Part shown: one piece after another, positions 1-64,000 of the stretch
Numbering within the stretch: position 1 is the first letter of the stretch
Layout: every line of letters begins with the position of its first letter
Assembly (NCBI RefSeq): GCF_030055435.1
Contig: NZ_JASFYG010000003.1
Coordinates: forward strand, 29,619 to 93,618
DNA from: Methanothermobacter sp.
GTDB lineage: Archaea; Methanobacteriota; Methanobacteria; Methanobacteriales; Methanothermobacteraceae
DNA length: 64,000 nucleotides
Direction: 5' to 3'
Notes under the pieces: generated by a model
The model's database searches: none
Told to the model about the DNA's origin: nothing
What the model saw: the letters and a program-made list of their open reading frames with translations, nothing else
Program-made: the position numbers and the translations under genes

Positions 1-456
1 GAAAATGGTGTTGCCTGCTGTGACTGCAGCTGCGGTAACATTGCGATGATGGAGTGGGCCATGCAGTACCTCAACCCTGATCTCCTTGCAAGGGTTAAGG
101 AGAAACTGTATGCGGCCACAAAGAGCTCAGCATTTGCTCCAGCAGGTGGATACCAGCCTGATGTCCCTTCAACCCCGAAACCGGGAGAGCCAGGTACAGG
201 GTCAACTTCAGCCGGGCGAACCTCATCATCAGATAGGCCAGATGTAAGACCCGGTGATGCTGGTACTTCAGGTTCTGAGGTTACCGGTGCCTCCCCGGAT
301 TCGCCTGGTGCTGAGGCCGGGAAGGCCTATGAGGTGAGCAGGGCCACTGCATCACAGGGTTCAAGTACCGGAATGCCAGTATACGCCATAATCGGTGTTA
401 TAGCACTGGTAGCCCTTGTTGGCGTCGGATACTTCCTTGGAACTGGAAGAAACTAA
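1..456 (+). CDS. cobN: CobN/BchH-like chelatase subunit, C-terminal part (5' end outside window)
   Basis: The frame is open from base 1, so the gene begins upstream. The visible first residues (ENGVACCDCSCGN) match the cysteine-rich end of the chelatase module in methanogen CobN-like proteins (usual form VTCCHHTCGNP). After about 45 residues comes a low-complexity Pro/Gly/Ser/Thr-rich linker of about 75 residues, then one hydrophobic helix (VYAIIGVIALVALVGVGYFL) and a short GTGRN tail. This suggests a large metal-insertion subunit anchored to the membrane by its C-terminus. CobN-type proteins insert cobalt or a related metal into tetrapyrroles; methanogens carry several paralogues, so the exact substrate (cobalt for B12 or nickel for F430) cannot be told from the tail. 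The assignment rests on a short motif plus the family's known tail anchor. Confidence 0.7.
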   Translation, partial: ENGVACCDCSCGNIAMMEWAMQYLNPDLLARVKEKLYAATKSSAFAPAGGYQPDVPSTPKPGEPGTGSTSAGRTSSSDRPDVRPGDAGTSGSEVTGASPDSPGAEAGKAYEVSRATASQGSSTGMPVYAIIGVIALVALVGVGYFLGTGRN

Positions 457-461
457 AATTA

Positions 462-489
462 ATTAATTTTTTATTTTTTAATTTTTTTC
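462..489 (+). terminator. Oligo-T terminator after cobN-like gene
   Basis: Three T-runs of 6-7 bases follow the stop codon within about 35 bases. Archaeal RNA polymerase terminates on oligo-T without needing a hairpin, so this is a likely intrinsic terminator. Confidence 0.6.
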
Positions 490-517
490 AAGTCACTAAA
501 AAGCATTAGTTCTTAAA

Positions 518-537
518 AAGTGTACTTTTTTACACTT
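518..537. repeat. Short inverted repeat between convergent genes
   Basis: AAGTGTA (518-524) and TACACTT (531-537) are exact reverse complements around a six-base loop, and AAGTGTAC occurs again at 539-546. The position between two convergent genes suits a two-sided terminator hairpin. A protein site is less likely since no promoter is nearby. Confidence 0.4.
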
Positions 538-578
538 GAAGTGTACGTCTGAGTGTGTTGTTAAGTAATAATTATAGT

Positions 579-1091
579 TCAACCCCTGAGTTCCTCAAGG
601 ATTGAACTGAACTCATCATCACCAATAACAGGTTCAGCCCCGTCTATATCAACGGGTTTCAGGGTATTGGCATAGACCATTCCCCTCGTCCTCCCTGTGA
701 AGACAGGCTCCCTTAGCCTGAAGACCCGGAGAATCCAAACATAACCTCTCCGGTCGAGGTAGGATCGGACGTGCTCCGGGCTCCAGATATGATAATCACT
801 GAACCTTCCAAGGCGATTTGAGGGTCTCTCAATAACATCGACAACCTCTGCAAGGTACCTGACAGCCGCCATATCACCCTGCATCTCAGGGAGCTTCCGT
901 TCACTTACAAAGTCATGGTACTCGGCCTTGAAGGCCCCCAGAAAGTCATCGTTCAGGGCATAACTTTTTGTGGGGTAGAGGAGGAACCTCGGAGCCGACG
1001 TCCTGTACTTCCTGATAAGAAGGGTCTGAATACCCTCACCAAGGGCCTCCACCACCGCATTCCACTCATTGAGACACTTTGTCATCTCCAT
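579..1091 (-). CDS. DUF1802 family protein
   Basis: A protein of 170 residues with the layout of DUF1802: an N-terminal KCLNEWNAVVEALGEG segment, then a TLLIRK strand and a FLLYPT motif. The function of this family is unknown. The frame is open 14 codons further up to 1133, but GGTG at 1097-1100 lies just before the ATG at 1091, so that start is preferred. It is convergent with the cobN-like gene and divergent from the decayed peptidase. No membrane segment is visible. Family call from remembered motifs, without a search. Confidence 0.65.
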   Translation of the reverse strand: MEMTKCLNEWNAVVEALGEGIQTLLIRKYRTSAPRFLLYPTKSYALNDDFLGAFKAEYHDFVSERKLPEMQGDMAAVRYLAEVVDVIERPSNRLGRFSDYHIWSPEHVRSYLDRRGYVWILRVFRLREPVFTGRTRGMVYANTLKPVDIDGAEPVIGDDEFSSILEELRG

Positions 1092-1213
1092 AATTTCACC
1101 TGTAGATATTATCCTGTAAATTATAAATACCATTCATCATCTTCTGACAATTCAGCACCCATACCTGCAAGTTCCTGAATAAATTTAAGTTGCCGGGGAA
1201 CATAGAAACATTG

Positions 1214-1700
1214 ATGAAAAGGGAACTAATCTCACTTCTTGTACTCCTCCTTGTCCTTTACCAGCTGGATGCTGCGGAAGCAGTTAATCTCACAGGCCAC
1301 GTGAGGTACCTGAGCAAGGATATAGGGCCACGACCAGCAAGCTCCCATGCAGAGGCAGAGGCTGCAGATTACCTGGCAGCACAGTTCAGAAAATATGGAC
1401 TTAAAACAGAGGTCCAGGAATTCAAATATTACTCACTGAGGTCAGGGGACGTTAAAACATCCAGGAACGTGATTGGAACCATTTAGGGCCTCTCAGAGAG
1501 GGAGGTGGTGATATGCGCCGACCTTGATACTCCACAGGATACATTAACATCAACCTAAATTGAAGCAGAGTACCGCTCTGAGATTATACGCAAGGTAAAA
1601 GGGAACATTCTATCCGCCCTGAGGTTCAGTCTTGACTGGGGGCGGCTCTCTTACTGGTGGCTATGATTTTATCCCTTTTCCTCATACCTGAAGGAGGCAC
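1214..1700 (+). pseudogene. Decayed M28-type (aminopeptidase-like) membrane/secreted peptidase
   Basis: The first 90 residues (from ATG 1214) read as a signal anchor (ISLLVLLLVLYQL) followed by an N-terminal M28 segment: HVRYLSKDIGPRPASSHAEA and AADYLAAQFRKYGLKTEVQ. The frame stops at TAG 1484-1486, yet the same frame continues sensibly after it (GLSEREVVICADLDTPQDT) before another stop, and hydrophobic membrane-like sequence appears in another frame near 1645-1690. The zinc-binding catalytic core is missing. This is a gene decayed by nonsense, frameshift and internal loss. M28 proteins are zinc aminopeptidases; here only the remnant of the N-terminal part is left. Confidence 0.65.
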
Positions 1701-1705
1701 TTCTC

Positions 1706-1813
1706 ATGATTAAAGGATTCGATGAACCTTTATTCGATGTTTTGAAGCATCTGGCATCTGAGGGAGGAAAAATGTATGTTGACGCTCTACAATCCAGAGG
1801 ACATGAAGTTTGA
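1706..1813 (+). CDS. Possible 35-residue ORF of unknown function
   Basis: An ATG at 1706 follows GGAGG (about 9 bases spacing) and opens a 35-codon frame containing FDVLKHLASEGG and VDALQSRGHEV, resembling one helix-turn-helix-like segment. It overlaps the next gene by 38 bases in another frame. It may be a true small gene, or the first part of a gene that was cut when the flanking sequence decayed. No family recognised. Confidence 0.25.
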   Translation: MIKGFDEPLFDVLKHLASEGGKMYVDALQSRGHEV

Positions 1814-2672
1814 GGAGTTGAGGGTCCATTATCCATTACTTTATGGTTTCATAGATTTTCATCCATTTCAAATTAACAAAGATGGTGATGAGATTAAAAT
1901 AAAATTAGCAGATAATAAACTGTTTTTCACAGTTTTAGATGGGTTCAATGTTTCAATTGAGTCCAATACAAGATTAGAAACAGATATGCTCACACGAATG
2001 TTTAAATTAAAAGGTAAATTTTTTGCATATATATCCCCACATTCAGGAGATCCTGTAGATTATAGGGATTATAAAGACTTTTTAATCAAATTTGAGAATA
2101 TTCTGTCATTCATAACCGAAAAACCATTTTATGCTTCATGTATTCAGGGAAAAAGTAGTGATGGAGAATGGAATAACATCGGAACTCATGTGACCCCAGG
2201 TAAAGTTATGTCAAGTGGACCTGAAAGTTTTAGAATTAAATTTTCTGATATAAAAAGTGAGTTTCATGATATACTTTCAAATGCCATTGATTCATCCTTT
2301 CAGCATGTCTTGGGATTCTACGTGGATCACCTTTATAATACACGTAAGTCGCTTGAAGAAGAGTTTTTGAGCTATGTTAATGGACTGGAGGCTTATCATA
2401 AGATCTATTTTAATAGTGAGGTTAGTCTGAAGACCCGGTTAAAGGAATTAAAGGATTATAGCGACATGAACATCACACCAAGGGAACTGGACAGAATTGT
2501 TAAGATTAGGAACTATCTTTCTCATGGTAGGATAGAACACGATCATAATGAATTAAATTACCTACAAACTGATTTTGAACTTCCTTATAAAATCAGAACC
2601 TTTCTTAAACGATGTCTCCTGAAAAAATTAGATTTCAGGAACGATGAAATAGAGGCCTTATGGAGTATATGA
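1776..2672 (+). CDS. ApeA-like HEPN-domain protein, probably N-terminally truncated
   Basis: A protein of 298 residues. The C-terminal third carries an R-x4-H HEPN motif (RNYLSH, R245 and H250) inside a helical domain, the signature of HEPN RNases. Residues 1-150 resemble the second half of the ApeA N-terminal beta domain (e.g. FENILSFITEKPFYASCIQGK). ApeA proteins are HEPN abortive-infection effectors of about 400-500 residues, so roughly the first 100-150 residues appear absent. ATG 1776 has a GGAGG upstream, while the frame is closed by TGA at 1743-1745. The gene is much richer in A/T than its neighbours and lies against a decayed peptidase gene, which suggests acquisition followed by deletion. 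It could be inactive, or a short functional variant. Confidence 0.6.
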   Translation: MLTLYNPEDMKFEELRVHYPLLYGFIDFHPFQINKDGDEIKIKLADNKLFFTVLDGFNVSIESNTRLETDMLTRMFKLKGKFFAYISPHSGDPVDYRDYKDFLIKFENILSFITEKPFYASCIQGKSSDGEWNNIGTHVTPGKVMSSGPESFRIKFSDIKSEFHDILSNAIDSSFQHVLGFYVDHLYNTRKSLEEEFLSYVNGLEAYHKIYFNSEVSLKTRLKELKDYSDMNITPRELDRIVKIRNYLSHGRIEHDHNELNYLQTDFELPYKIRTFLKRCLLKKLDFRNDEIEALWSI

Positions 2673-2841
2673 TAAAATGTAGACCTTATGGGTCTCTAGA
2701 TCTAGATTAATTATAAAAGGTAGGCTCACTATCATGTTCTTCGTAATATGGAAATATAACGCAATAATCCATTCGTTTTGCACCCATAGTTTTCAACCTT
2801 TAACCTGTTCTATTAAACTTTAAATCATAAAAAATTGGAAA

Positions 2842-2858
2842 TTTTTAAATATATAAAC
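2842..2858 (+). promoter_or_regulatory. TATA-box promoter for the 2961 microprotein / beta-CASP gene
   Basis: TTTTTAAATATATAAAC is a strong archaeal TATA element in an otherwise gene-free stretch (2673-2960). It predicts a transcript start near 2875 and a leader of about 85 bases before the small ORF at 2961. I see no other gene in this gap. Confidence 0.6.
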
Positions 2859-2960
2859 AAATTATATTTAATATGCAGGACCAGTTGATTCATGGTTGTT
2901 TCAGCATGATGGGGGATCACAGCCTTGAATATTCTGGATCACAAAAAAGGGGGTGATTGT

Positions 2961-3044
2961 ATGGATGATGACTGCTGCAGGGGAGTTCTGGGGTGTGTGT
3001 TTGGCCTACTTCTGCTTTACTTCATACTCAGCATACTCGCATAA
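2961..3044 (+). CDS. 27-residue single-span membrane microprotein
   Basis: ATG 2961 is preceded by GGGGGTGATTGT, a strong ribosome site. The product starts MDDDCCRGVLGC and continues as one hydrophobic helix (VFGLLLLYFILSILA) to a TAA stop. Acidic and Cys-rich N-terminus, C-terminus buried in the membrane. It shares a promoter with, and ends 30 bases before, the beta-CASP nuclease gene, so the two are probably co-transcribed. No family recognised. The combination of strong ribosome site, compact ORF and clean transmembrane design makes a real small protein more likely than chance. Confidence 0.5.
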   Translation: MDDDCCRGVLGCVFGLLLLYFILSILA

Positions 3045-3074
3045 GTAACCCTATGATAACTCTGGAGGCGTATC

Positions 3075-4559
3075 ATGGTGGATTTCAAATTTTATGGTGG
3101 AGTTGATGAGATCGGTGGTAACAGGATAGAGGTATCCTGCAACGGTGATGGGATATTCCTTGACTTCGGGATGAGGTTCAACATTGAGAAACTCTACTTT
3201 GATGAGTTCCTGCAGCCAAGGAGCTTCAATGGTCTCGGTGACCTCATGGAGCTTGGGGCCCTCCCAAGGATAAGAGGGGTTTACCGTGAGGACCAGATGA
3301 GGTACCTTGGAATGAAGTTTGAGGAGGAGCCGGCGGTATCAGGGGTGCTTCTGAGCCACCCCCACCTTGACCATGCAGGATGCCTCAAGTACATACGCCA
3401 CGATATACCCTTCTATATGACGGAGGAGAGCTTTCTAGTCCTTAAGGCCATAGAAGAAACTTCAAATGGGAACCATGATCTCATTCAATACAACCCAAGG
3501 TTTCATTTCGTAGAAAAAAAGCGAAAATTAGGGAACACATCACATAAAAGAGACGATGATACCAGATTAAACAGGCCCATAAATCTTCTTAAACCCTATA
3601 AAACTCAGTACACGAGTGAATTTAGCATTACACCAGCACCAGTTGACCATTCGGTCCCAGGCTCCTGCGCGTACCTGATAGAATCAGAGGAGGCAATAGT
3701 ATACACTGGGGACATCAGATTTAAGGGTCGAAGGGATCATGAATCCAGAAAATTCGTTAAAAAGGCAAGGAAGTTTTCCCCAAACATCCTCATAACAGAG
3801 GGGACAAGGATAGACCAGGATAATAGTACCTTCGAGGAGGATATTGAGAGGAGAACAGCAGCTATAGCCTCACACCACAGGGGACTTGTCATTGTCAATT
3901 ACCCCATAAGAGACCTCGACAGGTTCCTGACATTTTACCTGGCCGCCAGGAACTCTGACAGGACACTTGCAGTGAGCCTGAAACAGGCCTATATCATTAA
4001 ACTGTTTGAGGACATGGACTACCCGTCTCTCAGGGATCTTGCGGTTTACCTTCCAAGGAAAGTGTGGGGACTTATCGGCGAAGATGCGTATGTCTGCTTT
4101 GATGGTGAATGGATACCTGCAGCTGACCTCCCTGAGGAATACATCGTTCAGGATTACAGGGGATGGGAAAGGCAATTCCTTGAACTGGACAACATCATAA
4201 CCTACAGGGACCTCCAGGAGGAACCAGGGGAGTACCTCTTCCAGTGCGACTACTTTGACTTCAAGGAGTTCATAGACATCAAACCTGAGGGCGCGGCCTA
4301 CATCAAGTCCAAGACTGAACCCTTCAATGAGGAGATGGAGATCGATGCAGAGAGGGAGAGCAACTGGCTTAGGCACTTTGGCATAGCACAGTACAGGAGG
4401 TTCCACTCCTCAGGCCATGCAGGAAGATCTGACCTTGTGGAGATGATACTCGACGTGGAACCGGAGGCCATATACCCCATTCACACGAGGAACAGGGAGG
4501 AGTTCATGATGTTTAAGGAGGAGGGTATTAGGGTTCTTGATCCCGTAATGAAAAAATAG
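3075..4559 (+). CDS. Beta-CASP metallo-beta-lactamase-fold RNase J-like protein
   Basis: A protein of 494 residues with the full metallo-beta-lactamase motif set: HPHLDHAG (motif 2, near residue 95), DHSVPGSCAY (motif 3) and TGDIRFKG (motif 4), followed by a beta-CASP region ending in FHSSGHAG and IYPIHTRN, the usual C-terminal zinc and phosphate-binding motifs. The opening KFYGGVDEIGGNRIEV is typical of RNase J relatives, which act as zinc-dependent 5'-3' exonucleases or endonucleases on RNA. The region between motifs 1 and 2 is longer than in classical RNase J and includes a Lys/Arg-rich stretch at about residues 150-175, so this is a divergent subgroup. ATG 3075 follows GGAGG. RNA is the probable substrate; not proven from sequence. 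Confidence 0.8.
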   Translation: MVDFKFYGGVDEIGGNRIEVSCNGDGIFLDFGMRFNIEKLYFDEFLQPRSFNGLGDLMELGALPRIRGVYREDQMRYLGMKFEEEPAVSGVLLSHPHLDHAGCLKYIRHDIPFYMTEESFLVLKAIEETSNGNHDLIQYNPRFHFVEKKRKLGNTSHKRDDDTRLNRPINLLKPYKTQYTSEFSITPAPVDHSVPGSCAYLIESEEAIVYTGDIRFKGRRDHESRKFVKKARKFSPNILITEGTRIDQDNSTFEEDIERRTAAIASHHRGLVIVNYPIRDLDRFLTFYLAARNSDRTLAVSLKQAYIIKLFEDMDYPSLRDLAVYLPRKVWGLIGEDAYVCFDGEWIPAADLPEEYIVQDYRGWERQFLELDNIITYRDLQEEPGEYLFQCDYFDFKEFIDIKPEGAAYIKSKTEPFNEEMEIDAERESNWLRHFGIAQYRRFHSSGHAGRSDLVEMILDVEPEAIYPIHTRNREEFMMFKEEGIRVLDPVMKK

Positions 4560-4627
4560 TGGATGATTCATACAAGGCTAGAGCCTCTAAAAAATGAGGG
4601 GGAAAGGTTAATCCTAAAAAGTCAATT

Positions 4628-6733
4628 TTAAAGTCTCCTTATATTCCCCTTTTTATTTCCTGATGCTGTGTTCTTTGCAAGGGTTGAACGCTTGCCTGAG
4701 GAGTATATGCCGTAGTAACTGTTGTATGAAGCCCGGTTGTATGCTATGACCGCCCTGTATGAGGCTGAGTTTATACCTGAACCCTTATTTCTGTTTGCAG
4801 TGTTGTAGTATATCTTTGCATAGCCTCCCCTTGCAGTTATGCCGTCGCCACCATTGTACTGCAGTGTGTTACGGTAGATGGTTACAGATGAGCCCCCAAT
4901 GTATATGCCGTAGCCCCTGTTGCTGCCTATGGTGGATGAATAGATAACTGAACCGGCACCGGCGACATAAACACCATACCTGTTACCTGTTACGGTGCTT
5001 TCCTCCACACCTGTGGTTCCTCTGGCGTTTACACCGCAGTTTCTGTTTCCAGAGACCCTGGTCAGAATTATCCTGGAATTTGTTGCAGTGTATACACCAT
5101 CAGTGTTTCTGAGGGATGTGCAGTTGTATACGATTGAGTTCTTACCATAGACAGCTATTCCTGCGGCAGCATTGTCTGTTGCATTCACTGATCGCACGAT
5201 TGTATCGGCACCATTAACCTGAACCCCGTTCTGATGGTTTGAACTGCTGTTCCCTGATACGATGTAGCTCCTGGCCCCTGTAAGGTATACGCCACTTTTG
5301 AGGTTTTCAAGTGCTTCGAAGTATGCCACCGTGGTGTTGTATCCTGAAGCGTATATCCCATGCAGCCTGTTGAGTTTCACGGTGACATCAAATATCCTGG
5401 CATTGATCCCTGTTGAGTTGATACCGCTGAGGGTGTTGTTGGTGGCGTTCCTCACATATGAAAGGTAAAGGTCCTTCCCCGCGGAGTAAATACCGTTGAG
5501 GCCATTATTTTTAACCTCAACGAACCATATGTATGCGTTATCACCGAGGCTTGAGATCCCGTTATGGGAATTTGAGGAGACGTCCAGTATTATCTGCATG
5601 CTTGCATTCTGTCCAGCTGAGAGTATACCGTTCTCGCCATTGTAGGATGCGCTGGTTATATAGAAGAAGCTAGCATTGCTCCCTCTGGAATATATTCCAT
5701 TTTTTCTGTTGAAACTTGCATCCACATACCTGAATGAGGCATTTGAGCCTGTGGAGTAAACCCCATTTTCACCGTTGTAATATGAGTATGAACTGATAAC
5801 AGAGCAGCTGGGGCCAGCCACATGTATGCCGTTGCGGGTGTTGTTCTGCGCATAGGATCCCTGAACTATGGACCCATTTCCTGAAACATAGATACCGTCG
5901 GCACCTGAGTACTTGACGGTATTCTGGGTTATATTTGCCCATCCACCTGTTGAGTGGATTCCTGTGAGGTTGTTACGGAGCACTGTGTTGTTGGTGATCC
6001 TTGTACCATTACCTGAGGAATTTATACCGTGCCCTGAGTTGAAGGATATGCTGTTACCTGCTATTGAAACACCTGATGCGTTTGAGTTTATCCCATCCCC
6101 CTTTGAGAGGTAGATGGTGTTACCTCTGGCCACACAGCCATCCCCCCTTATTAAAATTCCGCTTCCGTTGCTGTTCGTTATGGTGTTACCTGTGATTGTT
6201 GCGTTTTTCCCGGTCACAAGGATACCATGTGATGCTGAAGCGTTTATTAGACTGTTGCTTATGGTTACATTATCACCCCTCACGGTAAGTGATGTGGGGG
6301 AGCTGAATATCCCTGAGCCATTGACTTCACACGAGTTGCCGTTTACAACCAGTGTGCCTGTGATGTTTGTCCTGTTAAGGAAGCTTTTGTTACCGTTTAA
6401 CTCAATTGATCCATTAACACTGAAACCGGTTATGTTTGCTGAGGAACTTACGTCAATGAACCCGTTGAGCTGCACAATGCCAGATGCCACTAGGTTAATG
6501 GCCCTGTTAATGAGGATGTTAACGTTTTCATATATTCCCTCAAGAAATGTGATGGTATCTCCATCCTGGAGGGTGTAATCTGTGCCGTTGAGGGTGAAGT
6601 TCTCTGAGACGCCGGTGGCTGTGAATATCTGCAGGTAGGTTGTGTTATCCACGGTGTAATCTGCACCGCAGCTGCAGCCTGTCATTATGAATGATATGAG
6701 GAGAATAAGGGGTAGTGTTCTTAGTTTTTTAAT
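4628..6733 (-). CDS. Secreted right-handed beta-helix (NosD-like) surface protein, probable ATT start
   Basis: About 700 residues. After the leader the protein is a long run of imperfect repeats of about 22-25 residues with the core N-G-I-Y-S-x-G-x-N-A, the pattern of parallel beta-helix (PbH1/NosD-type) proteins, rich in Asn and Ser and so probably glycosylated. The first ATG (6685) would begin inside the signal peptide. Reading upstream in frame gives KKLRTLPLILLISFIMTGCSC, a good signal sequence with a lipobox-like end, preceded by ATT at 6731-6733 and GGAGG at 6741-6745 (7 bases spacing). The C-terminus is basic (KKGNIRRL) and has no anchor. Role: likely cell-surface adhesin or polysaccharide-binding protein; no catalytic motif seen. 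Confidence 0.75.
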   Translation of the reverse strand: MKKLRTLPLILLISFIMTGCSCGADYTVDNTTYLQIFTATGVSENFTLNGTDYTLQDGDTITFLEGIYENVNILINRAINLVASGIVQLNGFIDVSSSANITGFSVNGSIELNGNKSFLNRTNITGTLVVNGNSCEVNGSGIFSSPTSLTVRGDNVTISNSLINASASHGILVTGKNATITGNTITNSNGSGILIRGDGCVARGNTIYLSKGDGINSNASGVSIAGNSISFNSGHGINSSGNGTRITNNTVLRNNLTGIHSTGGWANITQNTVKYSGADGIYVSGNGSIVQGSYAQNNTRNGIHVAGPSCSVISSYSYYNGENGVYSTGSNASFRYVDASFNRKNGIYSRGSNASFFYITSASYNGENGILSAGQNASMQIILDVSSNSHNGISSLGDNAYIWFVEVKNNGLNGIYSAGKDLYLSYVRNATNNTLSGINSTGINARIFDVTVKLNRLHGIYASGYNTTVAYFEALENLKSGVYLTGARSYIVSGNSSSNHQNGVQVNGADTIVRSVNATDNAAAGIAVYGKNSIVYNCTSLRNTDGVYTATNSRIILTRVSGNRNCGVNARGTTGVEESTVTGNRYGVYVAGAGSVIYSSTIGSNRGYGIYIGGSSVTIYRNTLQYNGGDGITARGGYAKIYYNTANRNKGSGINSASYRAVIAYNRASYNSYYGIYSSGKRSTLAKNTASGNKKGNIRRL

Positions 6734-6780
6734 AATTAAACCTCCTTTATCATCTGTGAATGTATATTATCTTGGATCCT

Positions 6781-6793
6781 GAATATAAATTTT
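6781..6793 (-). promoter_or_regulatory. TATA box of the beta-helix protein gene
   Basis: On the minus strand AAATTTATATTC predicts initiation near 6760 and a leader of about 30 bases ending at the GGAGG and ATT of the gene. The element fits the ATT start better than the ATG at 6685. Confidence 0.5.
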
Positions 6794-6833
6794 CAGAATC
6801 CAGTATTAACTAAAAAAAAGATTTGTGCGGAAC

Positions 6834-7496
6834 TCAGGCTGTGGCCTGAAGTTCCTGGTAGGTCTGTTTCACCTGCCTGTAGGTCCATTTGTATTTCCAA
6901 GTGTATCTCCACTTACCGCCTCTCTTGTACCATTTTTTGTACCATTTCTTGACCTTAACATTTGATATCCTGACCTTGTTGACCAGTTTTGCGGGCGTGT
7001 TTTTGATTATGCCCATCATTGTTGTGTTTGTGCTGTTTTTGAAGTATTTCAGGATTGTGTTTCCTGTTAGGGCGATTGTTCCGTTGTAGAGTGTGATGTT
7101 GCCGTTGCCTATCTGGTAGTATGTGCCGTTTTCGAGTTCTATGATTGGTGTCTGGTTGAATATCAGTTTAGGGTATGTTCTGTTGGTGATGTTTCCTGTT
7201 AGGGCGTGGTTTATTATGCCGTATTTCACGGTGCCGTTTTTGATTACCATGTACTTTATGTTGAGTGTCCTGTTGAGGACAATTGGGGCTGTGTACCGTG
7301 TACTATTAACTGTCGGGATGGAACCATCAATGGTGTAGTAGACGCCATCTGCGGGTGCTGAGGTTACTACAAAGTCCCCGGAACCCCCTATTGGCAGTTC
7401 TCCAACGCTTATATCATCGGTTGCAGCTGCCTGTCCCATTCCAGCAATAACCATTGCGACAAAGACAGCCATAATTAAACCAGCTGTTCTTTTCAT
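6834..7496 (-). CDS. Secreted protein with chitobiase-C-like repeat and basic-aromatic tail (paralogue A)
   Basis: Start at ATG 7496, preceded by GGAGG with 6-base spacing; the longer frame to 7526 has no ribosome site. A signal peptide (KRTAGLIMAVFVAMVIAGMGQAAA) is followed by a segment GVYYTIDGSIPTVNST-YTAPI typical of the CHB_HEX_C_1 Ig-like domain, then an Asn/Thr-rich middle with many N-x-T sites. The last 40 residues are an unusual Lys/Arg/Tyr/Trp pattern (KKWYKRGGKWRYTWKYKW). No enzyme motif. It is a paralogue of the 7882-8493 gene and shares a perfect 287-bp block with it. Probable wall-associated protein. Confidence 0.75.
   Translation of the reverse strand: MKRTAGLIMAVFVAMVIAGMGQAAATDDISVGELPIGGSGDFVVTSAPADGVYYTIDGSIPTVNSTRYTAPIVLNRTLNIKYMVIKNGTVKYGIINHALTGNITNRTYPKLIFNQTPIIELENGTYYQIGNGNITLYNGTIALTGNTILKYFKNSTNTTMMGIIKNTPAKLVNKVRISNVKVKKWYKKWYKRGGKWRYTWKYKWTYRQVKQTYQELQATA
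6997..7283. repeat. 287-bp block identical to 8018-8304
   Basis: Base-by-base comparison shows no difference over 287 bases between the two paralogous genes (offset 1021), while the sequence just outside both ends diverges clearly. It encodes the Asn/Thr-rich middle of the protein. This pattern points to recent gene conversion. Confidence 0.9.
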
Positions 7497-7881
7497 ACCA
7501 AACCTCCCTTTTAGTATGTAGTACATTCAGATACATTAATCATAAATTATATATAAAATTTTTTATTTAATCATAATTAGAAACTATTAAATACTAAAAT
7601 AAAATCAAGTTTAAATATTATAAAATTAATTTGAATTAATCTATATTTAAACATAACACATTTTGGCAATAACCTGTGCCTCTGCAAACTTCTCTGAGCT
7701 GGTGAAAATCAGAAGACCTCATCTAAGCTTTCATAAATCAAAACATCATTCAGTTATAGAATGCTAAAAGAGATCGATATTTATTTTAAAACCACAATAT
7801 GAAGCATATAAGCTCCAAATAGTCCAGTTTAAGATTTTTTTACATATAAAAAAAGGAAAGTGGGCGGTTAAAGTTTGAAAG
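7497..7881. other. AT-rich intergenic region between the paralogues
   Basis: This 385-base gap holds the leader and promoter of the 7496 gene: minus-strand TATA core TTTTATATATAA at 7547-7558, predicting initiation near 7530. The rest (7570-7881) is A/T-rich with several A- and T-runs that may terminate the upstream minus-strand transcript ending at 7882. No ORF or RNA gene recognised. Confidence 0.5.
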
Positions 7882-8493
7882 CTAGATTGGCTGGAGTTCC
7901 CTGTAAATCCTCTTTACCCATCTGTAGGTCCAGTAGTATCTCCACTTACCGCCTCTTCTGTACCATTTCTTAACCTTGACCTTGATCCATTTGGCCTTTT
8001 TGACAGCTATTGCAGGTGTGTTTTTGATTATGCCCATCATTGTTGTGTTTGTGCTGTTTTTGAAGTATTTCAGGATTGTGTTTCCTGTTAGGGCGATTGT
8101 TCCGTTGTAGAGTGTGATGTTGCCGTTGCCTATCTGGTAGTATGTGCCGTTTTCGAGTTCTATGATTGGTGTCTGGTTGAATATCAGTTTAGGGTATGTT
8201 CTGTTGGTGATGTTTCCTGTTAGGGCGTGGTTTATTATGCCGTATTTCACGGTGCCGTTTTTGATTACCATGTACTTTATGTTGAGTGTCCTGTTGAGGA
8301 CAATCGGAGATGTGTACTTGGTACTTTTTACAGTGGGCATGGCACCGTTGATGGTGTAGTAAACACCATCCTCTATAGTTGTATTTCCAGCCACAGCAAC
8401 TTTTAAGGGTGCATTAGCAGCCACAGCACAACCCGTTCCAGCCAGGACCGCCACAGCAAAAAGAACCATGACGACGCCAGCATTCATTTTCAT
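7882..8493 (-). CDS. Secreted protein with chitobiase-C-like repeat and basic-aromatic tail (paralogue B)
   Basis: A protein of 203 residues with signal peptide (MNAGVVMVLFAVAVLAGTGC), a GVYYTINGAMPTVKST-YTSPI segment of the CHB_HEX_C_1 type, the Asn/Thr-rich middle identical to paralogue A, and a basic-aromatic tail (KKWYRRGGKWRYYWTYRW). GGAGG lies 7 bases before ATG 8493. The Cys at the signal peptide end (AGTGCAV) could be a lipid anchor, but archaeal lipoboxes are uncertain outside halophiles. Paralogue B lacks the short Asp/Gly-rich insertion after the signal peptide that A has. Probable surface protein of unknown function. Confidence 0.75.
   Translation of the reverse strand: MKMNAGVVMVLFAVAVLAGTGCAVAANAPLKVAVAGNTTIEDGVYYTINGAMPTVKSTKYTSPIVLNRTLNIKYMVIKNGTVKYGIINHALTGNITNRTYPKLIFNQTPIIELENGTYYQIGNGNITLYNGTIALTGNTILKYFKNSTNTTMMGIIKNTPAIAVKKAKWIKVKVKKWYRRGGKWRYYWTYRWVKRIYRELQPI
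8018..8304. repeat. 287-bp block identical to 6997-7283
   Basis: Second copy of the identical block described for 6997-7283. Confidence 0.9.
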
Positions 8494-8533
8494 GAAAAAA
8501 CCTCCTTCTATATTTTAGTATCTAATGTGAATT

Positions 8534-9064
8534 TCACCCCTTCTTCAGAACATCATGGGGCTTGAGTACGCTAACACCGGTTGCCTCACCCACAACCTCT
8601 ATCTGTATAATCCAGTCGGGATCCTCGGACTCCTTGATTGGAAATCTCTCCATTAAAAAATCTGAAACTGCTTCAACGACCTCCTCTGGAGACTTTATGT
8701 ACCTCCGCCCCCTGAGGTCACAGATGACCCTGAAACTCTCCCCTACCTTAACCTTCTCAGATACCAGGCTCGCAACTCTTTCGATTATACTGTCCAGCCT
8801 TGTTCTCACAACAGCCTCAACAGGGACGACCTTGGATATTACAGTAGTTGGAGAATTTCTGATTATATTAACAGCCTCAAATGGGTCCATATCAAGATCA
8901 AATTTCAGGACATTTGGGAAATTAGAATCCCTGACCCTGAGTTCGCCTTCGTACCTTGAAAGCGCCATCTCGATCTCTTCAATGCCAACTATCTCCTCAC
9001 CTGCAGGGCCACCCTTCTGACCGCTTAGGGTTACGATGAGGTTGAAATTTTCAGGAGCCTTCAA
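8534..9064 (-). CDS. THUMP-domain protein
   Basis: A protein of 176 residues beginning with NLIVTLSGQKGGPAGEE and containing VLKFDLDMDPFEAVNIIRNSP and the THUMP core RVICDLRGRRYIKSPEEVVEAV, as in the Tan1/THUMPD1 group. In eukaryotes the homologue Tan1 is the RNA-binding adaptor for tRNA C12 acetylation by Kre33/Nat10; a similar adaptor role in the archaeon is inference. The start is TTG 9064 with GGGGGTG upstream; no ATG fits. The start is closely downstream of its TATA box (9096-9106), giving a short leader. The surface-protein gene starts 41 bases after its stop. Confidence 0.8.
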   Translation of the reverse strand: MKAPENFNLIVTLSGQKGGPAGEEIVGIEEIEMALSRYEGELRVRDSNFPNVLKFDLDMDPFEAVNIIRNSPTTVISKVVPVEAVVRTRLDSIIERVASLVSEKVKVGESFRVICDLRGRRYIKSPEEVVEAVSDFLMERFPIKESEDPDWIIQIEVVGEATGVSVLKPHDVLKKG

Positions 9065-9095
9065 GAAATCACACCCCCTATCATACTATGTTGGG

Positions 9096-9106
9096 GGATA
9101 TATAAG
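9096..9106 (-). promoter_or_regulatory. TATA box of the THUMP gene
   Basis: CTTATATATCC on the minus strand, about 32 bases before the TTG start; predicts a leader of roughly 10 bases that contains the ribosome site. Confidence 0.6.
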
Positions 9107-9175
9107 TCATTATCCATGTAGCTATGATTAAGACATAGTATGTCCATTTTCCTTCTTCTGTAAATCCATTTAAAT

Positions 9176-9382
9176 CTAGGGTTCAAGGTCATATATCAGA
9201 AATCCCAATATGAATCCAAATATTCCAAATGCAACAAAACCTTCAATGGCTGATCTCAGAACGTTCCAGTCCACAGCCATCCTCCCGATCATCCCCCATA
9301 TAAAAAGGACGGCAGAGCCAAGCACCGCGAGTATTAGCCCAATCTTGATTGAGTATCTGATCCTTTCAAGCAAGGGGTTCAC
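9176..9382 (-). CDS. Small two-span membrane protein, unknown
   Basis: A protein of 68 residues with two hydrophobic helices (IGLILAVLGSAVLFIWGMIG and FVAFGIFGFILGFLIY) and a charged N-terminus. It starts with GTG at 9382 immediately after the TAG of the aldo/keto reductase gene, so the two are probably translationally coupled. No family recognised. Confidence 0.6.
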   Translation of the reverse strand: MNPLLERIRYSIKIGLILAVLGSAVLFIWGMIGRMAVDWNVLRSAIEGFVAFGIFGFILGFLIYDLEP

Positions 9383-10495
9383 CTATCCAAGTTTTTCATG
9401 GACCCTCCTGAGTTCAGAGGGTATATCGATCATCTGGGGGCAGGGCATGCAGGAGCCGCATTCTGAACAGTTTGATGCCCGCTCCCTGGCATCCATGATT
9501 TTCCTGTACTCAGTTTCCACTCCCTCAGTGCTCATGAACCGGTATACGTCATTCAGAAGCCTGAAGTTGCGGGGTATGTCAACACCCTCAGGGCAGGGCA
9601 TGCAGTATCCACATTCTGAACAGGGAACACTCTTCCTCATGCGATAGGCCCTTTTAACTTCCCTCAAAATTTCGCGGTCATCTTTGGTGAGCTCCTGGGA
9701 GTTCAATGCGATTTCAACATTTTCCCTGATCTCGGATACACTGCCCATACCGCTTAGAACCACGTCAACATCATCCATATCCCATAGATACCTGAGACAC
9801 CACTCCACAGGCTTTCGGGGGGTCCTGGCCATTTCATATATCTCCTGGACTTCCTGTGGGATGTTACGTACAAGTGAGCCTCCCCTCAGTGGCTCCATTA
9901 TCACAGTACCGGCACCAAGTCCGTGGGCATATGCAAGGGTGGCGGGGTTTGCCTGGTGGTCATCCACTATATTGTGCTGGACCTGAATGACATCCCATGT
10001 GTATGAGTCGGCTATCTCAAAGAATACATCGGCTGTATCATGGAATGAGAATCCAACATAGATTCCGTCATCCCGGAGTGAGTCAAGAAAATCAAGGACC
10101 TCCATATCCTTGAGGACCAGCCAGGAATCCTTTTTGAGGTTGTGAAGGAGGTATATATCAATTTTGCCTCTGAGGCGCTTCATCTGCTCCTCAAAATACA
10201 TATACATGTCCTCTCTTCTGTTAACGAGCCAGGTGGGAAGCTTGGTTGCCACCACCGCATCGTCCCTGTACTCATCATTTTCCGAGAGAAATTCCCCAAC
10301 GAAGACCTCGCTTTCACCGCCATGATAGGTGTAACCGGTGTCAATGTAGTTTATGCCGCTCTCAAGGGCAAACTCCATAATCTTCGCTGCAGATCCTCTC
10401 TCAAGTTTACCGTTCACCTCAGGGAACCGCATGACCCCAATCCCCAGTATCGAAGCAGATATTCCAGTTGAACCGAGTTTTCGCCGGATCATCAT
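9383..10495 (-). CDS. Aldo/keto reductase family protein with C-terminal 4Fe-4S segments
   Basis: About 370 residues. The N-terminal 280 residues form the TIM-barrel aldo/keto reductase: RRKLGSTGISASILGIG, the DTGYTYHGGESEVFVGEFL segment with the catalytic Asp/Tyr, and IDIYLLHNL. The C-terminal part has two Cys motifs (CSECGYCMPCP and CSECGSCMPCP), as in the Fe-S-linked group common in anaerobes. The start is ATG 10495, preceded by GAGGTGAAA; the frame is open to 10549 but lacks a ribosome site there. It follows the DUF1284 gene closely. Substrate unknown; NAD(P)H or ferredoxin-linked oxidoreduction is the family role. Confidence 0.88.
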   Translation of the reverse strand: MMIRRKLGSTGISASILGIGVMRFPEVNGKLERGSAAKIMEFALESGINYIDTGYTYHGGESEVFVGEFLSENDEYRDDAVVATKLPTWLVNRREDMYMYFEEQMKRLRGKIDIYLLHNLKKDSWLVLKDMEVLDFLDSLRDDGIYVGFSFHDTADVFFEIADSYTWDVIQVQHNIVDDHQANPATLAYAHGLGAGTVIMEPLRGGSLVRNIPQEVQEIYEMARTPRKPVEWCLRYLWDMDDVDVVLSGMGSVSEIRENVEIALNSQELTKDDREILREVKRAYRMRKSVPCSECGYCMPCPEGVDIPRNFRLLNDVYRFMSTEGVETEYRKIMDARERASNCSECGSCMPCPQMIDIPSELRRVHEKLG

Positions 10496-10502
10496 TTTCA
10501 CC

Positions 10503-10931
10503 TCAGGGATTTCTGTGTACCAGGCAGACGTCAATCCAGGAACATTCACAGCATATCTCAGTTAATTCAGGGGAATCTATGATTGGGGAGATTAGGTCAT
10601 CGATTTCTGTGGATGTCAGTTCATCCCCACTCTTTATACCCATTAAATCCATGAGCATCTGATCCATGAGCCTCACGGTGTCTTCGGCCCTCAGGCAGGC
10701 GGATTCATCAAGGAATGGACATGCAGCACAGATATCATCTGGAAAATCAACAATCATTATTGGCTTCTTGGGATTATCATGGATCCACTTGAGGATCCTC
10801 TCCATATTATCAATGAATTCCCTGCTGTATCCGTATCCCTGAAACCCCCGCATACAGAGGAGGTGATGTGCCCTGATTATCAGCTCAGGGCAGCCTCCAT
10901 CCAGGGAATTTATGGACGTCAACCTCTTCAC
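10503..10931 (-). CDS. DUF1284 family cysteine-rich protein
   Basis: A protein of 142 residues with the family's LIIRAHHLLCMRGFQGYGYS segment and many cysteines (CAACPF, CCECSWIDVC), suggesting a metal or Fe-S site. The ATG at 10931 lies inside the end of bioY (47-base overlap), indicating co-translation. Its stop is 8 bases from the reductase start. Function unknown; the company of the Fe-S reductase hints at redox or metal use, but this is only context. Confidence 0.75.
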   Translation of the reverse strand: MKRLTSINSLDGGCPELIIRAHHLLCMRGFQGYGYSREFIDNMERILKWIHDNPKKPIMIVDFPDDICAACPFLDESACLRAEDTVRLMDQMLMDLMGIKSGDELTSTEIDDLISPIIDSPELTEICCECSWIDVCLVHRNP

Positions 10932-11547
10932 CGTAGGGCTCCTTTGGTGTTATGGCCCTTGTAAGTGCCGCAGCCCCTGTTATCTTAAGCAGATCGCCGG
11001 GTATGAACGGTAAAAGCCCCATGGCAAGGAGTTCCCATGCTGATGGCATTTGTCCTGTTGTCTGCAGGGTCCAGAGGCCCAGAACAAGAAGTCCTGGGAT
11101 GTAGATAAGGCCAAAGTTTGCAACAAGCATCAGTGCCATCATCGGTGTGAACTTCCTTGATCTAATGTGTCTGTCAACGAAGTGGCCCAGCAGCAGCGCT
11201 GCAAGGACGAATCCAATGAGATATCCTCCTGTTGCACCCATCAGTACATTGACTCCACCTGTCATACCTGCGAACCAGGGCACCCCTGCTGCACCAATGA
11301 GGACGTATATGATCTGGCTCAGTCCACCCCAGTACCTTCCAAGGACAACACCTGACATGAGGACTGCCAGTGTCTGGGCTGTGATGGGTACCGGGGTCCA
11401 TGGTAGTGGAATCACAACCTGGGCCATTATACCTGTTATACAGGCCATGAAAAATGCCATAACTGTCTTGCTGATCCATGTCTGATTGTGTCTCCATCTG
11501 AACAGACTGTAACGCATCCTGTAGTATCCTTCAAGGTCAATGTTCAT
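10885..11547 (-). CDS. bioY: BioY, biotin ECF-transporter substrate-binding subunit
   Basis: A protein of 220 residues with about six membrane helices and the BioY pattern: IPLPWTPVPITAQTLAVLMSG, GRYWGGLSQIIYVLIGAAG, GGVNVLMGATGGYLIGF and a late FIPGDLLKI. BioY is the S-component that binds biotin; it works with an EcfT/EcfA energising module or alone in some organisms. No ATPase or EcfT gene is next to it here. GGAGGTTATGAT precedes ATG 11547. The gene heads the block bioY-DUF1284-aldo/keto reductase-two-span protein. The N-terminal extension of about 30 residues is basic and aromatic. Confidence 0.9.
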   Translation of the reverse strand: MNIDLEGYYRMRYSLFRWRHNQTWISKTVMAFFMACITGIMAQVVIPLPWTPVPITAQTLAVLMSGVVLGRYWGGLSQIIYVLIGAAGVPWFAGMTGGVNVLMGATGGYLIGFVLAALLLGHFVDRHIRSRKFTPMMALMLVANFGLIYIPGLLVLGLWTLQTTGQMPSAWELLAMGLLPFIPGDLLKITGAAALTRAITPKEPYGEEVDVHKFPGWRLP

Positions 11548-11692
11548 ATCATAACCTCCATGGAGTGAGAGTAATTGGAATCCCTTAGATAATTGGGTGT
11601 CGGATGATAAAAAAGTTTTGCTGGGTGAGGGTTTTTCATGAGTATCTGTTTCTGTGGGATGTTCTCTGTGATAAAATAATGTGTGGCATCAT

Positions 11693-13027
11693 TTACTCTT
11701 CCAGCTCCTGAACTCTCCTCACATATTCACCTATCCGGAATTTCCGTTCAAGTCCACGGTCATTCATGTACCTGACCTTTCCGAATATCTCCCTTTCGGC
11801 CCATGCCCGGTCATGTTTACCGAAACACCAGGCGACCCCTGTGAAGCCATTGGGGTCCCTGCCATCTATCTCATATTTATCATTGAGGTAAAGTGCTATG
11901 TCGTAGGCCCTTTCAGGGTGATCTGTCCACTCAAGAATCTTTTTACCCCAGTACATCCTCATGTAACCGTGCATCTTTCCGGTGATAACCATCTCCTTCT
12001 GGGCGGCGTTCCAGTAGGGGTCATGGGTTCTGGCCTCCTCAAATTCCCTGATGGTGTACTCGTATTCCCGGGGGTCCCTTGCGTGCTCCATGAGGGTGTT
12101 CATGGCCCACTCAGGAAGACAACTTATGCTGCTGTAACTCTCACTGTAGTGCACAAAGTTCATGCTGAGTTCCCTTCTAACAATGAGTTCCTCAAGGAAT
12201 TCAGGGCATTTTCCTGCTGCTGATGCTTTTAGGGCAAGGTAAAGCGGTGATATGTGTCCAAAGTGAAGGTATGGACTCATATTTGAGAGACAGTTCTTAA
12301 CAGGGTCATTCCTGTACTTCTCAAAACATGAAAGTTTCTCTGAAATAAACTCATCAAACAGCCTTATTGCCTCAGAGGTTCCACCCCTGAAGATGGAGGG
12401 CTCCAGTTCTTGAGGGGCCCTGAATTCTCCGGTGACACCACGAAAGTCAGGGCCGGGGTCGAGGTCAAGGGAATCCAAAGCCAGTCTTCGCTCCTGGAGG
12501 GGGACCATGAACCTTTCAAGCTTCCTTGTTATCTTTGGCCTGAAGGTGCCTGCAGAATATTCCTCCTTGGGGGAGGCTGTTTCAACAGGTACTATAACGT
12601 TGCTTTCAACCTGCATCAGGGGGATGTGGAGTGATTCAGCGACTTCATCCACCCATTCCCTCTGAATGTCAAGGTATCCCCTGTCCACCACCACTGCAGA
12701 GGCCTCATCAGCGTACTTAATAACAGCTGAGGGGGGTCTTTCATTTTCAACCACGAGCCTCACACCCCTCTTCATGAGGGCATCCTCCACGTCCCTCAGG
12801 CCCTCTATGAGGAACCTGTAGTGGCGGGAGTTGGCATTGGGGAATTCATCTGTGAGTCCAAATATGGCGATCAGCGGTTTATGGAGGCTGTTGGCAGTTT
12901 CAATTGCATATTCAAGGGCATGATTCCAATGTGCCCTCACCGAGGCCTGCATCCAGTAGATGACGTACTTACCCTCCCTAGCTGGTTTTTCAGTGTTGAG
13001 GCTCCTTATCCTCTCATCATGTATCAT
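11693..13027 (-). CDS. phr: Class II CPD photolyase
   Basis: About 444 residues. It has the class II features: [22 protein letters not shown] near the N-terminus, [21 protein letters not shown] in the FAD-binding helical domain, and [20 protein letters not shown] and VRYMND near the end. The enzyme uses FADH- and blue light to split cyclobutane pyrimidine dimers. Three in-frame starts are possible (GTG 13036, GTG 13030, ATG 13027); GAGGT at 13036-13040 favours the ATG. It follows the TudS/YbgA-like gene with no gap, an arrangement also known from bacteria such as E. coli (ybgA-phr). Confidence 0.92.
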
Positions 13028-13037
13028 CACCGCCACC

Positions 13038-13973
13038 TCAAACGATGAGGGTTACAGGCACAAGTTCACGGGGGTATGGTTCAAAGATGGTCTGGCCCTC
13101 AAGGTACTCATCCCCGAATCTCACGACCCATGACTTCAGTATGCTAAGGGGCACAAGAAGTGGCATGATCCCTTTACGATACCCCTCAATGGATTCAAGG
13201 AAATAACTCTTCTCCCTTCTATTTAACTCTGATGAGAAGTGACCGAAGGCATGCAGGAGGCTGTTTATGATTCTTTCAGGTTTCAGAGGGTCTCTTATAA
13301 CGCTGCAGAGGGTTTCAGAGTATCTCTTGAGGGTGTCATCGTGATCCTTCTGCTCTGCTATTATCCTCCCGAGTGTCCTCTGCCCCTCTGGACTGTAGGA
13401 CATAAGGAGCAGCTTGTTTGATGTGTGGAACTCTATGAGGTCAGCTAGGTCTTTCACCGCACGGAAATCCCTCACCAGGTAGAGCTTTATGAGGAAATCC
13501 TCCCTTATCTGAAGGTTCCTGAGGCGCCCCTCATCCTCAAGGGGGAGGTGGGGGAACCTTTCCATCACAGCCCTTCCAAAGAACCCCACTCCATGGCTGC
13601 CAGGTCTTTTACCAGCGCCCATGTAGACCTTAACATTCCTTATACCGCATGAAGGGGATTTGTTCTTTAATATGAATCCATCTACCTTGTCCAGTGAATC
13701 CAGAAATGAGGTTATGAATGAATTCATCTCCTCTGTTAGATCCCTCCCGGTTTCGGGTTGAAAAAGTCTGAATTCCCCGTTTTTTATGGTTATATGTATT
13801 GGTGGTCTTGGAACACTGAGGCCTATCTCAACCTCAGGGCAGACTGTGATGAAATCAGCGTAATCAGAGAACTGCCTCACAAATGGGCTGGATATCATTG
13901 AGCCGTCATAGCGACAGTGATCCTGTTCGATGCAACGGCTGAGTACAACGAGTGGTCTTCTGAATCTTCTCAT
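13038..13973 (-). CDS. DUF523 (TudS-like) + DUF1722 (YbgA) fusion protein
   Basis: A protein of 311 residues. Residues 1-150 form a DUF523 domain ([43 protein letters not shown]), whose bacterial relative TudS is an Fe-S 2-thiouracil desulfurase; the three cysteines for cluster binding are visible (C14, C45, C108 approximately). Residues 170-300 are DUF1722, as in YbgA. The stop runs directly into the photolyase ribosome site, so both are one unit. The pairing with photolyase suggests a role in damaged or modified nucleobase handling, which is inference. The start ATG 13973 has no clear ribosome site, but a TATA element and a palindrome lie just upstream, giving a very short leader. Confidence 0.85.
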
Positions 13974-13987
13974 AAATAATTATTATA

Positions 13988-14013
13988 GGGCAAGAGATAA
14001 ATAAGACTTGCCC
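13988..14013 (-). promoter_or_regulatory. Palindrome enclosing the TATA box of the TudS/YbgA-photolyase unit
   Basis: GGGCAAG (13988-13994) and CTTGCCC (14007-14013) are perfect inverted repeats with 12 bases between them; the spacer holds the minus-strand TATA-like CTTATTTATC. A dimeric repressor bound here would block TBP. The 11-mer ATAAATAAGAC (13997-14007) recurs at 14051-14061 on the same strand, probably the promoter for the 14106 gene. Confidence 0.5.
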
Positions 14014-14050
14014 AGCAGATTTAGGCGTGTCATAGAAATGGCTGTGGCGA

Positions 14051-14061
14051 ATAAATAAGAC
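14051..14061 (+). promoter_or_regulatory. Likely TATA region of the broken kinase gene
   Basis: CGAATAAATAAGACC (from 14048) has a BRE-like start and TATA-like core about 50 bases before ATG 14106. It repeats the 11-mer found in the divergent promoter. Confidence 0.35.
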
Positions 14062-14105
14062 CTTTTCGACATTCATTTATGAATCATAGCCTATAAGAGG
14101 ATAGG

Positions 14106-15485
14106 ATGACATGCGGGATTCTCATACTTGAGGATGTCCCCCTTGATGTTGAAGTGATGGAGAGGGAGATAAGGCGCTCAGGAATTGACTTCATATCAGA
14201 AACGGTTGAAGGTGAGGAGGATTTTGTAAGGGCACTTAATGAATTCAGGCCGGATGTTATACTGGCTGAACATTCACTACCATCCTTCGAAGGCCTCTCT
14301 GCCCTGGCAGTAGCACGCAAGCTGTGTCCAGATGTGCCTTTCATATTCGTTAGTGAAAAGATAGGTGAGGAATTCGCGGTAAAGGCACTTAAGAGTGGGG
14401 CCACAGATTATGTTCTTAAGAGCAACTTCTCAAAAGTCCCGGTTGCAATAAGAAGAGCACTAAGGGAGGTTGAAAAGGAGAGGAAACTTGTGAGAACAAG
14501 AATATCCCTTGCAGAAAGTCACTGGCAGCTGAAGGAGGCGCAGAGAATAGGTAAGATAGGAAGCTGGCAGTGGAATTTTGATTCAGAAACATTTTTATGT
14601 TCCGATGAGGCCCTGAGGATACTTGGAATCAGAAAGGATGATTTTAGGGGCACCCTTGATGAGATGGTATCAAGAATTCACCCTGAGGACAGGGAGTCCT
14701 TCATTGATTCAATCACAAAAAGGGGAGCCGTTTGAGGGGGAGTACAGGGTATTGAGGGATGAATCGGTGGCATATGTACTCTTCAGGGCAAAGGTACTCT
14801 CTGACTCCCGGGGAAACCTCACATCCATGATAGGAATAAAGCAGGATATAACAGAGGACAAAAATATCAGAAAATCCCTGGAGGCCTCCCTAAGGGAGAG
14901 GGAATTCTTGATGTCTGAGATACACCGCAGGGTCAAGAATAACCTTCAGCTTATCATAAGCCTCCTGAGGCTTCAGTCCAGGTACATAGATGATGAGGAA
15001 TCCCTTGAGATATTCACCGAGTGCCAGAACAGGGTGCGGTCCATAGCCCTTGTACATGAGAGGCTCTATGGCTCCAGGGGATGGCCGTGAACCTATCTGA
15101 CTACATTGATGAACTCATTGGTGAACTTAAGGGCATGTGCCGCGGTAGGGATGTGGTGTTCAGGTTGAACCTAGCTGAAATTGAGACAGGGATCAATACC
15201 GTGGTTTCCATTGGTCTGATAGTCAACGAACTTTTAACAAATGCCATAAAGCATGGTACAGGGGATTCAGGGGAGATAAAAGTTGAACTTGACTCATTCA
15301 AGGATTCAGGGGTCCTGATAGTTGCCGATGATGGTTCTGGCTTACCCGAGGATCTTGATCTTTCAGATCCCCCAATTTTTGGTCTCAGGCTGGTTAATTT
15401 CATGTTAAGCAGAATCAGGGGCTCAATTTCGGCGTAGAATCAAAATGGCGCGATATTCAGGATCACGTTTGATCTTGGTGATTGA
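14106..15485 (+). pseudogene. REC-PAS-HisKA_2 sensor histidine kinase, disrupted
   Basis: Three consecutive reading pieces make one kinase: a receiver domain (residues 1-120), a PAS domain (GKIGSWQWNFDSETF through HPEDRESFIDSITK), HisKA_2 (EIHRRVKNNLQLIISLL) and an HATPase domain (NELLTNAIKHG, DDGSGLPEDLD). A +1 shift in the A5/G4 run at about 14718-14726 moves the frame; a second shift near 15080 restores it; and TAG at 15435-15437 interrupts the last 16 codons (after which NGAIFRITFDLGD follows in frame to TGA 15485). The receiver has Glu55 (VILAEHSLP) where the phospho-acceptor Asp is expected. The stop overlaps the ATG of the next kinase by one base. Decay or sequencing error cannot be told apart here. 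Confidence 0.8.
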
Positions 15486-16543
15486 TGATGAGGAGAAGGG
15501 TTGTCATTGTGGAGGACGAGGAACTGGTGGCCCAGGATATCCGGGCGATCCTAGAGGATGCCGGTTATGAGGTCCCCGCGATATTCCATTCAGCTGAGGA
15601 CCTCCTTGAGGAAATTGAGGACCTCCAGCCAGACTCCATAATAATGGACATCATGCTTGCTGGTGAAATGGATGGGATAGAGGCTGCGAGGATCATAACA
15701 GAGAAGATAGACGTACCCATCATATACCTCACAGCCTACAGCAGCAACGATATCCTCAAGAGGGCAGGTGAAACAGAGCCCTACGCATACCTGCTGAAGC
15801 CATTCCATGAAAGGGACCTCAAGGTCAACCTTGAGATGGCAATCCAGAAGCATGAGGCAAAGAGGAACAGACTTAAACTCATCCGTGAAAGAACTCTGAA
15901 TGAATACCTTAAAAGGTCAATAGCTGAGAAGGAGGCGCTTCTACGGGAACTTCACCATAGGGTCAAGAATAACCTTCAGCTTATCATAAGCCTTCTTTCA
16001 CTTCAGATAAGATATGCTGAGGATCCTGCCATGGAGCACTTCTTCAGGGACTACGTTAACCAGCTGAGGTCCATCGCGGTTATACATGAGAGGGCGTACC
16101 CATCAGGTGGCAGCTACATTATTGATTTTGGTGATTACCTCAGAAGCATCTCCTCCCAGCTTCTAGAATCATATGGAGCATCATCATCTGTCCGTCTGGA
16201 TATAATGGCAGATGATGTGCGCCTGAATATGGACACTGCGGTCCCACTGGCACTCATAATATCGGAACTGATATCAAATTCACTGAAACATGCATTTGAG
16301 GGTGAGGGGAGGATAACGATTTCCATTGAAAAAATGAATGGCTCCTACCTGCTGGTATACTCTGATGATGGAAGGGGGCTTCCTGAGGGAATAAAATTCC
16401 CGGATGGGGGATCCTTTGGGTTCAGGATGATTCAAAACCTTTCCATTCAGCTTGGGGGCAATATAAGGATGGAAAAACCTGAAAGGGGAGTTAAATTTAC
16501 ATTTGAATTCACTGAACAGGTCTACAGTGACAGGATGTCCTGA
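15485..16543 (+). CDS. Hybrid response regulator-HisKA_2 histidine kinase
   Basis: A protein of 352 residues. Residues 1-120 are a receiver domain with the acidic pair E10/D11-E12 and phospho-acceptor D55 (SIIMDIMLAG), the conserved Thr (YLTAYS) and Lys (LLKPFHE). A short linker leads to HisKA_2 (ELHHRVKNNLQLIISLLSLQ, phospho-His in HHRVKNN) and a HATPase_c domain (LIISELISNSLKHAF, SDDGRGLPEG). There is no membrane segment, so it is a soluble phosphorelay protein. TTG 15482 is also in frame; ATG 15485 overlaps the previous stop (TGATG), indicating coupling to the neighbouring kinase. It is a paralogue of that gene, sharing an identical 35-base stretch (14929-14963 and 15959-15993). Confidence 0.88.
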   Translation: MMRRRVVIVEDEELVAQDIRAILEDAGYEVPAIFHSAEDLLEEIEDLQPDSIIMDIMLAGEMDGIEAARIITEKIDVPIIYLTAYSSNDILKRAGETEPYAYLLKPFHERDLKVNLEMAIQKHEAKRNRLKLIRERTLNEYLKRSIAEKEALLRELHHRVKNNLQLIISLLSLQIRYAEDPAMEHFFRDYVNQLRSIAVIHERAYPSGGSYIIDFGDYLRSISSQLLESYGASSSVRLDIMADDVRLNMDTAVPLALIISELISNSLKHAFEGEGRITISIEKMNGSYLLVYSDDGRGLPEGIKFPDGGSFGFRMIQNLSIQLGGNIRMEKPERGVKFTFEFTEQVYSDRMS

Positions 16544-16576
16544 TATAAAAGAAATCCCTGATTCTTAAAGATTATC

Positions 16577-16930
16577 TCAGTATTCCAGGTCATTCAGGAG
16601 GTATTCAACCTTTGATGGGAGGCTATCATCTGATAGCATGTAGTGGACCCACACCCCTATCTTCTCTGATTTAAGGAAACCAGCCCTTTTAAGTATGTTG
16701 AGGTGATGTGAGACCGTTGGCTGGGGCTTTTCAAGGGCTGCCATAATTTCACAGACACAGAGCTCACCATCAGATAAAAGATGGATTATCTTGAGCCTCG
16801 TTGGCTCTGCGAGGGCCTTAATGGCATTTACATCCCTTTCTATTTTATCATCATCAGGCAACCTTTCAAGCCTTTCCTTAAGTCTCTCAAGCTGTTCAGG
16901 GCTTGGTTTATCTGCTGAACATGTCATCAT
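16577..16930 (-). CDS. ArsR/SmtB family transcriptional regulator
   Basis: A protein of 117 residues with a winged helix: IKALAEPTRLKIIHLLSDGELCVCEIMAALEKPQPTVSHHLNILKRAGF. The ELCVCEI cysteines in helix alpha-3 are the usual thiol metal-sensing site (As(III), Cd or similar), and a Cys near the N-terminus (MMTCSAD) could be a third ligand. Such proteins dimerise and leave the operator upon metal binding. It is last in the minus-strand run that begins with the ArsP-like permease, so it may repress that operon through the palindrome at 19631-19662. Confidence 0.88.
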   Translation of the reverse strand: MMTCSADKPSPEQLERLKERLERLPDDDKIERDVNAIKALAEPTRLKIIHLLSDGELCVCEIMAALEKPQPTVSHHLNILKRAGFLKSEKIGVWVHYMLSDDSLPSKVEYLLNDLEY

Positions 16931-16945
16931 AACGATTACCTGTCT

Positions 16946-17389
16946 TCAATCTTTTTTGCTGTGAACAACCAGTACAGGGACGGCAGCGTGCCTTACAACC
17001 TTCTCTGAGACACTCCCCAGAATGAACCTTTCAAGGGCGTGCTTTCCTGATGCACCAACGACTATGAGATCGACATCTTCATCATCAGCTACCCTGAGGA
17101 TAGTATCTGCAGATGGTCCCTCAAGAACCATCTTCCGAACCTTAACAGGACCCTCCATGGAGCTTGCGAGTTCCTCGACCTTCTCCAGAGCTTCCTCGGA
17201 TTCCCTTCTGAAGAGTTCTGTAACCTTCCTTGTTAGTTCTTCAACCGGGAGATTCTGGAGCGCCTTTGTTTCAGTAACTGAGAGTGCTATGAGTTCTGCC
17301 CGGTTCTGCCTGGCGGTTTCAATGGCGTATTCCGCAGCCTTCATTGAGCATTCGGATCCATCTGTTGCAAGCAGTATCCTTTTATACAT
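16946..17389 (-). CDS. Universal stress protein (UspA family)
   Basis: A protein of 147 residues with a single Usp domain: KRILLATDGSECSMKAAEYA at the start, VGASGKHALERFILGSVSEKVVRHA near the end (the ATP-binding G-x2-G-x9-G-S pattern), and VPVLVVH. Cytoplasmic; Usp proteins with this motif bind ATP. GGAGGTAAAAG precedes ATG 17389. It lies between the ProC-like gene and arsR within the operon. Confidence 0.9.
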   Translation of the reverse strand: MYKRILLATDGSECSMKAAEYAIETARQNRAELIALSVTETKALQNLPVEELTRKVTELFRRESEEALEKVEELASSMEGPVKVRKMVLEGPSADTILRVADDEDVDLIVVGASGKHALERFILGSVSEKVVRHAAVPVLVVHSKKD

Positions 17390-17422
17390 CTTTTACCTCC
17401 AGATAATTCATCCATAAACACT

Positions 17423-18178
17423 TTAAAGTTTCTCCTTAAGGTTCCTGTAGAGTGCTGTGAGTTTATCCCTGTAAATGGCTCTTATATGGTCTTCTTCAGT
17501 GGTGAGGGGTTTTATGGGAATCAGGTCCATGAGCACATCTCTTTGAGGGTAGCTGTAGAATGCTTCAACCGCACCAAGGGTCATTGATGAGACTGCCGCC
17601 CTGGCCTCTTCGGTGTCCATCCCGAAGTCCACGGCCAGCCTTTCAAGTTCATCCAGCTGGAACCATAGATAGGTGGGGCCCATTGCAGTTATAATTGCGT
17701 ATGCCTCAAGTTTTTCCTCATCAACCTCTGGAAAGTCTCCTAAAGCTTCAAAAATTGATTTCAGATTTTCTTTATCTGATTGGGATGCTTCACTGGCTAT
17801 GCAGAATGGGTTGTATCCTCTGTTGATGATTGAGGGGGCGTTGGGTATAACCCTCGCAACCTTCGGGTGGTTCATGGCATTCTGCATGTAACCCATGCTT
17901 ATTCTTGGTGCAAGGGATACCACCAGGGAATCCCTGGGCGGCTTTATATTGGCGATGACATCCTTCAGGACAGGTGGGTGGAGCGCCAGGAAGATCAGGT
18001 CCCCCTCAGCGTTTCTGCAGTCGGTTGATGTATTAACACTGAACTCTTCCTCCAGACTTTTCAGTGTTCCCCCATCGGTGTCACAAACCATAACGTCCTC
18101 TGGAGTCCTCCCGGCCCTCTGAAGGCCTCCCAGGATTATTCTTACTACCCGCCCCCCGCCTATGAATGATATTTTCAT
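17423..18178 (-). CDS. NAD(P)-binding ProC/F420-oxidoreductase-like protein
   Basis: A protein of 251 residues. The N-terminal Rossmann fold starts KISFIGGGRVVRIILGGLQRAG; then LIFLALHPPVLKDV and a ProC-like dimerisation part (ITAMGPTYLWFQLDELERLA, EEARAAVSSMTLGA). It resembles pyrroline-5-carboxylate reductase, but is short of the usual C-terminal proline-enzyme motif, and the operon context (metal/redox genes) does not suggest proline synthesis. I would call it a ProC-fold oxidoreductase of unknown substrate. Nine bases separate it from the zinc-ribbon gene. Confidence 0.75.
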   Translation of the reverse strand: MKISFIGGGRVVRIILGGLQRAGRTPEDVMVCDTDGGTLKSLEEEFSVNTSTDCRNAEGDLIFLALHPPVLKDVIANIKPPRDSLVVSLAPRISMGYMQNAMNHPKVARVIPNAPSIINRGYNPFCIASEASQSDKENLKSIFEALGDFPEVDEEKLEAYAIITAMGPTYLWFQLDELERLAVDFGMDTEEARAAVSSMTLGAVEAFYSYPQRDVLMDLIPIKPLTTEEDHIRAIYRDKLTALYRNLKEKL

Positions 18179-18186
18179 TTAAATCA

Positions 18187-18381
18187 TCATTTCATTTTTC
18201 TTTCACAGTCCATACAGTAATCTGTGTCCCTGTCGGTTTTGAATAGTTTGCCGCATCCCTTACAGTTAACATATCTGAGTCCTGATTTTTTCTTTTCAAG
18301 GATACCTGTCTGGCATGCACAGGCCCTTGAGGTGATCATGGCCTTTATTTTACCCTCAAAGCCCTTTTCTTCTTTGACCAT
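18187..18381 (-). CDS. Small zinc-ribbon protein
   Basis: A protein of 64 residues from ATG 18381, chosen because GGTGAATTCA precedes it; the ATG four codons earlier lacks a site. Residues include CACQTG, then CKGCGKLF and CMDCERK, a four-Cys zinc ribbon, with a further CxC near the N-terminus. No family name known. It lies between the MtH895-like thioredoxin and the ProC-like gene and probably belongs to the same metal/thiol stress operon. Confidence 0.7.
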   Translation of the reverse strand: MVKEEKGFEGKIKAMITSRACACQTGILEKKKSGLRYVNCKGCGKLFKTDRDTDYCMDCERKMK

Positions 18382-18403
18382 TGAATTCACCATAAAAAGT
18401 GGA

Positions 18404-18634
18404 TCAGGAGAGGATCTTCATTATCTCTTCCTTTGAGGCGACCCTTCCCATGATTTTGAGTTCACCGTCAACTGCAAGTCCAGGGAGGGCTGTGAGTCCC
18501 GCTTCGAGTATCTCGTCCATGTCCTTTACCTTCTCGAACTCTGCATCTATTCCCAGTTCCTTAACGGCTTCCCTTGCATTTTTCTCAAGCATCTGGCAGT
18601 TTGCACATCCTGTACCGTATATCTGTATCTTCAT
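18404..18634 (-). CDS. MtH895-like small thioredoxin / redox-active disulfide protein
   Basis: A protein of 76 residues starting KIQIYGTGCANC, with redox Cys10 and Cys13, a glutaredoxin-size thioredoxin fold and the cis-Pro segment LTALPGLAVDGE. It is very close to M. thermautotrophicus MtH895, whose structure has been determined. Proteins of this family ('redox-active disulfide protein 2') sit widely beside ArsP/DUF318 permeases, as here (permease gene ends 13 bases upstream). GAGGTGATAAG precedes the ATG. It may deliver electrons to the permease or to a bound thiol metal; inference from context. Confidence 0.92.
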   Translation of the reverse strand: MKIQIYGTGCANCQMLEKNAREAVKELGIDAEFEKVKDMDEILEAGLTALPGLAVDGELKIMGRVASKEEIMKILS

Positions 18635-18647
18635 CTTATCACCTCAA

Positions 18648-19616
18648 TCATATTATTAGGTTGAATAGGTAACCTGTAAGTGTTATGGAGACTGCGAGTA
18701 TTGCTATGAATGTTCCAAGTAGCCTGGGCTTCATAACCTTCCTGAGGATTATCATTTCAGGAAGGGATAGGGCTGTTATTGACATCATGAGTGCCAGGGC
18801 GGTTCCTGCGGCCATTCCCTTCTCTATGAGTGCTGATATGAGGGGTATGGTCCCTGCTGCATTTGAATAGAGGGGGACACCTATGAGTACGGCCATGGGT
18901 ACTGCGAGGATGTTGTCTGAACCGGCATATTGCAGCAGGAAATCGGATGGGAGATAGCCGTGTATCCATCCGCCTATGGCTATCGCGATTATTATGTAGG
19001 GTGAGACCCTGCGAAGTATATCCTTCATTTCGTTTTTTGCTATGATGTATCTTTCCCTGAGGGTTGGTTTAGGGAGCTCAACATCTGCTGTGCCCAGCGC
19101 CTTCATCTTCTCAAGTGTCTCATAGACGTAGTCCTCAAGCTGGCTTTCCATTTTGAGTTTTCCTATGAGCACACCGCCGATTACCGCTATTAGGTACCCT
19201 GATATGATGTAGAATGTGGTTATCTGCCATCCAAAGAGTCCCAGTAGGAGCACTATTGCTATTTCGTTTATCATGGGTGATGATATGAGAAATGAGAATG
19301 TGGCTCCCAGGGGCACGCCAGCCTCAACGAACCCTATGAATAGTGGGACCGCAGAACATGAGCAGAATGGTGTTATTATACCTACAAGGGCTGCAATGAA
19401 GTTTCCCGTATACTTGTGCCTTTTTTCAAGGATCTCCCTGACCCTGTTGGGTGGTATGTATGTCCTTATGAATGATATGAAGAATATGAGTGTTGCAAGG
19501 AGGATGAATATCTTTATGGTGTCGTATATGAAGAAGTTAACGGCACTTCCCAGGTGTGATGCGGGTTCAAGCCCAATGAGATTGTAGGTTACATAATCGG
19601 CAAATTCCTGTAACAA
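18648..19616 (-). CDS. ArsP-like (DUF318) permease
   Basis: A protein of 322 residues with about eight helices. The signature FCSCSAVPLFIGFVEAGVPLGATFSFLISSPMINEIA is visible near residues 80-120, and a second, matching half-repeat is YSNAAGTIPLISALIEKGMAAGTALALMM. ArsP members of the family export organoarsenicals; others are of unknown specificity. It starts with TTG 19616 after GGAGGTTAAAGG. It heads the operon permease-thioredoxin-zinc ribbon-ProC-like-UspA-ArsR, and carries a cytoplasmic loop of about 60 charged residues between the halves. Confidence 0.85.
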   Translation of the reverse strand: MLQEFADYVTYNLIGLEPASHLGSAVNFFIYDTIKIFILLATLIFFISFIRTYIPPNRVREILEKRHKYTGNFIAALVGIITPFCSCSAVPLFIGFVEAGVPLGATFSFLISSPMINEIAIVLLLGLFGWQITTFYIISGYLIAVIGGVLIGKLKMESQLEDYVYETLEKMKALGTADVELPKPTLRERYIIAKNEMKDILRRVSPYIIIAIAIGGWIHGYLPSDFLLQYAGSDNILAVPMAVLIGVPLYSNAAGTIPLISALIEKGMAAGTALALMMSITALSLPEMIILRKVMKPRLLGTFIAILAVSITLTGYLFNLII

Positions 19617-19630
19617 CCTTTAACCTCCAG

Positions 19631-19662
19631 ATCAATATATTCAAATCTATGGATACATTGAT
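19631..19662 (-). promoter_or_regulatory. Putative ArsR operator at the permease operon start
   Basis: ATCAATATAT (19631-19640) and ATACATTGAT (19653-19662) form an inverted repeat with 9 of 10 matches and a 12-base spacer. It sits between the TATA box (19670-19680) and the permease ribosome site, over the predicted transcript start. AT-rich interrupted palindromes of this form are usual for ArsR/SmtB regulators. Confidence 0.5.
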
Positions 19663-19669
19663 GTTGCAA

Positions 19670-19684
19670 CTTATATAACTTTCG
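19670..19684 (-). promoter_or_regulatory. TATA/BRE of the permease operon
   Basis: CGAAAGTTATATAAG on the minus strand: a BRE-like CGAAA followed by a TATA core. It predicts initiation near 19648, inside the palindrome. Confidence 0.65.
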
Positions 19685-19735
19685 GTATCAAATAGCACTC
19701 ACGGAGGATAACCCACTGTAAAAATAAGATTGAAT

Positions 19736-20659
19736 CTAAAGAAGCTTTGCACGATCATAAACATTTTTAAGCGTCTGCATGTCCACACTGGTGTAGATCT
19801 GTGTGGTTGAAAGATTTGAATGGCCCAGAAGCTGCTGTATGGCCCTTATGTCCACACCATTCTTGAGGAGGTGGGTTGCAAAGGAGTGCCTGAGGATATG
19901 TGGGGTCACCTTCTTGTTTATGCCCGCCTTCCGGGCGTATTTCTTTATCATCATCTGGACGTACCTTGGTGTGAGGGGATCCCCAAAGCGGTTTAGGAAG
20001 AGGTACTCACTTTCATGAATCCTCCTGGTGAGGTACTCCAAAAGGAGGTCCCTTGTGCTCTCATCAAAAAGAACTATACGATCCTTATCACCCTTACCCC
20101 TTATCCTTATTGTACGCTCACCTATGTCAATATCATTGACCTTGAGTGAAACAAGCTCGGAGACCCTGAGGCCTGAGGAATAGAGGAGCGAGAGTATCAG
20201 TCTGTCCCGGGTCTTTATGAACCTCTTAATGGCCGAACCGTCATCTGAGAGTTCAACGGCATTTATGAGCCTCATAACCTCATCCTCATTGAGGGACTTG
20301 GGCAGGGACTTCGTCCTCTTGGGAGCCTTGACCTCCTGGAGGCAATCTATTTCACTGAACTCAAAGAACTTCTTGATAACAACGGTAACAAGGTAAATGT
20401 AGTTCTGGGTGACGTTCTTCTCCCTCTTAAGGTACTGTATGTACCTCTTGAAGGACCTCAGAACCCTTCTATCATCGTAGAGGTCATCCTCTTCCATCAG
20501 AAATTCGTAGAAGTTTTTAACAATGGACCTGTAGGTTTTGATGGTGTTGGGGGAGTAGTTCCTGATTTCAAGTTCCACAAGGTAGTCCTCAATGAGTTCC
20601 GGGAAATTGTAGCGTTCAAGAAGACCCTGTTTTTCCTCTGCCTCTCTCTTCATGTTCAT
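19736..20659 (-). CDS. xerA: XerA tyrosine site-specific recombinase
   Basis: A protein of 307 residues with a SAM-like N-terminal domain and a tyrosine-recombinase catalytic domain: R165 ([13 protein letters not shown]), H254 and R257 ([12 protein letters not shown]), H280 ([11 protein letters not shown]) and nucleophile Y289 (IYTSV). Archaeal XerA resolves chromosome dimers at dif. It is not next to any prophage or integrative gene, so the housekeeping role fits. The start ATG 20659 follows GGTTAGATACC. I did not find an obvious dif site within the window by eye. Confidence 0.93.
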
Positions 20660-20706
20660 GGTATCTAACCTAAATGTCCACTTAAATCTTGCGGATCACT
20701 GGGGTA

Positions 20707-22212
20707 TCACATGTAGCTTCGGTCTATGTTCTCACTGTTATAGCTCTGATGTGACATCCTCTGTGAACTTGAGAGGTCCTTTTCAAGGGCCTTCTCATAG
20801 CTCTTGTACCTCCTGAGGATCTGATCCTCAATGGAAACAGCCTTCCTTATCGCAACCTCCATGTGTTTGGTCTCGATGTATTCGCTGCCATCCATCACAG
20901 CAAGGTCCCCGGCCATCCTCACCACACCACCAAGGTCCCTGAGGCGGAGTGTGAGTGCATCATCCATGTCGTCAATGACCCTCGCCCTTCTCCTCGCCTC
21001 CTCAATAAGGAGCTCCACAGCAGCGGCCCGTGCATGGGGTATCTTCCCATCAAGTTCTATTTCCTGTGCAACAAACTGCACGATTTTTGCCCTGTTCTCA
21101 TCGGTGTCGGGCATCGTGGTATTCAGGAGAAGCTCATAGCCCTCCCCCTGAACCCTTGAGCGAAGAGGGGGGAGTATGTACTGGAGATCAGCAATGTTAC
21201 AGGCACCCACAAATATGAAGTCACAGGGGACCTCATCAACCTTAACTGAACTCCCGGCACTCTGGGGGTTCCTTCCGACTATGGGGAATGTTTTATCCTG
21301 CATGGCAGTGAATATGAACCTCTGAAGGCCTGCTATGTGGACTATCTCGTCTATGAAGAGCACACCCTCATGGGCCTCGTGGATTGCGCCCGGAACCACA
21401 CGTTCATAGGGCTGGGAACCCAGGTCAGGGTGTCCCCCGTAGGGGTCGTGGCGGACATCACCCAGGAGTTCGGTTTCACTTGCCCCCGTGGCCTGAATGA
21501 AGGTTTTCCTCTCAAGGGGGACTATGACGTTTCTGGGTTTCTCTTCAACCATCTGCCTCCTCTTCTCAAGGGCCCTCTGATCAAGAACCTTGATACTGTC
21601 TCCACCGACCCTCTCATAGATCACAACCTCCTCAACACCATCCATGATCCTCGTGGTTGTGACCCTCTTCTGGGGCACGCTGAGGCTCCCTGAACTCATC
21701 TCGAACATACCTAGGAGGTCCCCGATATGCTTCCTCCTTGCCTTGATATGGGAGAACTTATCACCGCCACACTTGGGGCAGATACTGTTGTAGGCGCTGC
21801 TGTACTCGCCGCAGTGTATGCACTTGAATCCCAGGCGTTCCGCAACAGCCTCAGGGACACTATGGGGGTCTATGAGTTCACCCTCAGCCCTTTCAATCTC
21901 AAGAATTTCATCCTCTATTTCCTTACGGCTTTTAACCTCAACAAATGGCCTTTCAGGCCTTTCAGGATTATGGACTACTGTTATCTCCTCTGATGGTTCA
22001 GGGAGGTGAAATGATATTGCCTGTGCAAGCAGGGACTTTCCTATACCTGGCGGACCCACGAGAAGCAGGTGCCGCCTCTGCTTTGCAGCTATTTTTATCA
22101 TTGGCATGACGTCCTCATGCCCTATGACCCTTTCAAGGGGATCTTCAGGTATCTTAATGTCTTCTGTTGTGTTTATATCCTTCAGGTACTCACGGTTCAT
22201 GTCGACATACAT
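20707..22212 (-). CDS. LonB-like AAA+ ATPase with zinc-ribbon insertion and no protease domain
   Basis: A protein of 501 residues. Walker A is GPPGIGKS (53-60) and Walker B is GVLFIDEI (283-290); the large gap between them holds a four-Cys zinc ribbon (C131, C134, C145, C148). After SRVQGEGYELLLNTTMPDT comes the helical lid. The arrangement matches the ATPase half of archaeal LonB, but the C-terminus ends with a Ser/Tyr-rich tail and lacks both membrane helices and the Ser-Lys protease. It therefore probably acts as a remodelling ATPase or as part of another complex. It directly follows dnaG with a 19-base gap. Confidence 0.8.
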   Translation of the reverse strand: MYVDMNREYLKDINTTEDIKIPEDPLERVIGHEDVMPMIKIAAKQRRHLLLVGPPGIGKSLLAQAISFHLPEPSEEITVVHNPERPERPFVEVKSRKEIEDEILEIERAEGELIDPHSVPEAVAERLGFKCIHCGEYSSAYNSICPKCGGDKFSHIKARRKHIGDLLGMFEMSSGSLSVPQKRVTTTRIMDGVEEVVIYERVGGDSIKVLDQRALEKRRQMVEEKPRNVIVPLERKTFIQATGASETELLGDVRHDPYGGHPDLGSQPYERVVPGAIHEAHEGVLFIDEIVHIAGLQRFIFTAMQDKTFPIVGRNPQSAGSSVKVDEVPCDFIFVGACNIADLQYILPPLRSRVQGEGYELLLNTTMPDTDENRAKIVQFVAQEIELDGKIPHARAAAVELLIEEARRRARVIDDMDDALTLRLRDLGGVVRMAGDLAVMDGSEYIETKHMEVAIRKAVSIEDQILRRYKSYEKALEKDLSSSQRMSHQSYNSENIDRSYM

Positions 22213-22231
22213 TTTGATGCCTTCTATGGAT

Positions 22232-23377
22232 TCAGGTGTGACCCGTTATGAGTTTGAGGTTGTGGGGTTTCTTGACAATGTCCCCGCTCCTCACAGCCAC
22301 AAGGTATCTGAGGCCCTTCTCAAATGAGAGGTCAACGAGGCGCTGTGTTATCACACCATCAAAGACCACCGCGTAGGGATGGTTGTTGACGCGGCTGAGT
22401 TCATCGTAGAGGTTCTCAACCTTGACCTCCTTCAGTATGTTGAGGGCGTCATCCAGTATCTCAGCATTTCCTGTCCCCTCAAGTTCCTTCAGGATGTTCC
22501 GGAGGAGCACCATCTTGTCCTCTGATTTCTTCTTCTCCTTCTGCATCCCAAGGTCATGGTAGAACTGCTCAACCGGCACCTTGTTTCGGAGGGCCATCAT
22601 GATCTCATCCTTCTCAAGGTCCTCCACCTCTTTGCCCTTGGGGGCCCTTGTGACGTAGTCTATGTCCCCTACCTGTAGGAGCTCCTTGAGGATGAGTTCA
22701 CCGCCCCGGTCACCATCAACAAAGGCTGTTACCGTTTTCTTCTTTGTAAGCTCTGCAACGGTTTTTGGCACACTGACCCCCTCAACTGCAATGGCGTTCT
22801 TTATACCGTACTTGAGGAGGTTGAGGACATCGGATCTCCCCTCCACCACGAGTATGGCGTCTGAGGTTTCAACGTTGGGCCCTGCTGGGAGCTTTTCCTC
22901 GCCGTACTCTGTGATTTCATGAACCCTCATGGCCTCCTTGACCTCTTCTATCATCCTGAGGCTTTCAGGGGCAACTTCCTCCATCATACTGGCGTATATC
23001 TCCTTGGCTCTCTCAACGACCCTTTTACGTTTAACCGCACGGACGTCCTCAACCTTTGTGACCTGAATGTAGGCTTCACATGGTCCGACACGGTTTATTG
23101 TTTCAAGAGAAGCTGCAAGGATGGCGGTTTCAACCCGGTCAAGGCTTGATGGGATGATTATCTCCCCCTTTGATTTACCACCCCTGGATGTGATGTTGAC
23201 CTTGATCCTACCGATTCTACCTGTTTTCTGGAGTTCCCTGAGATCTAGGTCATTGCTGAGAAGGCCTTCAGTCTGTCCAAATATTGCCCCAACAACATCA
23301 GGTTTCTCAACGATTCCGTTAGCATTAATTTGAGCGTGAATGAGGTATTTGGTTGTACTTATTTCTTCTTTTCCCAT
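22232..23377 (-). CDS. dnaG: DnaG-type primase (exosome-associated in archaea)
   Basis: A protein of 381 residues. The central TOPRIM domain has the glutamate ([12 protein letters not shown]179) and the DGD triad ([10 protein letters not shown], 221-223). It starts with the archaeal N-terminal domain ([35 protein letters not shown]). In archaea this protein is a core exosome-associated factor that binds poly(A) RNA; weak primase activity is known. GGAGGGTTTAC precedes ATG 23377. It sits between two further genes possibly linked to nucleic-acid processing (AAA+ ATPase and a small TOPRIM protein). Confidence 0.95.
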
Positions 23378-23437
23378 GTAAACCCTCCTTTGAGGAATGA
23401 ACCGGTTATCAAATTGAAAAATATGATGATAACAGTT

Positions 23438-23854
23438 TCAGATATTATCAAGGGGGTATGGGCATACCTCCAGCTTCAGCCTTTCGATGTATGATGGAAG
23501 GCTCTGTATGTCCTTGATGTATTTTCTGGTCATTCCCATGAGTCTTCGCCGTATTCTGAGGTCTGGATTTGCTCCAAGGCTCTGTATATCAGCGTACAAT
23601 CTTTTTGCAAGTTCACTGCCCTTCCTGTCAAAGTCTGTAAGTATGATGACCCTCGAGGCATTGGCTGCCTGGAGGGCGATTTCAGAAAGTCCCATCATGG
23701 AACCTGAAACCTTTATGAAGGGTCCCTGGACACCCAGTTCCCTCAGGGCCTCCTCGTCCTTCCGGCCCTCAATGAGAATGGGTACTCCAAGTTCTCCCTG
23801 GTATTTAAGTTCATTTATTTCATGGGTTATCTGCTGAAGCTTTATAAGAGACAT
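23438..23854 (-). CDS. Small TOPRIM-domain protein (UPF0292-like)
   Basis: A protein of 138 residues: [20 protein letters not shown] holds the catalytic-type Glu, and [19 protein letters not shown] the DxD motif of TOPRIM. Related to RNase M5-type and UPF0292 small TOPRIM proteins; possible nuclease acting on RNA or DNA. It is 60 bases upstream of dnaG on the same strand, so two TOPRIM genes are adjacent. The exact substrate is unknown. Confidence 0.8.
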
Positions 23855-23946
23855 ATTAAGCCCTTTCAGTAGCTTGATAATATCTATATTTTATATGGAG
23901 ATACTGATATATAAAATAATCACAGATGTCCCGCTATGAATGGGAC

Positions 23947-23961
23947 TATATTTAAATATCC
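23947..23961 (+). promoter_or_regulatory. TATA box of the DUF211 gene
   Basis: TATATTTAAATATCC lies about 50 bases before ATG 24008 in the divergent gap with the small TOPRIM gene. Confidence 0.6.
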
Positions 23962-24007
23962 TTTCTATCATAATACCCATATCATTTTAAAGAATCATGG
24001 AGGAAAG

Positions 24008-24301
24008 ATGGTGGCTAAGGGCCTTATAAGAATTGTTCTGGATATACTAAAACCACACGAACCCATAATACCTGAATATGCCAAGTACCTCAGTGAACTG
24101 AAGGGTGTTGAGGGTGTTAACATAACTCTTATGGAAATCGATAAGGAGACAGAGAACATCAAGGTCACGATTCAGGGAAACGACCTGGATTTTGATGAGA
24201 TAACAAGGGCCATTGAGAGTTATGGGGGATCCATTCATAGCGTTGACGAAGTTGTAGCTGGAAAAACCATGGTGGAAGAAGTTACAACTCCCCAGGATTG
24301 A
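24008..24301 (+). CDS. DUF211 protein
   Basis: A protein of 97 residues from ATG 24008, preceded by GGAGGAAAG; the longer frame to 23936 is not supported. It reads as a ferredoxin-fold domain (KGLIRIVLDILKPHEPIIPEYAK, EGVNITLMEIDKETENIKVTIQGNDLDFDEI). Structures exist for the DUF211 family including one from M. thermautotrophicus, but its role is unknown. It is followed after 4 bases by the RraA-like gene, so it probably leads an operon. Confidence 0.8.
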   Translation: MVAKGLIRIVLDILKPHEPIIPEYAKYLSELKGVEGVNITLMEIDKETENIKVTIQGNDLDFDEITRAIESYGGSIHSVDEVVAGKTMVEEVTTPQD

Positions 24302-24305
24302 TCAT

Positions 24306-24965
24306 ATGGCCATGAAAGGCATAAAGCCCATTGAACGCCTGAGAAGTTTCCGCAGCCCAGGGGATCCCCTGAGGCTTCTTTCTGACATATCGGCCCCCCA
24401 GGTTTCAGATGCACTCAAGGCGGTGGCCGGTATAAATGGGGTTATACCTTCCATAAAGCCCGTTAACAACCTCAGGCTCTGTGGATGGGCTGTGACCGCA
24501 AGCACATCAAGCAGTGACTGGGGGACCTCTGTAATGGCCATAGACGCTGCAGGTAAAGGTGATGTTGTTTTCATAGGGACTGATGGCGATGATATGGCTG
24601 TCTGGGGGGAGCTCACATCAAAAACCGCCATGGCTAAGGGTATAGCAGGTGCTGTGATCTATGGATCCTGCAGGGATAGGGATGCACTTCTTGAACTTGA
24701 TTTCCCGGTATTCTCCAGGAATTATGTCCCATGCGCCGGCGAACCCCTCGCAGAGGGGGGGCTGAAAGTGACCCTCGAGTGCGACGGTGTCAGAGTTGAG
24801 AGTGGAGACTTCATCTTTGGGGATGAATCTGGAGTGGTTGTGGTTCCAGCTGAAATTGTACCTGACGTTGTTCGTGTGGCAATGGAAATCAAAAAGAAGG
24901 AATCATCCATCAAGGAGAAACTTGCCGAGGGTTTCACTCTTTCTGAGATTCTTGGATTGAAGTAG
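24306..24965 (+). CDS. RraA-like family protein
   Basis: A protein of 219 residues of the RraA/HMG-aldolase fold: ISAPQVSDALKA, GWAVTASTSSSDW, GDVVFIGTDGDDMAVWGELTSKTAMAKGIAGAVIYGSCRD and RNYVPCAG. The GELTSKTAMAKG and GCxRD segment matches the metal and substrate-binding loop of RraA-fold aldolases/decarboxylases. In bacteria RraA inhibits RNase E, which is absent here, so an aldolase or lyase role is more likely; substrate unknown. Also in frame is ATG 24312. Confidence 0.8.
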   Translation: MAMKGIKPIERLRSFRSPGDPLRLLSDISAPQVSDALKAVAGINGVIPSIKPVNNLRLCGWAVTASTSSSDWGTSVMAIDAAGKGDVVFIGTDGDDMAVWGELTSKTAMAKGIAGAVIYGSCRDRDALLELDFPVFSRNYVPCAGEPLAEGGLKVTLECDGVRVESGDFIFGDESGVVVVPAEIVPDVVRVAMEIKKKESSIKEKLAEGFTLSEILGLK

Positions 24966-24974
24966 TGGGTTTCC

Positions 24975-26030
24975 ATGAGAGAGAGGGACGTTTTTGCTTA
25001 CATAGGGGAGAATAAGCGTACCATAATTCTCTCCTTCATTGCTGTTGCTGTCCTTATATTCATTATAGGATTATTTGCAGGTTTTGGGGATATTCTGAGG
25101 GCCCTTGAGAGGACCAGCCCCTATTTTCTTGTGCTGAACTTTCTTCTGGAGGCACTTATACTTGTGCTGTGGACGGTGAGATGGCGGCTTATACTGAACC
25201 TGGTTGATGATGCTCCATCGTTTCCCAGGCTCATGATGCTTCTTTTTGCAAGCATTTTCGGTAACAACATAACCCCAGGGGCTGCAGGTGGCGAGCCACT
25301 GAGGGCATACCTCTTGCGGGAGGTTGAGGGGACTCCATTTGAGATAGGCTTTGCATCGTCAACAGCGGACCGGGTATTTGAGTTTATACCCTTTGCGGTT
25401 ATATCAATTCTTTCCGCCATCCTTATAATGACTTGGAGCATATCCGTCTGGACGAGGGTTATTGTAAGTATTCTCATCTTTTTCACAATCGCATTTTTCT
25501 CAGCTGCAATTTATGCCGGAATGAACCGTGATATTGCCCAGAGACTTGCCCTATCTGTTGTGAGAAGAGCTGTGGAGTGGTTTTCAAGGTTCAGGAAGGG
25601 TGATATCAGTTTCTCAAGAATACATGAGAGGGTCATATTCTATATAAACAGGTTCAGTGAGGGCTTTTCAACAGCGATAACTGATAAGAGGGTCTTTATA
25701 GCTGGTTTTTTTGTTTCGCTTGGAATGTGGGCCCTTGATGTCTGCCGCCTCTATGTTTGCTTCCTGGCGGTTGGGGTTTCACCACCTGCAGTGCCCCTTA
25801 TAATAATCTACACAGTGGGGATTCTGATATCACTTTTACCACTCCTACCTGGATCTCTTGGACTAAGGGAGGGCATACTTGTGGGTTTATTTGCTGTTGC
25901 AGGGATAGGGGCTGATTATGTCATGGCTGCCAGTGTGGTTGATAGAATCGCAAGTTACTTTGCACCCACAACTATAGGTTTTTTTGCAGCGCTATACTAC
26001 GGGAGATACATAATGGCACAGGGGGATTAA
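24975..26030 (+). CDS. UPF0104 / flippase-like integral membrane protein
   Basis: A protein of 351 residues with about eight membrane helices and family segments FGNNITPGAAGGEPLRAYLLRE and DRVFEFIPF, followed by GxLPLLPGSLGLREG near the C-terminus. It belongs to the lysylphosphatidylglycerol synthase membrane-part group (AglD/YbhN-like), thought to move or modify lipid-linked groups. It begins 9 bases after the RraA-like gene and likely shares its transcript. Substrate unknown. Confidence 0.82.
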   Translation: MRERDVFAYIGENKRTIILSFIAVAVLIFIIGLFAGFGDILRALERTSPYFLVLNFLLEALILVLWTVRWRLILNLVDDAPSFPRLMMLLFASIFGNNITPGAAGGEPLRAYLLREVEGTPFEIGFASSTADRVFEFIPFAVISILSAILIMTWSISVWTRVIVSILIFFTIAFFSAAIYAGMNRDIAQRLALSVVRRAVEWFSRFRKGDISFSRIHERVIFYINRFSEGFSTAITDKRVFIAGFFVSLGMWALDVCRLYVCFLAVGVSPPAVPLIIIYTVGILISLLPLLPGSLGLREGILVGLFAVAGIGADYVMAASVVDRIASYFAPTTIGFFAALYYGRYIMAQGD

Positions 26031-26085
26031 TTCAAAAAACCATGCACATCCCTGTACATCAAACACTATTTTAATATAAAATTAT

Positions 26086-26100
26086 CGAAACATTTATATA
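26086..26100 (+). promoter_or_regulatory. BRE/TATA promoter of gar1-tfb
   Basis: CGAAACATTTATATA is a near-ideal archaeal BRE plus TATA. It predicts initiation near 26122, about 20 bases before ATG 26143; GGTGAA at 26135-26140 is the ribosome site. Confidence 0.8.
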
Positions 26101-26142
26101 CTAGTAGTTAGAGAATACACTATATAAAATTTTCGGTGAATT

Positions 26143-26421
26143 ATGAAGAGTTTAGGAAATATTTCACATGTCTCCAGCAAGGGAAGAATCATAGTACGTT
26201 CCGCCAGAACACCGCAGCTTGGAGCGCCTGTTTTTACTTCTGAAGGAAAAATGATAGGGAAAGTGCACGACATCTTCGGTCCAACAAGAAATCTATACAT
26301 ATCAGTAAAACCACTTCGTGCAATAAAACCTGAAAAGTTTGAGAACCGAGCTGGAGAGACTTTATACGTGGGTATAAAGAATGTGAAAAAATGGGGGCGA
26401 AGGAAACGAAGGAGAAAATGA
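26143..26421 (+). CDS. gar1: Gar1, H/ACA snoRNP protein
   Basis: A protein of 92 residues with the Gar1 beta-barrel: [42 protein letters not shown] and LYISVKP, ending in a basic tail ([11 protein letters not shown]). Gar1 binds Cbf5 and supports pseudouridylation guided by H/ACA RNA. It overlaps tfb by the ATGA motif, so translation of a transcription factor is coupled to that of an RNP component. Confidence 0.93.
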
Positions 26422-27350
26422 AGTCTGATGTTTCTGAAATAGAGAAGGAAACAAAATGCCCTGAGTGCGGCTCCGAGGATCTCAGGGGCGACTACGAAAG
26501 GGCTGAAATAGTATGTGGAAAGTGCGGTCTAGTCATAGACGATAACCTGGTTGACATGGGTCCAGAATGGAGGGCCTTTGACCATGAACAGCGTGACAAG
26601 AGGACAAGGGTCGGGGCACCCATAACCTACACCATACACGACAAGGGCCTATCGACCATGATAGACTGGAGAAACAAGGACATATATGGAAGGGACATTC
26701 CGGCAAGGAACAGGGCCCAGTGGTACCGCCTCAGGAAATGGCAGAGGAAGATAAGGATCTCAGGGGCCACAGAGAGAAACCTCGCATTTGCCCTGAGCGA
26801 ACTCGACCGTGACTCCTCAAGGCTGGGGTTACCGAGAAGCGTCAGGGAAGCCGCATCAATGGTCTACAGGAGAGCCGTTGAGAACAAACTCATCAGGGGA
26901 AGAAGCATTGAAGGGGTGGTTGCAGCGTCACTATACGCGGCATGCAGAAGCTGCAATGTCCCAAGAACACTTGATGAGATCGCAGAGGTCTCAAGGGTCA
27001 GCAAGAAGGAGGTCGGAAGGACCTACAGGTTCTTAACAAGGGAACTCAACATAAAGCTACCGCCAACATCCCCTGTTGACTACGTGCCAAGGTTTGCAAG
27101 TGAACTGGGACTCTCAGGGGAGGTCCAGTCCAAGGCCATTGAGATCATAGAGATGGCAATGGAGAACGGTCTCACATCAGGTAGGGGCCCCACAGGTGTT
27201 GCAGCAGCAGCTCTCTACATCGCATCGGTCCTCCTAGGGGAGCGCAAGACCCAGAGGGACGTTGCAGAGGTTGCAGGTGTAACCGAGGTGACAATAAGGA
27301 ACAGGTACAAGGAGCTCACAGAGCAGCTTGATCTTGGTGTGACACTCTAG
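26418..27350 (+). CDS. tfb: Transcription initiation factor TFB
   Basis: A protein of 310 residues from ATG 26418, which overlaps the gar1 stop (ATGA) and follows GGAG; the frame is open to 26391 but without support. The N-terminal zinc ribbon has C14, C17, C33 and C36; the B-reader region ([14 protein letters not shown]) follows, then two cyclin repeats (about 115-200 and 210-300) with the [15 protein letters not shown] and [15 protein letters not shown] signatures. TFB recruits RNA polymerase to the TBP-TATA complex. No second copy occurs in the window. Confidence 0.97.
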
Positions 27351-27561
27351 TTACACCAGGAACAATTTTTAATGAGTTTTTATCAGAATCTTTCTTATCA
27401 CAGTTTTTGTGAAAGTCAGAATAGATTTTCTTTGTATTCCTCATACCAGTTCTGAAAAATCATGGATTTTCAGATAGACGCTAAAATTCTATTTTTTAAA
27501 TTTACAGTCAATCTAAACTGAAAAATAAGAAAACGGTTAAATTCAGGAATGGTTCTGCAGT
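27351..27561. terminator. T-rich region between convergent genes
   Basis: The 211-base gap between tfb and the glycosyltransferase gene contains T-runs at about 27367, 27377 and 27407 for the plus strand, and A-runs near 27520-27530 (T-runs on the minus strand). Nothing else is recognised. Confidence 0.5.
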
Positions 27562-29316
27562 TCAACATCCCCTTGAACATTCATCTATTGCCCTCTTAAG
27601 TGCATCTATTATCTCGTTGTTACCCCCATCATAGTCTTCAAGGTTCCTTCTGTAGATATCAAGGCGACCAAGGAACCCCTCAAGACTTTCCCTTCCTGTC
27701 TCTTCATGAAATTCGCCGTAGCCCAGCTTCTCAAGGTACACCGCGTTGAGTATCTGCTCGAACTGTCCCTTAACAGGAACACTGTATACTGGCTTTCGCA
27801 GGTATAGGGCCTCACTTATCAGGGTAAAACCGCCATTTGTTATAACCGCAGCCGCAGACTCAAGATCCCTGAAGAACTGGTCCTCATTGAATCTCCTAAA
27901 GGTGAGGTTTCCATCCACTTCTTCCCTTTCAAAGCCGTATACAATGAAGTCCCTGTTTATAGTCTTCAAGATTTCAATGAGCTTTTTGTTTGACCTGCTT
28001 GTCTGGTAGACCAGTATATGATCCCCATAATAGGGATCAAGATTCATTATCTCCTCCCTCAGGACAGGAGGATACATGGATACCTTCTCAGGATTTTTAA
28101 CCTCAGGGAAGAAGTAACTGGTTATAAGATATCGCCTGGGCCTCACAATGAATGACCTCACAACGGCCTCAGCCTTGATTTTGTCCTTCCTGAATTTTTC
28201 GGGATACTCTATCCTGCACTGGGTTATGACGTGCATGTTGTCTATGCTTATCAGGGGTATCCTGAGTATGTTACTTATGACACTGGCATAGAACTCAAAG
28301 TCGGACACCACAACATTCGGCCTGAAATCTTTTGCTATCCTGTATAGGAGTTTGAGGTTCTCCTTGAGGTCCCTGGGGAATGTTTTCATGGCCTTTACAA
28401 ATGTTTTGATATCATTTACACTGTTATTCTCATAGACTGTGTTGAAGCCGTATATTTCATGGACGTTATCGAATTTGCTGCTCAGGTACCTGTAGGCACG
28501 GTCACTTGCAAATATCAGTACATCGTGATCCTCTGTTAGCTTATCCAGGATCACTCCACTCCTTATTGCGTGTCCCATTCCTTCCCCGCAGACAGAGTAG
28601 AGCACCCTCTTCTTGTTGGAGTGTCCGAATTCATATTTGAGGTCATCTGCACTCACCTTCTTTCCCATGAAGTCATATATCGTGCTCTTTGTGTACTTGA
28701 ATGCCAGATTCCTAAGGCCCTCCTTTTCAAGCCTCCTTATGGATACCAGAACCCTTGGCTTCCTCAGAACCCTGAACCTGCTTATCTTACCTATGCGCTC
28801 AATGTAGTCAGTGTCCTCTCCAAAGTCAAGGGATTCATCGAAACCACAGACCCTTTCATGAAGTTCCTTACGGGTGAGTATTCCGTAGCATCCCGCCCCA
28901 TGGGGTTTAATGGATTCAACAAGTATCATGAATCTGTTTGCAAATTCGTGGAGTATCTTGTCACGCCTTCTGGTTGATAGGGGTATCATCTGGGTTATGG
29001 CGATTCCAAGGTTCTCTGATTCGAATTCCTCCACGGCCTCCCTGAGGTACCCGTCGGTGAGTACAAGGTCGGCGTCCAGAAAGAGGAGAAGTTCTCCCCT
29101 GGCTACCTCAGCTCCTCTGTTTCTTCCAGCCGCGGGCATACCACCATCAACCACCCTGCAACCGTACTTCTCTGCAATTTTTCTTGTGTTATCCTCAGAG
29201 TCTGCATCTGCCACTATAACCTCGTAATCTTTGAAGTCCTGTTTCCTTATACTCTCAAGCAGAGCCGGCAGATATTCCTCCTCATTGTAGGTCGGTATGA
29301 TTATGCTGAGCTTCAT
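27562..29316 (-). CDS. Double glycosyltransferase: GT2 domain plus GT28/MurG-like domain
   Basis: A protein of 584 residues. Residues 1-225 are a GT2 glycosyltransferase: SIIIPTYNEEEYLPALLESI, VADADSEDNT, FLDADLVL (DxD) and an FDESLDFGEDTDYIER acceptor segment. Residues about 238-575 are a GT-B protein related to the MJ1255/MurG family: RVLYSVCGEGMGHAIRSGVI (glycine-rich start), VVVSDFEFYAS and VITNGGFTLISEALYLRKPVYSVP. The two activities in one chain suggest sequential sugar transfers in glycolipid or surface polymer assembly. Soluble; the next gene is an eight-helix membrane protein 12 bases upstream, a possible partner. Confidence 0.8.
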   Translation of the reverse strand: MKLSIIIPTYNEEEYLPALLESIRKQDFKDYEVIVADADSEDNTRKIAEKYGCRVVDGGMPAAGRNRGAEVARGELLLFLDADLVLTDGYLREAVEEFESENLGIAITQMIPLSTRRRDKILHEFANRFMILVESIKPHGAGCYGILTRKELHERVCGFDESLDFGEDTDYIERIGKISRFRVLRKPRVLVSIRRLEKEGLRNLAFKYTKSTIYDFMGKKVSADDLKYEFGHSNKKRVLYSVCGEGMGHAIRSGVILDKLTEDHDVLIFASDRAYRYLSSKFDNVHEIYGFNTVYENNSVNDIKTFVKAMKTFPRDLKENLKLLYRIAKDFRPNVVVSDFEFYASVISNILRIPLISIDNMHVITQCRIEYPEKFRKDKIKAEAVVRSFIVRPRRYLITSYFFPEVKNPEKVSMYPPVLREEIMNLDPYYGDHILVYQTSRSNKKLIEILKTINRDFIVYGFEREEVDGNLTFRRFNEDQFFRDLESAAAVITNGGFTLISEALYLRKPVYSVPVKGQFEQILNAVYLEKLGYGEFHEETGRESLEGFLGRLDIYRRNLEDYDGGNNEIIDALKRAIDECSRGC

Positions 29317-29328
29317 CCTTATCCTCCT

Positions 29329-30312
29329 TCAGAAGAATGAAAAGAAGTTCCATGTCATGAAGAACCCGCTACACCTCCCATCGAGGAGACGTGTTAACCT
29401 ATCAAGGAGCACCATCTCGTTCTGCTCCGGTGAAAGTTTCAGTATCAGCGTATCACCCTTTCTCTCCTCTGAGAGAACATGGAGCCCCTGAAGGTCGGGG
29501 GTGCCTGATGGCTCAATGATGCTGACCTCATAGTACCCGGTCACTGACCCCACGATTCCAAGGAGCACCCTCAGAACAACCAGTGACGCTATTATCAGGG
29601 TAGGGATTTTAAGATTCCCTGGGCTGAAGGGGACCCTGAGGGCGCTCATGCCTATAATCCCGGATAGCCCGACAAGTGCAGGGGTTGAGAAGAGGCCCCC
29701 ATCTATTATACCTATTATTGTGGATGCAGTGGCGAATATGACTATCGCCACATGGAAATCCCTTCTGTCACCTATTGATAGAAGCCCAAGGATGTATATA
29801 AGTGTGATTGAAATGATCGTTAAGGGGAGAAGGAAGGGTATGTAACTTGCCAGTGATGAGCCTGTATGGATGCCTGATGATGCAGGCACTACAAGGCTGG
29901 TGAGGGGGCTGAGGCTTGCCTTGAATACATGGGAGTGGGTCAGGCTTGTTGAGGCAGGCGGATTCATTGATATGAAGGTCGTGAATGGTGATACGCCCAT
30001 TTCAAGGCGGATTGCCACCTCAACTGCGAGACCCGTGAGGTATGTTGCAAATGCCACGATCGCCGAGATGTAGAGGTAGGTGTTCTTATCGAGGCCTTCA
30101 GGGCGAAAAATTCCACCCTCCCTGAAGATGGGTGCAAGGAGGAACATGGTACCCATTATGGTGAAGAATATCACATCCTTGCCCTCAGAGGAGCCCATGA
30201 GGAATACGTGTGTGAATGGTGTTATTAGGGGGTCGAGGATGTCTGTGCTGAAGAGTGTGATTGCCAGTGCAATGAAGATTATGCCGGCTGCCATGAACCT
30301 GTCTGATCTCAA
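29329..30312 (-). CDS. Multi-spanning membrane protein, unknown
   Basis: A protein of 327 residues with about eight hydrophobic helices (e.g. FMAAGIIFIALAITLFS, LLPLTIISITLIYILGLLSI, VIFATASTIIGIIDGG) and a soluble tail of about 60 residues. No family known to me. The reading overlaps nothing; its stop is 12 bases before the glycosyltransferase start, so both are probably expressed together. Extracellular loops carry HTHSHVFKASLSP-type His-rich segments, but no enzyme motif is certain. Confidence 0.7.
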   Translation of the reverse strand: MRSDRFMAAGIIFIALAITLFSTDILDPLITPFTHVFLMGSSEGKDVIFFTIMGTMFLLAPIFREGGIFRPEGLDKNTYLYISAIVAFATYLTGLAVEVAIRLEMGVSPFTTFISMNPPASTSLTHSHVFKASLSPLTSLVVPASSGIHTGSSLASYIPFLLPLTIISITLIYILGLLSIGDRRDFHVAIVIFATASTIIGIIDGGLFSTPALVGLSGIIGMSALRVPFSPGNLKIPTLIIASLVVLRVLLGIVGSVTGYYEVSIIEPSGTPDLQGLHVLSEERKGDTLILKLSPEQNEMVLLDRLTRLLDGRCSGFFMTWNFFSFF

Positions 30313-30420
30313 AGTTACTCACCAGAAGAAATTAATTTAGTTAGCAGGGAGAGATATGGATCTTGTCACTTATAAATTAATCGTGGTAATGATTGATGAT
30401 TGAACACCTCAGGTTATAAG

Positions 30421-31203
30421 ATGGATCCCGTATTCTATATTGCGGCGCTTCTTCTCACAGGTATCGTGGCAGGACTTGCAACAGGCCTCCTGGGTGTCGG
30501 GGGAGGCTTCATAATAGCGCCGGTGCTCTTCTTTTTAATGGAGTCCTCAGGCACACCAGAGGATATTGCAATAAGGACAGCCTTTGCAACCAGCCTTGCA
30601 GTTATTCTCCCAGCTGCCCTCACAGGGGCTTACTCACATTACAGGAGGGGCTGTGTTGATGCAGGCAGGGCCATACCCATGGGGGCTCTCGGTGTATGCG
30701 GGAGCATCCTGGGAGTTCTGACTGCCACCTCATCACCCGCAGGGGTCCTAAGGGCGGTATTCGGTTTGCTCCTGATCCTTGTTTCACTACAGCTCCTCCT
30801 GTCCTCCAGGATTTCACCCTCCCATGGGAAGAGGAATGCCTCCATTCCACTGGGCTTCATCGCCGGTTTTCTCTCAGGGCTCCTTGGCATCGGTGGTGGA
30901 GTGGTCCTCGTCCCACTCCTCGTGCTGGCTGGAGGCTTTGATGTACTTGAGGCTGTCGGCACCTCATCTGTTGTGATTGCGATGACCGCAGCATCGGGCA
31001 CACTCTCCTATCTCCTGAGTGGGCCTGGGGGACAGTTTTCTGTGGGATACGTTAACCTGGCCCAGTTCGTGACCATTGCATTCATGAGCGTCCCGGCCTC
31101 ACGTCTTGGTGTTATGGCGGCCCACAGGATTGACGTGAGGTACATAAGGTACCTTTTCATAGCCCTGCTCCTTGTCACAGGCTTCAGGATGATACTTTAT
31201 TGA
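30421..31203 (+). CDS. TauE/SafE family sulfite/organosulfonate exporter-like permease
   Basis: About 260 residues with the family's duplicated pattern: IVAGLATGLLGVGGGFIIAPVL and GFIAGFLSGLLGIGGGVVLVPLL, each followed by conserved transmembrane helices (eight in total). Substrates in this family include sulfite, sulfonates and other anions; the substrate here is unknown. ATG 30421 is preferred because AGGT precedes it; TTG 30400 is an in-frame alternative. The gene stands alone, divergent from the membrane protein. Confidence 0.85.
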   Translation: MDPVFYIAALLLTGIVAGLATGLLGVGGGFIIAPVLFFLMESSGTPEDIAIRTAFATSLAVILPAALTGAYSHYRRGCVDAGRAIPMGALGVCGSILGVLTATSSPAGVLRAVFGLLLILVSLQLLLSSRISPSHGKRNASIPLGFIAGFLSGLLGIGGGVVLVPLLVLAGGFDVLEAVGTSSVVIAMTAASGTLSYLLSGPGGQFSVGYVNLAQFVTIAFMSVPASRLGVMAAHRIDVRYIRYLFIALLLVTGFRMILY

Positions 31204-31317
31204 GTAGTCCTGCTTTTTGTCAAGGTTTCAGGGTGATTCTCAGGTTTATGTAAAAATAAGGTGAAATTTCATAAAATATATAAAATCAGATGAACATAAT
31301 AACGGACCGGTGAGATG

Positions 31318-31797
31318 ATGCTGAAGAAATGGATGGGTCTCCTCTCGGTTATTCTCGGTATTATATTTCTTGTATCTCCGATCTCAGGTGTAACAGCCAT
31401 AAGCATACTCACGGGTCTTGTGCTCTCGGGCCTTGGTTTGTGGATGCTTGCAAATGCCATCATGGCCAGGAGGTACATGGAGGTGGGGATACTCTGGATG
31501 ATATTTGCAGTTATAACCCTTGCAGTCGGCCTCATGATGGTCTTCAGGGTCTTCCTCATAAATCAACTTGCCGGGGTCTGGCTTTACGTTACAGGCATCC
31601 TCCTGCTTGTCGCCGCGATGCTGATACTTGCAGCGGGCTCCCAGAGTTACCTGAAAAGAAATGCGGGTATAATCAGCGCCATCTTTGGTGTTATATACAT
31701 CCTTATAGGGGCGCTCTCATTCAACCCTGCCTTCGTGGGCGTTGCGATTGGCCTTATACTTGTTGTTTATGGGGTGGCGGTGCTGAGGTCACCGTGA
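31318..31797 (+). CDS. DUF308 (HdeD-like) small membrane protein
   Basis: About 159 residues with six hydrophobic helices in two groups of three (WMGLLSVILGIIFLVSPISG, LTGLVLSGLGLWMLANAIM, GVWLYVTGILLLVAAMLIL). The Pro/Gly pattern (SPISGVTA, LSFNPAFVGVA) is typical of DUF308/HdeD. GGTGAGATGATG gives two possible ATGs (31315, 31318). Function unknown, in bacteria linked to acid stress. Confidence 0.75.
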   Translation: MLKKWMGLLSVILGIIFLVSPISGVTAISILTGLVLSGLGLWMLANAIMARRYMEVGILWMIFAVITLAVGLMMVFRVFLINQLAGVWLYVTGILLLVAAMLILAAGSQSYLKRNAGIISAIFGVIYILIGALSFNPAFVGVAIGLILVVYGVAVLRSP

Positions 31798-31815
31798 GCC
31801 ACCCGGAAAAATCAC

Positions 31816-32004
31816 CTATCCTTTTATGGAGAGCACAACCCACACCACAATGAAAAGCGCGAATACAAGGTAGAAGATTGTCCTTGTTCTCCTCACCCTC
31901 TGCTGATTCTTTGATAGGATCTCCTGGCACCTCTCTGAACAGGTTACCTCATCCATGGGTATGGGGGTGCTGCATACGGGACAGTGCTTGTGCGGTTCAA
32001 CCAT
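31816..32004 (-). CDS. DUF2116 protein: zinc ribbon plus one membrane helix
   Basis: A protein of 62 residues from ATG 32004, chosen because GGAGGTAAAGAGA precedes it. The N-terminal CPVCSTPIPMDEVTCSERC is a four-Cys zinc ribbon, then a basic stretch (NQQRVRRTRT) and a helix (IFYLVFALFIVVWVVLSI). The orientation predicts a cytoplasmic ribbon on a membrane anchor. Function unknown. It ends just after the DUF308 gene on the opposite strand. Confidence 0.75.
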   Translation of the reverse strand: MVEPHKHCPVCSTPIPMDEVTCSERCQEILSKNQQRVRRTRTIFYLVFALFIVVWVVLSIKG

Positions 32005-32046
32005 TCTCTTTACCTCCATTTTTTTGATGAATTTAAGCTTCCATAT

Positions 32047-32721
32047 TTATTCAGGGATTACAGTGGTTCCTATCCCACCATCGATTGCCCTCAGAAGGTT
32101 CTCAGGGTCACTACCATTGGCTATGATGGTCCTTATCCCTGACCTCTTTATCATCTTGAGGGCTGTATGGTCAAAGAACTCGTAGGTACCTGCCCTCACA
32201 TCGGATCCACTGAGGTGCTCCAGCATCTCACTGGCGCTGATCTCAGAGTAGAACCTCGCATCAGGGTACTTCTGGGGGTCCCTGTCATAGAATCCATCAA
32301 CCGATGTAAGGTTTATCATGAGGTCAGCCCCAACGGTTTCGGCCAGTATCGCCCCAACCGCGTCGGTGCTGTGGGCAGGCTCAGTACCACCCATCACCAC
32401 TATTCTGCCCGACGCTGCAAACCTAACGGCCTCCCTGAAGTTTTCAGGTACAGATGGGTACGCACTTTCACCGAGGGCTGTTATCAGGATCCTGGCGTTT
32501 AACCTTGTGACATCAATTCCTATATCATCGCACTGGGCCTCCCCTGCCCCCAGTTTTCGTGCAAGTCCTATGTAATCACGGGCCGGTTTGCCACCACCCA
32601 CAACCACAAACAGTTCATGTTCATTTCTCAGTGAATTCAGAATATCGGCGTATGCCCTGAACATTTCATGTGTGAATTCACTTATCAGGATTGATCCTCC
32701 AATGGTAATAACAATTCTCAT
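32047..32721 (-). CDS. pyrH: Uridylate kinase (UMP kinase)
   Basis: A protein of 224 residues of the amino-acid-kinase fold: [53 protein letters not shown] and [12 protein letters not shown]. This matches archaeal PyrH, which phosphorylates UMP to UDP with ATP. GGTGGATCGTT precedes the ATG, and a minus-strand TATA (32777-32787) gives a leader of about 30 bases. Confidence 0.95.
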
Positions 32722-32776
32722 AACGATCCACCGTGAAAATTAGTTGACTCTTCCTTTCCAGTTATGACTGAATCCA

Positions 32777-32787
32777 CTTATATCTTT
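32777..32787 (-). promoter_or_regulatory. TATA box of pyrH
   Basis: AAAGATATAAG on the minus strand, about 55 bases before the pyrH start, within the short divergent gap to the aRF1 gene. Confidence 0.5.
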
Positions 32788-32807
32788 TCTCCCGGCATCC
32801 AGTAAAC

Positions 32808-32815
32808 TTTATAAT
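32808..32815 (+). promoter_or_regulatory. TATA box of the aRF1 gene
   Basis: TTTATAAT in the context AAACTTTATAATTACC, predicting initiation near 32836 and a leader of about 40 bases with GGAG at 32862-32865 before GTG 32875. Confidence 0.5.
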
Positions 32816-32874
32816 TACCCTGCCTCATATACAGTTACAGTTTATTTTATCATTTTCATGAGGAGTGATTCGTA

Positions 32875-34098
32875 GTGAGTGAACCATCATCAAAGGAGCT
32901 TTTTGAATTCAAGAGAACCCTCCAGGAACTTTCAGATAAGAAGGGGAGAGGAACAGAGCTTGTATCGGTATACATACCCCCAGACAGGCAGATCAGTGAT
33001 GTTGTAAAGCATATGAGGGAAGAGTTGAGTCAGAGCGCCAACATCAAGAGTAAACAGACCAAGAAGAATGTACAGTCCGCAATTGAGGTTATAATGCAGA
33101 GGTTGAAGCTCTTTCCCAAACCACCAGAGAAGGGGCTCGTAATGTTTGTGGGAATGGTGCCAAGGGGAGGTCCGGGTACAGAGAAGATGGAAACCTATGT
33201 CTTTGAGCCACCTGAACCCATAAAGACCTACATATACCACTGCAACTCGGAGTTCTACCTTGAACCCCTCAAGGAAATGCTTGAAGAAAAGGAAACCTAT
33301 GGTCTTGCTGTACTTGACAGGAAGGAGGCGACCATCGCAACCCTCAGGGGTAAGAGGATAGACATCCTAAAGACCCTCACGAGTGGGGTCCCGGGTAAGC
33401 ACAAGGCTGGTGGTCAGTCCCAGAGGAGGTTCGACCGCCTCATAGACTTGGCAGCCCATGAGTTCCTCAAGAGGATAGGGGAGCACATGAATGAGGCATT
33501 CCTCCAGATAGAGGACCTCAAGGGTATCATCCTCGGGGGTCCTGGTCATACCAAGGAGGAGTTTCTGAACGGGGATTACCTTCACCATGAACTCAAGAAG
33601 AAGGTTATAACCACAGTGGACACGTCATACACAGGGGAATTCGGTATCAGGGAGGTCATCGACAAGTCCATGGACGTCCTGAGTGAAATTGATGTGATGA
33701 GGGAGAAGAAGCTTGTCCAGCGCTTCCTCAGGGAACTCATAAATGAGGACGGCCTTGCATCCTATGGTGAGAGAGAGGTCCGCCAGCACCTCCAGATGGG
33801 TGCAGTTGAGGTTCTCCTTCTTTCAGAGGACCTCAAATACCAGAGGGGAACCTATGAGTGCGCCTCATGCGGGCATAGCATGGAGAAGACTGGTAAGGAT
33901 CTACCGGACACTGAAACCTGTCCATCCTGTAACGATCAGATGAGACTCTCAGAGAGTAAAGATATGATCGATGACCTGGTTGAGATGGCCGAGGAGGTCG
34001 GAACCGAGGTTGAGATCATATCAACAGAGACAGAGGAGGGTATGCAGCTCCTTAGGGCCTTTGGGGGCATAGGGGCGATACTGAGGTACCGTCCCTGA
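32875..34098 (+). CDS. prf1: Peptide chain release factor aRF1
   Basis: A protein of 407 residues beginning with GTG 32875 after GGAGTGATTC. The stop-codon recognition NIKS motif is at residues 56-59 and the peptidyl-hydrolysis GGQ motif at 179-181 ([14 protein letters not shown]). A C-terminal zinc-binding minidomain follows (CASCGHSM and CPSC). aRF1 reads all three stop codons and releases the peptide with aABCE1. Stands alone, no operon. Confidence 0.97.
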
Positions 34099-34425
34099 TG
34101 ATCCAGGGGTTTTAACTGGACGCATCTTAGAGGATCCCAGAATGAGATTGGTGAAGGGTCCTCCACTCTGTATGACTCTGGCTCTTTTTATATCCATCTT
34201 CAGTTGAAGTGGTAAAGTAATGGCAGGAACCTGCAGAAGAGATAAGTTAAGAATAAGCTCCAGTGAAGATGCTTGAACTCAAAAATAGCCTCAGCACATA
34301 TATTATCACTAATTTTTTCACCACTGCAGGAAATTATTTTTAGAGTGAATTGAGCCCTTAACATCATATTATTGGAGGCTGTCCCTAGGGGAATGATAGG
34401 AAAAGTATGGTGTTTTTGATGTTTA
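34099..34425. other. Intergenic stretch without recognised genes
   Basis: This 327-base gap lies between the convergent aRF1 and GfcR-like genes. It has no ORF with a ribosome site, no tRNA-like cloverleaf I could trace and only moderate T-runs (about 34182-34190, 34310-34345). The part nearest 34099 may hold the aRF1 terminator. Confidence 0.4.
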
Positions 34426-35034
34426 TCAACCAAGCCTGCTTACCCTTATGAGCGACTCAACCGGCACACCATCAACCTCAGAGATCCCCTTCTTATCTAT
34501 GAGGACCGTAACCGCCAGGGGTTTGGCTCCCTGTTCCCTGAGGACCTTCACGACTTCACCTATAGTCCTCCCGCTGGTTATCACATCATCAACAACCACA
34601 ACCCTTTTGCCCTTTACCTTTGCAAAGTTGCTGCTAATGGCACCCTCTGCCCCCTCATCCTTCCGGTGTTTCACAGGGTGGAAGACGGCGAGGGATGTTT
34701 CAAGACCTGTCTCAGTCCCCATAACATCTGCCATGAGGGTGGCGAAGGGTATGCCGCTTATTGCTATACCAAGAATAACATCTGCAACACCGTACTTGAG
34801 TGCCATGTCTGCCATTGCAGCGGAAACATACCTCATACGGGATGAACTACCGCCGAGGCTCTCCCAGTTGATGGCAAAATCCACGGGGGCCTCCTTGGGG
34901 GAAACGGAACTGGCTGTCTGAAGTGTTAGCCACCTGGCAGTATCCTTTGATACGTTAAGTTCATCTGCAATTTCCCCTGTTGTAAAACCCCTTTTTCTCA
35001 GTTCCCTAGCCTTCTTTATAAGTTCATTTTCCAT
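34426..35034 (-). CDS. HTH-PRTase regulator (GfcR / PyrE-like)
   Basis: About 202 residues from ATG 35034 (GAGGTG upstream). The N-terminal 45 residues are a helix-turn-helix ([25 protein letters not shown]); the rest is a phosphoribosyltransferase fold with the PRPP motif [19 protein letters not shown]. This matches archaeal GfcR, a regulator of glycolytic genes in haloarchaea that evolved from orotate PRTase. The ATG lies just inside the end of the upstream dehydrogenase gene, so both are co-translated. In this organism it could be a pyrimidine regulator or an active PRTase. Confidence 0.82.
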
Positions 35035-35044
35035 TACAAGCACC

Positions 35045-36001
35045 TCAAATATCACCGTTAAGTTTAACAGGCCTGTGTTCCCTCGCAGATTTCATAGCTG
35101 CAAGTACAGTTCTAAGGGCGTATATGCCATCCTCGCCGGTTATCTCAGGCTCCTCATCGTTAATAACCGATGAGAGGAAAGATTTGATTTCATTCTTGAG
35201 GGGTTCCTCATGTTTGATATGGATGTCCTGGGCGAACTTTCCGTACACGTCCAGTTTTTGATCGATATAATCAACGTTTATTATACCATCTGTTCCAGTG
35301 ATGGCAAGCTTTCTCCTCTTGTATGGTGTGAGCCAGTTAACCTCAAGTATACCTGTGATTCCGCTTCTGAACTTTGTCATTATCTCTGCATGGTCCTCAT
35401 ATTCACACTTCTCTAGTATGCTCCCCATGACCGCGTACACCTCTGCCACGGGTTCACTGAAGAGGTAGTGCATGACGTCAAGGTCATGTATCGCAAGGTC
35501 AATGGTAACACCCACATCCTTTATCCTAGGGGGGAATGGGCCTACCCTCTTTGCAGATGCAGAAACCACGTCCCCTATCACATCATTTTCAATTAACTCT
35601 TTTGCCTTCTGGACAGCCGGGTTGAACCTTTCAACATGTCCTGTCCCCAGCTTCAAACCCTTTTTACGGGCTGTTTTCACCATCTCCTCGGCCTCTTCGA
35701 GTGTAAATGCAATGGGCTTTTCTACAAGAACGTGTTTATCGTGTTCGAGGGCGTCCATGACCACACGGTAATGGTGGGTGGTTGGAACGCAGACACTGAC
35801 TACCTCTATTTCAGGAATCTCCAGGAGGTTTTCGTAGTCCACATATCCTATGGCATCGTACTTGTTGGCAACCTTCTGGAGTGTTCCCTTCATTATATCG
35901 GATACAGCCATAAGATTCGCATTTTTAAGTCTGTAGTAAACCCTGGCATGGTTGTAACCCATGGCTCCAACGCCGATTACACCCACATTTATCTTTCTCA
36001 A
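35045..36001 (-). CDS. Gfo/Idh/MocA family dehydrogenase (UDP-GlcNAc 3-dehydrogenase-like)
   Basis: A protein of 318 residues. N-terminal Rossmann: [20 protein letters not shown]; catalytic segment [18 protein letters not shown] and [19 protein letters not shown]; family C-terminal fold with [15 protein letters not shown]. It starts with TTG 36001 after GGAGG and overlaps the hemC stop (TTGA). Methanogen homologues oxidise UDP-GlcNAc at C3 on the way to modified amino sugars for N-glycans or cell wall polymers. Substrate from family knowledge only. Confidence 0.85.
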
Positions 36002-36888
36002 ATATAATCCTCCATTTCTTTGGCAGCTTTTTTACCAATGTCCTCTGCTTTATTAACAGATCCTTTAACATTAACCTTTTTGAGTATCTCGCCGTCTTTT
36101 GTTAAAAGAACAGCATAGAGATTGATCTCTCCATTTGAGGTCCTTGCTATAACCCCAAGTGGGTACTGGCACCCGGCACCAAGTTCCCTAAGGAGAGCCT
36201 TTTCAGCTGTGACCTCCTGCTGGGAGGGGTAATGGGTTATTCTCTCAATTGATTTCCTTAATTCACTGTCCCTTCTTGTTATAACAGCCAGGGCCCCCTG
36301 TCCAGCGGCTGGTGTTAAGTATTTCAGTGTGAATCTTTTTTTAATGTAATCTTCAAGTCCAAGGCGCTTTAAACCAGCCTCGGCCATTATGGTTGCGTGG
36401 ACCTCTCCTTCCATCACCTTTCTTATCCTAGTATCTATATTTCCTCTTAGGGGCTCCATCTTAAAATTTTTTTGGTGATGATTGCAGAATGCTTCCCTCC
36501 GAAGGCTGCTTGTCCCAAATTTAGCACCTGGGGGAAGCTTATCCCAGTCAAAACGTGATACAAGGACCTCATTGGGGGATTCCCTTGGAGGAACAGCTGC
36601 AATCACAAGTTCAGGGTCAAGGTCGCTGGGGACGTCCTTGAGGCTGTGGACAGCAAGGTCAACTTCTTCCTCAAGGACTGCAATATCAAGTTCACGTGTG
36701 AAAAGACCTTTTGAATCCATACTGTAAAGCTGGGAATCTTTTATTCTGTCACCCTTTGTTTTTATAATTCTCCTTTCGATTCTTTCATCGCAGATTCCAC
36801 TTAGCATATTGATGACATGGTCGGTCTGTACCAGTGCCAGGCGACTCCCCCTTGTTCCAGCTATCAATGAATCATCTCCAGTAAACAT
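35998..36888 (-). CDS. hemC: Porphobilinogen deaminase (hydroxymethylbilane synthase)
   Basis: A protein of 296 residues: AGTRGSRLALVQTDHV, DLAVHSLKDVP (catalytic Asp nearby), GTSSLRREA and the dipyrromethane-cofactor Cys in GAGCQYPLGV (C240). It makes the linear tetrapyrrole used for siroheme, B12 and F430. The TATA box at 36916-36926 lies so close to ATG 36888 that the mRNA is nearly leaderless. The next upstream gene is cfbE, also of the tetrapyrrole pathway. Confidence 0.95.
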   Translation of the reverse strand: MFTGDDSLIAGTRGSRLALVQTDHVINMLSGICDERIERRIIKTKGDRIKDSQLYSMDSKGLFTRELDIAVLEEEVDLAVHSLKDVPSDLDPELVIAAVPPRESPNEVLVSRFDWDKLPPGAKFGTSSLRREAFCNHHQKNFKMEPLRGNIDTRIRKVMEGEVHATIMAEAGLKRLGLEDYIKKRFTLKYLTPAAGQGALAVITRRDSELRKSIERITHYPSQQEVTAEKALLRELGAGCQYPLGVIARTSNGEINLYAVLLTKDGEILKKVNVKGSVNKAEDIGKKAAKEMEDYI

Positions 36889-36915
36889 TAATCAGTTGAA
36901 AAATTTATGGCATCC

Positions 36916-36926
36916 TATTTATAAGT
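36916..36926 (-). promoter_or_regulatory. TATA box of hemC
   Basis: AAACTTATAAATAG on the minus strand predicts initiation about 5 bases before the hemC ATG; no ribosome site is visible, in line with a nearly leaderless transcript. Confidence 0.55.
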
Positions 36927-36990
36927 TTTTAAAAAGTCATAGTTATTAAAAAAACACAATTTCTGACTACATACACCTGTAATTTGCTAA

Positions 36991-38313
36991 TCACCTTCTT
37001 GAAAGGTCACCATACTCTGACCTGTAAATCAGGATCACGTTTTTATTTTCAAGGGCAGCCTTCAGCGCATCATCCGGGGATTTAAAGTAGGGGCCATTTT
37101 TATGGGTCTTTTTCATTATACTGTATCCAAGTTCATCGGTGAATATGAGGTTAAAATCCGTGTATTCTCTGAGAACTCTAGAGAGCCTGTCCTCATCTAT
37201 ATCCTCACAGGTAACCCCGTATCTTCCACCTATGATTACCACAGGGTCAGGGAGGTCCTCTGCCATTTTCAGTGTGTACTCGACGGCCTTCACATTCAGA
37301 CCTGGGTTCACCTCCTCTATTATGCAGGTGCCATCCAGTTTTCTGATTGATGTGCGGCCGGGTATCCCCTGGAAACCCTTAACCCCCCGCTGGATGTCAT
37401 TCACATCAAGGTTAAGTGTGAGTGCGGCGCTGACTGCGGCAAGAACGTTTGATAGGTGGTGCTCTGCTGGTGCAAATGTTTCAATTCCAAACTCTGTATT
37501 GATCCTGTCACCATCAATGGTTTTAAGGTCCTCCACGATGACACTTGCCATTGTGGAATTAAGGCCATAGCTGATATCGCTGGCATGGACACTGGCACCA
37601 TCATCAACTGAGAATGTGTTTGTTTTATCCCCAAAATTCCGGTAGTACCTGTTGAATGCCTGAAGGTCGCAGCAGACCATTCTGCTTTTGAATATCTGCT
37701 TTTTGGCGGAGCTGGCCCTTGATGTGCCCCTCCTTATGGTGTAGTCTTCGGCTATATTTGTCAGCACACCCACATCTGCAAGGCCCGTCCCGCCAAGGGA
37801 GACCTCAAAGATGGCTGAACCATAATCACGGGGACCTGCAAGTTTCACTGTCTCAATCATACTGGCAGGAGTTATGCTTATATCCCTCCTCAGGAGTTCA
37901 TAACCCGCATAGGACCCGAGGCTGCTCAGGATGAGAGGATTCAGGTTTTCCATGATCTTTCTGAGTATCCATACCGTGCTGGTCTTCCCCTTGACCCCTG
38001 TAACCTCAACAACGTGTATTCCACGTGCTTCCTTCCAGGGGCCCATCAGAAGACCTGTTATCTCATGATGGGTTATATCAGCTTTAACCGGGCAGTGGAC
38101 AGGTGCTATTATGGTTGAATCGGCTATGGGAGCATCGACCTCATCGATGCCCATTTCAAGGAGCATTTCATGGTCAGAGCCCTTTAGAGTTCCATATATG
38201 TCCCATGCCAGGACATGATCCGATATTTTTTTTAGTTCACGGGCAATGGTAACTCCACCATGTGTGAGGTCAACAACAAGGGGTTTTGAGATGGTTTTGA
38301 GGTCTTTGGTCAT
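36991..38313 (-). CDS. cfbE: Coenzyme F430 synthetase (Mur-ligase fold)
   Basis: A protein of 440 residues of the MurC/MurD ligase type: VVEVTGVKGKTSTVWILRKI holds the ATP P-loop, followed by EVSLGGTGLADVGVLTNIAEDYTI and the C-terminal Rossmann-like GGRYGVTCED. CfbE converts 15,17(3)-seco-F430-17(3)-acid to F430, the nickel cofactor of methyl-CoM reductase. Its place next to hemC supports this. The ATG at 38313 is repeated, out of frame, by an upstream copy of the first codons. Confidence 0.88.
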   Translation of the reverse strand: MTKDLKTISKPLVVDLTHGGVTIARELKKISDHVLAWDIYGTLKGSDHEMLLEMGIDEVDAPIADSTIIAPVHCPVKADITHHEITGLLMGPWKEARGIHVVEVTGVKGKTSTVWILRKIMENLNPLILSSLGSYAGYELLRRDISITPASMIETVKLAGPRDYGSAIFEVSLGGTGLADVGVLTNIAEDYTIRRGTSRASSAKKQIFKSRMVCCDLQAFNRYYRNFGDKTNTFSVDDGASVHASDISYGLNSTMASVIVEDLKTIDGDRINTEFGIETFAPAEHHLSNVLAAVSAALTLNLDVNDIQRGVKGFQGIPGRTSIRKLDGTCIIEEVNPGLNVKAVEYTLKMAEDLPDPVVIIGGRYGVTCEDIDEDRLSRVLREYTDFNLIFTDELGYSIMKKTHKNGPYFKSPDDALKAALENKNVILIYRSEYGDLSRR

Positions 38314-38379
38314 CTGTATAACCTTTTTTCGGTTTTGAGATGGTTTTGAGGTCTTTGGTCATCTGTATAACATTAGTCC
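38282..38379. repeat. 49-bp tandem duplication over the cfbE start
   Basis: The 41 bases at 38282-38322 recur exactly at 38331-38371 (offset 49). Each copy contains the ATG and first codons (MTKDLKTISKP) of cfbE on the minus strand. The upstream copy's ATG (38362) is out of frame with the gene and would be read as a short decoy peptide. Confidence 0.9.
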
Positions 38380-38429
38380 AGTTAAACGGCTTGGTTAACC
38401 ATTGCGGCTACAAGAGCTTAAAATCAGCT

Positions 38430-39278
38430 TTAATTCTTTATTGAGTCTATACCACCCTCTATGAGCTTCTCACGCACCTTCCTGTAGAAGTCCTTACTGA
38501 GCCTTACAAAGTGGGCACAGTGATCCGATTTTTTAAATACAACCTCCTCCATGTGGTTGACCTCCTCCTCGTACTGTCCATCAATCACTGCAATGGCCTT
38601 CTTACCCTTCTTCAACAGCTTGACCCGGATTACACTCTTATTGGAGACAACCAGTGGTCTGGCGCTAAGCTTGAAGGGACATATGGGAACTATAAGGAAG
38701 GCCTCCACACGGGGATCCACTATTGGGCCTCCAGCTGACATGGAATAGGCTGTTGAACCGCTGGGTGTTGCTATGATTATGCCGTCCGCCCTGAGCTCCT
38801 CAACCACCTCATCATCAACTGATATTTCTATGTGGAGCATCTTGGCGGGCTTTCTTGTCATTAGAACAACCTCATTGAGGGCTGATGGAAGTTCATCGTT
38901 ATGGTATACGCTGAGGAGGGTTCTCCTCTCAACGGCGTAGTTGCCAATAAGAACATCCTCCAGGGCCGAGAAGACATTCTCAGGGTCGACCTCTGTGAGG
39001 AAACCGACCGTGCCCATGTTTATTCCGAGTATTGGTATCTCCTTACCCTCTATGAGGCTCTGGGTCCGCAGTATTGTCCCATCCCCCCCGATGGTCAGTA
39101 TCATGTCGACCTCCATATCCCTGATATCCTTCCCATATTCACGGAGTTCAGGTAGCTCCTCTGTGATCTTGAGGTCAACGCTCAGTTCGACACCCCTGTT
39201 CAGAAGGAATGAGGCCACCTTACCTGCAAGTTCAACAGCTTCAGGCACATCAAAACGGGCTATTATACCTATACGCAT
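38430..39278 (-). CDS. nadK: NAD kinase
   Basis: A protein of 282 residues with the ATP-NAD kinase signatures: MILTIGGDGTILRTQ (GGDG), ILGINMGTVGFLTEVDPE and ADGIIIATPSGSTAYSMSAGGPIVDP. It makes NADP from NAD. ATG 39278 overlaps the stop of the upstream phosphatase by one base (TGATG), so they are coupled, and M. thermautotrophicus-type archaea are known to use a separate inositol/FBP phosphatase beside NAD kinase. Confidence 0.95.
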   Translation of the reverse strand: MRIGIIARFDVPEAVELAGKVASFLLNRGVELSVDLKITEELPELREYGKDIRDMEVDMILTIGGDGTILRTQSLIEGKEIPILGINMGTVGFLTEVDPENVFSALEDVLIGNYAVERRTLLSVYHNDELPSALNEVVLMTRKPAKMLHIEISVDDEVVEELRADGIIIATPSGSTAYSMSAGGPIVDPRVEAFLIVPICPFKLSARPLVVSNKSVIRVKLLKKGKKAIAVIDGQYEEEVNHMEEVVFKKSDHCAHFVRLSKDFYRKVREKLIEGGIDSIKN

Positions 39279-40123
39279 CAGATGACCTCCAGGGTATGCA
39301 TTATTTTTTTGTGGAGTTCAATGTTTCCCGCTGCGATAAGTGAGGTCCTTGCCTTGACGTTTAGGAGACCATCTATTGATTCACCCCTCTCATTTGTCAC
39401 CACACCACCTGCCTCCTCCACGATGAGCTTGGATGCGGCTATGTCCACTATTCGCAGATTTTCCCTCAGGTCCATGAAGGCGTCATATGAGCCGCTTGCA
39501 ACATATGCAAGCTCAAGGGCCACGGAACCTAAAATGCGCATCCGGCGGATCACCCTGCAGATGCTGTCAACCCTCCGGAATCTTGTGCCGTAAATGAATG
39601 CACCGATGGAGGTCCTATCCAGGGAGCTCTGGCTTGATGCGCAGATTTTTTTATCATTTAGGAATGCTCCCTGACCTCTTATTGCCCAGTAAAGATCGCC
39701 TGTTGCAAAGTTCTTCACGAAACCCATGACGACGTTATTGAGAGAGGGAAGGTCGCCTCCTGGAATATATTCTGCAACAGCCACTGAGATACCGTAGAAG
39801 GGTATGTTTCTTATTGCATTGCTTGTACCATCGAGGGGGTCCACAACGAAGATTATTCTGGGTTCATCCGGGGGCTCCTGGTTTATGTGGAGAATACCGA
39901 TCTCCTCACTTATTATGGTTACTGGCCGATCGGTGTTCTCAAGTACACCTATAGCCTCATCCTCCGCCACGAGGTCTATGAGTTTTGTGGGCGTTCCATC
40001 AGCCCCCATTTTGATTATCTCCCCGGCATCTGGAGTTCCTACAAGGGGAGCAACAGCCTTTTCAACCTGCTCGGCCATTTTAACTGCGATGCTCTTCCAG
40101 TAGTAGATGTCTGATTCTTCCAT
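39278..40123 (-). CDS. suhB: Inositol-monophosphatase/fructose-1,6-bisphosphatase family protein
   Basis: A protein of 281 residues with the family's metal-binding motifs DPLDGTSNAIRNIPFYGIS and the later DIAASKLIVEEAGGVVTN, and an upstream EE pair (ISEEIG). Archaeal homologues have both inositol-phosphatase and fructose-bisphosphatase activity. GGGGGTTGA precedes ATG 40123. The pairing with nadK is compact, fitting one transcript. Confidence 0.9.
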   Translation of the reverse strand: MEESDIYYWKSIAVKMAEQVEKAVAPLVGTPDAGEIIKMGADGTPTKLIDLVAEDEAIGVLENTDRPVTIISEEIGILHINQEPPDEPRIIFVVDPLDGTSNAIRNIPFYGISVAVAEYIPGGDLPSLNNVVMGFVKNFATGDLYWAIRGQGAFLNDKKICASSQSSLDRTSIGAFIYGTRFRRVDSICRVIRRMRILGSVALELAYVASGSYDAFMDLRENLRIVDIAASKLIVEEAGGVVTNERGESIDGLLNVKARTSLIAAGNIELHKKIMHTLEVI

Positions 40124-40141
40124 TCAACCCCCTTCTCGAGT

Positions 40142-40585
40142 TCAATCAAGGTAGATGAGCGCTGATACAGCAGCCCCACACTCTTCAACAACATGATTTG
40201 TTTCTTCTACTATTAATTCATTTATTTCAAGTCCCCTCACAGACATCATGTATCTGACCATCGAGATAGCCTCTTCCCTCACATCCTCAGGTTTTCTGTT
40301 AACTGCAGAGTTCTCAACGACACATCCGAACTCATCTGAAGTTGCAGCTGCTATGGCGGCGGATATGAGGTCACCGGGGGTATCTGATATTTTATAGGAG
40401 AGCACACAGTTCATCATGGACCCGGGTTCAAGGGTTGGAAGTTCAACTATTTTCGTGCCACGGGGGAGTATGCTTGAGACCTTTATGAGGTTCACGTCAC
40501 CTATTCCAGCTTCAAGGAGTGCATTGTCAAAGGCATTGAGCCTGGTGGGTCCTTCAGAGCTACCTGATGTTATAGCAACCTTCAT
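40142..40585 (-). CDS. pdaD: Pyruvoyl-dependent arginine decarboxylase
   Basis: A protein of about 147 residues from ATG 40585. The proenzyme self-cleaves at a Ser-Ser bond (KVSSIL, S37-S38) to form the pyruvoyl group; the rest has the family pattern [34 protein letters not shown] and [11 protein letters not shown]. It makes agmatine, which agmatinase (41164) turns into putrescine. The divergent eIF5A gene shares the promoter gap. Confidence 0.93.
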
Positions 40586-40642
40586 TTCAATCACTTCTTA
40601 TCAGATTCAATTCAATCACATAATTCGGAGGTACTGATTCCT

Positions 40643-40660
40643 ATAAAGCTTTTATATATG
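40643..40660. promoter_or_regulatory. Divergent TATA boxes for pdaD and eIF5A
   Basis: CTTTTATATATG (40649-40660) is the plus-strand TATA of the eIF5A gene; the minus strand of the same stretch gives CATATATAAAAG and, further, CTTTATAGG (40642-40650), suitable for pdaD. The two promoters overlap, so occupancy at one may affect the other. Confidence 0.5.
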
Positions 40661-40722
40661 TGCACCAGATTAATAGATATACATCTGTCTCATATCACTC
40701 ATTCTAACAGGAGGTAAAATTA

Positions 40723-41115
40723 ATGTCAAAGAAAGTGGTTGAAGTTAAGACACTTAAGGTTGGAAAGTACGTGATCATTGATGGTGAGCCATCAAAGATT
40801 ACAAATATCTCAACATCATCTCCGGGCAAGCATGGATCAGCAAAGGCCCGTGTTGAGGCTGTTGGGATCTTTGACAATCAGAAGAGGAGCTTTGTTAAGC
40901 CAGTTGACGCAAAGGTTGACATACCTATAATCGACAAGAGGACGGCTCAGGTCCTTGCGATAATGGGTGGAGACGTCCAGCTGATGGACCTCGAAACCTA
41001 TGAGACCTTTGAAACACCCATACCTGATGAACTGAGCGACCAGCTGGTTGAGGGTGTTGAGGTAGAATACATAGAGGCCCTCGGTCAGAGGAAACTCATG
41101 AGGACCAAGGGATAA
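40723..41115 (+). CDS. eif5a: Translation factor eIF5A (hypusine-containing)
   Basis: A protein of 130 residues. The hypusine site is K36 in the loop [18 protein letters not shown]; the N-terminal SH3-like barrel and C-terminal OB fold have the usual length. It relieves ribosome stalling at polyproline and helps termination, and requires deoxyhypusine synthase, which uses spermidine. GGAGGTAAAATTA precedes the ATG. Enzymes for putrescine flank it on both sides, so supply and use of polyamine are close together. Confidence 0.95.
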
Positions 41116-41163
41116 TCCCACAAACTCCTTTTTACAATATGATAAAATCAGGTTTTTGATCTG

Positions 41164-42027
41164 ATGCTTTTACATACAGAAGACCCCCTAAAATTTGCTT
41201 TTTCAACAACGGACCCTGAGCGGATACCTGAACTTTCATTTGGAATACTGGGTGTCCCCTTTGATTCCACAACCACATATGTTCCAGGGGCACGCTTCGG
41301 CCCCCTGGCGGTGAGGGAGGCATCCTACAGTTTCGAATCATACAACCTCAGGTTTTCAGGAGAGCCAGGCGTTAAATGCTTCGACTTCGGTGACGTGGAT
41401 GTTGTGCCTGGTAATTTCCAGAGGACAGCGGAGTTCATAGGTGACTCCATACGTGGGGTTCTGGACCTGGGCCTCAAACCCATCACCCTGGGCGGTGAGC
41501 ACACAGTTACACTCCCTGTGGTCGAGGAACTCACATGCCATGGTAAAGCGCCTGTGGTTATTCACCTCGATGCACATATGGATATGGCGGATCGCTATGC
41601 AGGCGAGAGGTACTCCCATGCAACCGTCATGAGGCGCGTTCATGAACTGGGGGCAGAGGTCATACAGATCGGAGTCCGGTCGGCATCAGCAGATGAGGCT
41701 GAATTTGTAGGAGAGAACGGTATAAGGTGCATAATGGCCCATGAGGTAATGAAGAACCCTGGGGTTGTATCCGAAGCCCTCAGGGATATCAGGGACCCTG
41801 TATATATTTCAGTTGACATTGATGTACTTGACCCGGCATATGCACCAGCCGTTGGTAATCCCACACCCTGCGGTCTCACGCCATGGGTTCTTGAGGACAT
41901 AGCTGAACTTCTCTCCAGGAAGGATGTGATTGGTTTTGATGTGGTGGAGGTTGCATCCACCGGCTTTGGGGATCAGACATCTGTGAATGCGGCCAAGATA
42001 ATCTACGACCTTCTGACACTTTTATAA
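41164..42027 (+). CDS. speB: Agmatinase
   Basis: A protein of 287 residues of the arginase/ureohydrolase fold, with the Mn-binding motifs GGEHTVTLPVV, HLDAHMDMAD and DIDVLDPAYAP. It hydrolyses agmatine to putrescine and urea. Start ATG 41164 has no clear ribosome site nearby; a promoter is not obvious in the 48 bases after eIF5A, so it is probably transcribed from the eIF5A promoter. Confidence 0.93.
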   Translation: MLLHTEDPLKFAFSTTDPERIPELSFGILGVPFDSTTTYVPGARFGPLAVREASYSFESYNLRFSGEPGVKCFDFGDVDVVPGNFQRTAEFIGDSIRGVLDLGLKPITLGGEHTVTLPVVEELTCHGKAPVVIHLDAHMDMADRYAGERYSHATVMRRVHELGAEVIQIGVRSASADEAEFVGENGIRCIMAHEVMKNPGVVSEALRDIRDPVYISVDIDVLDPAYAPAVGNPTPCGLTPWVLEDIAELLSRKDVIGFDVVEVASTGFGDQTSVNAAKIIYDLLTLL

Positions 42028-42073
42028 TTCTTTAAAGCATCTAAAAGACCGGATTCCTTTCTGATCCCAGCAG

Positions 42074-42097
42074 ATTTTATATACTTTGTTGGCCAAC
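42074..42097 (+). promoter_or_regulatory. TATA box and 10-bp palindrome before the LOR/SDH gene
   Basis: ATTTTATATAC (42074-42084) is the TATA element; GTTGGCCAAC (42088-42097) is a perfect palindrome just downstream, before the predicted start near 42103. A regulator bound there could block initiation. Confidence 0.45.
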
Positions 42098-42126
42098 CAT
42101 TTAATTATCAACCGGTGGTGTTAATC

Positions 42127-43359
42127 ATGAATACTCGAGAGGTGGAACTCAGGGGTCACATAATTGACAGTCTCATACTCCCCAGGGCCCTTGATATAAT
42201 AATGGATATGGGCGGGGATTTCCAGATACTTGAAATCGAAATAGGAAAGAGAAAATCTGATCCAAGCCATGCAAGGATACTGGTGGAGGCTGAGACACCA
42301 TCACTCCTCAACCAGATCCTGGATGAACTCAGTGAGATAGGGGCATCCATAGCAGAGATAAGGGAGGTTGAACTGAAGAGGGCCCCTATGGACAGGGTGC
42401 TACCTGATGACTTCTACTCCACAACCAACCATCAGACCTTCATTTACCATGGAGGTGAATGGCTGGAGGTCGAGGGGATAGAGATGGACTGCATGATAGT
42501 TGTTGACCCTGAGGCAAAAACTGCCCGGTGCAAACCCATCAGGGACATAAAGAAGGGGGACCTGGTTGTTGTTGGAAGGGAGGGCATAAAGGTCATCCCA
42601 CCCGAAAGACCAAGGGGAAAGCAGGGAGTATTTGAATTCATGGGTAGCGACGTTTCAAGTGAAAAGCCCCTTGTGACCACCATAAAGAAGATAGCCTCTG
42701 AGATAACCTATATTAAAAGGAGGGGGGGTAAGATAGGCCTTGTTGGAGGGCCTGCAATTGTGCATACAGGTTCCGCACCTATGATTGCAGAGATGATACG
42801 GCTTGGTTTTATAGATGTGCTCTTTGCAGGTAATGCCCTCGCTACACATGATATAGAGTCAGCCCTGTACGGCACATCACTTGGGGTTAACCTTGAGAGG
42901 GGCGAGGCCGTGAGCAGGGGCCACAGGCATCACATTAACGCCATAAATGAGATAAACCGTGCCGGTTCAATAAGGGATGCGGTGGAAAAGGGAGTTCTCA
43001 CTTCAGGGATAATGTATGAGTGCATAAAAAATGATGTGCCATTTGTCCTTGCAGGTTCAATAAGGGATGATGGACCGCTTCCTGATGTAATAACGGATGT
43101 CATGGAGGCACAGAATGAGATGAGGAAGTACGTCCAGGATCTTGACATGGTCCTAATGGTAGCCACCATGCTCCACTCAATAGCCACTGGTAACATACTT
43201 CCATCACGTGTAAAGACAATATGCGTTGATATAAACCCGGCGACAGTAACGAAGCTCTCTGATAGGGGCAGTTCACAGGCTGTGAGCGTGGTTACAGATG
43301 TTGGTGCATTCATACCGATACTCCTCCATGAACTCAAAAAGATGAACGACCTGGATTAG
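42127..43359 (+). CDS. LOR/SDH bifunctional-domain protein, probable ornithine cyclodeaminase-type enzyme
   Basis: About 410 residues from ATG 42127 (GGTGGTG upstream). The N-terminal 100 residues form the LOR/SDH region ([20 protein letters not shown]); the C-terminal part is a Rossmann-like domain with [15 protein letters not shown]. Archaeal members include an ornithine cyclodeaminase that makes proline from ornithine. Thus it may work on ornithine pools in the arginine/polyamine area here, but the substrate is inferred from relatives. Well conserved across methanogens. Confidence 0.82.
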
Positions 43360-43406
43360 ATGACTGAAAACTTCCTCAACGCTAAGATGAATACCTGGAG
43401 GATTAA

Positions 43407-45020
43407 ATGATAAGGGGAAACATCCTTAACGTCTTCACGGGGGATATATACCCTGCAGAGGTTGAAGTTTCTGGTGGTTTGATAAAATGTGTCCGGAGGG
43501 TGGAGGGGAACTTCACCGATATAATCCTTCCGGGTTTTGTGGATGCCCATGTCCATATCGAAAGCTCAATGCTCACACCGTCATCCTTTGCAGCCGCTGC
43601 AATCCCCCATGGCACCACTGCTGTTGTTTCTGATCCACACGAGATAGCCAATGTTATGGGTGTTGAGGGTGTTGAGTTCATGCTGGAGGATGCAACAAGC
43701 GCACCCCTAAAATTTTATTTCACAGCACCATCCTGCGTACCTGCAACGCCCTTTGAGACATCAGGCGCAGAGCTATCGGCCATGGAGATAGAGGATATCC
43801 TTTCAAGGGAATCTGTGGTGGCACTGGGCGAAATGATGAACTTTCCGGGTGTTATAGCAGGTGATGTGGAGGTAATGGATAAGATAGCTGCTGCAAAGAA
43901 ACTCAATAAGCCGGTGGATGGCCACGCACCCCTTCTATCAGGTGATGAACTGTGTGCATACATAGGGGCCGGTATATCCACAGAACATGAATGTGTGAGT
44001 CCCGCCGAGGCCCTTGAGAAGAGGGGACTTGGAATGAAGATAATGGCACGTGAGGGTTCCAGCGCAAGGAACCTCAGGGACCTTGCAGCTGTCGACTGTG
44101 ACTTCCTGGTATCAGATGATATCCACCCAGCAGACCTCCTGGAGGGTCACATGGACAGGATACTCCGAAGGGCTGTTGAATACGGTGTTGACCCCGTTAA
44201 GGCCGTGCAGATGGTCACTGTGAACCCTGCAGATCACTACAAGCTCAATACAGGGGCCCTGGCACCTGGACGGGCAGCTGACATGGTGGTGGTTGATAAC
44301 CTAAGGGACTTCAATGTTAAGAGGGTCTACATTGATGGAAGGATCGTTGCAGAGAATGGAAGATACCTGGGAGCCCCTAAAACCAGTCGCAGGAGAATGA
44401 ACCGCCTTGAAATCGTTAATTTCACTGCAGAGGATCTTGAGGTGAAATCAGATGATGACGAGGTCACTGTCAGAGTCATCAATGTATTTGATGGCCAGAT
44501 AGTGACAAGGGAGTTACAGAAAAGACTTGGGGTAAATGGTGGTTTTGTAGCCCCCGACCCATCCTCGGATATACTTAAAGTATCGGTTATAGATCGTTAT
44601 GGTAAGGGAAACATCTCCAATGGATTCGTTCATGGATTCGGACTTAAGGAAGGGGCCATTGCCTCAACTGTGGCCCACGACTCACACAACGTCATAACAG
44701 TGGGCCTGGATTCAGGTCTCATGAAGAGGGCGGTCGATATACTCAAAAAAACAGGAGGGGGCCTTGTGGCTGTTTCAGATGATGATCAAAGGACCCTTGA
44801 ACTACCAGTTGCAGGTTTAATGTCAGATGGAAATGCAGTGGAGGTGGCATCCAGGATGGAGGACCTCAACGATTTTGTGTGTGAACTTGGTTGCACTCTG
44901 AGCGCGCCATTCATGACGATGTCATTCCTTTCACTTCTTGTTATCCCCGAATTGAAAATAGGTGATAGGGGACTTTTTAGTGTGGATGAATTCCAGTTCG
45001 TGGATGTGATCGTTGGGTGA
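43407..45020 (+). CDS. ade: Adenine deaminase
   Basis: A protein of 537 residues with the amidohydrolase pattern: LPGFVDAHVHIESSMLTP, TTAVVSDPHEIANVMG, VDGHAPLLSG and SDDIHPADLLEGH; the C-terminal domain carries VAHDSHNVITVGLD. It turns adenine into hypoxanthine for purine salvage. GGAGGATTAA precedes ATG 43407. A single gene between the LOR/SDH enzyme and the convergent DUF447 gene. Confidence 0.95.
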   Translation: MIRGNILNVFTGDIYPAEVEVSGGLIKCVRRVEGNFTDIILPGFVDAHVHIESSMLTPSSFAAAAIPHGTTAVVSDPHEIANVMGVEGVEFMLEDATSAPLKFYFTAPSCVPATPFETSGAELSAMEIEDILSRESVVALGEMMNFPGVIAGDVEVMDKIAAAKKLNKPVDGHAPLLSGDELCAYIGAGISTEHECVSPAEALEKRGLGMKIMAREGSSARNLRDLAAVDCDFLVSDDIHPADLLEGHMDRILRRAVEYGVDPVKAVQMVTVNPADHYKLNTGALAPGRAADMVVVDNLRDFNVKRVYIDGRIVAENGRYLGAPKTSRRRMNRLEIVNFTAEDLEVKSDDDEVTVRVINVFDGQIVTRELQKRLGVNGGFVAPDPSSDILKVSVIDRYGKGNISNGFVHGFGLKEGAIASTVAHDSHNVITVGLDSGLMKRAVDILKKTGGGLVAVSDDDQRTLELPVAGLMSDGNAVEVASRMEDLNDFVCELGCTLSAPFMTMSFLSLLVIPELKIGDRGLFSVDEFQFVDVIVG

Positions 45021-45085
45021 TGATTGTTGGGGTTTTTATTGTGTTGATGATTGTCTTTTTTGTCCAGGATGTATTCAGCGGGTGA

Positions 45086-46233
<1,148 letters not shown>

Positions 46234-46315
46234 ACTGACACCTCAAAAACTTATAGTTATAAATTAATGGTCTCCCTATAACTATTTTACTGGAATATTC
46301 CCTTTGAGTGATATC

Positions 46316-46873
46316 ATGGAAATAGAGAACGTTAAGATGGCCCTTGAGATGCTATCATCCTCTGAGTGCTTCGGGATTCTCATACCCGAGGTGAGGTCCA
46401 ACCTTGTAATGGCACGGGAAAACCCCCGTGGCATCGAAGATGTTGTGGCGGTACCTGGCAGAATCACAGAGTTCCGTGGGAGGGCCTTCGCATGCAGGGA
46501 ACCTGAATTCGGGGCATCATCCCACATGGCCCGTTTCATAATAGCCCTCAACAGGCACTTTCCCTGGAAGAGAAGCGCACTTAATATTAAATTTGATGAA
46601 AGTATAATTAATATCTGTGAGGACCATGGAATGGTGGTCTCATCCTATGATCGTAGCCGGGAACCCCGAGTGTTGAGGGAGGTCGAGGGTGGCACCATAC
46701 CCTGGGGTGTTGAGGAGGCCATAAGGAATTCGGAATCACCCCCTGATGTCATATACCACAGGGGCGCATGGGGCAAGGAGCCAATGGTCGTACTCACCGG
46801 GGAGGACGCAGTTGAAGTTGCAGAGACAGCCCTTAAAATAGCAGAGGATTATAAAAAACTTTTGGGGAGATGA
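46316..46873 (+). CDS. thiN: ThiN-type thiamine-phosphate synthase domain protein
   Basis: About 185 residues from ATG 46316 (GAGTGAT upstream). It carries the ThiN pattern: [11 protein letters not shown] at the start, [31 protein letters not shown] and [19 protein letters not shown]. ThiN condenses HMP-PP and HET-P to thiamine phosphate. Many archaea have ThiN fused to ThiD or to an HTH (ThiR); this one is the stand-alone domain. The SIS protein starts 1 base after its stop. Confidence 0.82.
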
Positions 46874-46874
46874 A

Positions 46875-47879
46875 ATGAAGTACAGGATGTATACAGAACT
46901 CATGGAACAGCCAGGATCACTTAAAATGACCCTTAAGGCTGAGGGGGACATGATGTCCAGGATATCAGGTGAGATTGCTGAGTGCAGGCGCATATACCTT
47001 GTTGGATGTGGAAGTTCACTATCCACATGCTATAGTGCAAGGGATGCAGTTTTAATGAACTATGATCTTAACATTGATGTCATGACCGGCTATGAATTCT
47101 ACTACCACAGAAAGATTGAGGGAAAGAACTCTGTGGTTATATTCACGTCCCAGTCTGGGGAGACAGCGGATACCCTTGCGGCACTTAGAAGGGCCACTGA
47201 AATTGGACTTAAAACCGTGACGATTACAAATGAACCTGAAAGTACCATGGCATCTGAGTCCCAGAGAACCATAATAACCCGCTGTGGCAGAGAGGAGGCC
47301 ATACTTGGTACCAAGACCTACATGACACAGCTCCTGGCACTCTACAGGATACTGTTTGGCATTCACACCGATGAGGTATCTAAGGGGGTGCTTTCAGAAC
47401 TCGAGGAGCTACCTGATGAGATTGGGAGGCTCCTGAGGGACACCGAGGATGACTGCAGGGGTCTTGCAGAGGAGTATGCAGGGGAGGATGTATTCTACTG
47501 TATGGGTAGCGGCCCAAACTATGGACTGGCATACAAGCTTGCCATGACCATGCTAATGGAGGGGGCCCTGAAACATGCCTGTCCCCTGTATTCCGGCGAA
47601 TTCAGGCATGGACTCATTGAGAGGGTGGAGAAGGGGGTGCCTGTGATATTCCTTGAGTCAGGCTTCCCGGGTGATGAACTTACAGAGAGGGCTTTGAGGT
47701 TCTGTGAGAGTCTTGGAGCACTGAATATAGTATTCAGGATGTCTGATTACTCTGACCTCAATTCACTGCTTTCACCATTTGTGCTTGCAGTTCCCCTTGA
47801 GTGGTTCGTATACTACCTTGCCCACTTCAATGGTGAGGATCCTGGAAGCACCAGGCATATTGGTAAGGTCAGATACTAA
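46875..47879 (+). CDS. Double-SIS sugar isomerase-like protein (GlmS isomerase domain family)
   Basis: A protein of 334 residues with two SIS domains: [18 protein letters not shown] and [17 protein letters not shown] in the first, [20 protein letters not shown] and [14 protein letters not shown] in the second. It is like the isomerase half of GlmS without the glutaminase domain, such as AgaS/FrlB-type sugar-phosphate isomerases/deaminases. The gene follows thiN after one base, so it is co-translated; a functional connection is not obvious. Confidence 0.85.
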
Positions 47880-47958
47880 TGATTATTCTTTCTTTAAAGT
47901 AATCTGATCTGCTTTTAGCTAGCGGCAAAATCAGTCCAACAAAAAAATAGTAGGTGGT

Positions 47959-48426
47959 TCATTCCACCTTGAGGACCTGTTTCTTTTTGATCTCCACCTT
48001 TGGAAGCTCAACTGTAAGGACACCATTTTCAAATTTGGCCTTGGCCTCTTCGACCTTTATCTTTTCAGGGAGCCTCATCTCCCTTCTTGCCTCACCATAC
48101 TTCCTTTCTTTTTTGACGAAATTGGCCTCCTTGACCTCAATCTCCTCTTCAAAGACTGCAGATATGGATATGGTATTTTCTGTGAGTTCTATGTTTATAT
48201 CTTCTTTTTTAACACCGGGAAGGTCCGTCTTTATGATTATTTTGTCATCTGTTTCTATGACGTCCATGTTCAGCTTTTCAGGTATGTTCTCGGTGTACTC
48301 TGATATCTTCTTCTCGAACTCCTTCTGCATCTCCCTCATGTTCTTTATCATATCTTCCATCATCTTCTCGGCCATCAGCCTTCTCTTCTCAAACATTGTT
48401 ATGGGTTTTTCCAGTTTCTTTTTCAT
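47959..48426 (-). CDS. hsp20: Small heat shock protein (Hsp20/alpha-crystallin)
   Basis: A protein of 155 residues. The alpha-crystallin core is [29 protein letters not shown] through [30 protein letters not shown], with the tail [10 protein letters not shown] carrying the I/V-x-I/V-like contact. The N-terminal 45 residues form a charged, possibly coiled region. GGAGGGTTTAT precedes ATG 48426, which lies inside the end of the GTPase gene (38-base overlap). ATP-independent holdase. Confidence 0.95.
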
Positions 48427-49399
48427 ATAAACCCTCCAGTTTTTTTACTATCTCGGAGACCCCTCTGCCCTGAAATGCAGACACCATCAGTGGTTCCTCA
48501 ACCATATTAATATATTCTTCTAGATACTTAACATTTTCTGCAAGGTCCATCTTATTGAAAACAGTGATAATGGGTATTTCAAAGATAGCCTTTATGCCAA
48601 GATAAAGATTGTACTGGCTTTCGAGCGTGTATCCACAGCTTTCCGAGGCATCGAATATGAAGAGTATGACATCGGCTATGTTCTCAAGGGCAACCATGGC
48701 CTGGAGTTCAATGTTGTTCATATCCTCAACCGGCCGGTCAAGGAGACCTGGAGTATCTATCACCTGTATTTTCTTCCATTTACGTTCAAGGTGCCCTATC
48801 TGTATACCCTTGGTGGTGAAGGGGTAATCAGCAACCTCTGGTTCTGCACCTGTCAGTGTCCTGAGGAGTGTGGATTTCCCCACATTTGGGAAGCCCGCTA
48901 TAACAACCGTGAATGCATCGAAGTCCACGGTGGGCATGTTCCTGAGTCTGTTCTTTGCAAAGTCAAGGAAGTCAAGATCCCCTTCAATTCTTCTCACAAC
49001 TGATGATATCCTACCGAAGGCCTCCCTTCTCAGATTGGATGCATCTGATGGCTTTGAACGTTTTATTTTCTTCATGTAATCGGATTCAAGCTGATTGAGT
49101 ATTCTAACAGCCCAGTTAAGGGCGCCAAGAGCCTTTTTGAGGTCGTCCACACCCACTGTTACATCGATGTAGTCCTGATAGAATTCTGGCAGCGACTCTA
49201 TATCGGGTATGCGCTGGATGATCATCTTTAGACGGTCCCTTATAACCTGGCATGCTGTCTGGATGCGTGTGGATTCAATGATCTTGGCCTTCTTCTGTCC
49301 TGGGATCTTTGAACTCCTCTTGAGAGATGCGGCTTTTCTGGCCCTCCTGAATCCCTTATCAAGGAGTTCATCTGCTGTGGGAACTGTTGGTATTATCAT
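48389..49399 (-). CDS. NOG1/Obg-type GTP-binding protein
   Basis: About 336 residues. G1 is [17 protein letters not shown]3 DTPGLLDRP and G4 FNKMDLAE; the N-terminal 160 residues form the helical NOG1 extension ([24 protein letters not shown]). NOG1 acts in large-subunit ribosome assembly. ATG 49399 is preferred since GTGATTTTC precedes it, although ATG 49408 is in frame. The overlap with hsp20 indicates joint translation. Confidence 0.9.
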
Positions 49400-49459
49400 G
49401 AAAATCACTCTTCTATTATAACTTTATGTGCGGTAAACCTCAAGGCATGTTTCTGGATT

Positions 49460-50038
49460 TTATCTGTAGTCCCTTTCACTGAATATCTGGGCCTGGAACC
49501 TGTAAACCTTTGTTTGGGGGTCATAGAAGCAGTCAGGTGGGAGTCCTGCCTTCATGCAGGTGTTGCAGAGGAACTCCTCAGCATCCCATCCCCACTCTGT
49601 TGCAACCTGTGGCAGGAGAAGGCCCCTGGCCCATCCCCTCTCAATGATGAGGCCATCAACACCAACCCTTATCCTCTGGGGATACTCAGAAGGATTCTCA
49701 ACCCTGATGGGGGTGGGTGGTGTGAGGACGCTGACCTCAACCTCTATCTCATCAAGTTCCTCAGGCTCAACAGGCGGGAACCTTGGGTCACGGGTGGCTG
49801 CGGATATGGCGGCGTCGATGAGGGCATCTATGAGGGGTCTTACCGGTTCAGGGTAACCTATGCATCCCCTGAGCTCACCATTCTTCTCCAGTGTAACGAA
49901 TACTCCTCTGTTCTCCCTGAATTTATCAGGAAGATCCGATGGTAATCTGAATGTTTCGGAGCCCCGCAGGTGCTCCTCAATAACACTCCTTGCAATTTCA
50001 ATAAGCAGTTTTCCCTCCTCTCTTGATATGGATTTCAT
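49460..50038 (-). CDS. AMMECR1-domain protein
   Basis: A protein of 192 residues with the family's LRGCIGYPEPVRPLIDALIDAAISAATRDPRFPPV segment and EIEVEVSVLTPPTPI. Function not known in archaea; often near radical-SAM AmmeMemoSam genes, although not here. ATG 50038 overlaps the tldD stop (ATGA). Confidence 0.9.
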   Translation of the reverse strand: MKSISREEGKLLIEIARSVIEEHLRGSETFRLPSDLPDKFRENRGVFVTLEKNGELRGCIGYPEPVRPLIDALIDAAISAATRDPRFPPVEPEELDEIEVEVSVLTPPTPIRVENPSEYPQRIRVGVDGLIIERGWARGLLLPQVATEWGWDAEEFLCNTCMKAGLPPDCFYDPQTKVYRFQAQIFSERDYR

Positions 50039-51399
50039 GTTCCACCAACCATTGCATTCAGTATCCTCACATGGGGCCCCCCATCACCCACAGGGACGCT
50101 CTGTCCGGATTTGCCGCAGAAGCCGATACCAAGTTTGAAGTCTGACCCAACACCATCAACGTTCATGAGGGTCTCAAGAACGTTCCCTGAGAGTGAAACG
50201 TCCCTGAGGGGCTCACATATCTCACCATCCCTTATCCTGAATGATTCAGCCGCATTGAACTGGAATATCCCCTTACCTGTATCAACCTGGCCTCCCCTTG
50301 AACCCCGAAGGTAGATTCCATCACGCACATCCTCAAGGAGTTCATCAAATGATAGGTCCCCTGGTTCAAGGAATGTGTTGCTCATCCTGACAATGGGCTG
50401 ATCCCCTATGGCCGAACGTGCGTTTCCTGATGGTTCAAGTCCAAGCTTGAAGGCTGTTTCCCTGGAATTCAGGAGTGATCTGAGAGTGCCGTCCTCCACA
50501 AGAACGGTTCTTGATGCCTCCACACCCTCTGCATCGTAGCTGTAGCTACCAAAACCATCAATGGTGGGATCATCGACTATGGTCACAGCCTCTGAGGCGA
50601 TCCTATCACCGAGCCTGCCCTCAAGGATTGAGTCACCCTGAAGTATGAGGTCAGCCTCTGCGGCATGCCCTAGGGCCTCATGTATGAAGACACCTGTGAG
50701 TTCAGGGTCTGTTATTACATGGAAGCTTCCTGATGGGGGTGAATCTGCTGATAGGAGCCTCACCGCCTTCTCACCTGTCCTGCGCCCGAATTCTTCGATG
50801 TCCTCCCTTTCAAGTATCTCAAATCCTCCTGTGCCACCGCAGCTACCATGGCCAAACTGGATGCTGGTACCGTCTGATGCAACAGCATTGAGGAACAGGG
50901 CAACCTTTGAATCGTTCATCTCTATGCAGGATCCCTCAGTATTGAGGAAAACGGTTGAAATCTCCATATCAACGTAGCTCACGGTGGTGCTCACGACCCC
51001 ATCAACCGATGCCGCATGGTGGGCCTCAAATACAAGCTCCCGTTTCTCATCTGCTGGAACATCTGAGGGGGCCCTTGATGATTTAACGGTTGTCTTATCG
51101 TTTTGGGGCTGCAGTGAACCAACCTCGACATCACCCCTGAGGGATTCTGCCATCTTTACAGCATTGATGGCCATCCCCTCCAGCTCTTCTGGTTTATCGG
51201 TGAAGGCGAATCCCCATGAACCATTTTTAAGCACCCTTATCCTGAACCCTGCAGCCTCTCCTGACTTGACCTCCTGTACATTGCCGTCCTTGAGTATAAT
51301 TGAACCTGAAGAGGAGGTCCCTGCCCTTATATCTGCGTATTCTACCTTTTCAGCTATACCACTGATTATCCTCTCTAGATGATCCATATCTACATCCAT
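50035..51399 (-). CDS. tldD: TldD/PmbA family metalloprotease
   Basis: A protein of 454 residues with the TldD zinc site (FIHEALGHAAEADL, HExxxH) and the family segments LKDGNVQEVKSGEAAGFRIRVLKNGSWGF and YLRGSRGGQVDTGKGIFQFNAAESF. TldD/TldE protease pairs unfold and degrade peptides; here TldD is coupled with AMMECR1 and not with a TldE partner. Start ATG 51399 has a weak ribosome site. Confidence 0.92.
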   Translation of the reverse strand: MDVDMDHLERIISGIAEKVEYADIRAGTSSSGSIILKDGNVQEVKSGEAAGFRIRVLKNGSWGFAFTDKPEELEGMAINAVKMAESLRGDVEVGSLQPQNDKTTVKSSRAPSDVPADEKRELVFEAHHAASVDGVVSTTVSYVDMEISTVFLNTEGSCIEMNDSKVALFLNAVASDGTSIQFGHGSCGGTGGFEILEREDIEEFGRRTGEKAVRLLSADSPPSGSFHVITDPELTGVFIHEALGHAAEADLILQGDSILEGRLGDRIASEAVTIVDDPTIDGFGSYSYDAEGVEASRTVLVEDGTLRSLLNSRETAFKLGLEPSGNARSAIGDQPIVRMSNTFLEPGDLSFDELLEDVRDGIYLRGSRGGQVDTGKGIFQFNAAESFRIRDGEICEPLRDVSLSGNVLETLMNVDGVGSDFKLGIGFCGKSGQSVPVGDGGPHVRILNAMVGGT

Positions 51400-51552
51400 T
51401 TCCCATCAGCCTTCAAGAAGTTTCTTTAGGTTTATCTGTAAGTGGAGCCTTATGATTCTTTTGCATGTTTAGTTGAATGGTATCATCAGGGTTTAAAATG
51501 CTATTGTAGGTGGGCAAATGTTTAGATGGTTTGATTCAGTGGTTTAGATAAA

Positions 51553-51566
51553 TTATTTAAATAAAC
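51553..51566 (+). promoter_or_regulatory. TATA box of the sulfurtransferase gene pair
   Basis: TTATTTAAATAAAC predicts initiation near 51585, before the TTG start at 51620. Confidence 0.55.
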
Positions 51567-51619
51567 ACCCATATACCAACTAATCAGTTCATTTTACAGA
51601 TAGCACCGGATGTGATATA

Positions 51620-53167
51620 TTGAAAACAATTGAGGAAATAAACCAGAAGATCAGGGATGGGGATGCTGTCGTCGTAACCGCAGCTGAGATGACAGAAATT
51701 GTGGCTGAAAACGGACCAGAAGCTGCTGCAAGGGAAGTTGATGTTGTTACAACCGGTACATTTGGTGCTATGTGTTCATCAGGCGCTTTCATCAATTTCG
51801 GTCACTCTGATCCTCCAATAAAGATGTCGAAAACGTACCTGAATGGTGTGGAGGCATATTCCGGACTTGCAGCTGTGGATGCCTATATAGGGGCAACACA
51901 GCCAAACAGGGACCCTGAGATAGGCCTCAGCTATGGAGGTTCACATGTTATAGAGGACCTCATAAGGGGAAAGGAGATAGAACTGGTTGCAGAGGCCTAC
52001 GGTACCGACTGCTACCCATTAAAGAGCGTGGAGACCTTAATAAGTCTTGATACGATAAATCAGGCGGTAATGGTGAACCCCAGAAACTGCTACCAGAACT
52101 ATGCGGTTGCCGTCAATTCAACCCAGGAGACCCTCTACACATACATGGGAACACTCCTCCCAAATTATGGTAATGTGACATATTCAAGTGCAGGGGAACT
52201 GAGCCCCCTCCTCAACGACCCATATTTCCAGACGATAGGTGTGGGCACAAAGATATTCCTCTGCGGTGCAGAGGGCTATATAATCGGGGAGGGTACACAG
52301 CACTCAACAGATGTGGATAGAAAGAATGGTGTTCCTGTTTCAGCTGCAGGGACCCTCATGGTCAGGGGTGATATGAAGGAGATGGACCCTGAATACGTGA
52401 GAGGGGCGACCATGCCAAGGTACGGCCCCACACTCTATGTTGGGGCGGGGATACCCATACCAGTACTCGATGAGGATATAGCAGCGGCAACAGGAATATC
52501 AGATGAGGAAATAGTCTGCAGGGTGATAGACTACGGTGTTCCAAGAAGATCAAGACCAGTTATCATGGAAACAAATTATAAGGAGCTGAGATCAGGTAAA
52601 ATTGAAATAAATGGTGTTGAGGTCCCGACATCTCCACTTTCATCACTTAAAAAGGCGAGGGAGATTGCAGAGGAACTGAAATCATGGATTGAAATGGGAG
52701 ATTTCCTCCTCACAGAGCCGGTGAAACCCCTACCATCAAGGGGGCATTCCACAAGGCCACTGGAAATAAGGAGACCCTCAATAATGGTGAGGGAACTCGA
52801 GAGCAAACCCGTCATAATGACCCATGAGGATGACGACCTCAGGGAGGTGGCAAGGAAGATGGTTGACAATAACATAAACCATATACCTGTTGTTGACAGC
52901 CAGGGTATCCTCAGGGGTATTGTGACATCATGGGACATCGCAGATGCAGTTGCAAGGGGCAAGAAAAGCCTGAAGGATGTGATGACCCGTAGAGTAATCG
53001 TAGCACGGGAAAATGAACCAGTTGACGTTGTTGCAAGACGTATAGATAAATATAACATATCTGGTTTACCGATAGTGGATGAGGAAAACCGGGTGAAGGG
53101 CATAATCACGGCAGAGGATATTTCAAGGCTGATAGGAAAACTGGAGAATAGGGGAGAGTCAATATGA
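51620..53167 (+). CDS. L-aspartate semialdehyde sulfurtransferase (DUF39 + CBS)
   Basis: A protein of 515 residues beginning with TTG 51620. The N-terminal DUF39 body (1-370) includes [26 protein letters not shown] (C52) and [13 protein letters not shown] (C131); the two cysteines correspond to those needed for sulfur transfer in the Methanosarcina homologue. Two CBS domains follow (about 385-510). The enzyme, with its ferredoxin partner, adds sulfide to aspartate semialdehyde to form homocysteine. The ferredoxin gene overlaps its stop (ATGA). Confidence 0.9.
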
Positions 53168-53550
53168 AGGCCTGGCTTAAATTCTCACCGAATATCGTTA
53201 ACAAATCCATAATCTCAGAGGCAATAAAGAGGTACGACATTGACTTCAACATACTCCGTGCCAACATCACCCCCCGTGGGGGTAAGATGCTCGTTGAGAT
53301 AAGCGGTCCGGAGGAGAGGAAGGGAATAGAGTTCATAGAGGAAGCTGGAATTGAGGTTCACCCTGCAATGAGGGTGGTAAAGAAGGACAGGGAGAAGTGC
53401 GTGGACTGCGGGGCCTGCGTATCTCTCTGTCCTGTAAGCGCAATATGCATCGAGGACGACTGGGAGATCAGGATTGACGACCAGAAGTGCATAGGATGCA
53501 GTTTCTGTGTGAACTCATGCCCTACAAGGGCCATAATGCTATTTGAATGA
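53164..53550 (+). CDS. NIL + 2x[4Fe-4S] ferredoxin partner of the sulfurtransferase
   Basis: A protein of 128 residues: an N-terminal NIL domain ([35 protein letters not shown]) followed by two ferredoxin motifs ([12 protein letters not shown] and [12 protein letters not shown]). It is the electron donor for the reductive step in homocysteine formation in methanogens. ATG 53164 overlaps the partner's stop. Confidence 0.93.
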
Positions 53551-53591
53551 AACCAGATCCGGTTTTCAGATCCTGAAGAACAGGTGAATTG

Positions 53592-54770
53592 ATGGTTCTC
53601 ATAGTCGGTTCAGGGGCCTCAGGGGCAACCCTTGCAAGGGAACTTGCAGTGGGAGGATTTGATGTTACCGTAATAGAAAGGGGCCCCTACGTTCAGGATG
53701 GGGATGCATTTCTGTGCTACGATGAGAGTTCAGATGACCCTGACATCCTCAAAACAAGCTGCGTTGGCGGATCGACGCTGGTGGCAGCAGGTAACGCCGT
53801 AAGGGTCCTTGAGGACACGCTGAAGGATTATGGTGTTGATATAACAGATGATCTTGATGCAATTGAAAGGGAACTTGATGTGGTGGAACTCCCTGATACA
53901 CACATCGGGAGGGGGACCGCACTCCTCATGGATGCGGCAGAGTCCCTCGGGCTTGAAATAAGGAGGATGCCAAAGTTCATAAGGGCCGAAAAATGCAGAC
54001 CATGCGGTAAATGCTCCTTTGGCTGCCCCAGGAGTGCCAAGTGGTCTGCAAGGGAATTCATGGATGAGGCAATTGAACATGGCGCTGTACTGGTTGAGGA
54101 GACAGAGGCAAGGGATCTGATTCTGGAGGGGGGGAAGGTCAGGGGTATTGAAACCTCAGCAGGCAGTTTCCATGATGAAACCGTTGTCCTGGCAGCAGGG
54201 GCAGTTGAAACCCCCAGGATCCTCATGAGGGCAGGTATTGATGCAGGGAGAAAGTTCTTCATGGACACCTTCGTTACGGTGGGGGGCATATTTGATGGGA
54301 TCGGGTTCTGTGATGAGGTCCAGATGAATGCACTCATTGAAATGGACGGCTTCATACTCTCACCCCACTTCTCAACCCTCCTCTTTCCTGAGAGGGATAG
54401 GGTTGACGTCCTGGGGCTCATGGTCAAGATAAGGGATGAGGCCTGCGGCCGTGTGGAGGCTGATAGGGTTGTGAAGCACCACACCCAGAGGGATGTGAGG
54501 TATCTCGCTGAGGGCGCTGCCCTTGCAGGGGCGATTTTATCTGAGGCAGGGGTAAGGGCGGATACCCTACGATCCACACGCCCCCGTGGAGCCCACCCTG
54601 GGGGTACAGCGGCCATAGGGGATGTTGTGGATGAGAATCTTGAAACATCCATTCAGGGCCTCTTTGTGGCCGATGCCAGTGTTCTGCCTGAGGCACCAGG
54701 GGCACCGCCGATCCTCACCCTCATGGCACTTGCAAGGCGCCTCGCAAGGCACTTTGCATCTTATTTATAA
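53592..54770 (+). CDS. GMC-type FAD oxidoreductase with a four-Cys insert
   Basis: About 392 residues. The N-terminal VLIVGSGASGATLARELA is an FAD-binding fold; SCVGGSTLVAAGNAV and the end (LFVADASVLPEAPGAPPILTLMALARRLA) match the GMC family. Residues C135, C138, C141 and C145 (CRPCGKCSFGC) would bind an Fe-S cluster or zinc. ATG 53592 is next to TTG 53589; the ATG is chosen. It stands 42 bases after the ferredoxin gene and may be in that transcript. Substrate unknown. Confidence 0.78.
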   Translation: MVLIVGSGASGATLARELAVGGFDVTVIERGPYVQDGDAFLCYDESSDDPDILKTSCVGGSTLVAAGNAVRVLEDTLKDYGVDITDDLDAIERELDVVELPDTHIGRGTALLMDAAESLGLEIRRMPKFIRAEKCRPCGKCSFGCPRSAKWSAREFMDEAIEHGAVLVEETEARDLILEGGKVRGIETSAGSFHDETVVLAAGAVETPRILMRAGIDAGRKFFMDTFVTVGGIFDGIGFCDEVQMNALIEMDGFILSPHFSTLLFPERDRVDVLGLMVKIRDEACGRVEADRVVKHHTQRDVRYLAEGAALAGAILSEAGVRADTLRSTRPRGAHPGGTAAIGDVVDENLETSIQGLFVADASVLPEAPGAPPILTLMALARRLARHFASYL

Positions 54771-54825
54771 CTTTTAGCTTTTTTAACCAGTTCACAATTT
54801 TTATTTTTGGGACGTTAAGGAAGAC

Positions 54826-54837
54826 AAATTTATTAAG
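54826..54837 (+). promoter_or_regulatory. TATA box of the secreted hydrolase gene
   Basis: AAATTTATTAAG about 65 bases before ATG 54899; T-runs at 54777-54786 immediately upstream could end the GMC transcript. Confidence 0.45.
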
Positions 54838-54898
54838 TTTTTTCGGAACCAAAAACCAATATATGATGCTGAATATATGATAGGGAAGGTGAGGATTT

Positions 54899-55690
54899 AT
54901 GAGAAAAGCACCGTTGAAATTTCTAACCATTCTTGTTACAGTCGCATTCCTCCTTTCATCTGTGCCCGTGGTTTCAGCACTCAAAACCGAGATCATCTAT
55001 ACAGGTACAGGGGGAGATGTATCAAAGAACTATTACATCAGGAACTACTCTCCCCGCACACCTGTAACATCAGAGGTTTTTCAGGCTGCAAAAAAGGGCA
55101 CTCCAATGTTCACATTTGGAAATGGTAGCAGGAAGGTTATAATAGTTGCAGGTGTCCATGGAAATGAACTTCCAGCTTCAATTGCCGCTGTTAAACTCAT
55201 AAATTATCTTGCAGGTAAAAGGATAAACGGGACGGTCTACGTTGTACCGTTCCTCATACCATCGTCCACTGCCCGGAGTTCCAGGTACTGGAATGGTAAG
55301 AACCCCAACAGCATTGCAAATGTTAGGGGCACACCATCCAACAGGATAGTTCAGCTGGCTGCTTCAAGGGGTGTGAGTGCCGTGGGGGACTTCCACTCAA
55401 CAAGGCCCGGTGGAGTGCCAGGGAAAACATCGATTCTCTGCACAAGGATACCAACCTATGAGAGCTACAGGATGGCATCATATATGAGCCGCTACAGTGG
55501 ATCAGCCCTCATACCATCACAGGTGGCAGGTAAGGATTATCCAGGAGCCCTTGAGGATGTCTGCAACCTTGCAGGTATCCCTGCAGTTACAGCGGAGGTC
55601 AGGTCCCCCCATGGTTCAGTTGCATCAGGGAGTGTTACAAAATCCTACACCCAGATGATAGCCTTCCTTAAGTACAACAGCATCATCTGA
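54899..55690 (+). CDS. Secreted M14/AstE-like zinc hydrolase
   Basis: A protein of 263 residues. A signal peptide (RKAPLKFLTILVTVAFLLSSVPVVSA) precedes a zinc-peptidase-like domain: GVHGNELPASIAAVKLI gives the H-x2-E, GDFHSTRPGGVPG the third ligand, and AVTAEVRSP the catalytic Glu. This matches the succinylglutamate desuccinylase/aspartoacylase-M14 group. As a secreted member in a pseudomurein organism, a peptide or isopeptide substrate in the wall is conceivable, but this is inference. GGTGAGGATTT precedes ATG 54899. Confidence 0.75.
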   Translation: MRKAPLKFLTILVTVAFLLSSVPVVSALKTEIIYTGTGGDVSKNYYIRNYSPRTPVTSEVFQAAKKGTPMFTFGNGSRKVIIVAGVHGNELPASIAAVKLINYLAGKRINGTVYVVPFLIPSSTARSSRYWNGKNPNSIANVRGTPSNRIVQLAASRGVSAVGDFHSTRPGGVPGKTSILCTRIPTYESYRMASYMSRYSGSALIPSQVAGKDYPGALEDVCNLAGIPAVTAEVRSPHGSVASGSVTKSYTQMIAFLKYNSII

Positions 55691-55932
55691 ATGAGGTCAC
55701 CATACCTAGGGAAGATAATTTGGGTGTTCAATGGCCTCTTAACAGAGGTAATTTTATTGTGGAACTCCCCAGAGCCGAAGTTATAGGTATAGAGGCATCT
55801 GCTGTGGGGGAATAATCTGTTCCTTCCTTTTTTGGAACATTATCCATATCCGTTATTTTTTGCAGAAAAAGCATATTAAATTAAAAGAGCCAAAAAGGGT
55901 ATTTTAAATTAAAAAAGATGTTTTTGGCACAT

Positions 55933-57603
55933 CTATGTTATGAGGTCCTTTATGAACTGGACCACAGTGTCAATGAGGCTCTCGCCCACCTTAACAGATG
56001 ATGGGAACACCATCTTGCTCTTATCTGTGTGGTTCTGGATTATCTGTGCAAACATCAGTGTGTACTCGTCCCTTCCAAGCTTCTTATCACCCACTGAAAC
56101 ATAGGATGGAAGCCTCCTGTTGGTCTTTGCGAATTCATAGACCCTCCTTGCAGCATCACGGTACTCAGACCTTGTGAGTGTCCCAGTGTAGGTGTTGCTT
56201 GATGAACTGGCGTCTGATATTGCAGTTGTGTTCTTTCTGATGGGAAGCCCTGCTATGTACTGGGATGCAAGGTAGACCCACTCCTCCCGGGCCATTTCGG
56301 TTGTATTACCACTGACTATGCGGCGGGCATCTGCTGAAAGAGTGGTTGGATCGATCTCATGCCTTGCGATGTAAACTGATGAATTCACGGTCCTCATGTG
56401 CTCGCCATCTGCAGAGTAGGCGTAGTCGATGAGATTCATTGCTGTGAAGTGGACCTGCTGGCTCTGGGGTAAAACCTTTGGTTCCAGGAGGAGAATACCT
56501 GCACTCCTGAGGTACTCTGAGGGTTTACTGATACCTGCAAAGTAGACATTTGAGAAGTTATCATCCCAGGCCCTTGACAGGTAACTGGTCTTCTCAAGGT
56601 TGAGGCTACCGTAGTTCACATAGGCCACGCCGTCGAGCCTGGATGCGTATGATCTGAGGTAACCTGATTTTATTCCTGAGATGGTACTGTACATCGTCCC
56701 GGGACATGCAGCCGCTATGTAAACGGCAAGAGAGCCTGGGGGGGCATTCTTAATGGCACGGTCGGCTTCCCCGGGGGCAGGTGACCTTTCATCTATTATA
56801 ACCCTGGCTGACCCTGCTATCTCTGCCTTTATGGATTCCATTAGTGTTCTTCCATTAACACCATTCAGCCTGTCTGAACTCATGTATATGGTCTCCGGCG
56901 TACCTGAGGCGTAGCGGTTCATTATAACGGATGTGGTTGGATAACCTGATGACCAGAGAACCGTTCCATTGACTCTAACTGATGTGGATGTGGAGAATAC
57001 GCCTGATCTCCATAGTGTCATCGCCACTGGGAGAAGCGACCTGGGTGCCATAACCCTTGGTCCTGATTTTGGCTGAAGGGCGCTCAGTGTGGCTGAATCA
57101 CTGCCATACCAAACCCTCTGGTAGGGTATGCCAAGGCCCTTCAGTGATGATGAGGGTATGGATGATGCAGGGGCGCATATGATTATCTTCTTGGGCTTCA
57201 AACGTTTTATTTCGGTTCTGGTGGATGATGGCAGCGTTTTTCCACTTATAAGGAGGGGTGCATCATTTTTTATTGCAGCATAGGCTGCTGAGATATCTGA
57301 CCCGGTTCCAAGTACAACCACGTTGCTCCTGGTCCAGTAACGTGCAAGTGAGGATGTCCTTGCAGGGATACGGGTTCCGTTAACCTTAATGTCACCAACA
57401 ACAACAGTGTCCATCCCCTTAACATACTTGAGGACGGACTTCTCTGGAGTGTAACTGCTCACCACAAGCCCGCTTTTTGTATGTGCCGCTGCAGGTGCCG
57501 TTATAATGGCATGGGATGAATCGGTTACAAAAACAGCACCGGCTGCAGGCGATACAAGAAACAGGAACATGATGACCAGTGCAGATACCTTAATCTCTCT
57601 CAT
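55933..57603 (-). CDS. Secreted CWB2-repeat protein with a pseudomurein-binding repeat
   Basis: A protein of 556 residues. A signal peptide (REIKVSALVIMFLFLVSPAAGA) is followed by CWB2-like segments (VVVLGTGSDISAAYAAIKNDAPLLISG, PKKIIICAPASSIPSS) at about residues 85-160, a Ser-rich middle, and at about 473-530 a pseudomurein-binding repeat (LTRSEYRDAARRVYEFAKTN then LPSYVSVGDKKLGRDEYTLMFAQII). It should be bound to the pseudomurein sacculus from outside. No catalytic domain is clear. It is convergent with the secreted hydrolase. Confidence 0.78.
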   Translation of the reverse strand: MREIKVSALVIMFLFLVSPAAGAVFVTDSSHAIITAPAAAHTKSGLVVSSYTPEKSVLKYVKGMDTVVVGDIKVNGTRIPARTSSLARYWTRSNVVVLGTGSDISAAYAAIKNDAPLLISGKTLPSSTRTEIKRLKPKKIIICAPASSIPSSSLKGLGIPYQRVWYGSDSATLSALQPKSGPRVMAPRSLLPVAMTLWRSGVFSTSTSVRVNGTVLWSSGYPTTSVIMNRYASGTPETIYMSSDRLNGVNGRTLMESIKAEIAGSARVIIDERSPAPGEADRAIKNAPPGSLAVYIAAACPGTMYSTISGIKSGYLRSYASRLDGVAYVNYGSLNLEKTSYLSRAWDDNFSNVYFAGISKPSEYLRSAGILLLEPKVLPQSQQVHFTAMNLIDYAYSADGEHMRTVNSSVYIARHEIDPTTLSADARRIVSGNTTEMAREEWVYLASQYIAGLPIRKNTTAISDASSSSNTYTGTLTRSEYRDAARRVYEFAKTNRRLPSYVSVGDKKLGRDEYTLMFAQIIQNHTDKSKMVFPSSVKVGESLIDTVVQFIKDLIT

Positions 57604-57612
57604 GGAATCACC

Positions 57613-58077
57613 CTAAAACTGGGATTCTATCTCCTCGGTCTCAATGAGGCGCTCACAGTAATAGCATCGCAGCATCACAGGTTCCTTTGATATGACATAG
57701 AACCTGTTCTCAACGCCCTCATCGCTGTTTGTGATGCAGTTGGGGTTGGGGCACCTCAGGATGCCCCTAACCTCATCCAGAAGCCTCACCTTGGCCTTTT
57801 CAACAATCTTGTAATCCCTTATGATGTTTATGGTGGCCCGCGGGGCTATCAGGGCTATCTGATCCACCTCTGATGACTCAAGTTCCCTGTTCTCTATCTT
57901 AACAATGTCCTTGGAGCCAAGCTGGGATGAATCCATGTTCATGGCAACCGTCACCTTGCTCCTTCCATCAGGTAATCCAAGGATGTTGAGTACATTGAGG
58001 GCCCTGTTGGCGGTTATATGGTCTATAACCGTCCCGTTCTTTATCGGCTTGACCCGCAGTTCAAAGGGTTTCTTCAT
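57613..58077 (-). CDS. pyrI: Aspartate carbamoyltransferase regulatory chain
   Basis: A protein of 154 residues. The N-terminal allosteric domain ([27 protein letters not shown]) and the C-terminal zinc domain (CPNPNCITN and CYYCERLI, four Cys) are both visible. It binds nucleotides and holds the PyrB trimers in the dodecamer. pyrB is not in the window. Nine bases separate it from the secreted CWB2 gene on the same strand. Confidence 0.95.
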
Positions 58078-58095
58078 CTCATACCCACCTTCAGA

Positions 58096-59304
58096 TCACC
58101 TTCTACCTAGATTGAAGGTTTCAATGAACTTTGCATACACCGGCCTTGTTATGAACACACCTATAAGCACCCCAAGGACGGTGGTGAATGCGAAACCTGA
58201 AAGGAGACCTATACCCGTGGCACCCCTTGAAAAGCCCACGTAGGCCAGTGGAAGCATTGCAGCTATCAGGGTACCTGCAGATGCGAATATTATGAAGAAG
58301 GCGTCCTTTATCCTGAACTTCCGTCGGGTTCTTCTGCCCTCACCTGCAAGCACCTCGTCTGTTATGATGATCTGGTCATCCACACCGGTACCTATGGCTG
58401 CCAGTATACCTGCTATTGCCGCAAGGTCAATGTTCCACCTTATAACAGCAGCTGCGCCCAGTATGATTATGAGTTCCGCAAGGGTCGTCATGAAGATGGG
58501 AACAACAAGGATGGGGGTCCTGTAGCGTATTATGAGTATGACGGCAATTGCAAGGATAGCAAGAAGCCCTGCGATCAGCGCACCCTCTGCGAACTGCCTT
58601 CCAAGTTCAGCGGATACACTGCTCACACCAACAATTTTAACCTTCACAGGAAGAGACCCTGATTTCAGGAGTGTCTCTATCTCCTTGGCCTGGACCTCAG
58701 CCTCCTCCTTGCTGTTCTCAGCCCCTGTTATACGGACATCCGTGGTCGGCTTTCCCGTTGCAACCTCCGGTGAAATCTCAGGGGAGGTGATCAGACGGTC
58801 ATCCAGGTACATGTTGACCGGCTGCCCTGCTTTGCCCCTGGCAGCCTCGGCGAACCTCTGCGCCCCTGCAGTTGAAAGCTTGAATGGCACCTCCCATTCA
58901 TTGGCTGTGATTATGGGTGCCTGTACACTCACAATGTCCGCCCCTGTGAGGACGGTTTCGTTTCCTATCCTGGCCTCAAATTTACCGGGTGTCCCAACTA
59001 TGTCTGCAACCTGATCAGGCTGGACACCTGCAATCTCAACTATAACGTTCTGATCGCCACTGGCACGCACCTTCACATCCTTGACACCGAATATGTTTAG
59101 CCTCTTGTCCAGCACGCTTGTCACTGTATTCATTGTGGCAGCATCCACCGGCTTTTCAAGCTGTATCTGTATGAGTGAACCCCCCTTGAGGTCAAGACCC
59201 TGCTGGATCCCCAGGGTTGACACCGCAGCTATACTAGCTGCAACAAGGACGAAGAGGAGTATAACCCTGTAATCTTTGAGGAATTTTGAAACCTTTCTGT
59301 TCAT
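58096..59304 (-). CDS. secD: Protein translocase subunit SecD
   Basis: A protein of 402 residues with six helices and the SecD signatures [17 protein letters not shown] (first periplasmic-type domain) and [42 protein letters not shown] is the conserved helix-4 motif. Archaeal SecDF supports export with SecYE. It overlaps secF by four bases (ATGA). Confidence 0.94.
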
Positions 59305-60146
59305 GCTTTAACCTCCAGGTACCACCTTAGAATTCCAAGGTTCATGAGCCAGGTGGTTATGATGTCTGCAAGGAGTCCTATTATGAGTACAGCGGCTATG
59401 TTACTCAGGACCTGTGCCTCAGGCATAAGGAAGACAGTGACCAGGTACAGGGCTGTCATTGAGGCTATGGCTGATATGGACATGGTGAGACCTGTCTTTA
59501 GGGCCCCAAGAGCCCTCTGGTTTATGTCCCCCTTCCTCTGTTTCAGGATCCTGGTTGTGAGGAGAATATCCGTGTCCACACTGTAACCTATGAGCATGAG
59601 TATGGCACCTACTGAGGCAAGTGAGAGCGGTATTCCAAAGGCGGACATACCACCAATCGCTATTATGATGTCGGAAGCTGCTGCAAGGATAACAGCAATG
59701 GATGGTATCGGATCCCGAAATATTATGAAAACTGTTATCGACATGAAGAGGAATGCGAATCCAACGGCCCAGTATATCTGATTCAGCGCCTGCTTGCTCA
59801 GGACGGGTCCGACCGACTTGTAACTGTTTATGGTTGCGGTTCCCTTAAGGGCCTCATTCACCTTGACAACATCCACATCGGTACCGAACTGTACCGTCGC
59901 CCTTTTACCTGTCACCGAGAGCACCTTCACATCATCCAGGCCCAGTTCACCCTTTAGGAGTGATTCCAGTTCCGGACCACTGATGCTCTTCTCGAGGGTT
60001 AGGTCTGCAAGCGCCCCACCCTTGAGGTCCACGCTTTCATTGAGACCATGGAAAACCACAAGGAGAAGGGCTAATAGTGTTATTGCTGCAGGTATTGCTA
60101 TGAGCGGCTTGTATGATCTGAACATCCTATCAATCAATGTTATCAC
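59301..60146 (-). CDS. secF: Protein translocase subunit SecF
   Basis: A protein of 281 residues. [20 protein letters not shown], and [22 protein letters not shown] are the SecF motifs, with six helices predicted. It pairs with SecD for late steps of protein export, which suits the number of secreted proteins in the window. Confidence 0.94.
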
Positions 60147-60167
60147 CTGATCATCTTTGGCAGTTCA

Positions 60168-60665
60168 TCATCTGGAGCTGTATATCTTCAGGTCCTTTTC
60201 TGCCATAATCTTGAATGTATCCTCCCTCACCTGGATAAGCTCCTTTCCACCGGTTTTTTGCATGAAGAAATTCACTATACGGCCCCCGCGGGCCCTTATC
60301 TTTTCAGACATGCGTTCGATTACTCCTTCACCACCCTGTCTGCTCATGGTTGTAAAGGGTATCACGTCCTTTCCCATGAAGTCTGCCCTGTCAATGAAGG
60401 TTATCACTGCAGGTGCGGGCTTCCCGGCCCAGGTTGGAGTACCCAGGTATATGAGGTCATATTCTGATAATTCAACCTTTTCTGGACTGATGTGGGTCTT
60501 TGATTCCCTAAGCGCATCTATTGAGGACTTAAAACTACTTAAAAATCCTTTTCTATCCCTAAGATCCTTGATTTCAATTAGATCGGCATTCAATTCCTCT
60601 GCAAGTGTCTTTGCCACCATTGCAGTGTTTCCTGTGCGTGAATAGTAGATCACACATGTCTTCAT
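60168..60665 (-). CDS. Flavodoxin-family protein
   Basis: About 165 residues from ATG 60665 (GAGTGAT upstream); the longer frame to 60686 is not favoured. It starts with TCVIYYSRTGNTAMVAK, the FMN phosphate-binding motif, and has LIYLGTPTWAGKPAPAVITF. Substrate unknown; an electron carrier or NAD(P)H-quinone-type reductase is typical. Confidence 0.88.
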   Translation of the reverse strand: MKTCVIYYSRTGNTAMVAKTLAEELNADLIEIKDLRDRKGFLSSFKSSIDALRESKTHISPEKVELSEYDLIYLGTPTWAGKPAPAVITFIDRADFMGKDVIPFTTMSRQGGEGVIERMSEKIRARGGRIVNFFMQKTGGKELIQVREDTFKIMAEKDLKIYSSR

Positions 60666-60762
60666 TGTATCACTCAGCTTTATCAACTAAGAGATAATCT
60701 GATCCATTTATTTATAATATAATTTTCTGTTCCCTTAATAATTTCTGGAATCCAGTGGAATA

Positions 60763-61764
60763 TCATGGGTGCATTCCAGGGAAGTCAAGGCCCTCCATCT
60801 CACTGAATCCACACATTATGTTCATGTTCTGTATGGCCTGGCCTGAGGCACCCTTCACAAGGTTGTCTATGGCAGAGACTATAACGGCCCTCTGATTATC
60901 GTCAACCTCAAAGCATCCTATGTGGCAGAAGTTTGAACCCCTCACAGCACTGAGCACTGGCATCCCATCAACAACCCTTACAAAGGGTTCTCCATCGTAG
61001 AAGCCCTGGAATATCTCCCTGAGTTCGTCCTGACTGAGGTCCTCACTGAGGAAGGCGTGTGCGGTTGTGAGGATGCCCCTTGTTACCGGGACAAGGTGTG
61101 GGGTGAAGCTGAGCCTCACAGGGTTGAACCTTGAAAGTTCCTGCCTTATTTCAGGCGTGTGTCTGTGCCTTGTCACGTTGTAGGCGGTAACATTGTCACT
61201 GCATTCAGGGTAATGGGTGAGGGGGGTTGGCTTCACACCGGCACCACTCACACCTGTCTTTGAATCAATTATGAATGTTTCAGCAAGCTTCTCATAAACC
61301 AGGGGAAGACATGCAAGTATTGCACCTGTGGGGAAACATCCTGGATTCGCCACAAGATCCGCAGATTCTATCTCCTCCCGGTGAATCTCGGGAAGACCAT
61401 AAACTGCTTCAAGGGGTTTTTCATGTTTGATCCCATACCACTCCTCATATGTACTGGTGTCTTGGAAGCGGTAGTCCCCGCTGAGATCCACAACCCTCAT
61501 GCCCCTCTCTAGCAGATCAGGAACGATCTTCATGGAAGCCCCATGGGGGGTGGCCGTGAAAACGATATCTGCGTCCATCTTTTCCATGGACTCCTCAAAT
61601 TTCAGGTCAGTGTCCTGGAGATGGGGATGTACCCGCGATACAGGAAGACCCCTGTACTGCCTTGAGGTTGCAGCCACCACCTCCACTCTCCTGTGATTCT
61701 CGAGTAATCTGAGGAGTTCACCACCTGTATATCCGCTGGCTCCAATAATACCCGCACTGATCAC
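60763..61764 (-). CDS. argC: N-acetyl-gamma-glutamyl-phosphate reductase
   Basis: A protein of 333 residues from GTG 61764 (GGTGATTGAC upstream). The frame is open another 55 codons to 61929, but that part is not typical protein. It has [20 protein letters not shown] (NADP-binding), [18 protein letters not shown] with the active-site Cys, and [20 protein letters not shown]. It is the third step of arginine synthesis. A TATA element (61805-61818) lies about 45 bases upstream. Confidence 0.95.
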
Positions 61765-61804
61765 GTCAATCACCTTTGCATAATTATTACTAGTTTGGTG
61801 GAAT

Positions 61805-61818
61805 GCATTTAAATAAGG
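61805..61818 (-). promoter_or_regulatory. TATA box of argC
   Basis: CCTTATTTAAATGC on the minus strand predicts initiation near 61787, a leader of about 23 bases before GTG 61764. Confidence 0.55.
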
Positions 61819-61845
61819 TTGTATTCTGCTTAAATGGACCAAAAA

Positions 61846-61855
61846 CTTATAAATG
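61846..61855 (+). promoter_or_regulatory. TATA box of the secreted transglutaminase-fold gene
   Basis: CTTATAAATG predicts initiation at about 61876-61880. That makes the in-frame ATG at 61876 too early, in favour of the ATT at 61918. Confidence 0.5.
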
Positions 61856-61917
61856 GCATGGCATAGAATTCTTGAATGTCCACGGGGAGGAATTACCCCC
61901 ACAATGGAGGCGGTAAA

Positions 61918-62763
61918 ATTAAGCGTCACTCGATATTTGCAGTGCTGCTACTTCTCGGGGTGGCAGTGTTGCCTGCAGGGTATGTGAGTGCAGCTGATTC
62001 AAATATAACATCCAATGCAACGGTTAACAGCACAGCATCCAGTACCTCTGCGTATACAAAGGTATCTCCATCAACGACAGTGAGCTACACCTACCATGAG
62101 TATGTCCCGTATACTGTCAGGGTAAAGGTTTCCCACATGAAGCCCTACACAGTGAAGGTTAAGACACCCATAAAGAGGTACTACTACAGGAAGGGAAAGT
62201 ACAGGGTGCGGTACGTTTACAGCTACACCTATGTGACCAAGTACCGTAAAACCTACAGATGGGTTACAGAGACACGCTATAGAAAGGTTACGCGGATCGG
62301 GTATGCTGAGATGGGCGATTACCTCAGGGAAACAGAAAACTGCCAGGTTTCGGACCCCGAAATTTCTTCTCTAAGTTCTAAACTCACTGAAGGGTGCACT
62401 TCAACCTATGAGAAAGCTGTTCGCATCTTCAAGTGGGTCAGGGATAATATAGACTACAGCTTCTACTACAATACAAGAAACGGTGCAGTTGAAACGCTCC
62501 ACAAGAGGTCAGCCAACTGCTGTGACCACACACATCTTCTGGTTGCTCTTGCAAGGGCTGCGAACATACCCGCAAGGTACGTGCATGGTAAATGTGTATT
62601 TAGAAGCGGAAACACCTATGGACACGTCTGGGGACAGTTATATATCAACGGAAAATGGTATGATGCAGACGCAACAAGCTTCTCGAACACTCTTGGCACT
62701 ATAAAAAACTGGGACACATCCAGCGCATTCATAAAGGGTGTTTACGCAGAATTACCATTCTAG
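61918..62763 (+). CDS. Secreted transglutaminase/cysteine-protease-fold protein with basic-aromatic region; probable ATT start
   Basis: A protein of 281 residues (from ATT 61918). GGAGG at 61906-61910 lies 7 bases before ATT, which gives [20 protein letters not shown] as a clean signal peptide; the ATG at 61876 would add 14 odd residues and lies at or before the predicted transcript start. Residues 60-127 are rich in Tyr, Lys, Arg and Val ([16 protein letters not shown]), similar to the two paralogues at 6.8-8.5 kb. The catalytic domain (150-270) has the triad C201 ([11 protein letters not shown]), H236 (YGHVWGQLY) and D251 (WYDADATS). Phage endoisopeptidases PeiW and PeiP of this fold cut pseudomurein; this could be a host counterpart, but no binding repeat is present. 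Confidence 0.82.
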
Positions 62764-62775
62764 AGTCTCAAATAT

Positions 62776-62796
62776 TCAATTTTTTTATTTTTTTTA
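62776..62796 (+). terminator. Oligo-T terminator after the transglutaminase gene
   Basis: Two T-runs of seven and eight bases lie in the gap before the convergent ribL stop. Confidence 0.55.
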
Positions 62797-63279
62797 GCAG
62801 TTTTTCAGAGCATTTTCGTCAAATTCCATCTCCCGTATCCTTTTTATTATTTTACAGGTACTGTCAAGTTCGGATCTTCTGTATTTGTCCACCCTTTTAA
62901 CCTCACAGTCAAGTCCCCGCCTCCTGAGTTCATCCCTCAGTTCATTGATATCAAACTTCTGATCAGGGCCTATGGCGATTATATCAGGCTTCAATCTGTG
63001 AACTATCTCAAACATATCGGTTTCACTGCCAAGGTAGGCCTCATCAACGGGTTTGAGCATCCTTACAACTTCGAGTCTCTGCTTTTCACCTATGATGGGT
63101 GTCCTTTTACGTGCCCTTACCGTGGAGTCCCTTGCAAGTACAACCACCAGTCTGGCGTTTTCTCCACCAAGTTTTTTTGCCTCCTTAAGGAAAAATCCGT
63201 GTCCCGGGTGGATTATGTCAAATGTGCCTGTTGCCATGACGGTTTTAATTTCAGTTTGCTCATCAACGGATCTGTTCAT
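62794..63279 (-). CDS. ribL: FAD synthetase, archaeal RibL-type
   Basis: A protein of 161 residues of the nucleotidyltransferase fold: [20 protein letters not shown] with the HxGH motif, and [21 protein letters not shown]. The C-terminal [11 protein letters not shown] has the Cys residue(s) found in archaeal RibL, which transfers AMP to FMN and is air-sensitive. Start ATG 63279 overlaps the hisA stop (ATGA). Confidence 0.88.
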
Positions 63280-63995
63280 TTCAGTTCCTGATATTTTAAG
63301 GCCTCCCGGAAGTCTATCTTGCCCTTATAAATCGCTGAGCCAATAACAACCCCAGCGGCACCTGTTTTCTGGAGATCCTTGATGTCCTGAATGCTGCTGA
63401 TACCCCCTGAGTAAATAACGGGCACATCAACGGCGTTCACAAGTTCAATCACAGGATCTGGATCAAATCCAGATAGAAGGCCCTCAAAGTCCACATTTGT
63501 AAACAGTATACTTCCTGCACCTTCCTTCTGGAGTTTTCTACCCAGCTCAACCGCTGTATGTTCTATATTCTCTGTCCATCCCCTTATAACGACCTTTGAG
63601 TCCCTACTGTCGAGTGAGACCATTATACGGTCTGAGCCATATTCCCCTGAGAGATCCCCTATAACCTCAGGGTTTTCAATGGCCATGGTGCCGAGTATTA
63701 TCCTCTCAAAGCCCATATCCAGGAGTTCAGAGGCATATCCCTTACTTCTTATTCCCCCACCTATCTGGAGTGGCACAGAGACCCTTTCTGTGATTTCTTT
63801 AAGGATCTCAGTATTCCTTTCTGAACCGAGGGCACCGTCAAGGTCAACCACATGGATTGTCTCAGCCCCCAGGGATTCCCACCTTTCCGCCACACCGGCG
63901 GGGTCATCAATCACAACCTGCTCGGTACCGGGTTTTCCCTGTACAAGCTGGACGCATTTACCGTTTCTTATATCGACAGCCGGAATTATGAGCAT
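63276..63995 (-). CDS. hisA: HisA, ProFAR isomerase
   Basis: A protein of 239 residues of the (beta/alpha)8 fold: [40 protein letters not shown] and [15 protein letters not shown]. It performs the Amadori rearrangement in histidine synthesis. Complete in the window, with the ATG five bases from the edge. It is read into ribL without gap, so these form a small operon. Confidence 0.95.
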
Positions 63996-64000
63996 TCTAT

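Follow-up and report, generated by a model that had tools for sequence, protein, structure and literature searches.

A closed cell wall needs to be cut if the cell is to grow. To our knowledge, the pseudomurein hydrolases characterised so far all come from phages or prophages. Among them, the endoisopeptidases PeiW, PeiP and PeiR (family C71) are transglutaminase-like enzymes with a Cys-His-Asp active site, in which a catalytic domain is combined with pseudomurein-binding repeats (PMBRs) and for which a wall peptide is the proposed substrate.

For the host itself, PMBR-bearing transglutaminases (OG0000044) have been proposed as cross-linkers that make Glu-Lys bonds (Leahy et al., PMC2812497; Lupo et al., PMC11915815). 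The terminal residue has to be removed before cross-linking, and in the former study (Figure S6) this required step has no assigned enzyme. The latter study, published in 2025, also lists OG0000169, which is specific to pseudomurein archaea and is described as a secreted 'Zn peptidase' whose function is unknown; in cluster B, it lies three genes away from the MobA-like gene (PMC11915815). Through OG0000169, the idea of an endogenous zinc peptidase of the wall is partly in the literature already.

Zinc enzymes of two other groups offer a comparison of fold. The AstE/AspA family (PF24827) includes succinylglutamate desuccinylase, aspartoacylase and DoeB, with H-x2-E...H metal ligands and a catalytic Glu. 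Csd4, a D,L-carboxypeptidase of H. pylori, and MpaA, a murein peptide amidase, act on murein peptides that contain D-amino acids.

Here we compare these systems with a locus of Methanothermobacter sp. that lies in a stretch of 64,000 nucleotides, the whole of which was analysed and is called the window below. The genome is of 1.67 Mb and contains 28 PMBR matches, an Ehb-type hydrogenase operon and a CfbE-like gene, a gene content in keeping with Methanothermobacter. We put at about one half the probability that the product of the gene at 54.9 kb of the window is a zinc-dependent amidohydrolase with the AstE/AspA (M14-like) fold, which the cell secretes to act on its own pseudomurein wall.

The secreted hydrolase and its fold

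The hydrolase gene (54899..55690, + strand) encodes 263 amino acids. A GGTGA-type ribosome site lies 5' of its start, as it does for the gene that faces it. The N-terminus of the protein, MRKAPLKFLTILVTVAFLLSSVPVVSA, was judged by eye to be a signal sequence of about residues 1-27 (54899..54979, + strand), and coincides with a helix (residues 7-19) that has low confidence in an AlphaFold (AF2) model otherwise of high quality (pLDDT 93.8; alignment input of 47 natural relatives). The protein matches AstE_AspA_cat (PF24827) above the curated Pfam cut-off (36.7 bits against 25; E 4.2e-9). The match to Peptidase_M14 (PF00246) is below threshold (13.8 bits; curated cut-off 21.6), and those to the NCBIfam equivalogs for AstE, aspartoacylase and DoeB are far below theirs (13-14 bits; cut-offs 180-403). 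When the model was compared with the PDB by Foldseek, aspartoacylase-family structures came out on top (2qj8, 6twm and 3cdx; 1.6e-10 for aspartoacylase/DoeB), with Csd4 (4wcl, 1.9e-8) and MpaA (4axv, 2.0e-8) near them and with TM-scores of about 0.5-0.6. Thus the AstE/AspA family supplies the best matches by both sequence and structure; sequence assigns the hydrolase to no family in common with Csd4 and MpaA.

An earlier note, made from the sequence alone, had described the protein as a secreted AstE/M14-like hydrolase with H-x2-E, H and E ligands, and this description holds. The H-x2-E motif (H87, E90), H166 and E233 vary little or not at all in alignments of 47 and of 120 sequences. Of the 120 distinct sequences, all have H87, G88, N137, D164 and H166, and 117 keep each of E90, R129 and E233. 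The predicted roles are zinc ligands for H87, E90 and H166, the oxyanion residue for R129 and the base for E233. In a few members of the family (L068:7227-8030 and L073:5913-6719), E90 is changed to Q and the catalytic Glu (E233) is also replaced; these are likely to be inactive copies or pseudoenzymes.

In the known AstE/ASPA deacylases, the arginine of the DLNR motif binds the carboxylate of the substrate. The window hydrolase differs from them in having Ser in place of this Arg, in being secreted and in having relatives that are fused to wall-binding modules. The enzyme could still be directed to the wall as a deacylase, removing acyl groups (the N-acetyl of wall sugars, or acyl groups of wall peptides or of surface glycoproteins) and cutting no peptide. 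Its best matches, in sequence as in fold, are indeed deacylases of the aspartoacylase/DoeB type and not peptidases, and because the fold relatives include small-molecule deacylases, the preference for an amide bond is not fixed. We consider this unlikely, however, as the carboxylate-binding arginine is missing and as Csd4 and MpaA are about equally close in fold. Peptide cutting would be the likeliest chemistry for the family.

Distribution and fusions to wall-binding modules

A profile of the family was searched against 152 genomes of the pseudomurein-walled phylum and 244 genomes of other archaea; Methanopyrales were not knowingly among those sampled. At E <= 1e-3 the family is found in 145 of the 152 phylum genomes (about 95%), and in 88 of the 91 good-quality ones. 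At E <= 1e-40 it is found in 143 of the 152, and in none of the 244 others. Orthologues in archaea without pseudomurein, which the earlier note had said would speak against a wall role, are therefore absent at this threshold from the genomes searched. In 80 of the 244 other archaea there are matches of at most 46 bits, which cover part of the profile and are at the level of generic AstE. The distribution of PMBRs runs parallel (147/152 phylum genomes, against two weak matches among the 244). The best 80 loci from 84,980 species genomes likewise bear titles of Methanobacteriaceae type or no finer name. Searching IMG/VR gave no contig that matches the family, an absence that is in keeping with a role in the host rather than in phages and, together with the use of zinc, sets this cellular enzyme apart from PeiW, PeiP and PeiR. 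It should be noted that one genus, represented by three genomes of good quality (G019, G028 and G029), lacks the family and yet has PMBR proteins and an OG0000169-like family, so the hydrolase is not indispensable for such a wall.

Fusions are the best evidence that would place the enzyme at the wall, it being understood that a PMBR fusion speaks for place and not for substrate. In L042 and L043, orthologues nearest the window group (62-67% identical), two or three PMBRs lie C-terminal of the hydrolase domain, an architecture that recalls the Pei enzymes; in the tree, the window orthologues have the PMBR-fused forms as their sister clade (support 0.93). L058, a more distant member, has a PMBR with Ig-like repeats, and many proteins of Methanobrevibacter type begin with Big_1/Big_3_5 Ig-like repeats, followed by the hydrolase domain. 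In 'Methanobacteriaceae archaeon UBA587' (L097, the same locus as L044), the hydrolase gene lies between argC and the gene of a secreted transglutaminase, with a PMBR-transglutaminase next in line. The hydrolase and the adjoining transglutaminase have an N-terminal Tyr/Lys-rich module in common, a stretch of about 30 residues being nearly identical in the two. A similar basic module in L045 is a weaker case because its composition bias is strong. The PMBR fusions and the module common to a transglutaminase support a wall-directed enzyme; the family is one of secreted, lineage-restricted zinc hydrolases, very probably directed to the wall. One surface protein of 1,597 amino acids from a methanogen relative (L056:8309-13099) unites the hydrolase domain with Ig repeats, a lectin-like domain and a peptidase of papain type.

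The name of the family and annotation practice would instead make the enzyme a metabolic or scavenging AstE/aspartoacylase, unrelated to the wall; in the M. ruminantium annotation paper, the astE proteins are assigned as metabolic enzymes (PMC7772410). Such a function is very improbable for a secreted protein whose family is fused to PMBRs and surface Ig repeats, is restricted to pseudomurein archaea and scores far below the AstE and DoeB equivalog cut-offs. The literature that we searched nowhere describes the family as a wall enzyme. The family provides a short, testable list of candidate host wall enzymes. If they do act on the wall, their annotation as enzymes of amino-acid metabolism would be corrected, and they might serve as new lytic tools against methanogens or as new targets in them.

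The facing PMBR protein and its synteny

The protein encoded opposite the hydrolase (55933..57603, - strand) has 556 amino acids and is secreted, again with a signal sequence judged by eye. The earlier note had called it a CWB2 protein ending in a pseudomurein-binding repeat, and the second half of this description is the better founded. The match to PMBR (PF09373) is above the cut-off (50.1 bits, E 2.1e-13); there is a strong repeat at residues 472-504 (56092..56190, - strand; 42.3 bits) and a weak one at about residues 506-539 (55987..56088, - strand; 18.2 bits, cut-off 24.9). Assignment to CWB2 by HMM was rejected, as PF04122 has no match in this protein or elsewhere in its genome. Weak CWB2 matches were found in two of three distant homologues (best E 0.0038), and a low-confidence model (pLDDT 61), used as a hint only, had as its top Foldseek matches Cwp6 and SlpA, both of them CWB2 proteins. 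The CWB2 likeness of the N-terminal part thus appears to be only a remote resemblance. In MTH719, binding to methanogen cells required three PMBR motifs, and a pair of motifs bound bacterial spheroplasts only (PMC3124540). The facing protein, with its strong repeat and its weak one, falls short of that number and may by itself bind poorly.

Both reading frames have exactly the spans first reported, and they converge tail to tail with a T-rich stretch of 242 bp between their ends. The earlier note had suggested that the two could belong to one wall-trimming set; the wider comparison does not support the convergence as evidence of a functional pair. Adjacency and convergence with the hydrolase are retained in 12 of the 13 genomes that have near-full-length orthologues of the facing protein. 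However, in two genera the gene order is conserved over a block of about 20 kb that runs from a FAD oxidoreductase gene to hisA and takes in secDF, pyrI and argC. Because the whole block is syntenic, adjacency is weak evidence for a pair; we rejected it as strong evidence, the secDF/pyrI/argC/hisA block being equally conserved. The two proteins also differ in occurrence: the hydrolase family is found in 142 of 150 genomes, the facing protein in 14 of the 150. Nor is it the rule that hydrolases bring a binding module of their own just in those genomes that lack the PMBR protein; this complementarity was rejected, because in several genera the hydrolase has a single domain and the PMBR protein is absent as well.

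Genes for flavodoxin, secF, secD and a pyrI-like protein (57613..60686, - strand) stand directly upstream of the PMBR gene on its own strand and either overlap or lie about 10-22 bp apart. The tight spacing on one strand (55933-60686) makes it likely that these genes form one transcript that ends in the PMBR protein, which would thus possibly be co-transcribed with the export genes secF and secD. We are therefore somewhat inclined to see the hydrolase and the PMBR protein as neighbours by inherited synteny alone, with no functional connection: the block is ordered alike in two genera, the PMBR protein apparently ends a separate operon, and many genomes have the hydrolase and not the PMBR protein. 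The adjacency kept in 12 of 13 genomes and the direct fusion of PMBRs to the hydrolase in relatives argue the other way, and leave the pairing weakly supported.

Position 138, the transglutaminase and a second candidate family

In Csd4 the order of active-site residues is metal ligands, Arg86 (oxyanion), Asn93, Arg94, His128 and Glu222, and Arg94, which makes a salt bridge to the free C-terminal carboxylate, has been named the determinant of carboxypeptidase activity (PMC4220969). When the hydrolase family is aligned to Csd4, R129, N137, position 138, H166 and E233 fall in matching order, R129, N137 and E233 corresponding to Arg86, Asn93 and Glu222. The window hydrolase has Ser at position 138, the place of Csd4 Arg94 and of CPA Arg145; by this alignment it lacks the arginine that an M14-type carboxypeptidase has for the C-terminal carboxylate and that Csd4 requires. 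With Ser in place of the clamp Arg, no free carboxylate would be needed at the S1' side, which leads us to predict an endo-amidase and not a carboxypeptidase. That the enzyme cuts inside peptides rather than trimming their ends is a reasoned guess, the role of S138 being read from the Csd4 alignment and not from a ligand structure.

Position 138 varies within the family. It is Arg in 66 of the 120 sequences and S, K, T, Q, E, A or D in the other 54, which include the window hydrolase. Every one of these 54 has H238, whereas the 66 with Arg138 divide at position 238 into 55 with F, N or P and 11 with H; some of the Ig-fused forms have R138 together with H238. The R138/H238 classes do not make simple clades in the tree, so Arg138 was probably lost or regained more than once. 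A paralogue in the same genome, beside argG (L041:9995-10747), has Arg138.

These observations bear on whether the hydrolase could be a true carboxypeptidase that shortens the stem peptide by its terminal residue ahead of cross-linking by the transglutaminase. The M14-like fold, secretion and near-universal presence in the phylum would suit such an enzyme, as would the step to which no enzyme is assigned in Leahy et al. (PMC2812497). We regard it as distinctly unlikely, since the clamp Arg is lost in the window orthologue group and either the argG-side paralogue, where it is kept, or a family of OG0000169 type would fit the step better.

For the wall-directed amidohydrolase that we favor, sequence or models back the signal sequence, the fold, the completeness of the set of metal and catalytic residues, the limitation to the phylum and the fusions of relatives to wall-binding modules. 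In the proposed mechanism, zinc-bound water activated by E233 would hydrolyze an amide bond in the stem or cross-link peptides of the wall during growth or turnover. Given S138, endo-cutting inside the peptides would be most likely, and the argG-side paralogue would be the exo-acting counterpart. The PMBR protein, as a wall-bound surface protein, may help in concentrating the enzyme at the wall; this is the weakest step.

The protein at 61.9 kb (61876..62763, + strand) is secreted, begins with a Tyr/Lys-rich module and has the transglutaminase fold that the earlier note had seen in it (PF01841, E 1.4e-25; Transglut_core, 90 bits). Its match to the Pei family, Peptidase_C71, is below threshold (19.7 bits, cut-off 22). 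Four paralogues with a transglutaminase domain, PMBR-bearing, are found in the genome, and the protein is thus a paralogue of the host PMBR-transglutaminases of OG0000044 (Leahy et al.; Lupo et al.). The note had grouped it with the hydrolase in the host's own wall-trimming set. A wall-directed hydrolase agrees with this grouping, on the grounds of the fusions and the restriction to the phylum. The second trimmer does not, because such transglutaminases have more often been proposed as makers of cross-links than as trimmers (PMC2812497, PMC11915815); the 61.9-kb protein may instead be the opposite partner of a cutter. We offer tentatively a more specific version: the hydrolase might be an endogenous zinc-dependent pseudomurein endo-amidase, the first of its kind, in which a deacylase of AstE/AspA fold that reads a carboxylate was brought to the cell surface and became, through loss of the clamp Arg and gain of H238, an endo-acting cutter of L-amino-acid cross-links, and which with the exo-acting paralogue and the co-localised transglutaminase would form a cut-and-relink set of pseudomurein archaea. 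Elsewhere in the window, two genes (6837-7526 and 7885-8493, both - strand) encode secreted Fn3_assoc/chitobiase-C-like proteins with C-termini similar to the Tyr/Lys-rich module found in the transglutaminase (E 2e-7 and 3e-6, in composition-biased sequence).

The hydrolase family resembles OG0000169 of Lupo et al. in secretion and in restriction to pseudomurein archaea. The two do not appear to be the same. The cluster-B position given for OG0000169 is occupied in this genome by L088:13590-14279 (- strand; G000:C1) and not by the window hydrolase, and identity was not supported, as the cluster-B gene belongs to a separate family and the profile comparison with the hydrolase is weak (probability 20%, pair P 0.0012). 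The cluster-B family, which has no Pfam match, is probably OG0000169, going by its reported position. It is present in 100 of 100 sampled genomes, with 1-7 copies each in the genomes listed, and has invariant H-P-x-E, D-x-H and Y-E motifs in register with those of the hydrolase; the gene in this genome adjoins that of a PMBR protein. On these motifs it is a candidate for a second secreted metallohydrolase family, and remote homology to the hydrolase family is plausible but weak. Also near cluster B, L088:1188-1694 (+ strand) encodes a small secreted protein that has a Tyr/Lys-rich module, shows a Cys...His...Asp pattern, lacks a Pfam match above cut-off and is possibly a minimal transglutaminase-like protein.
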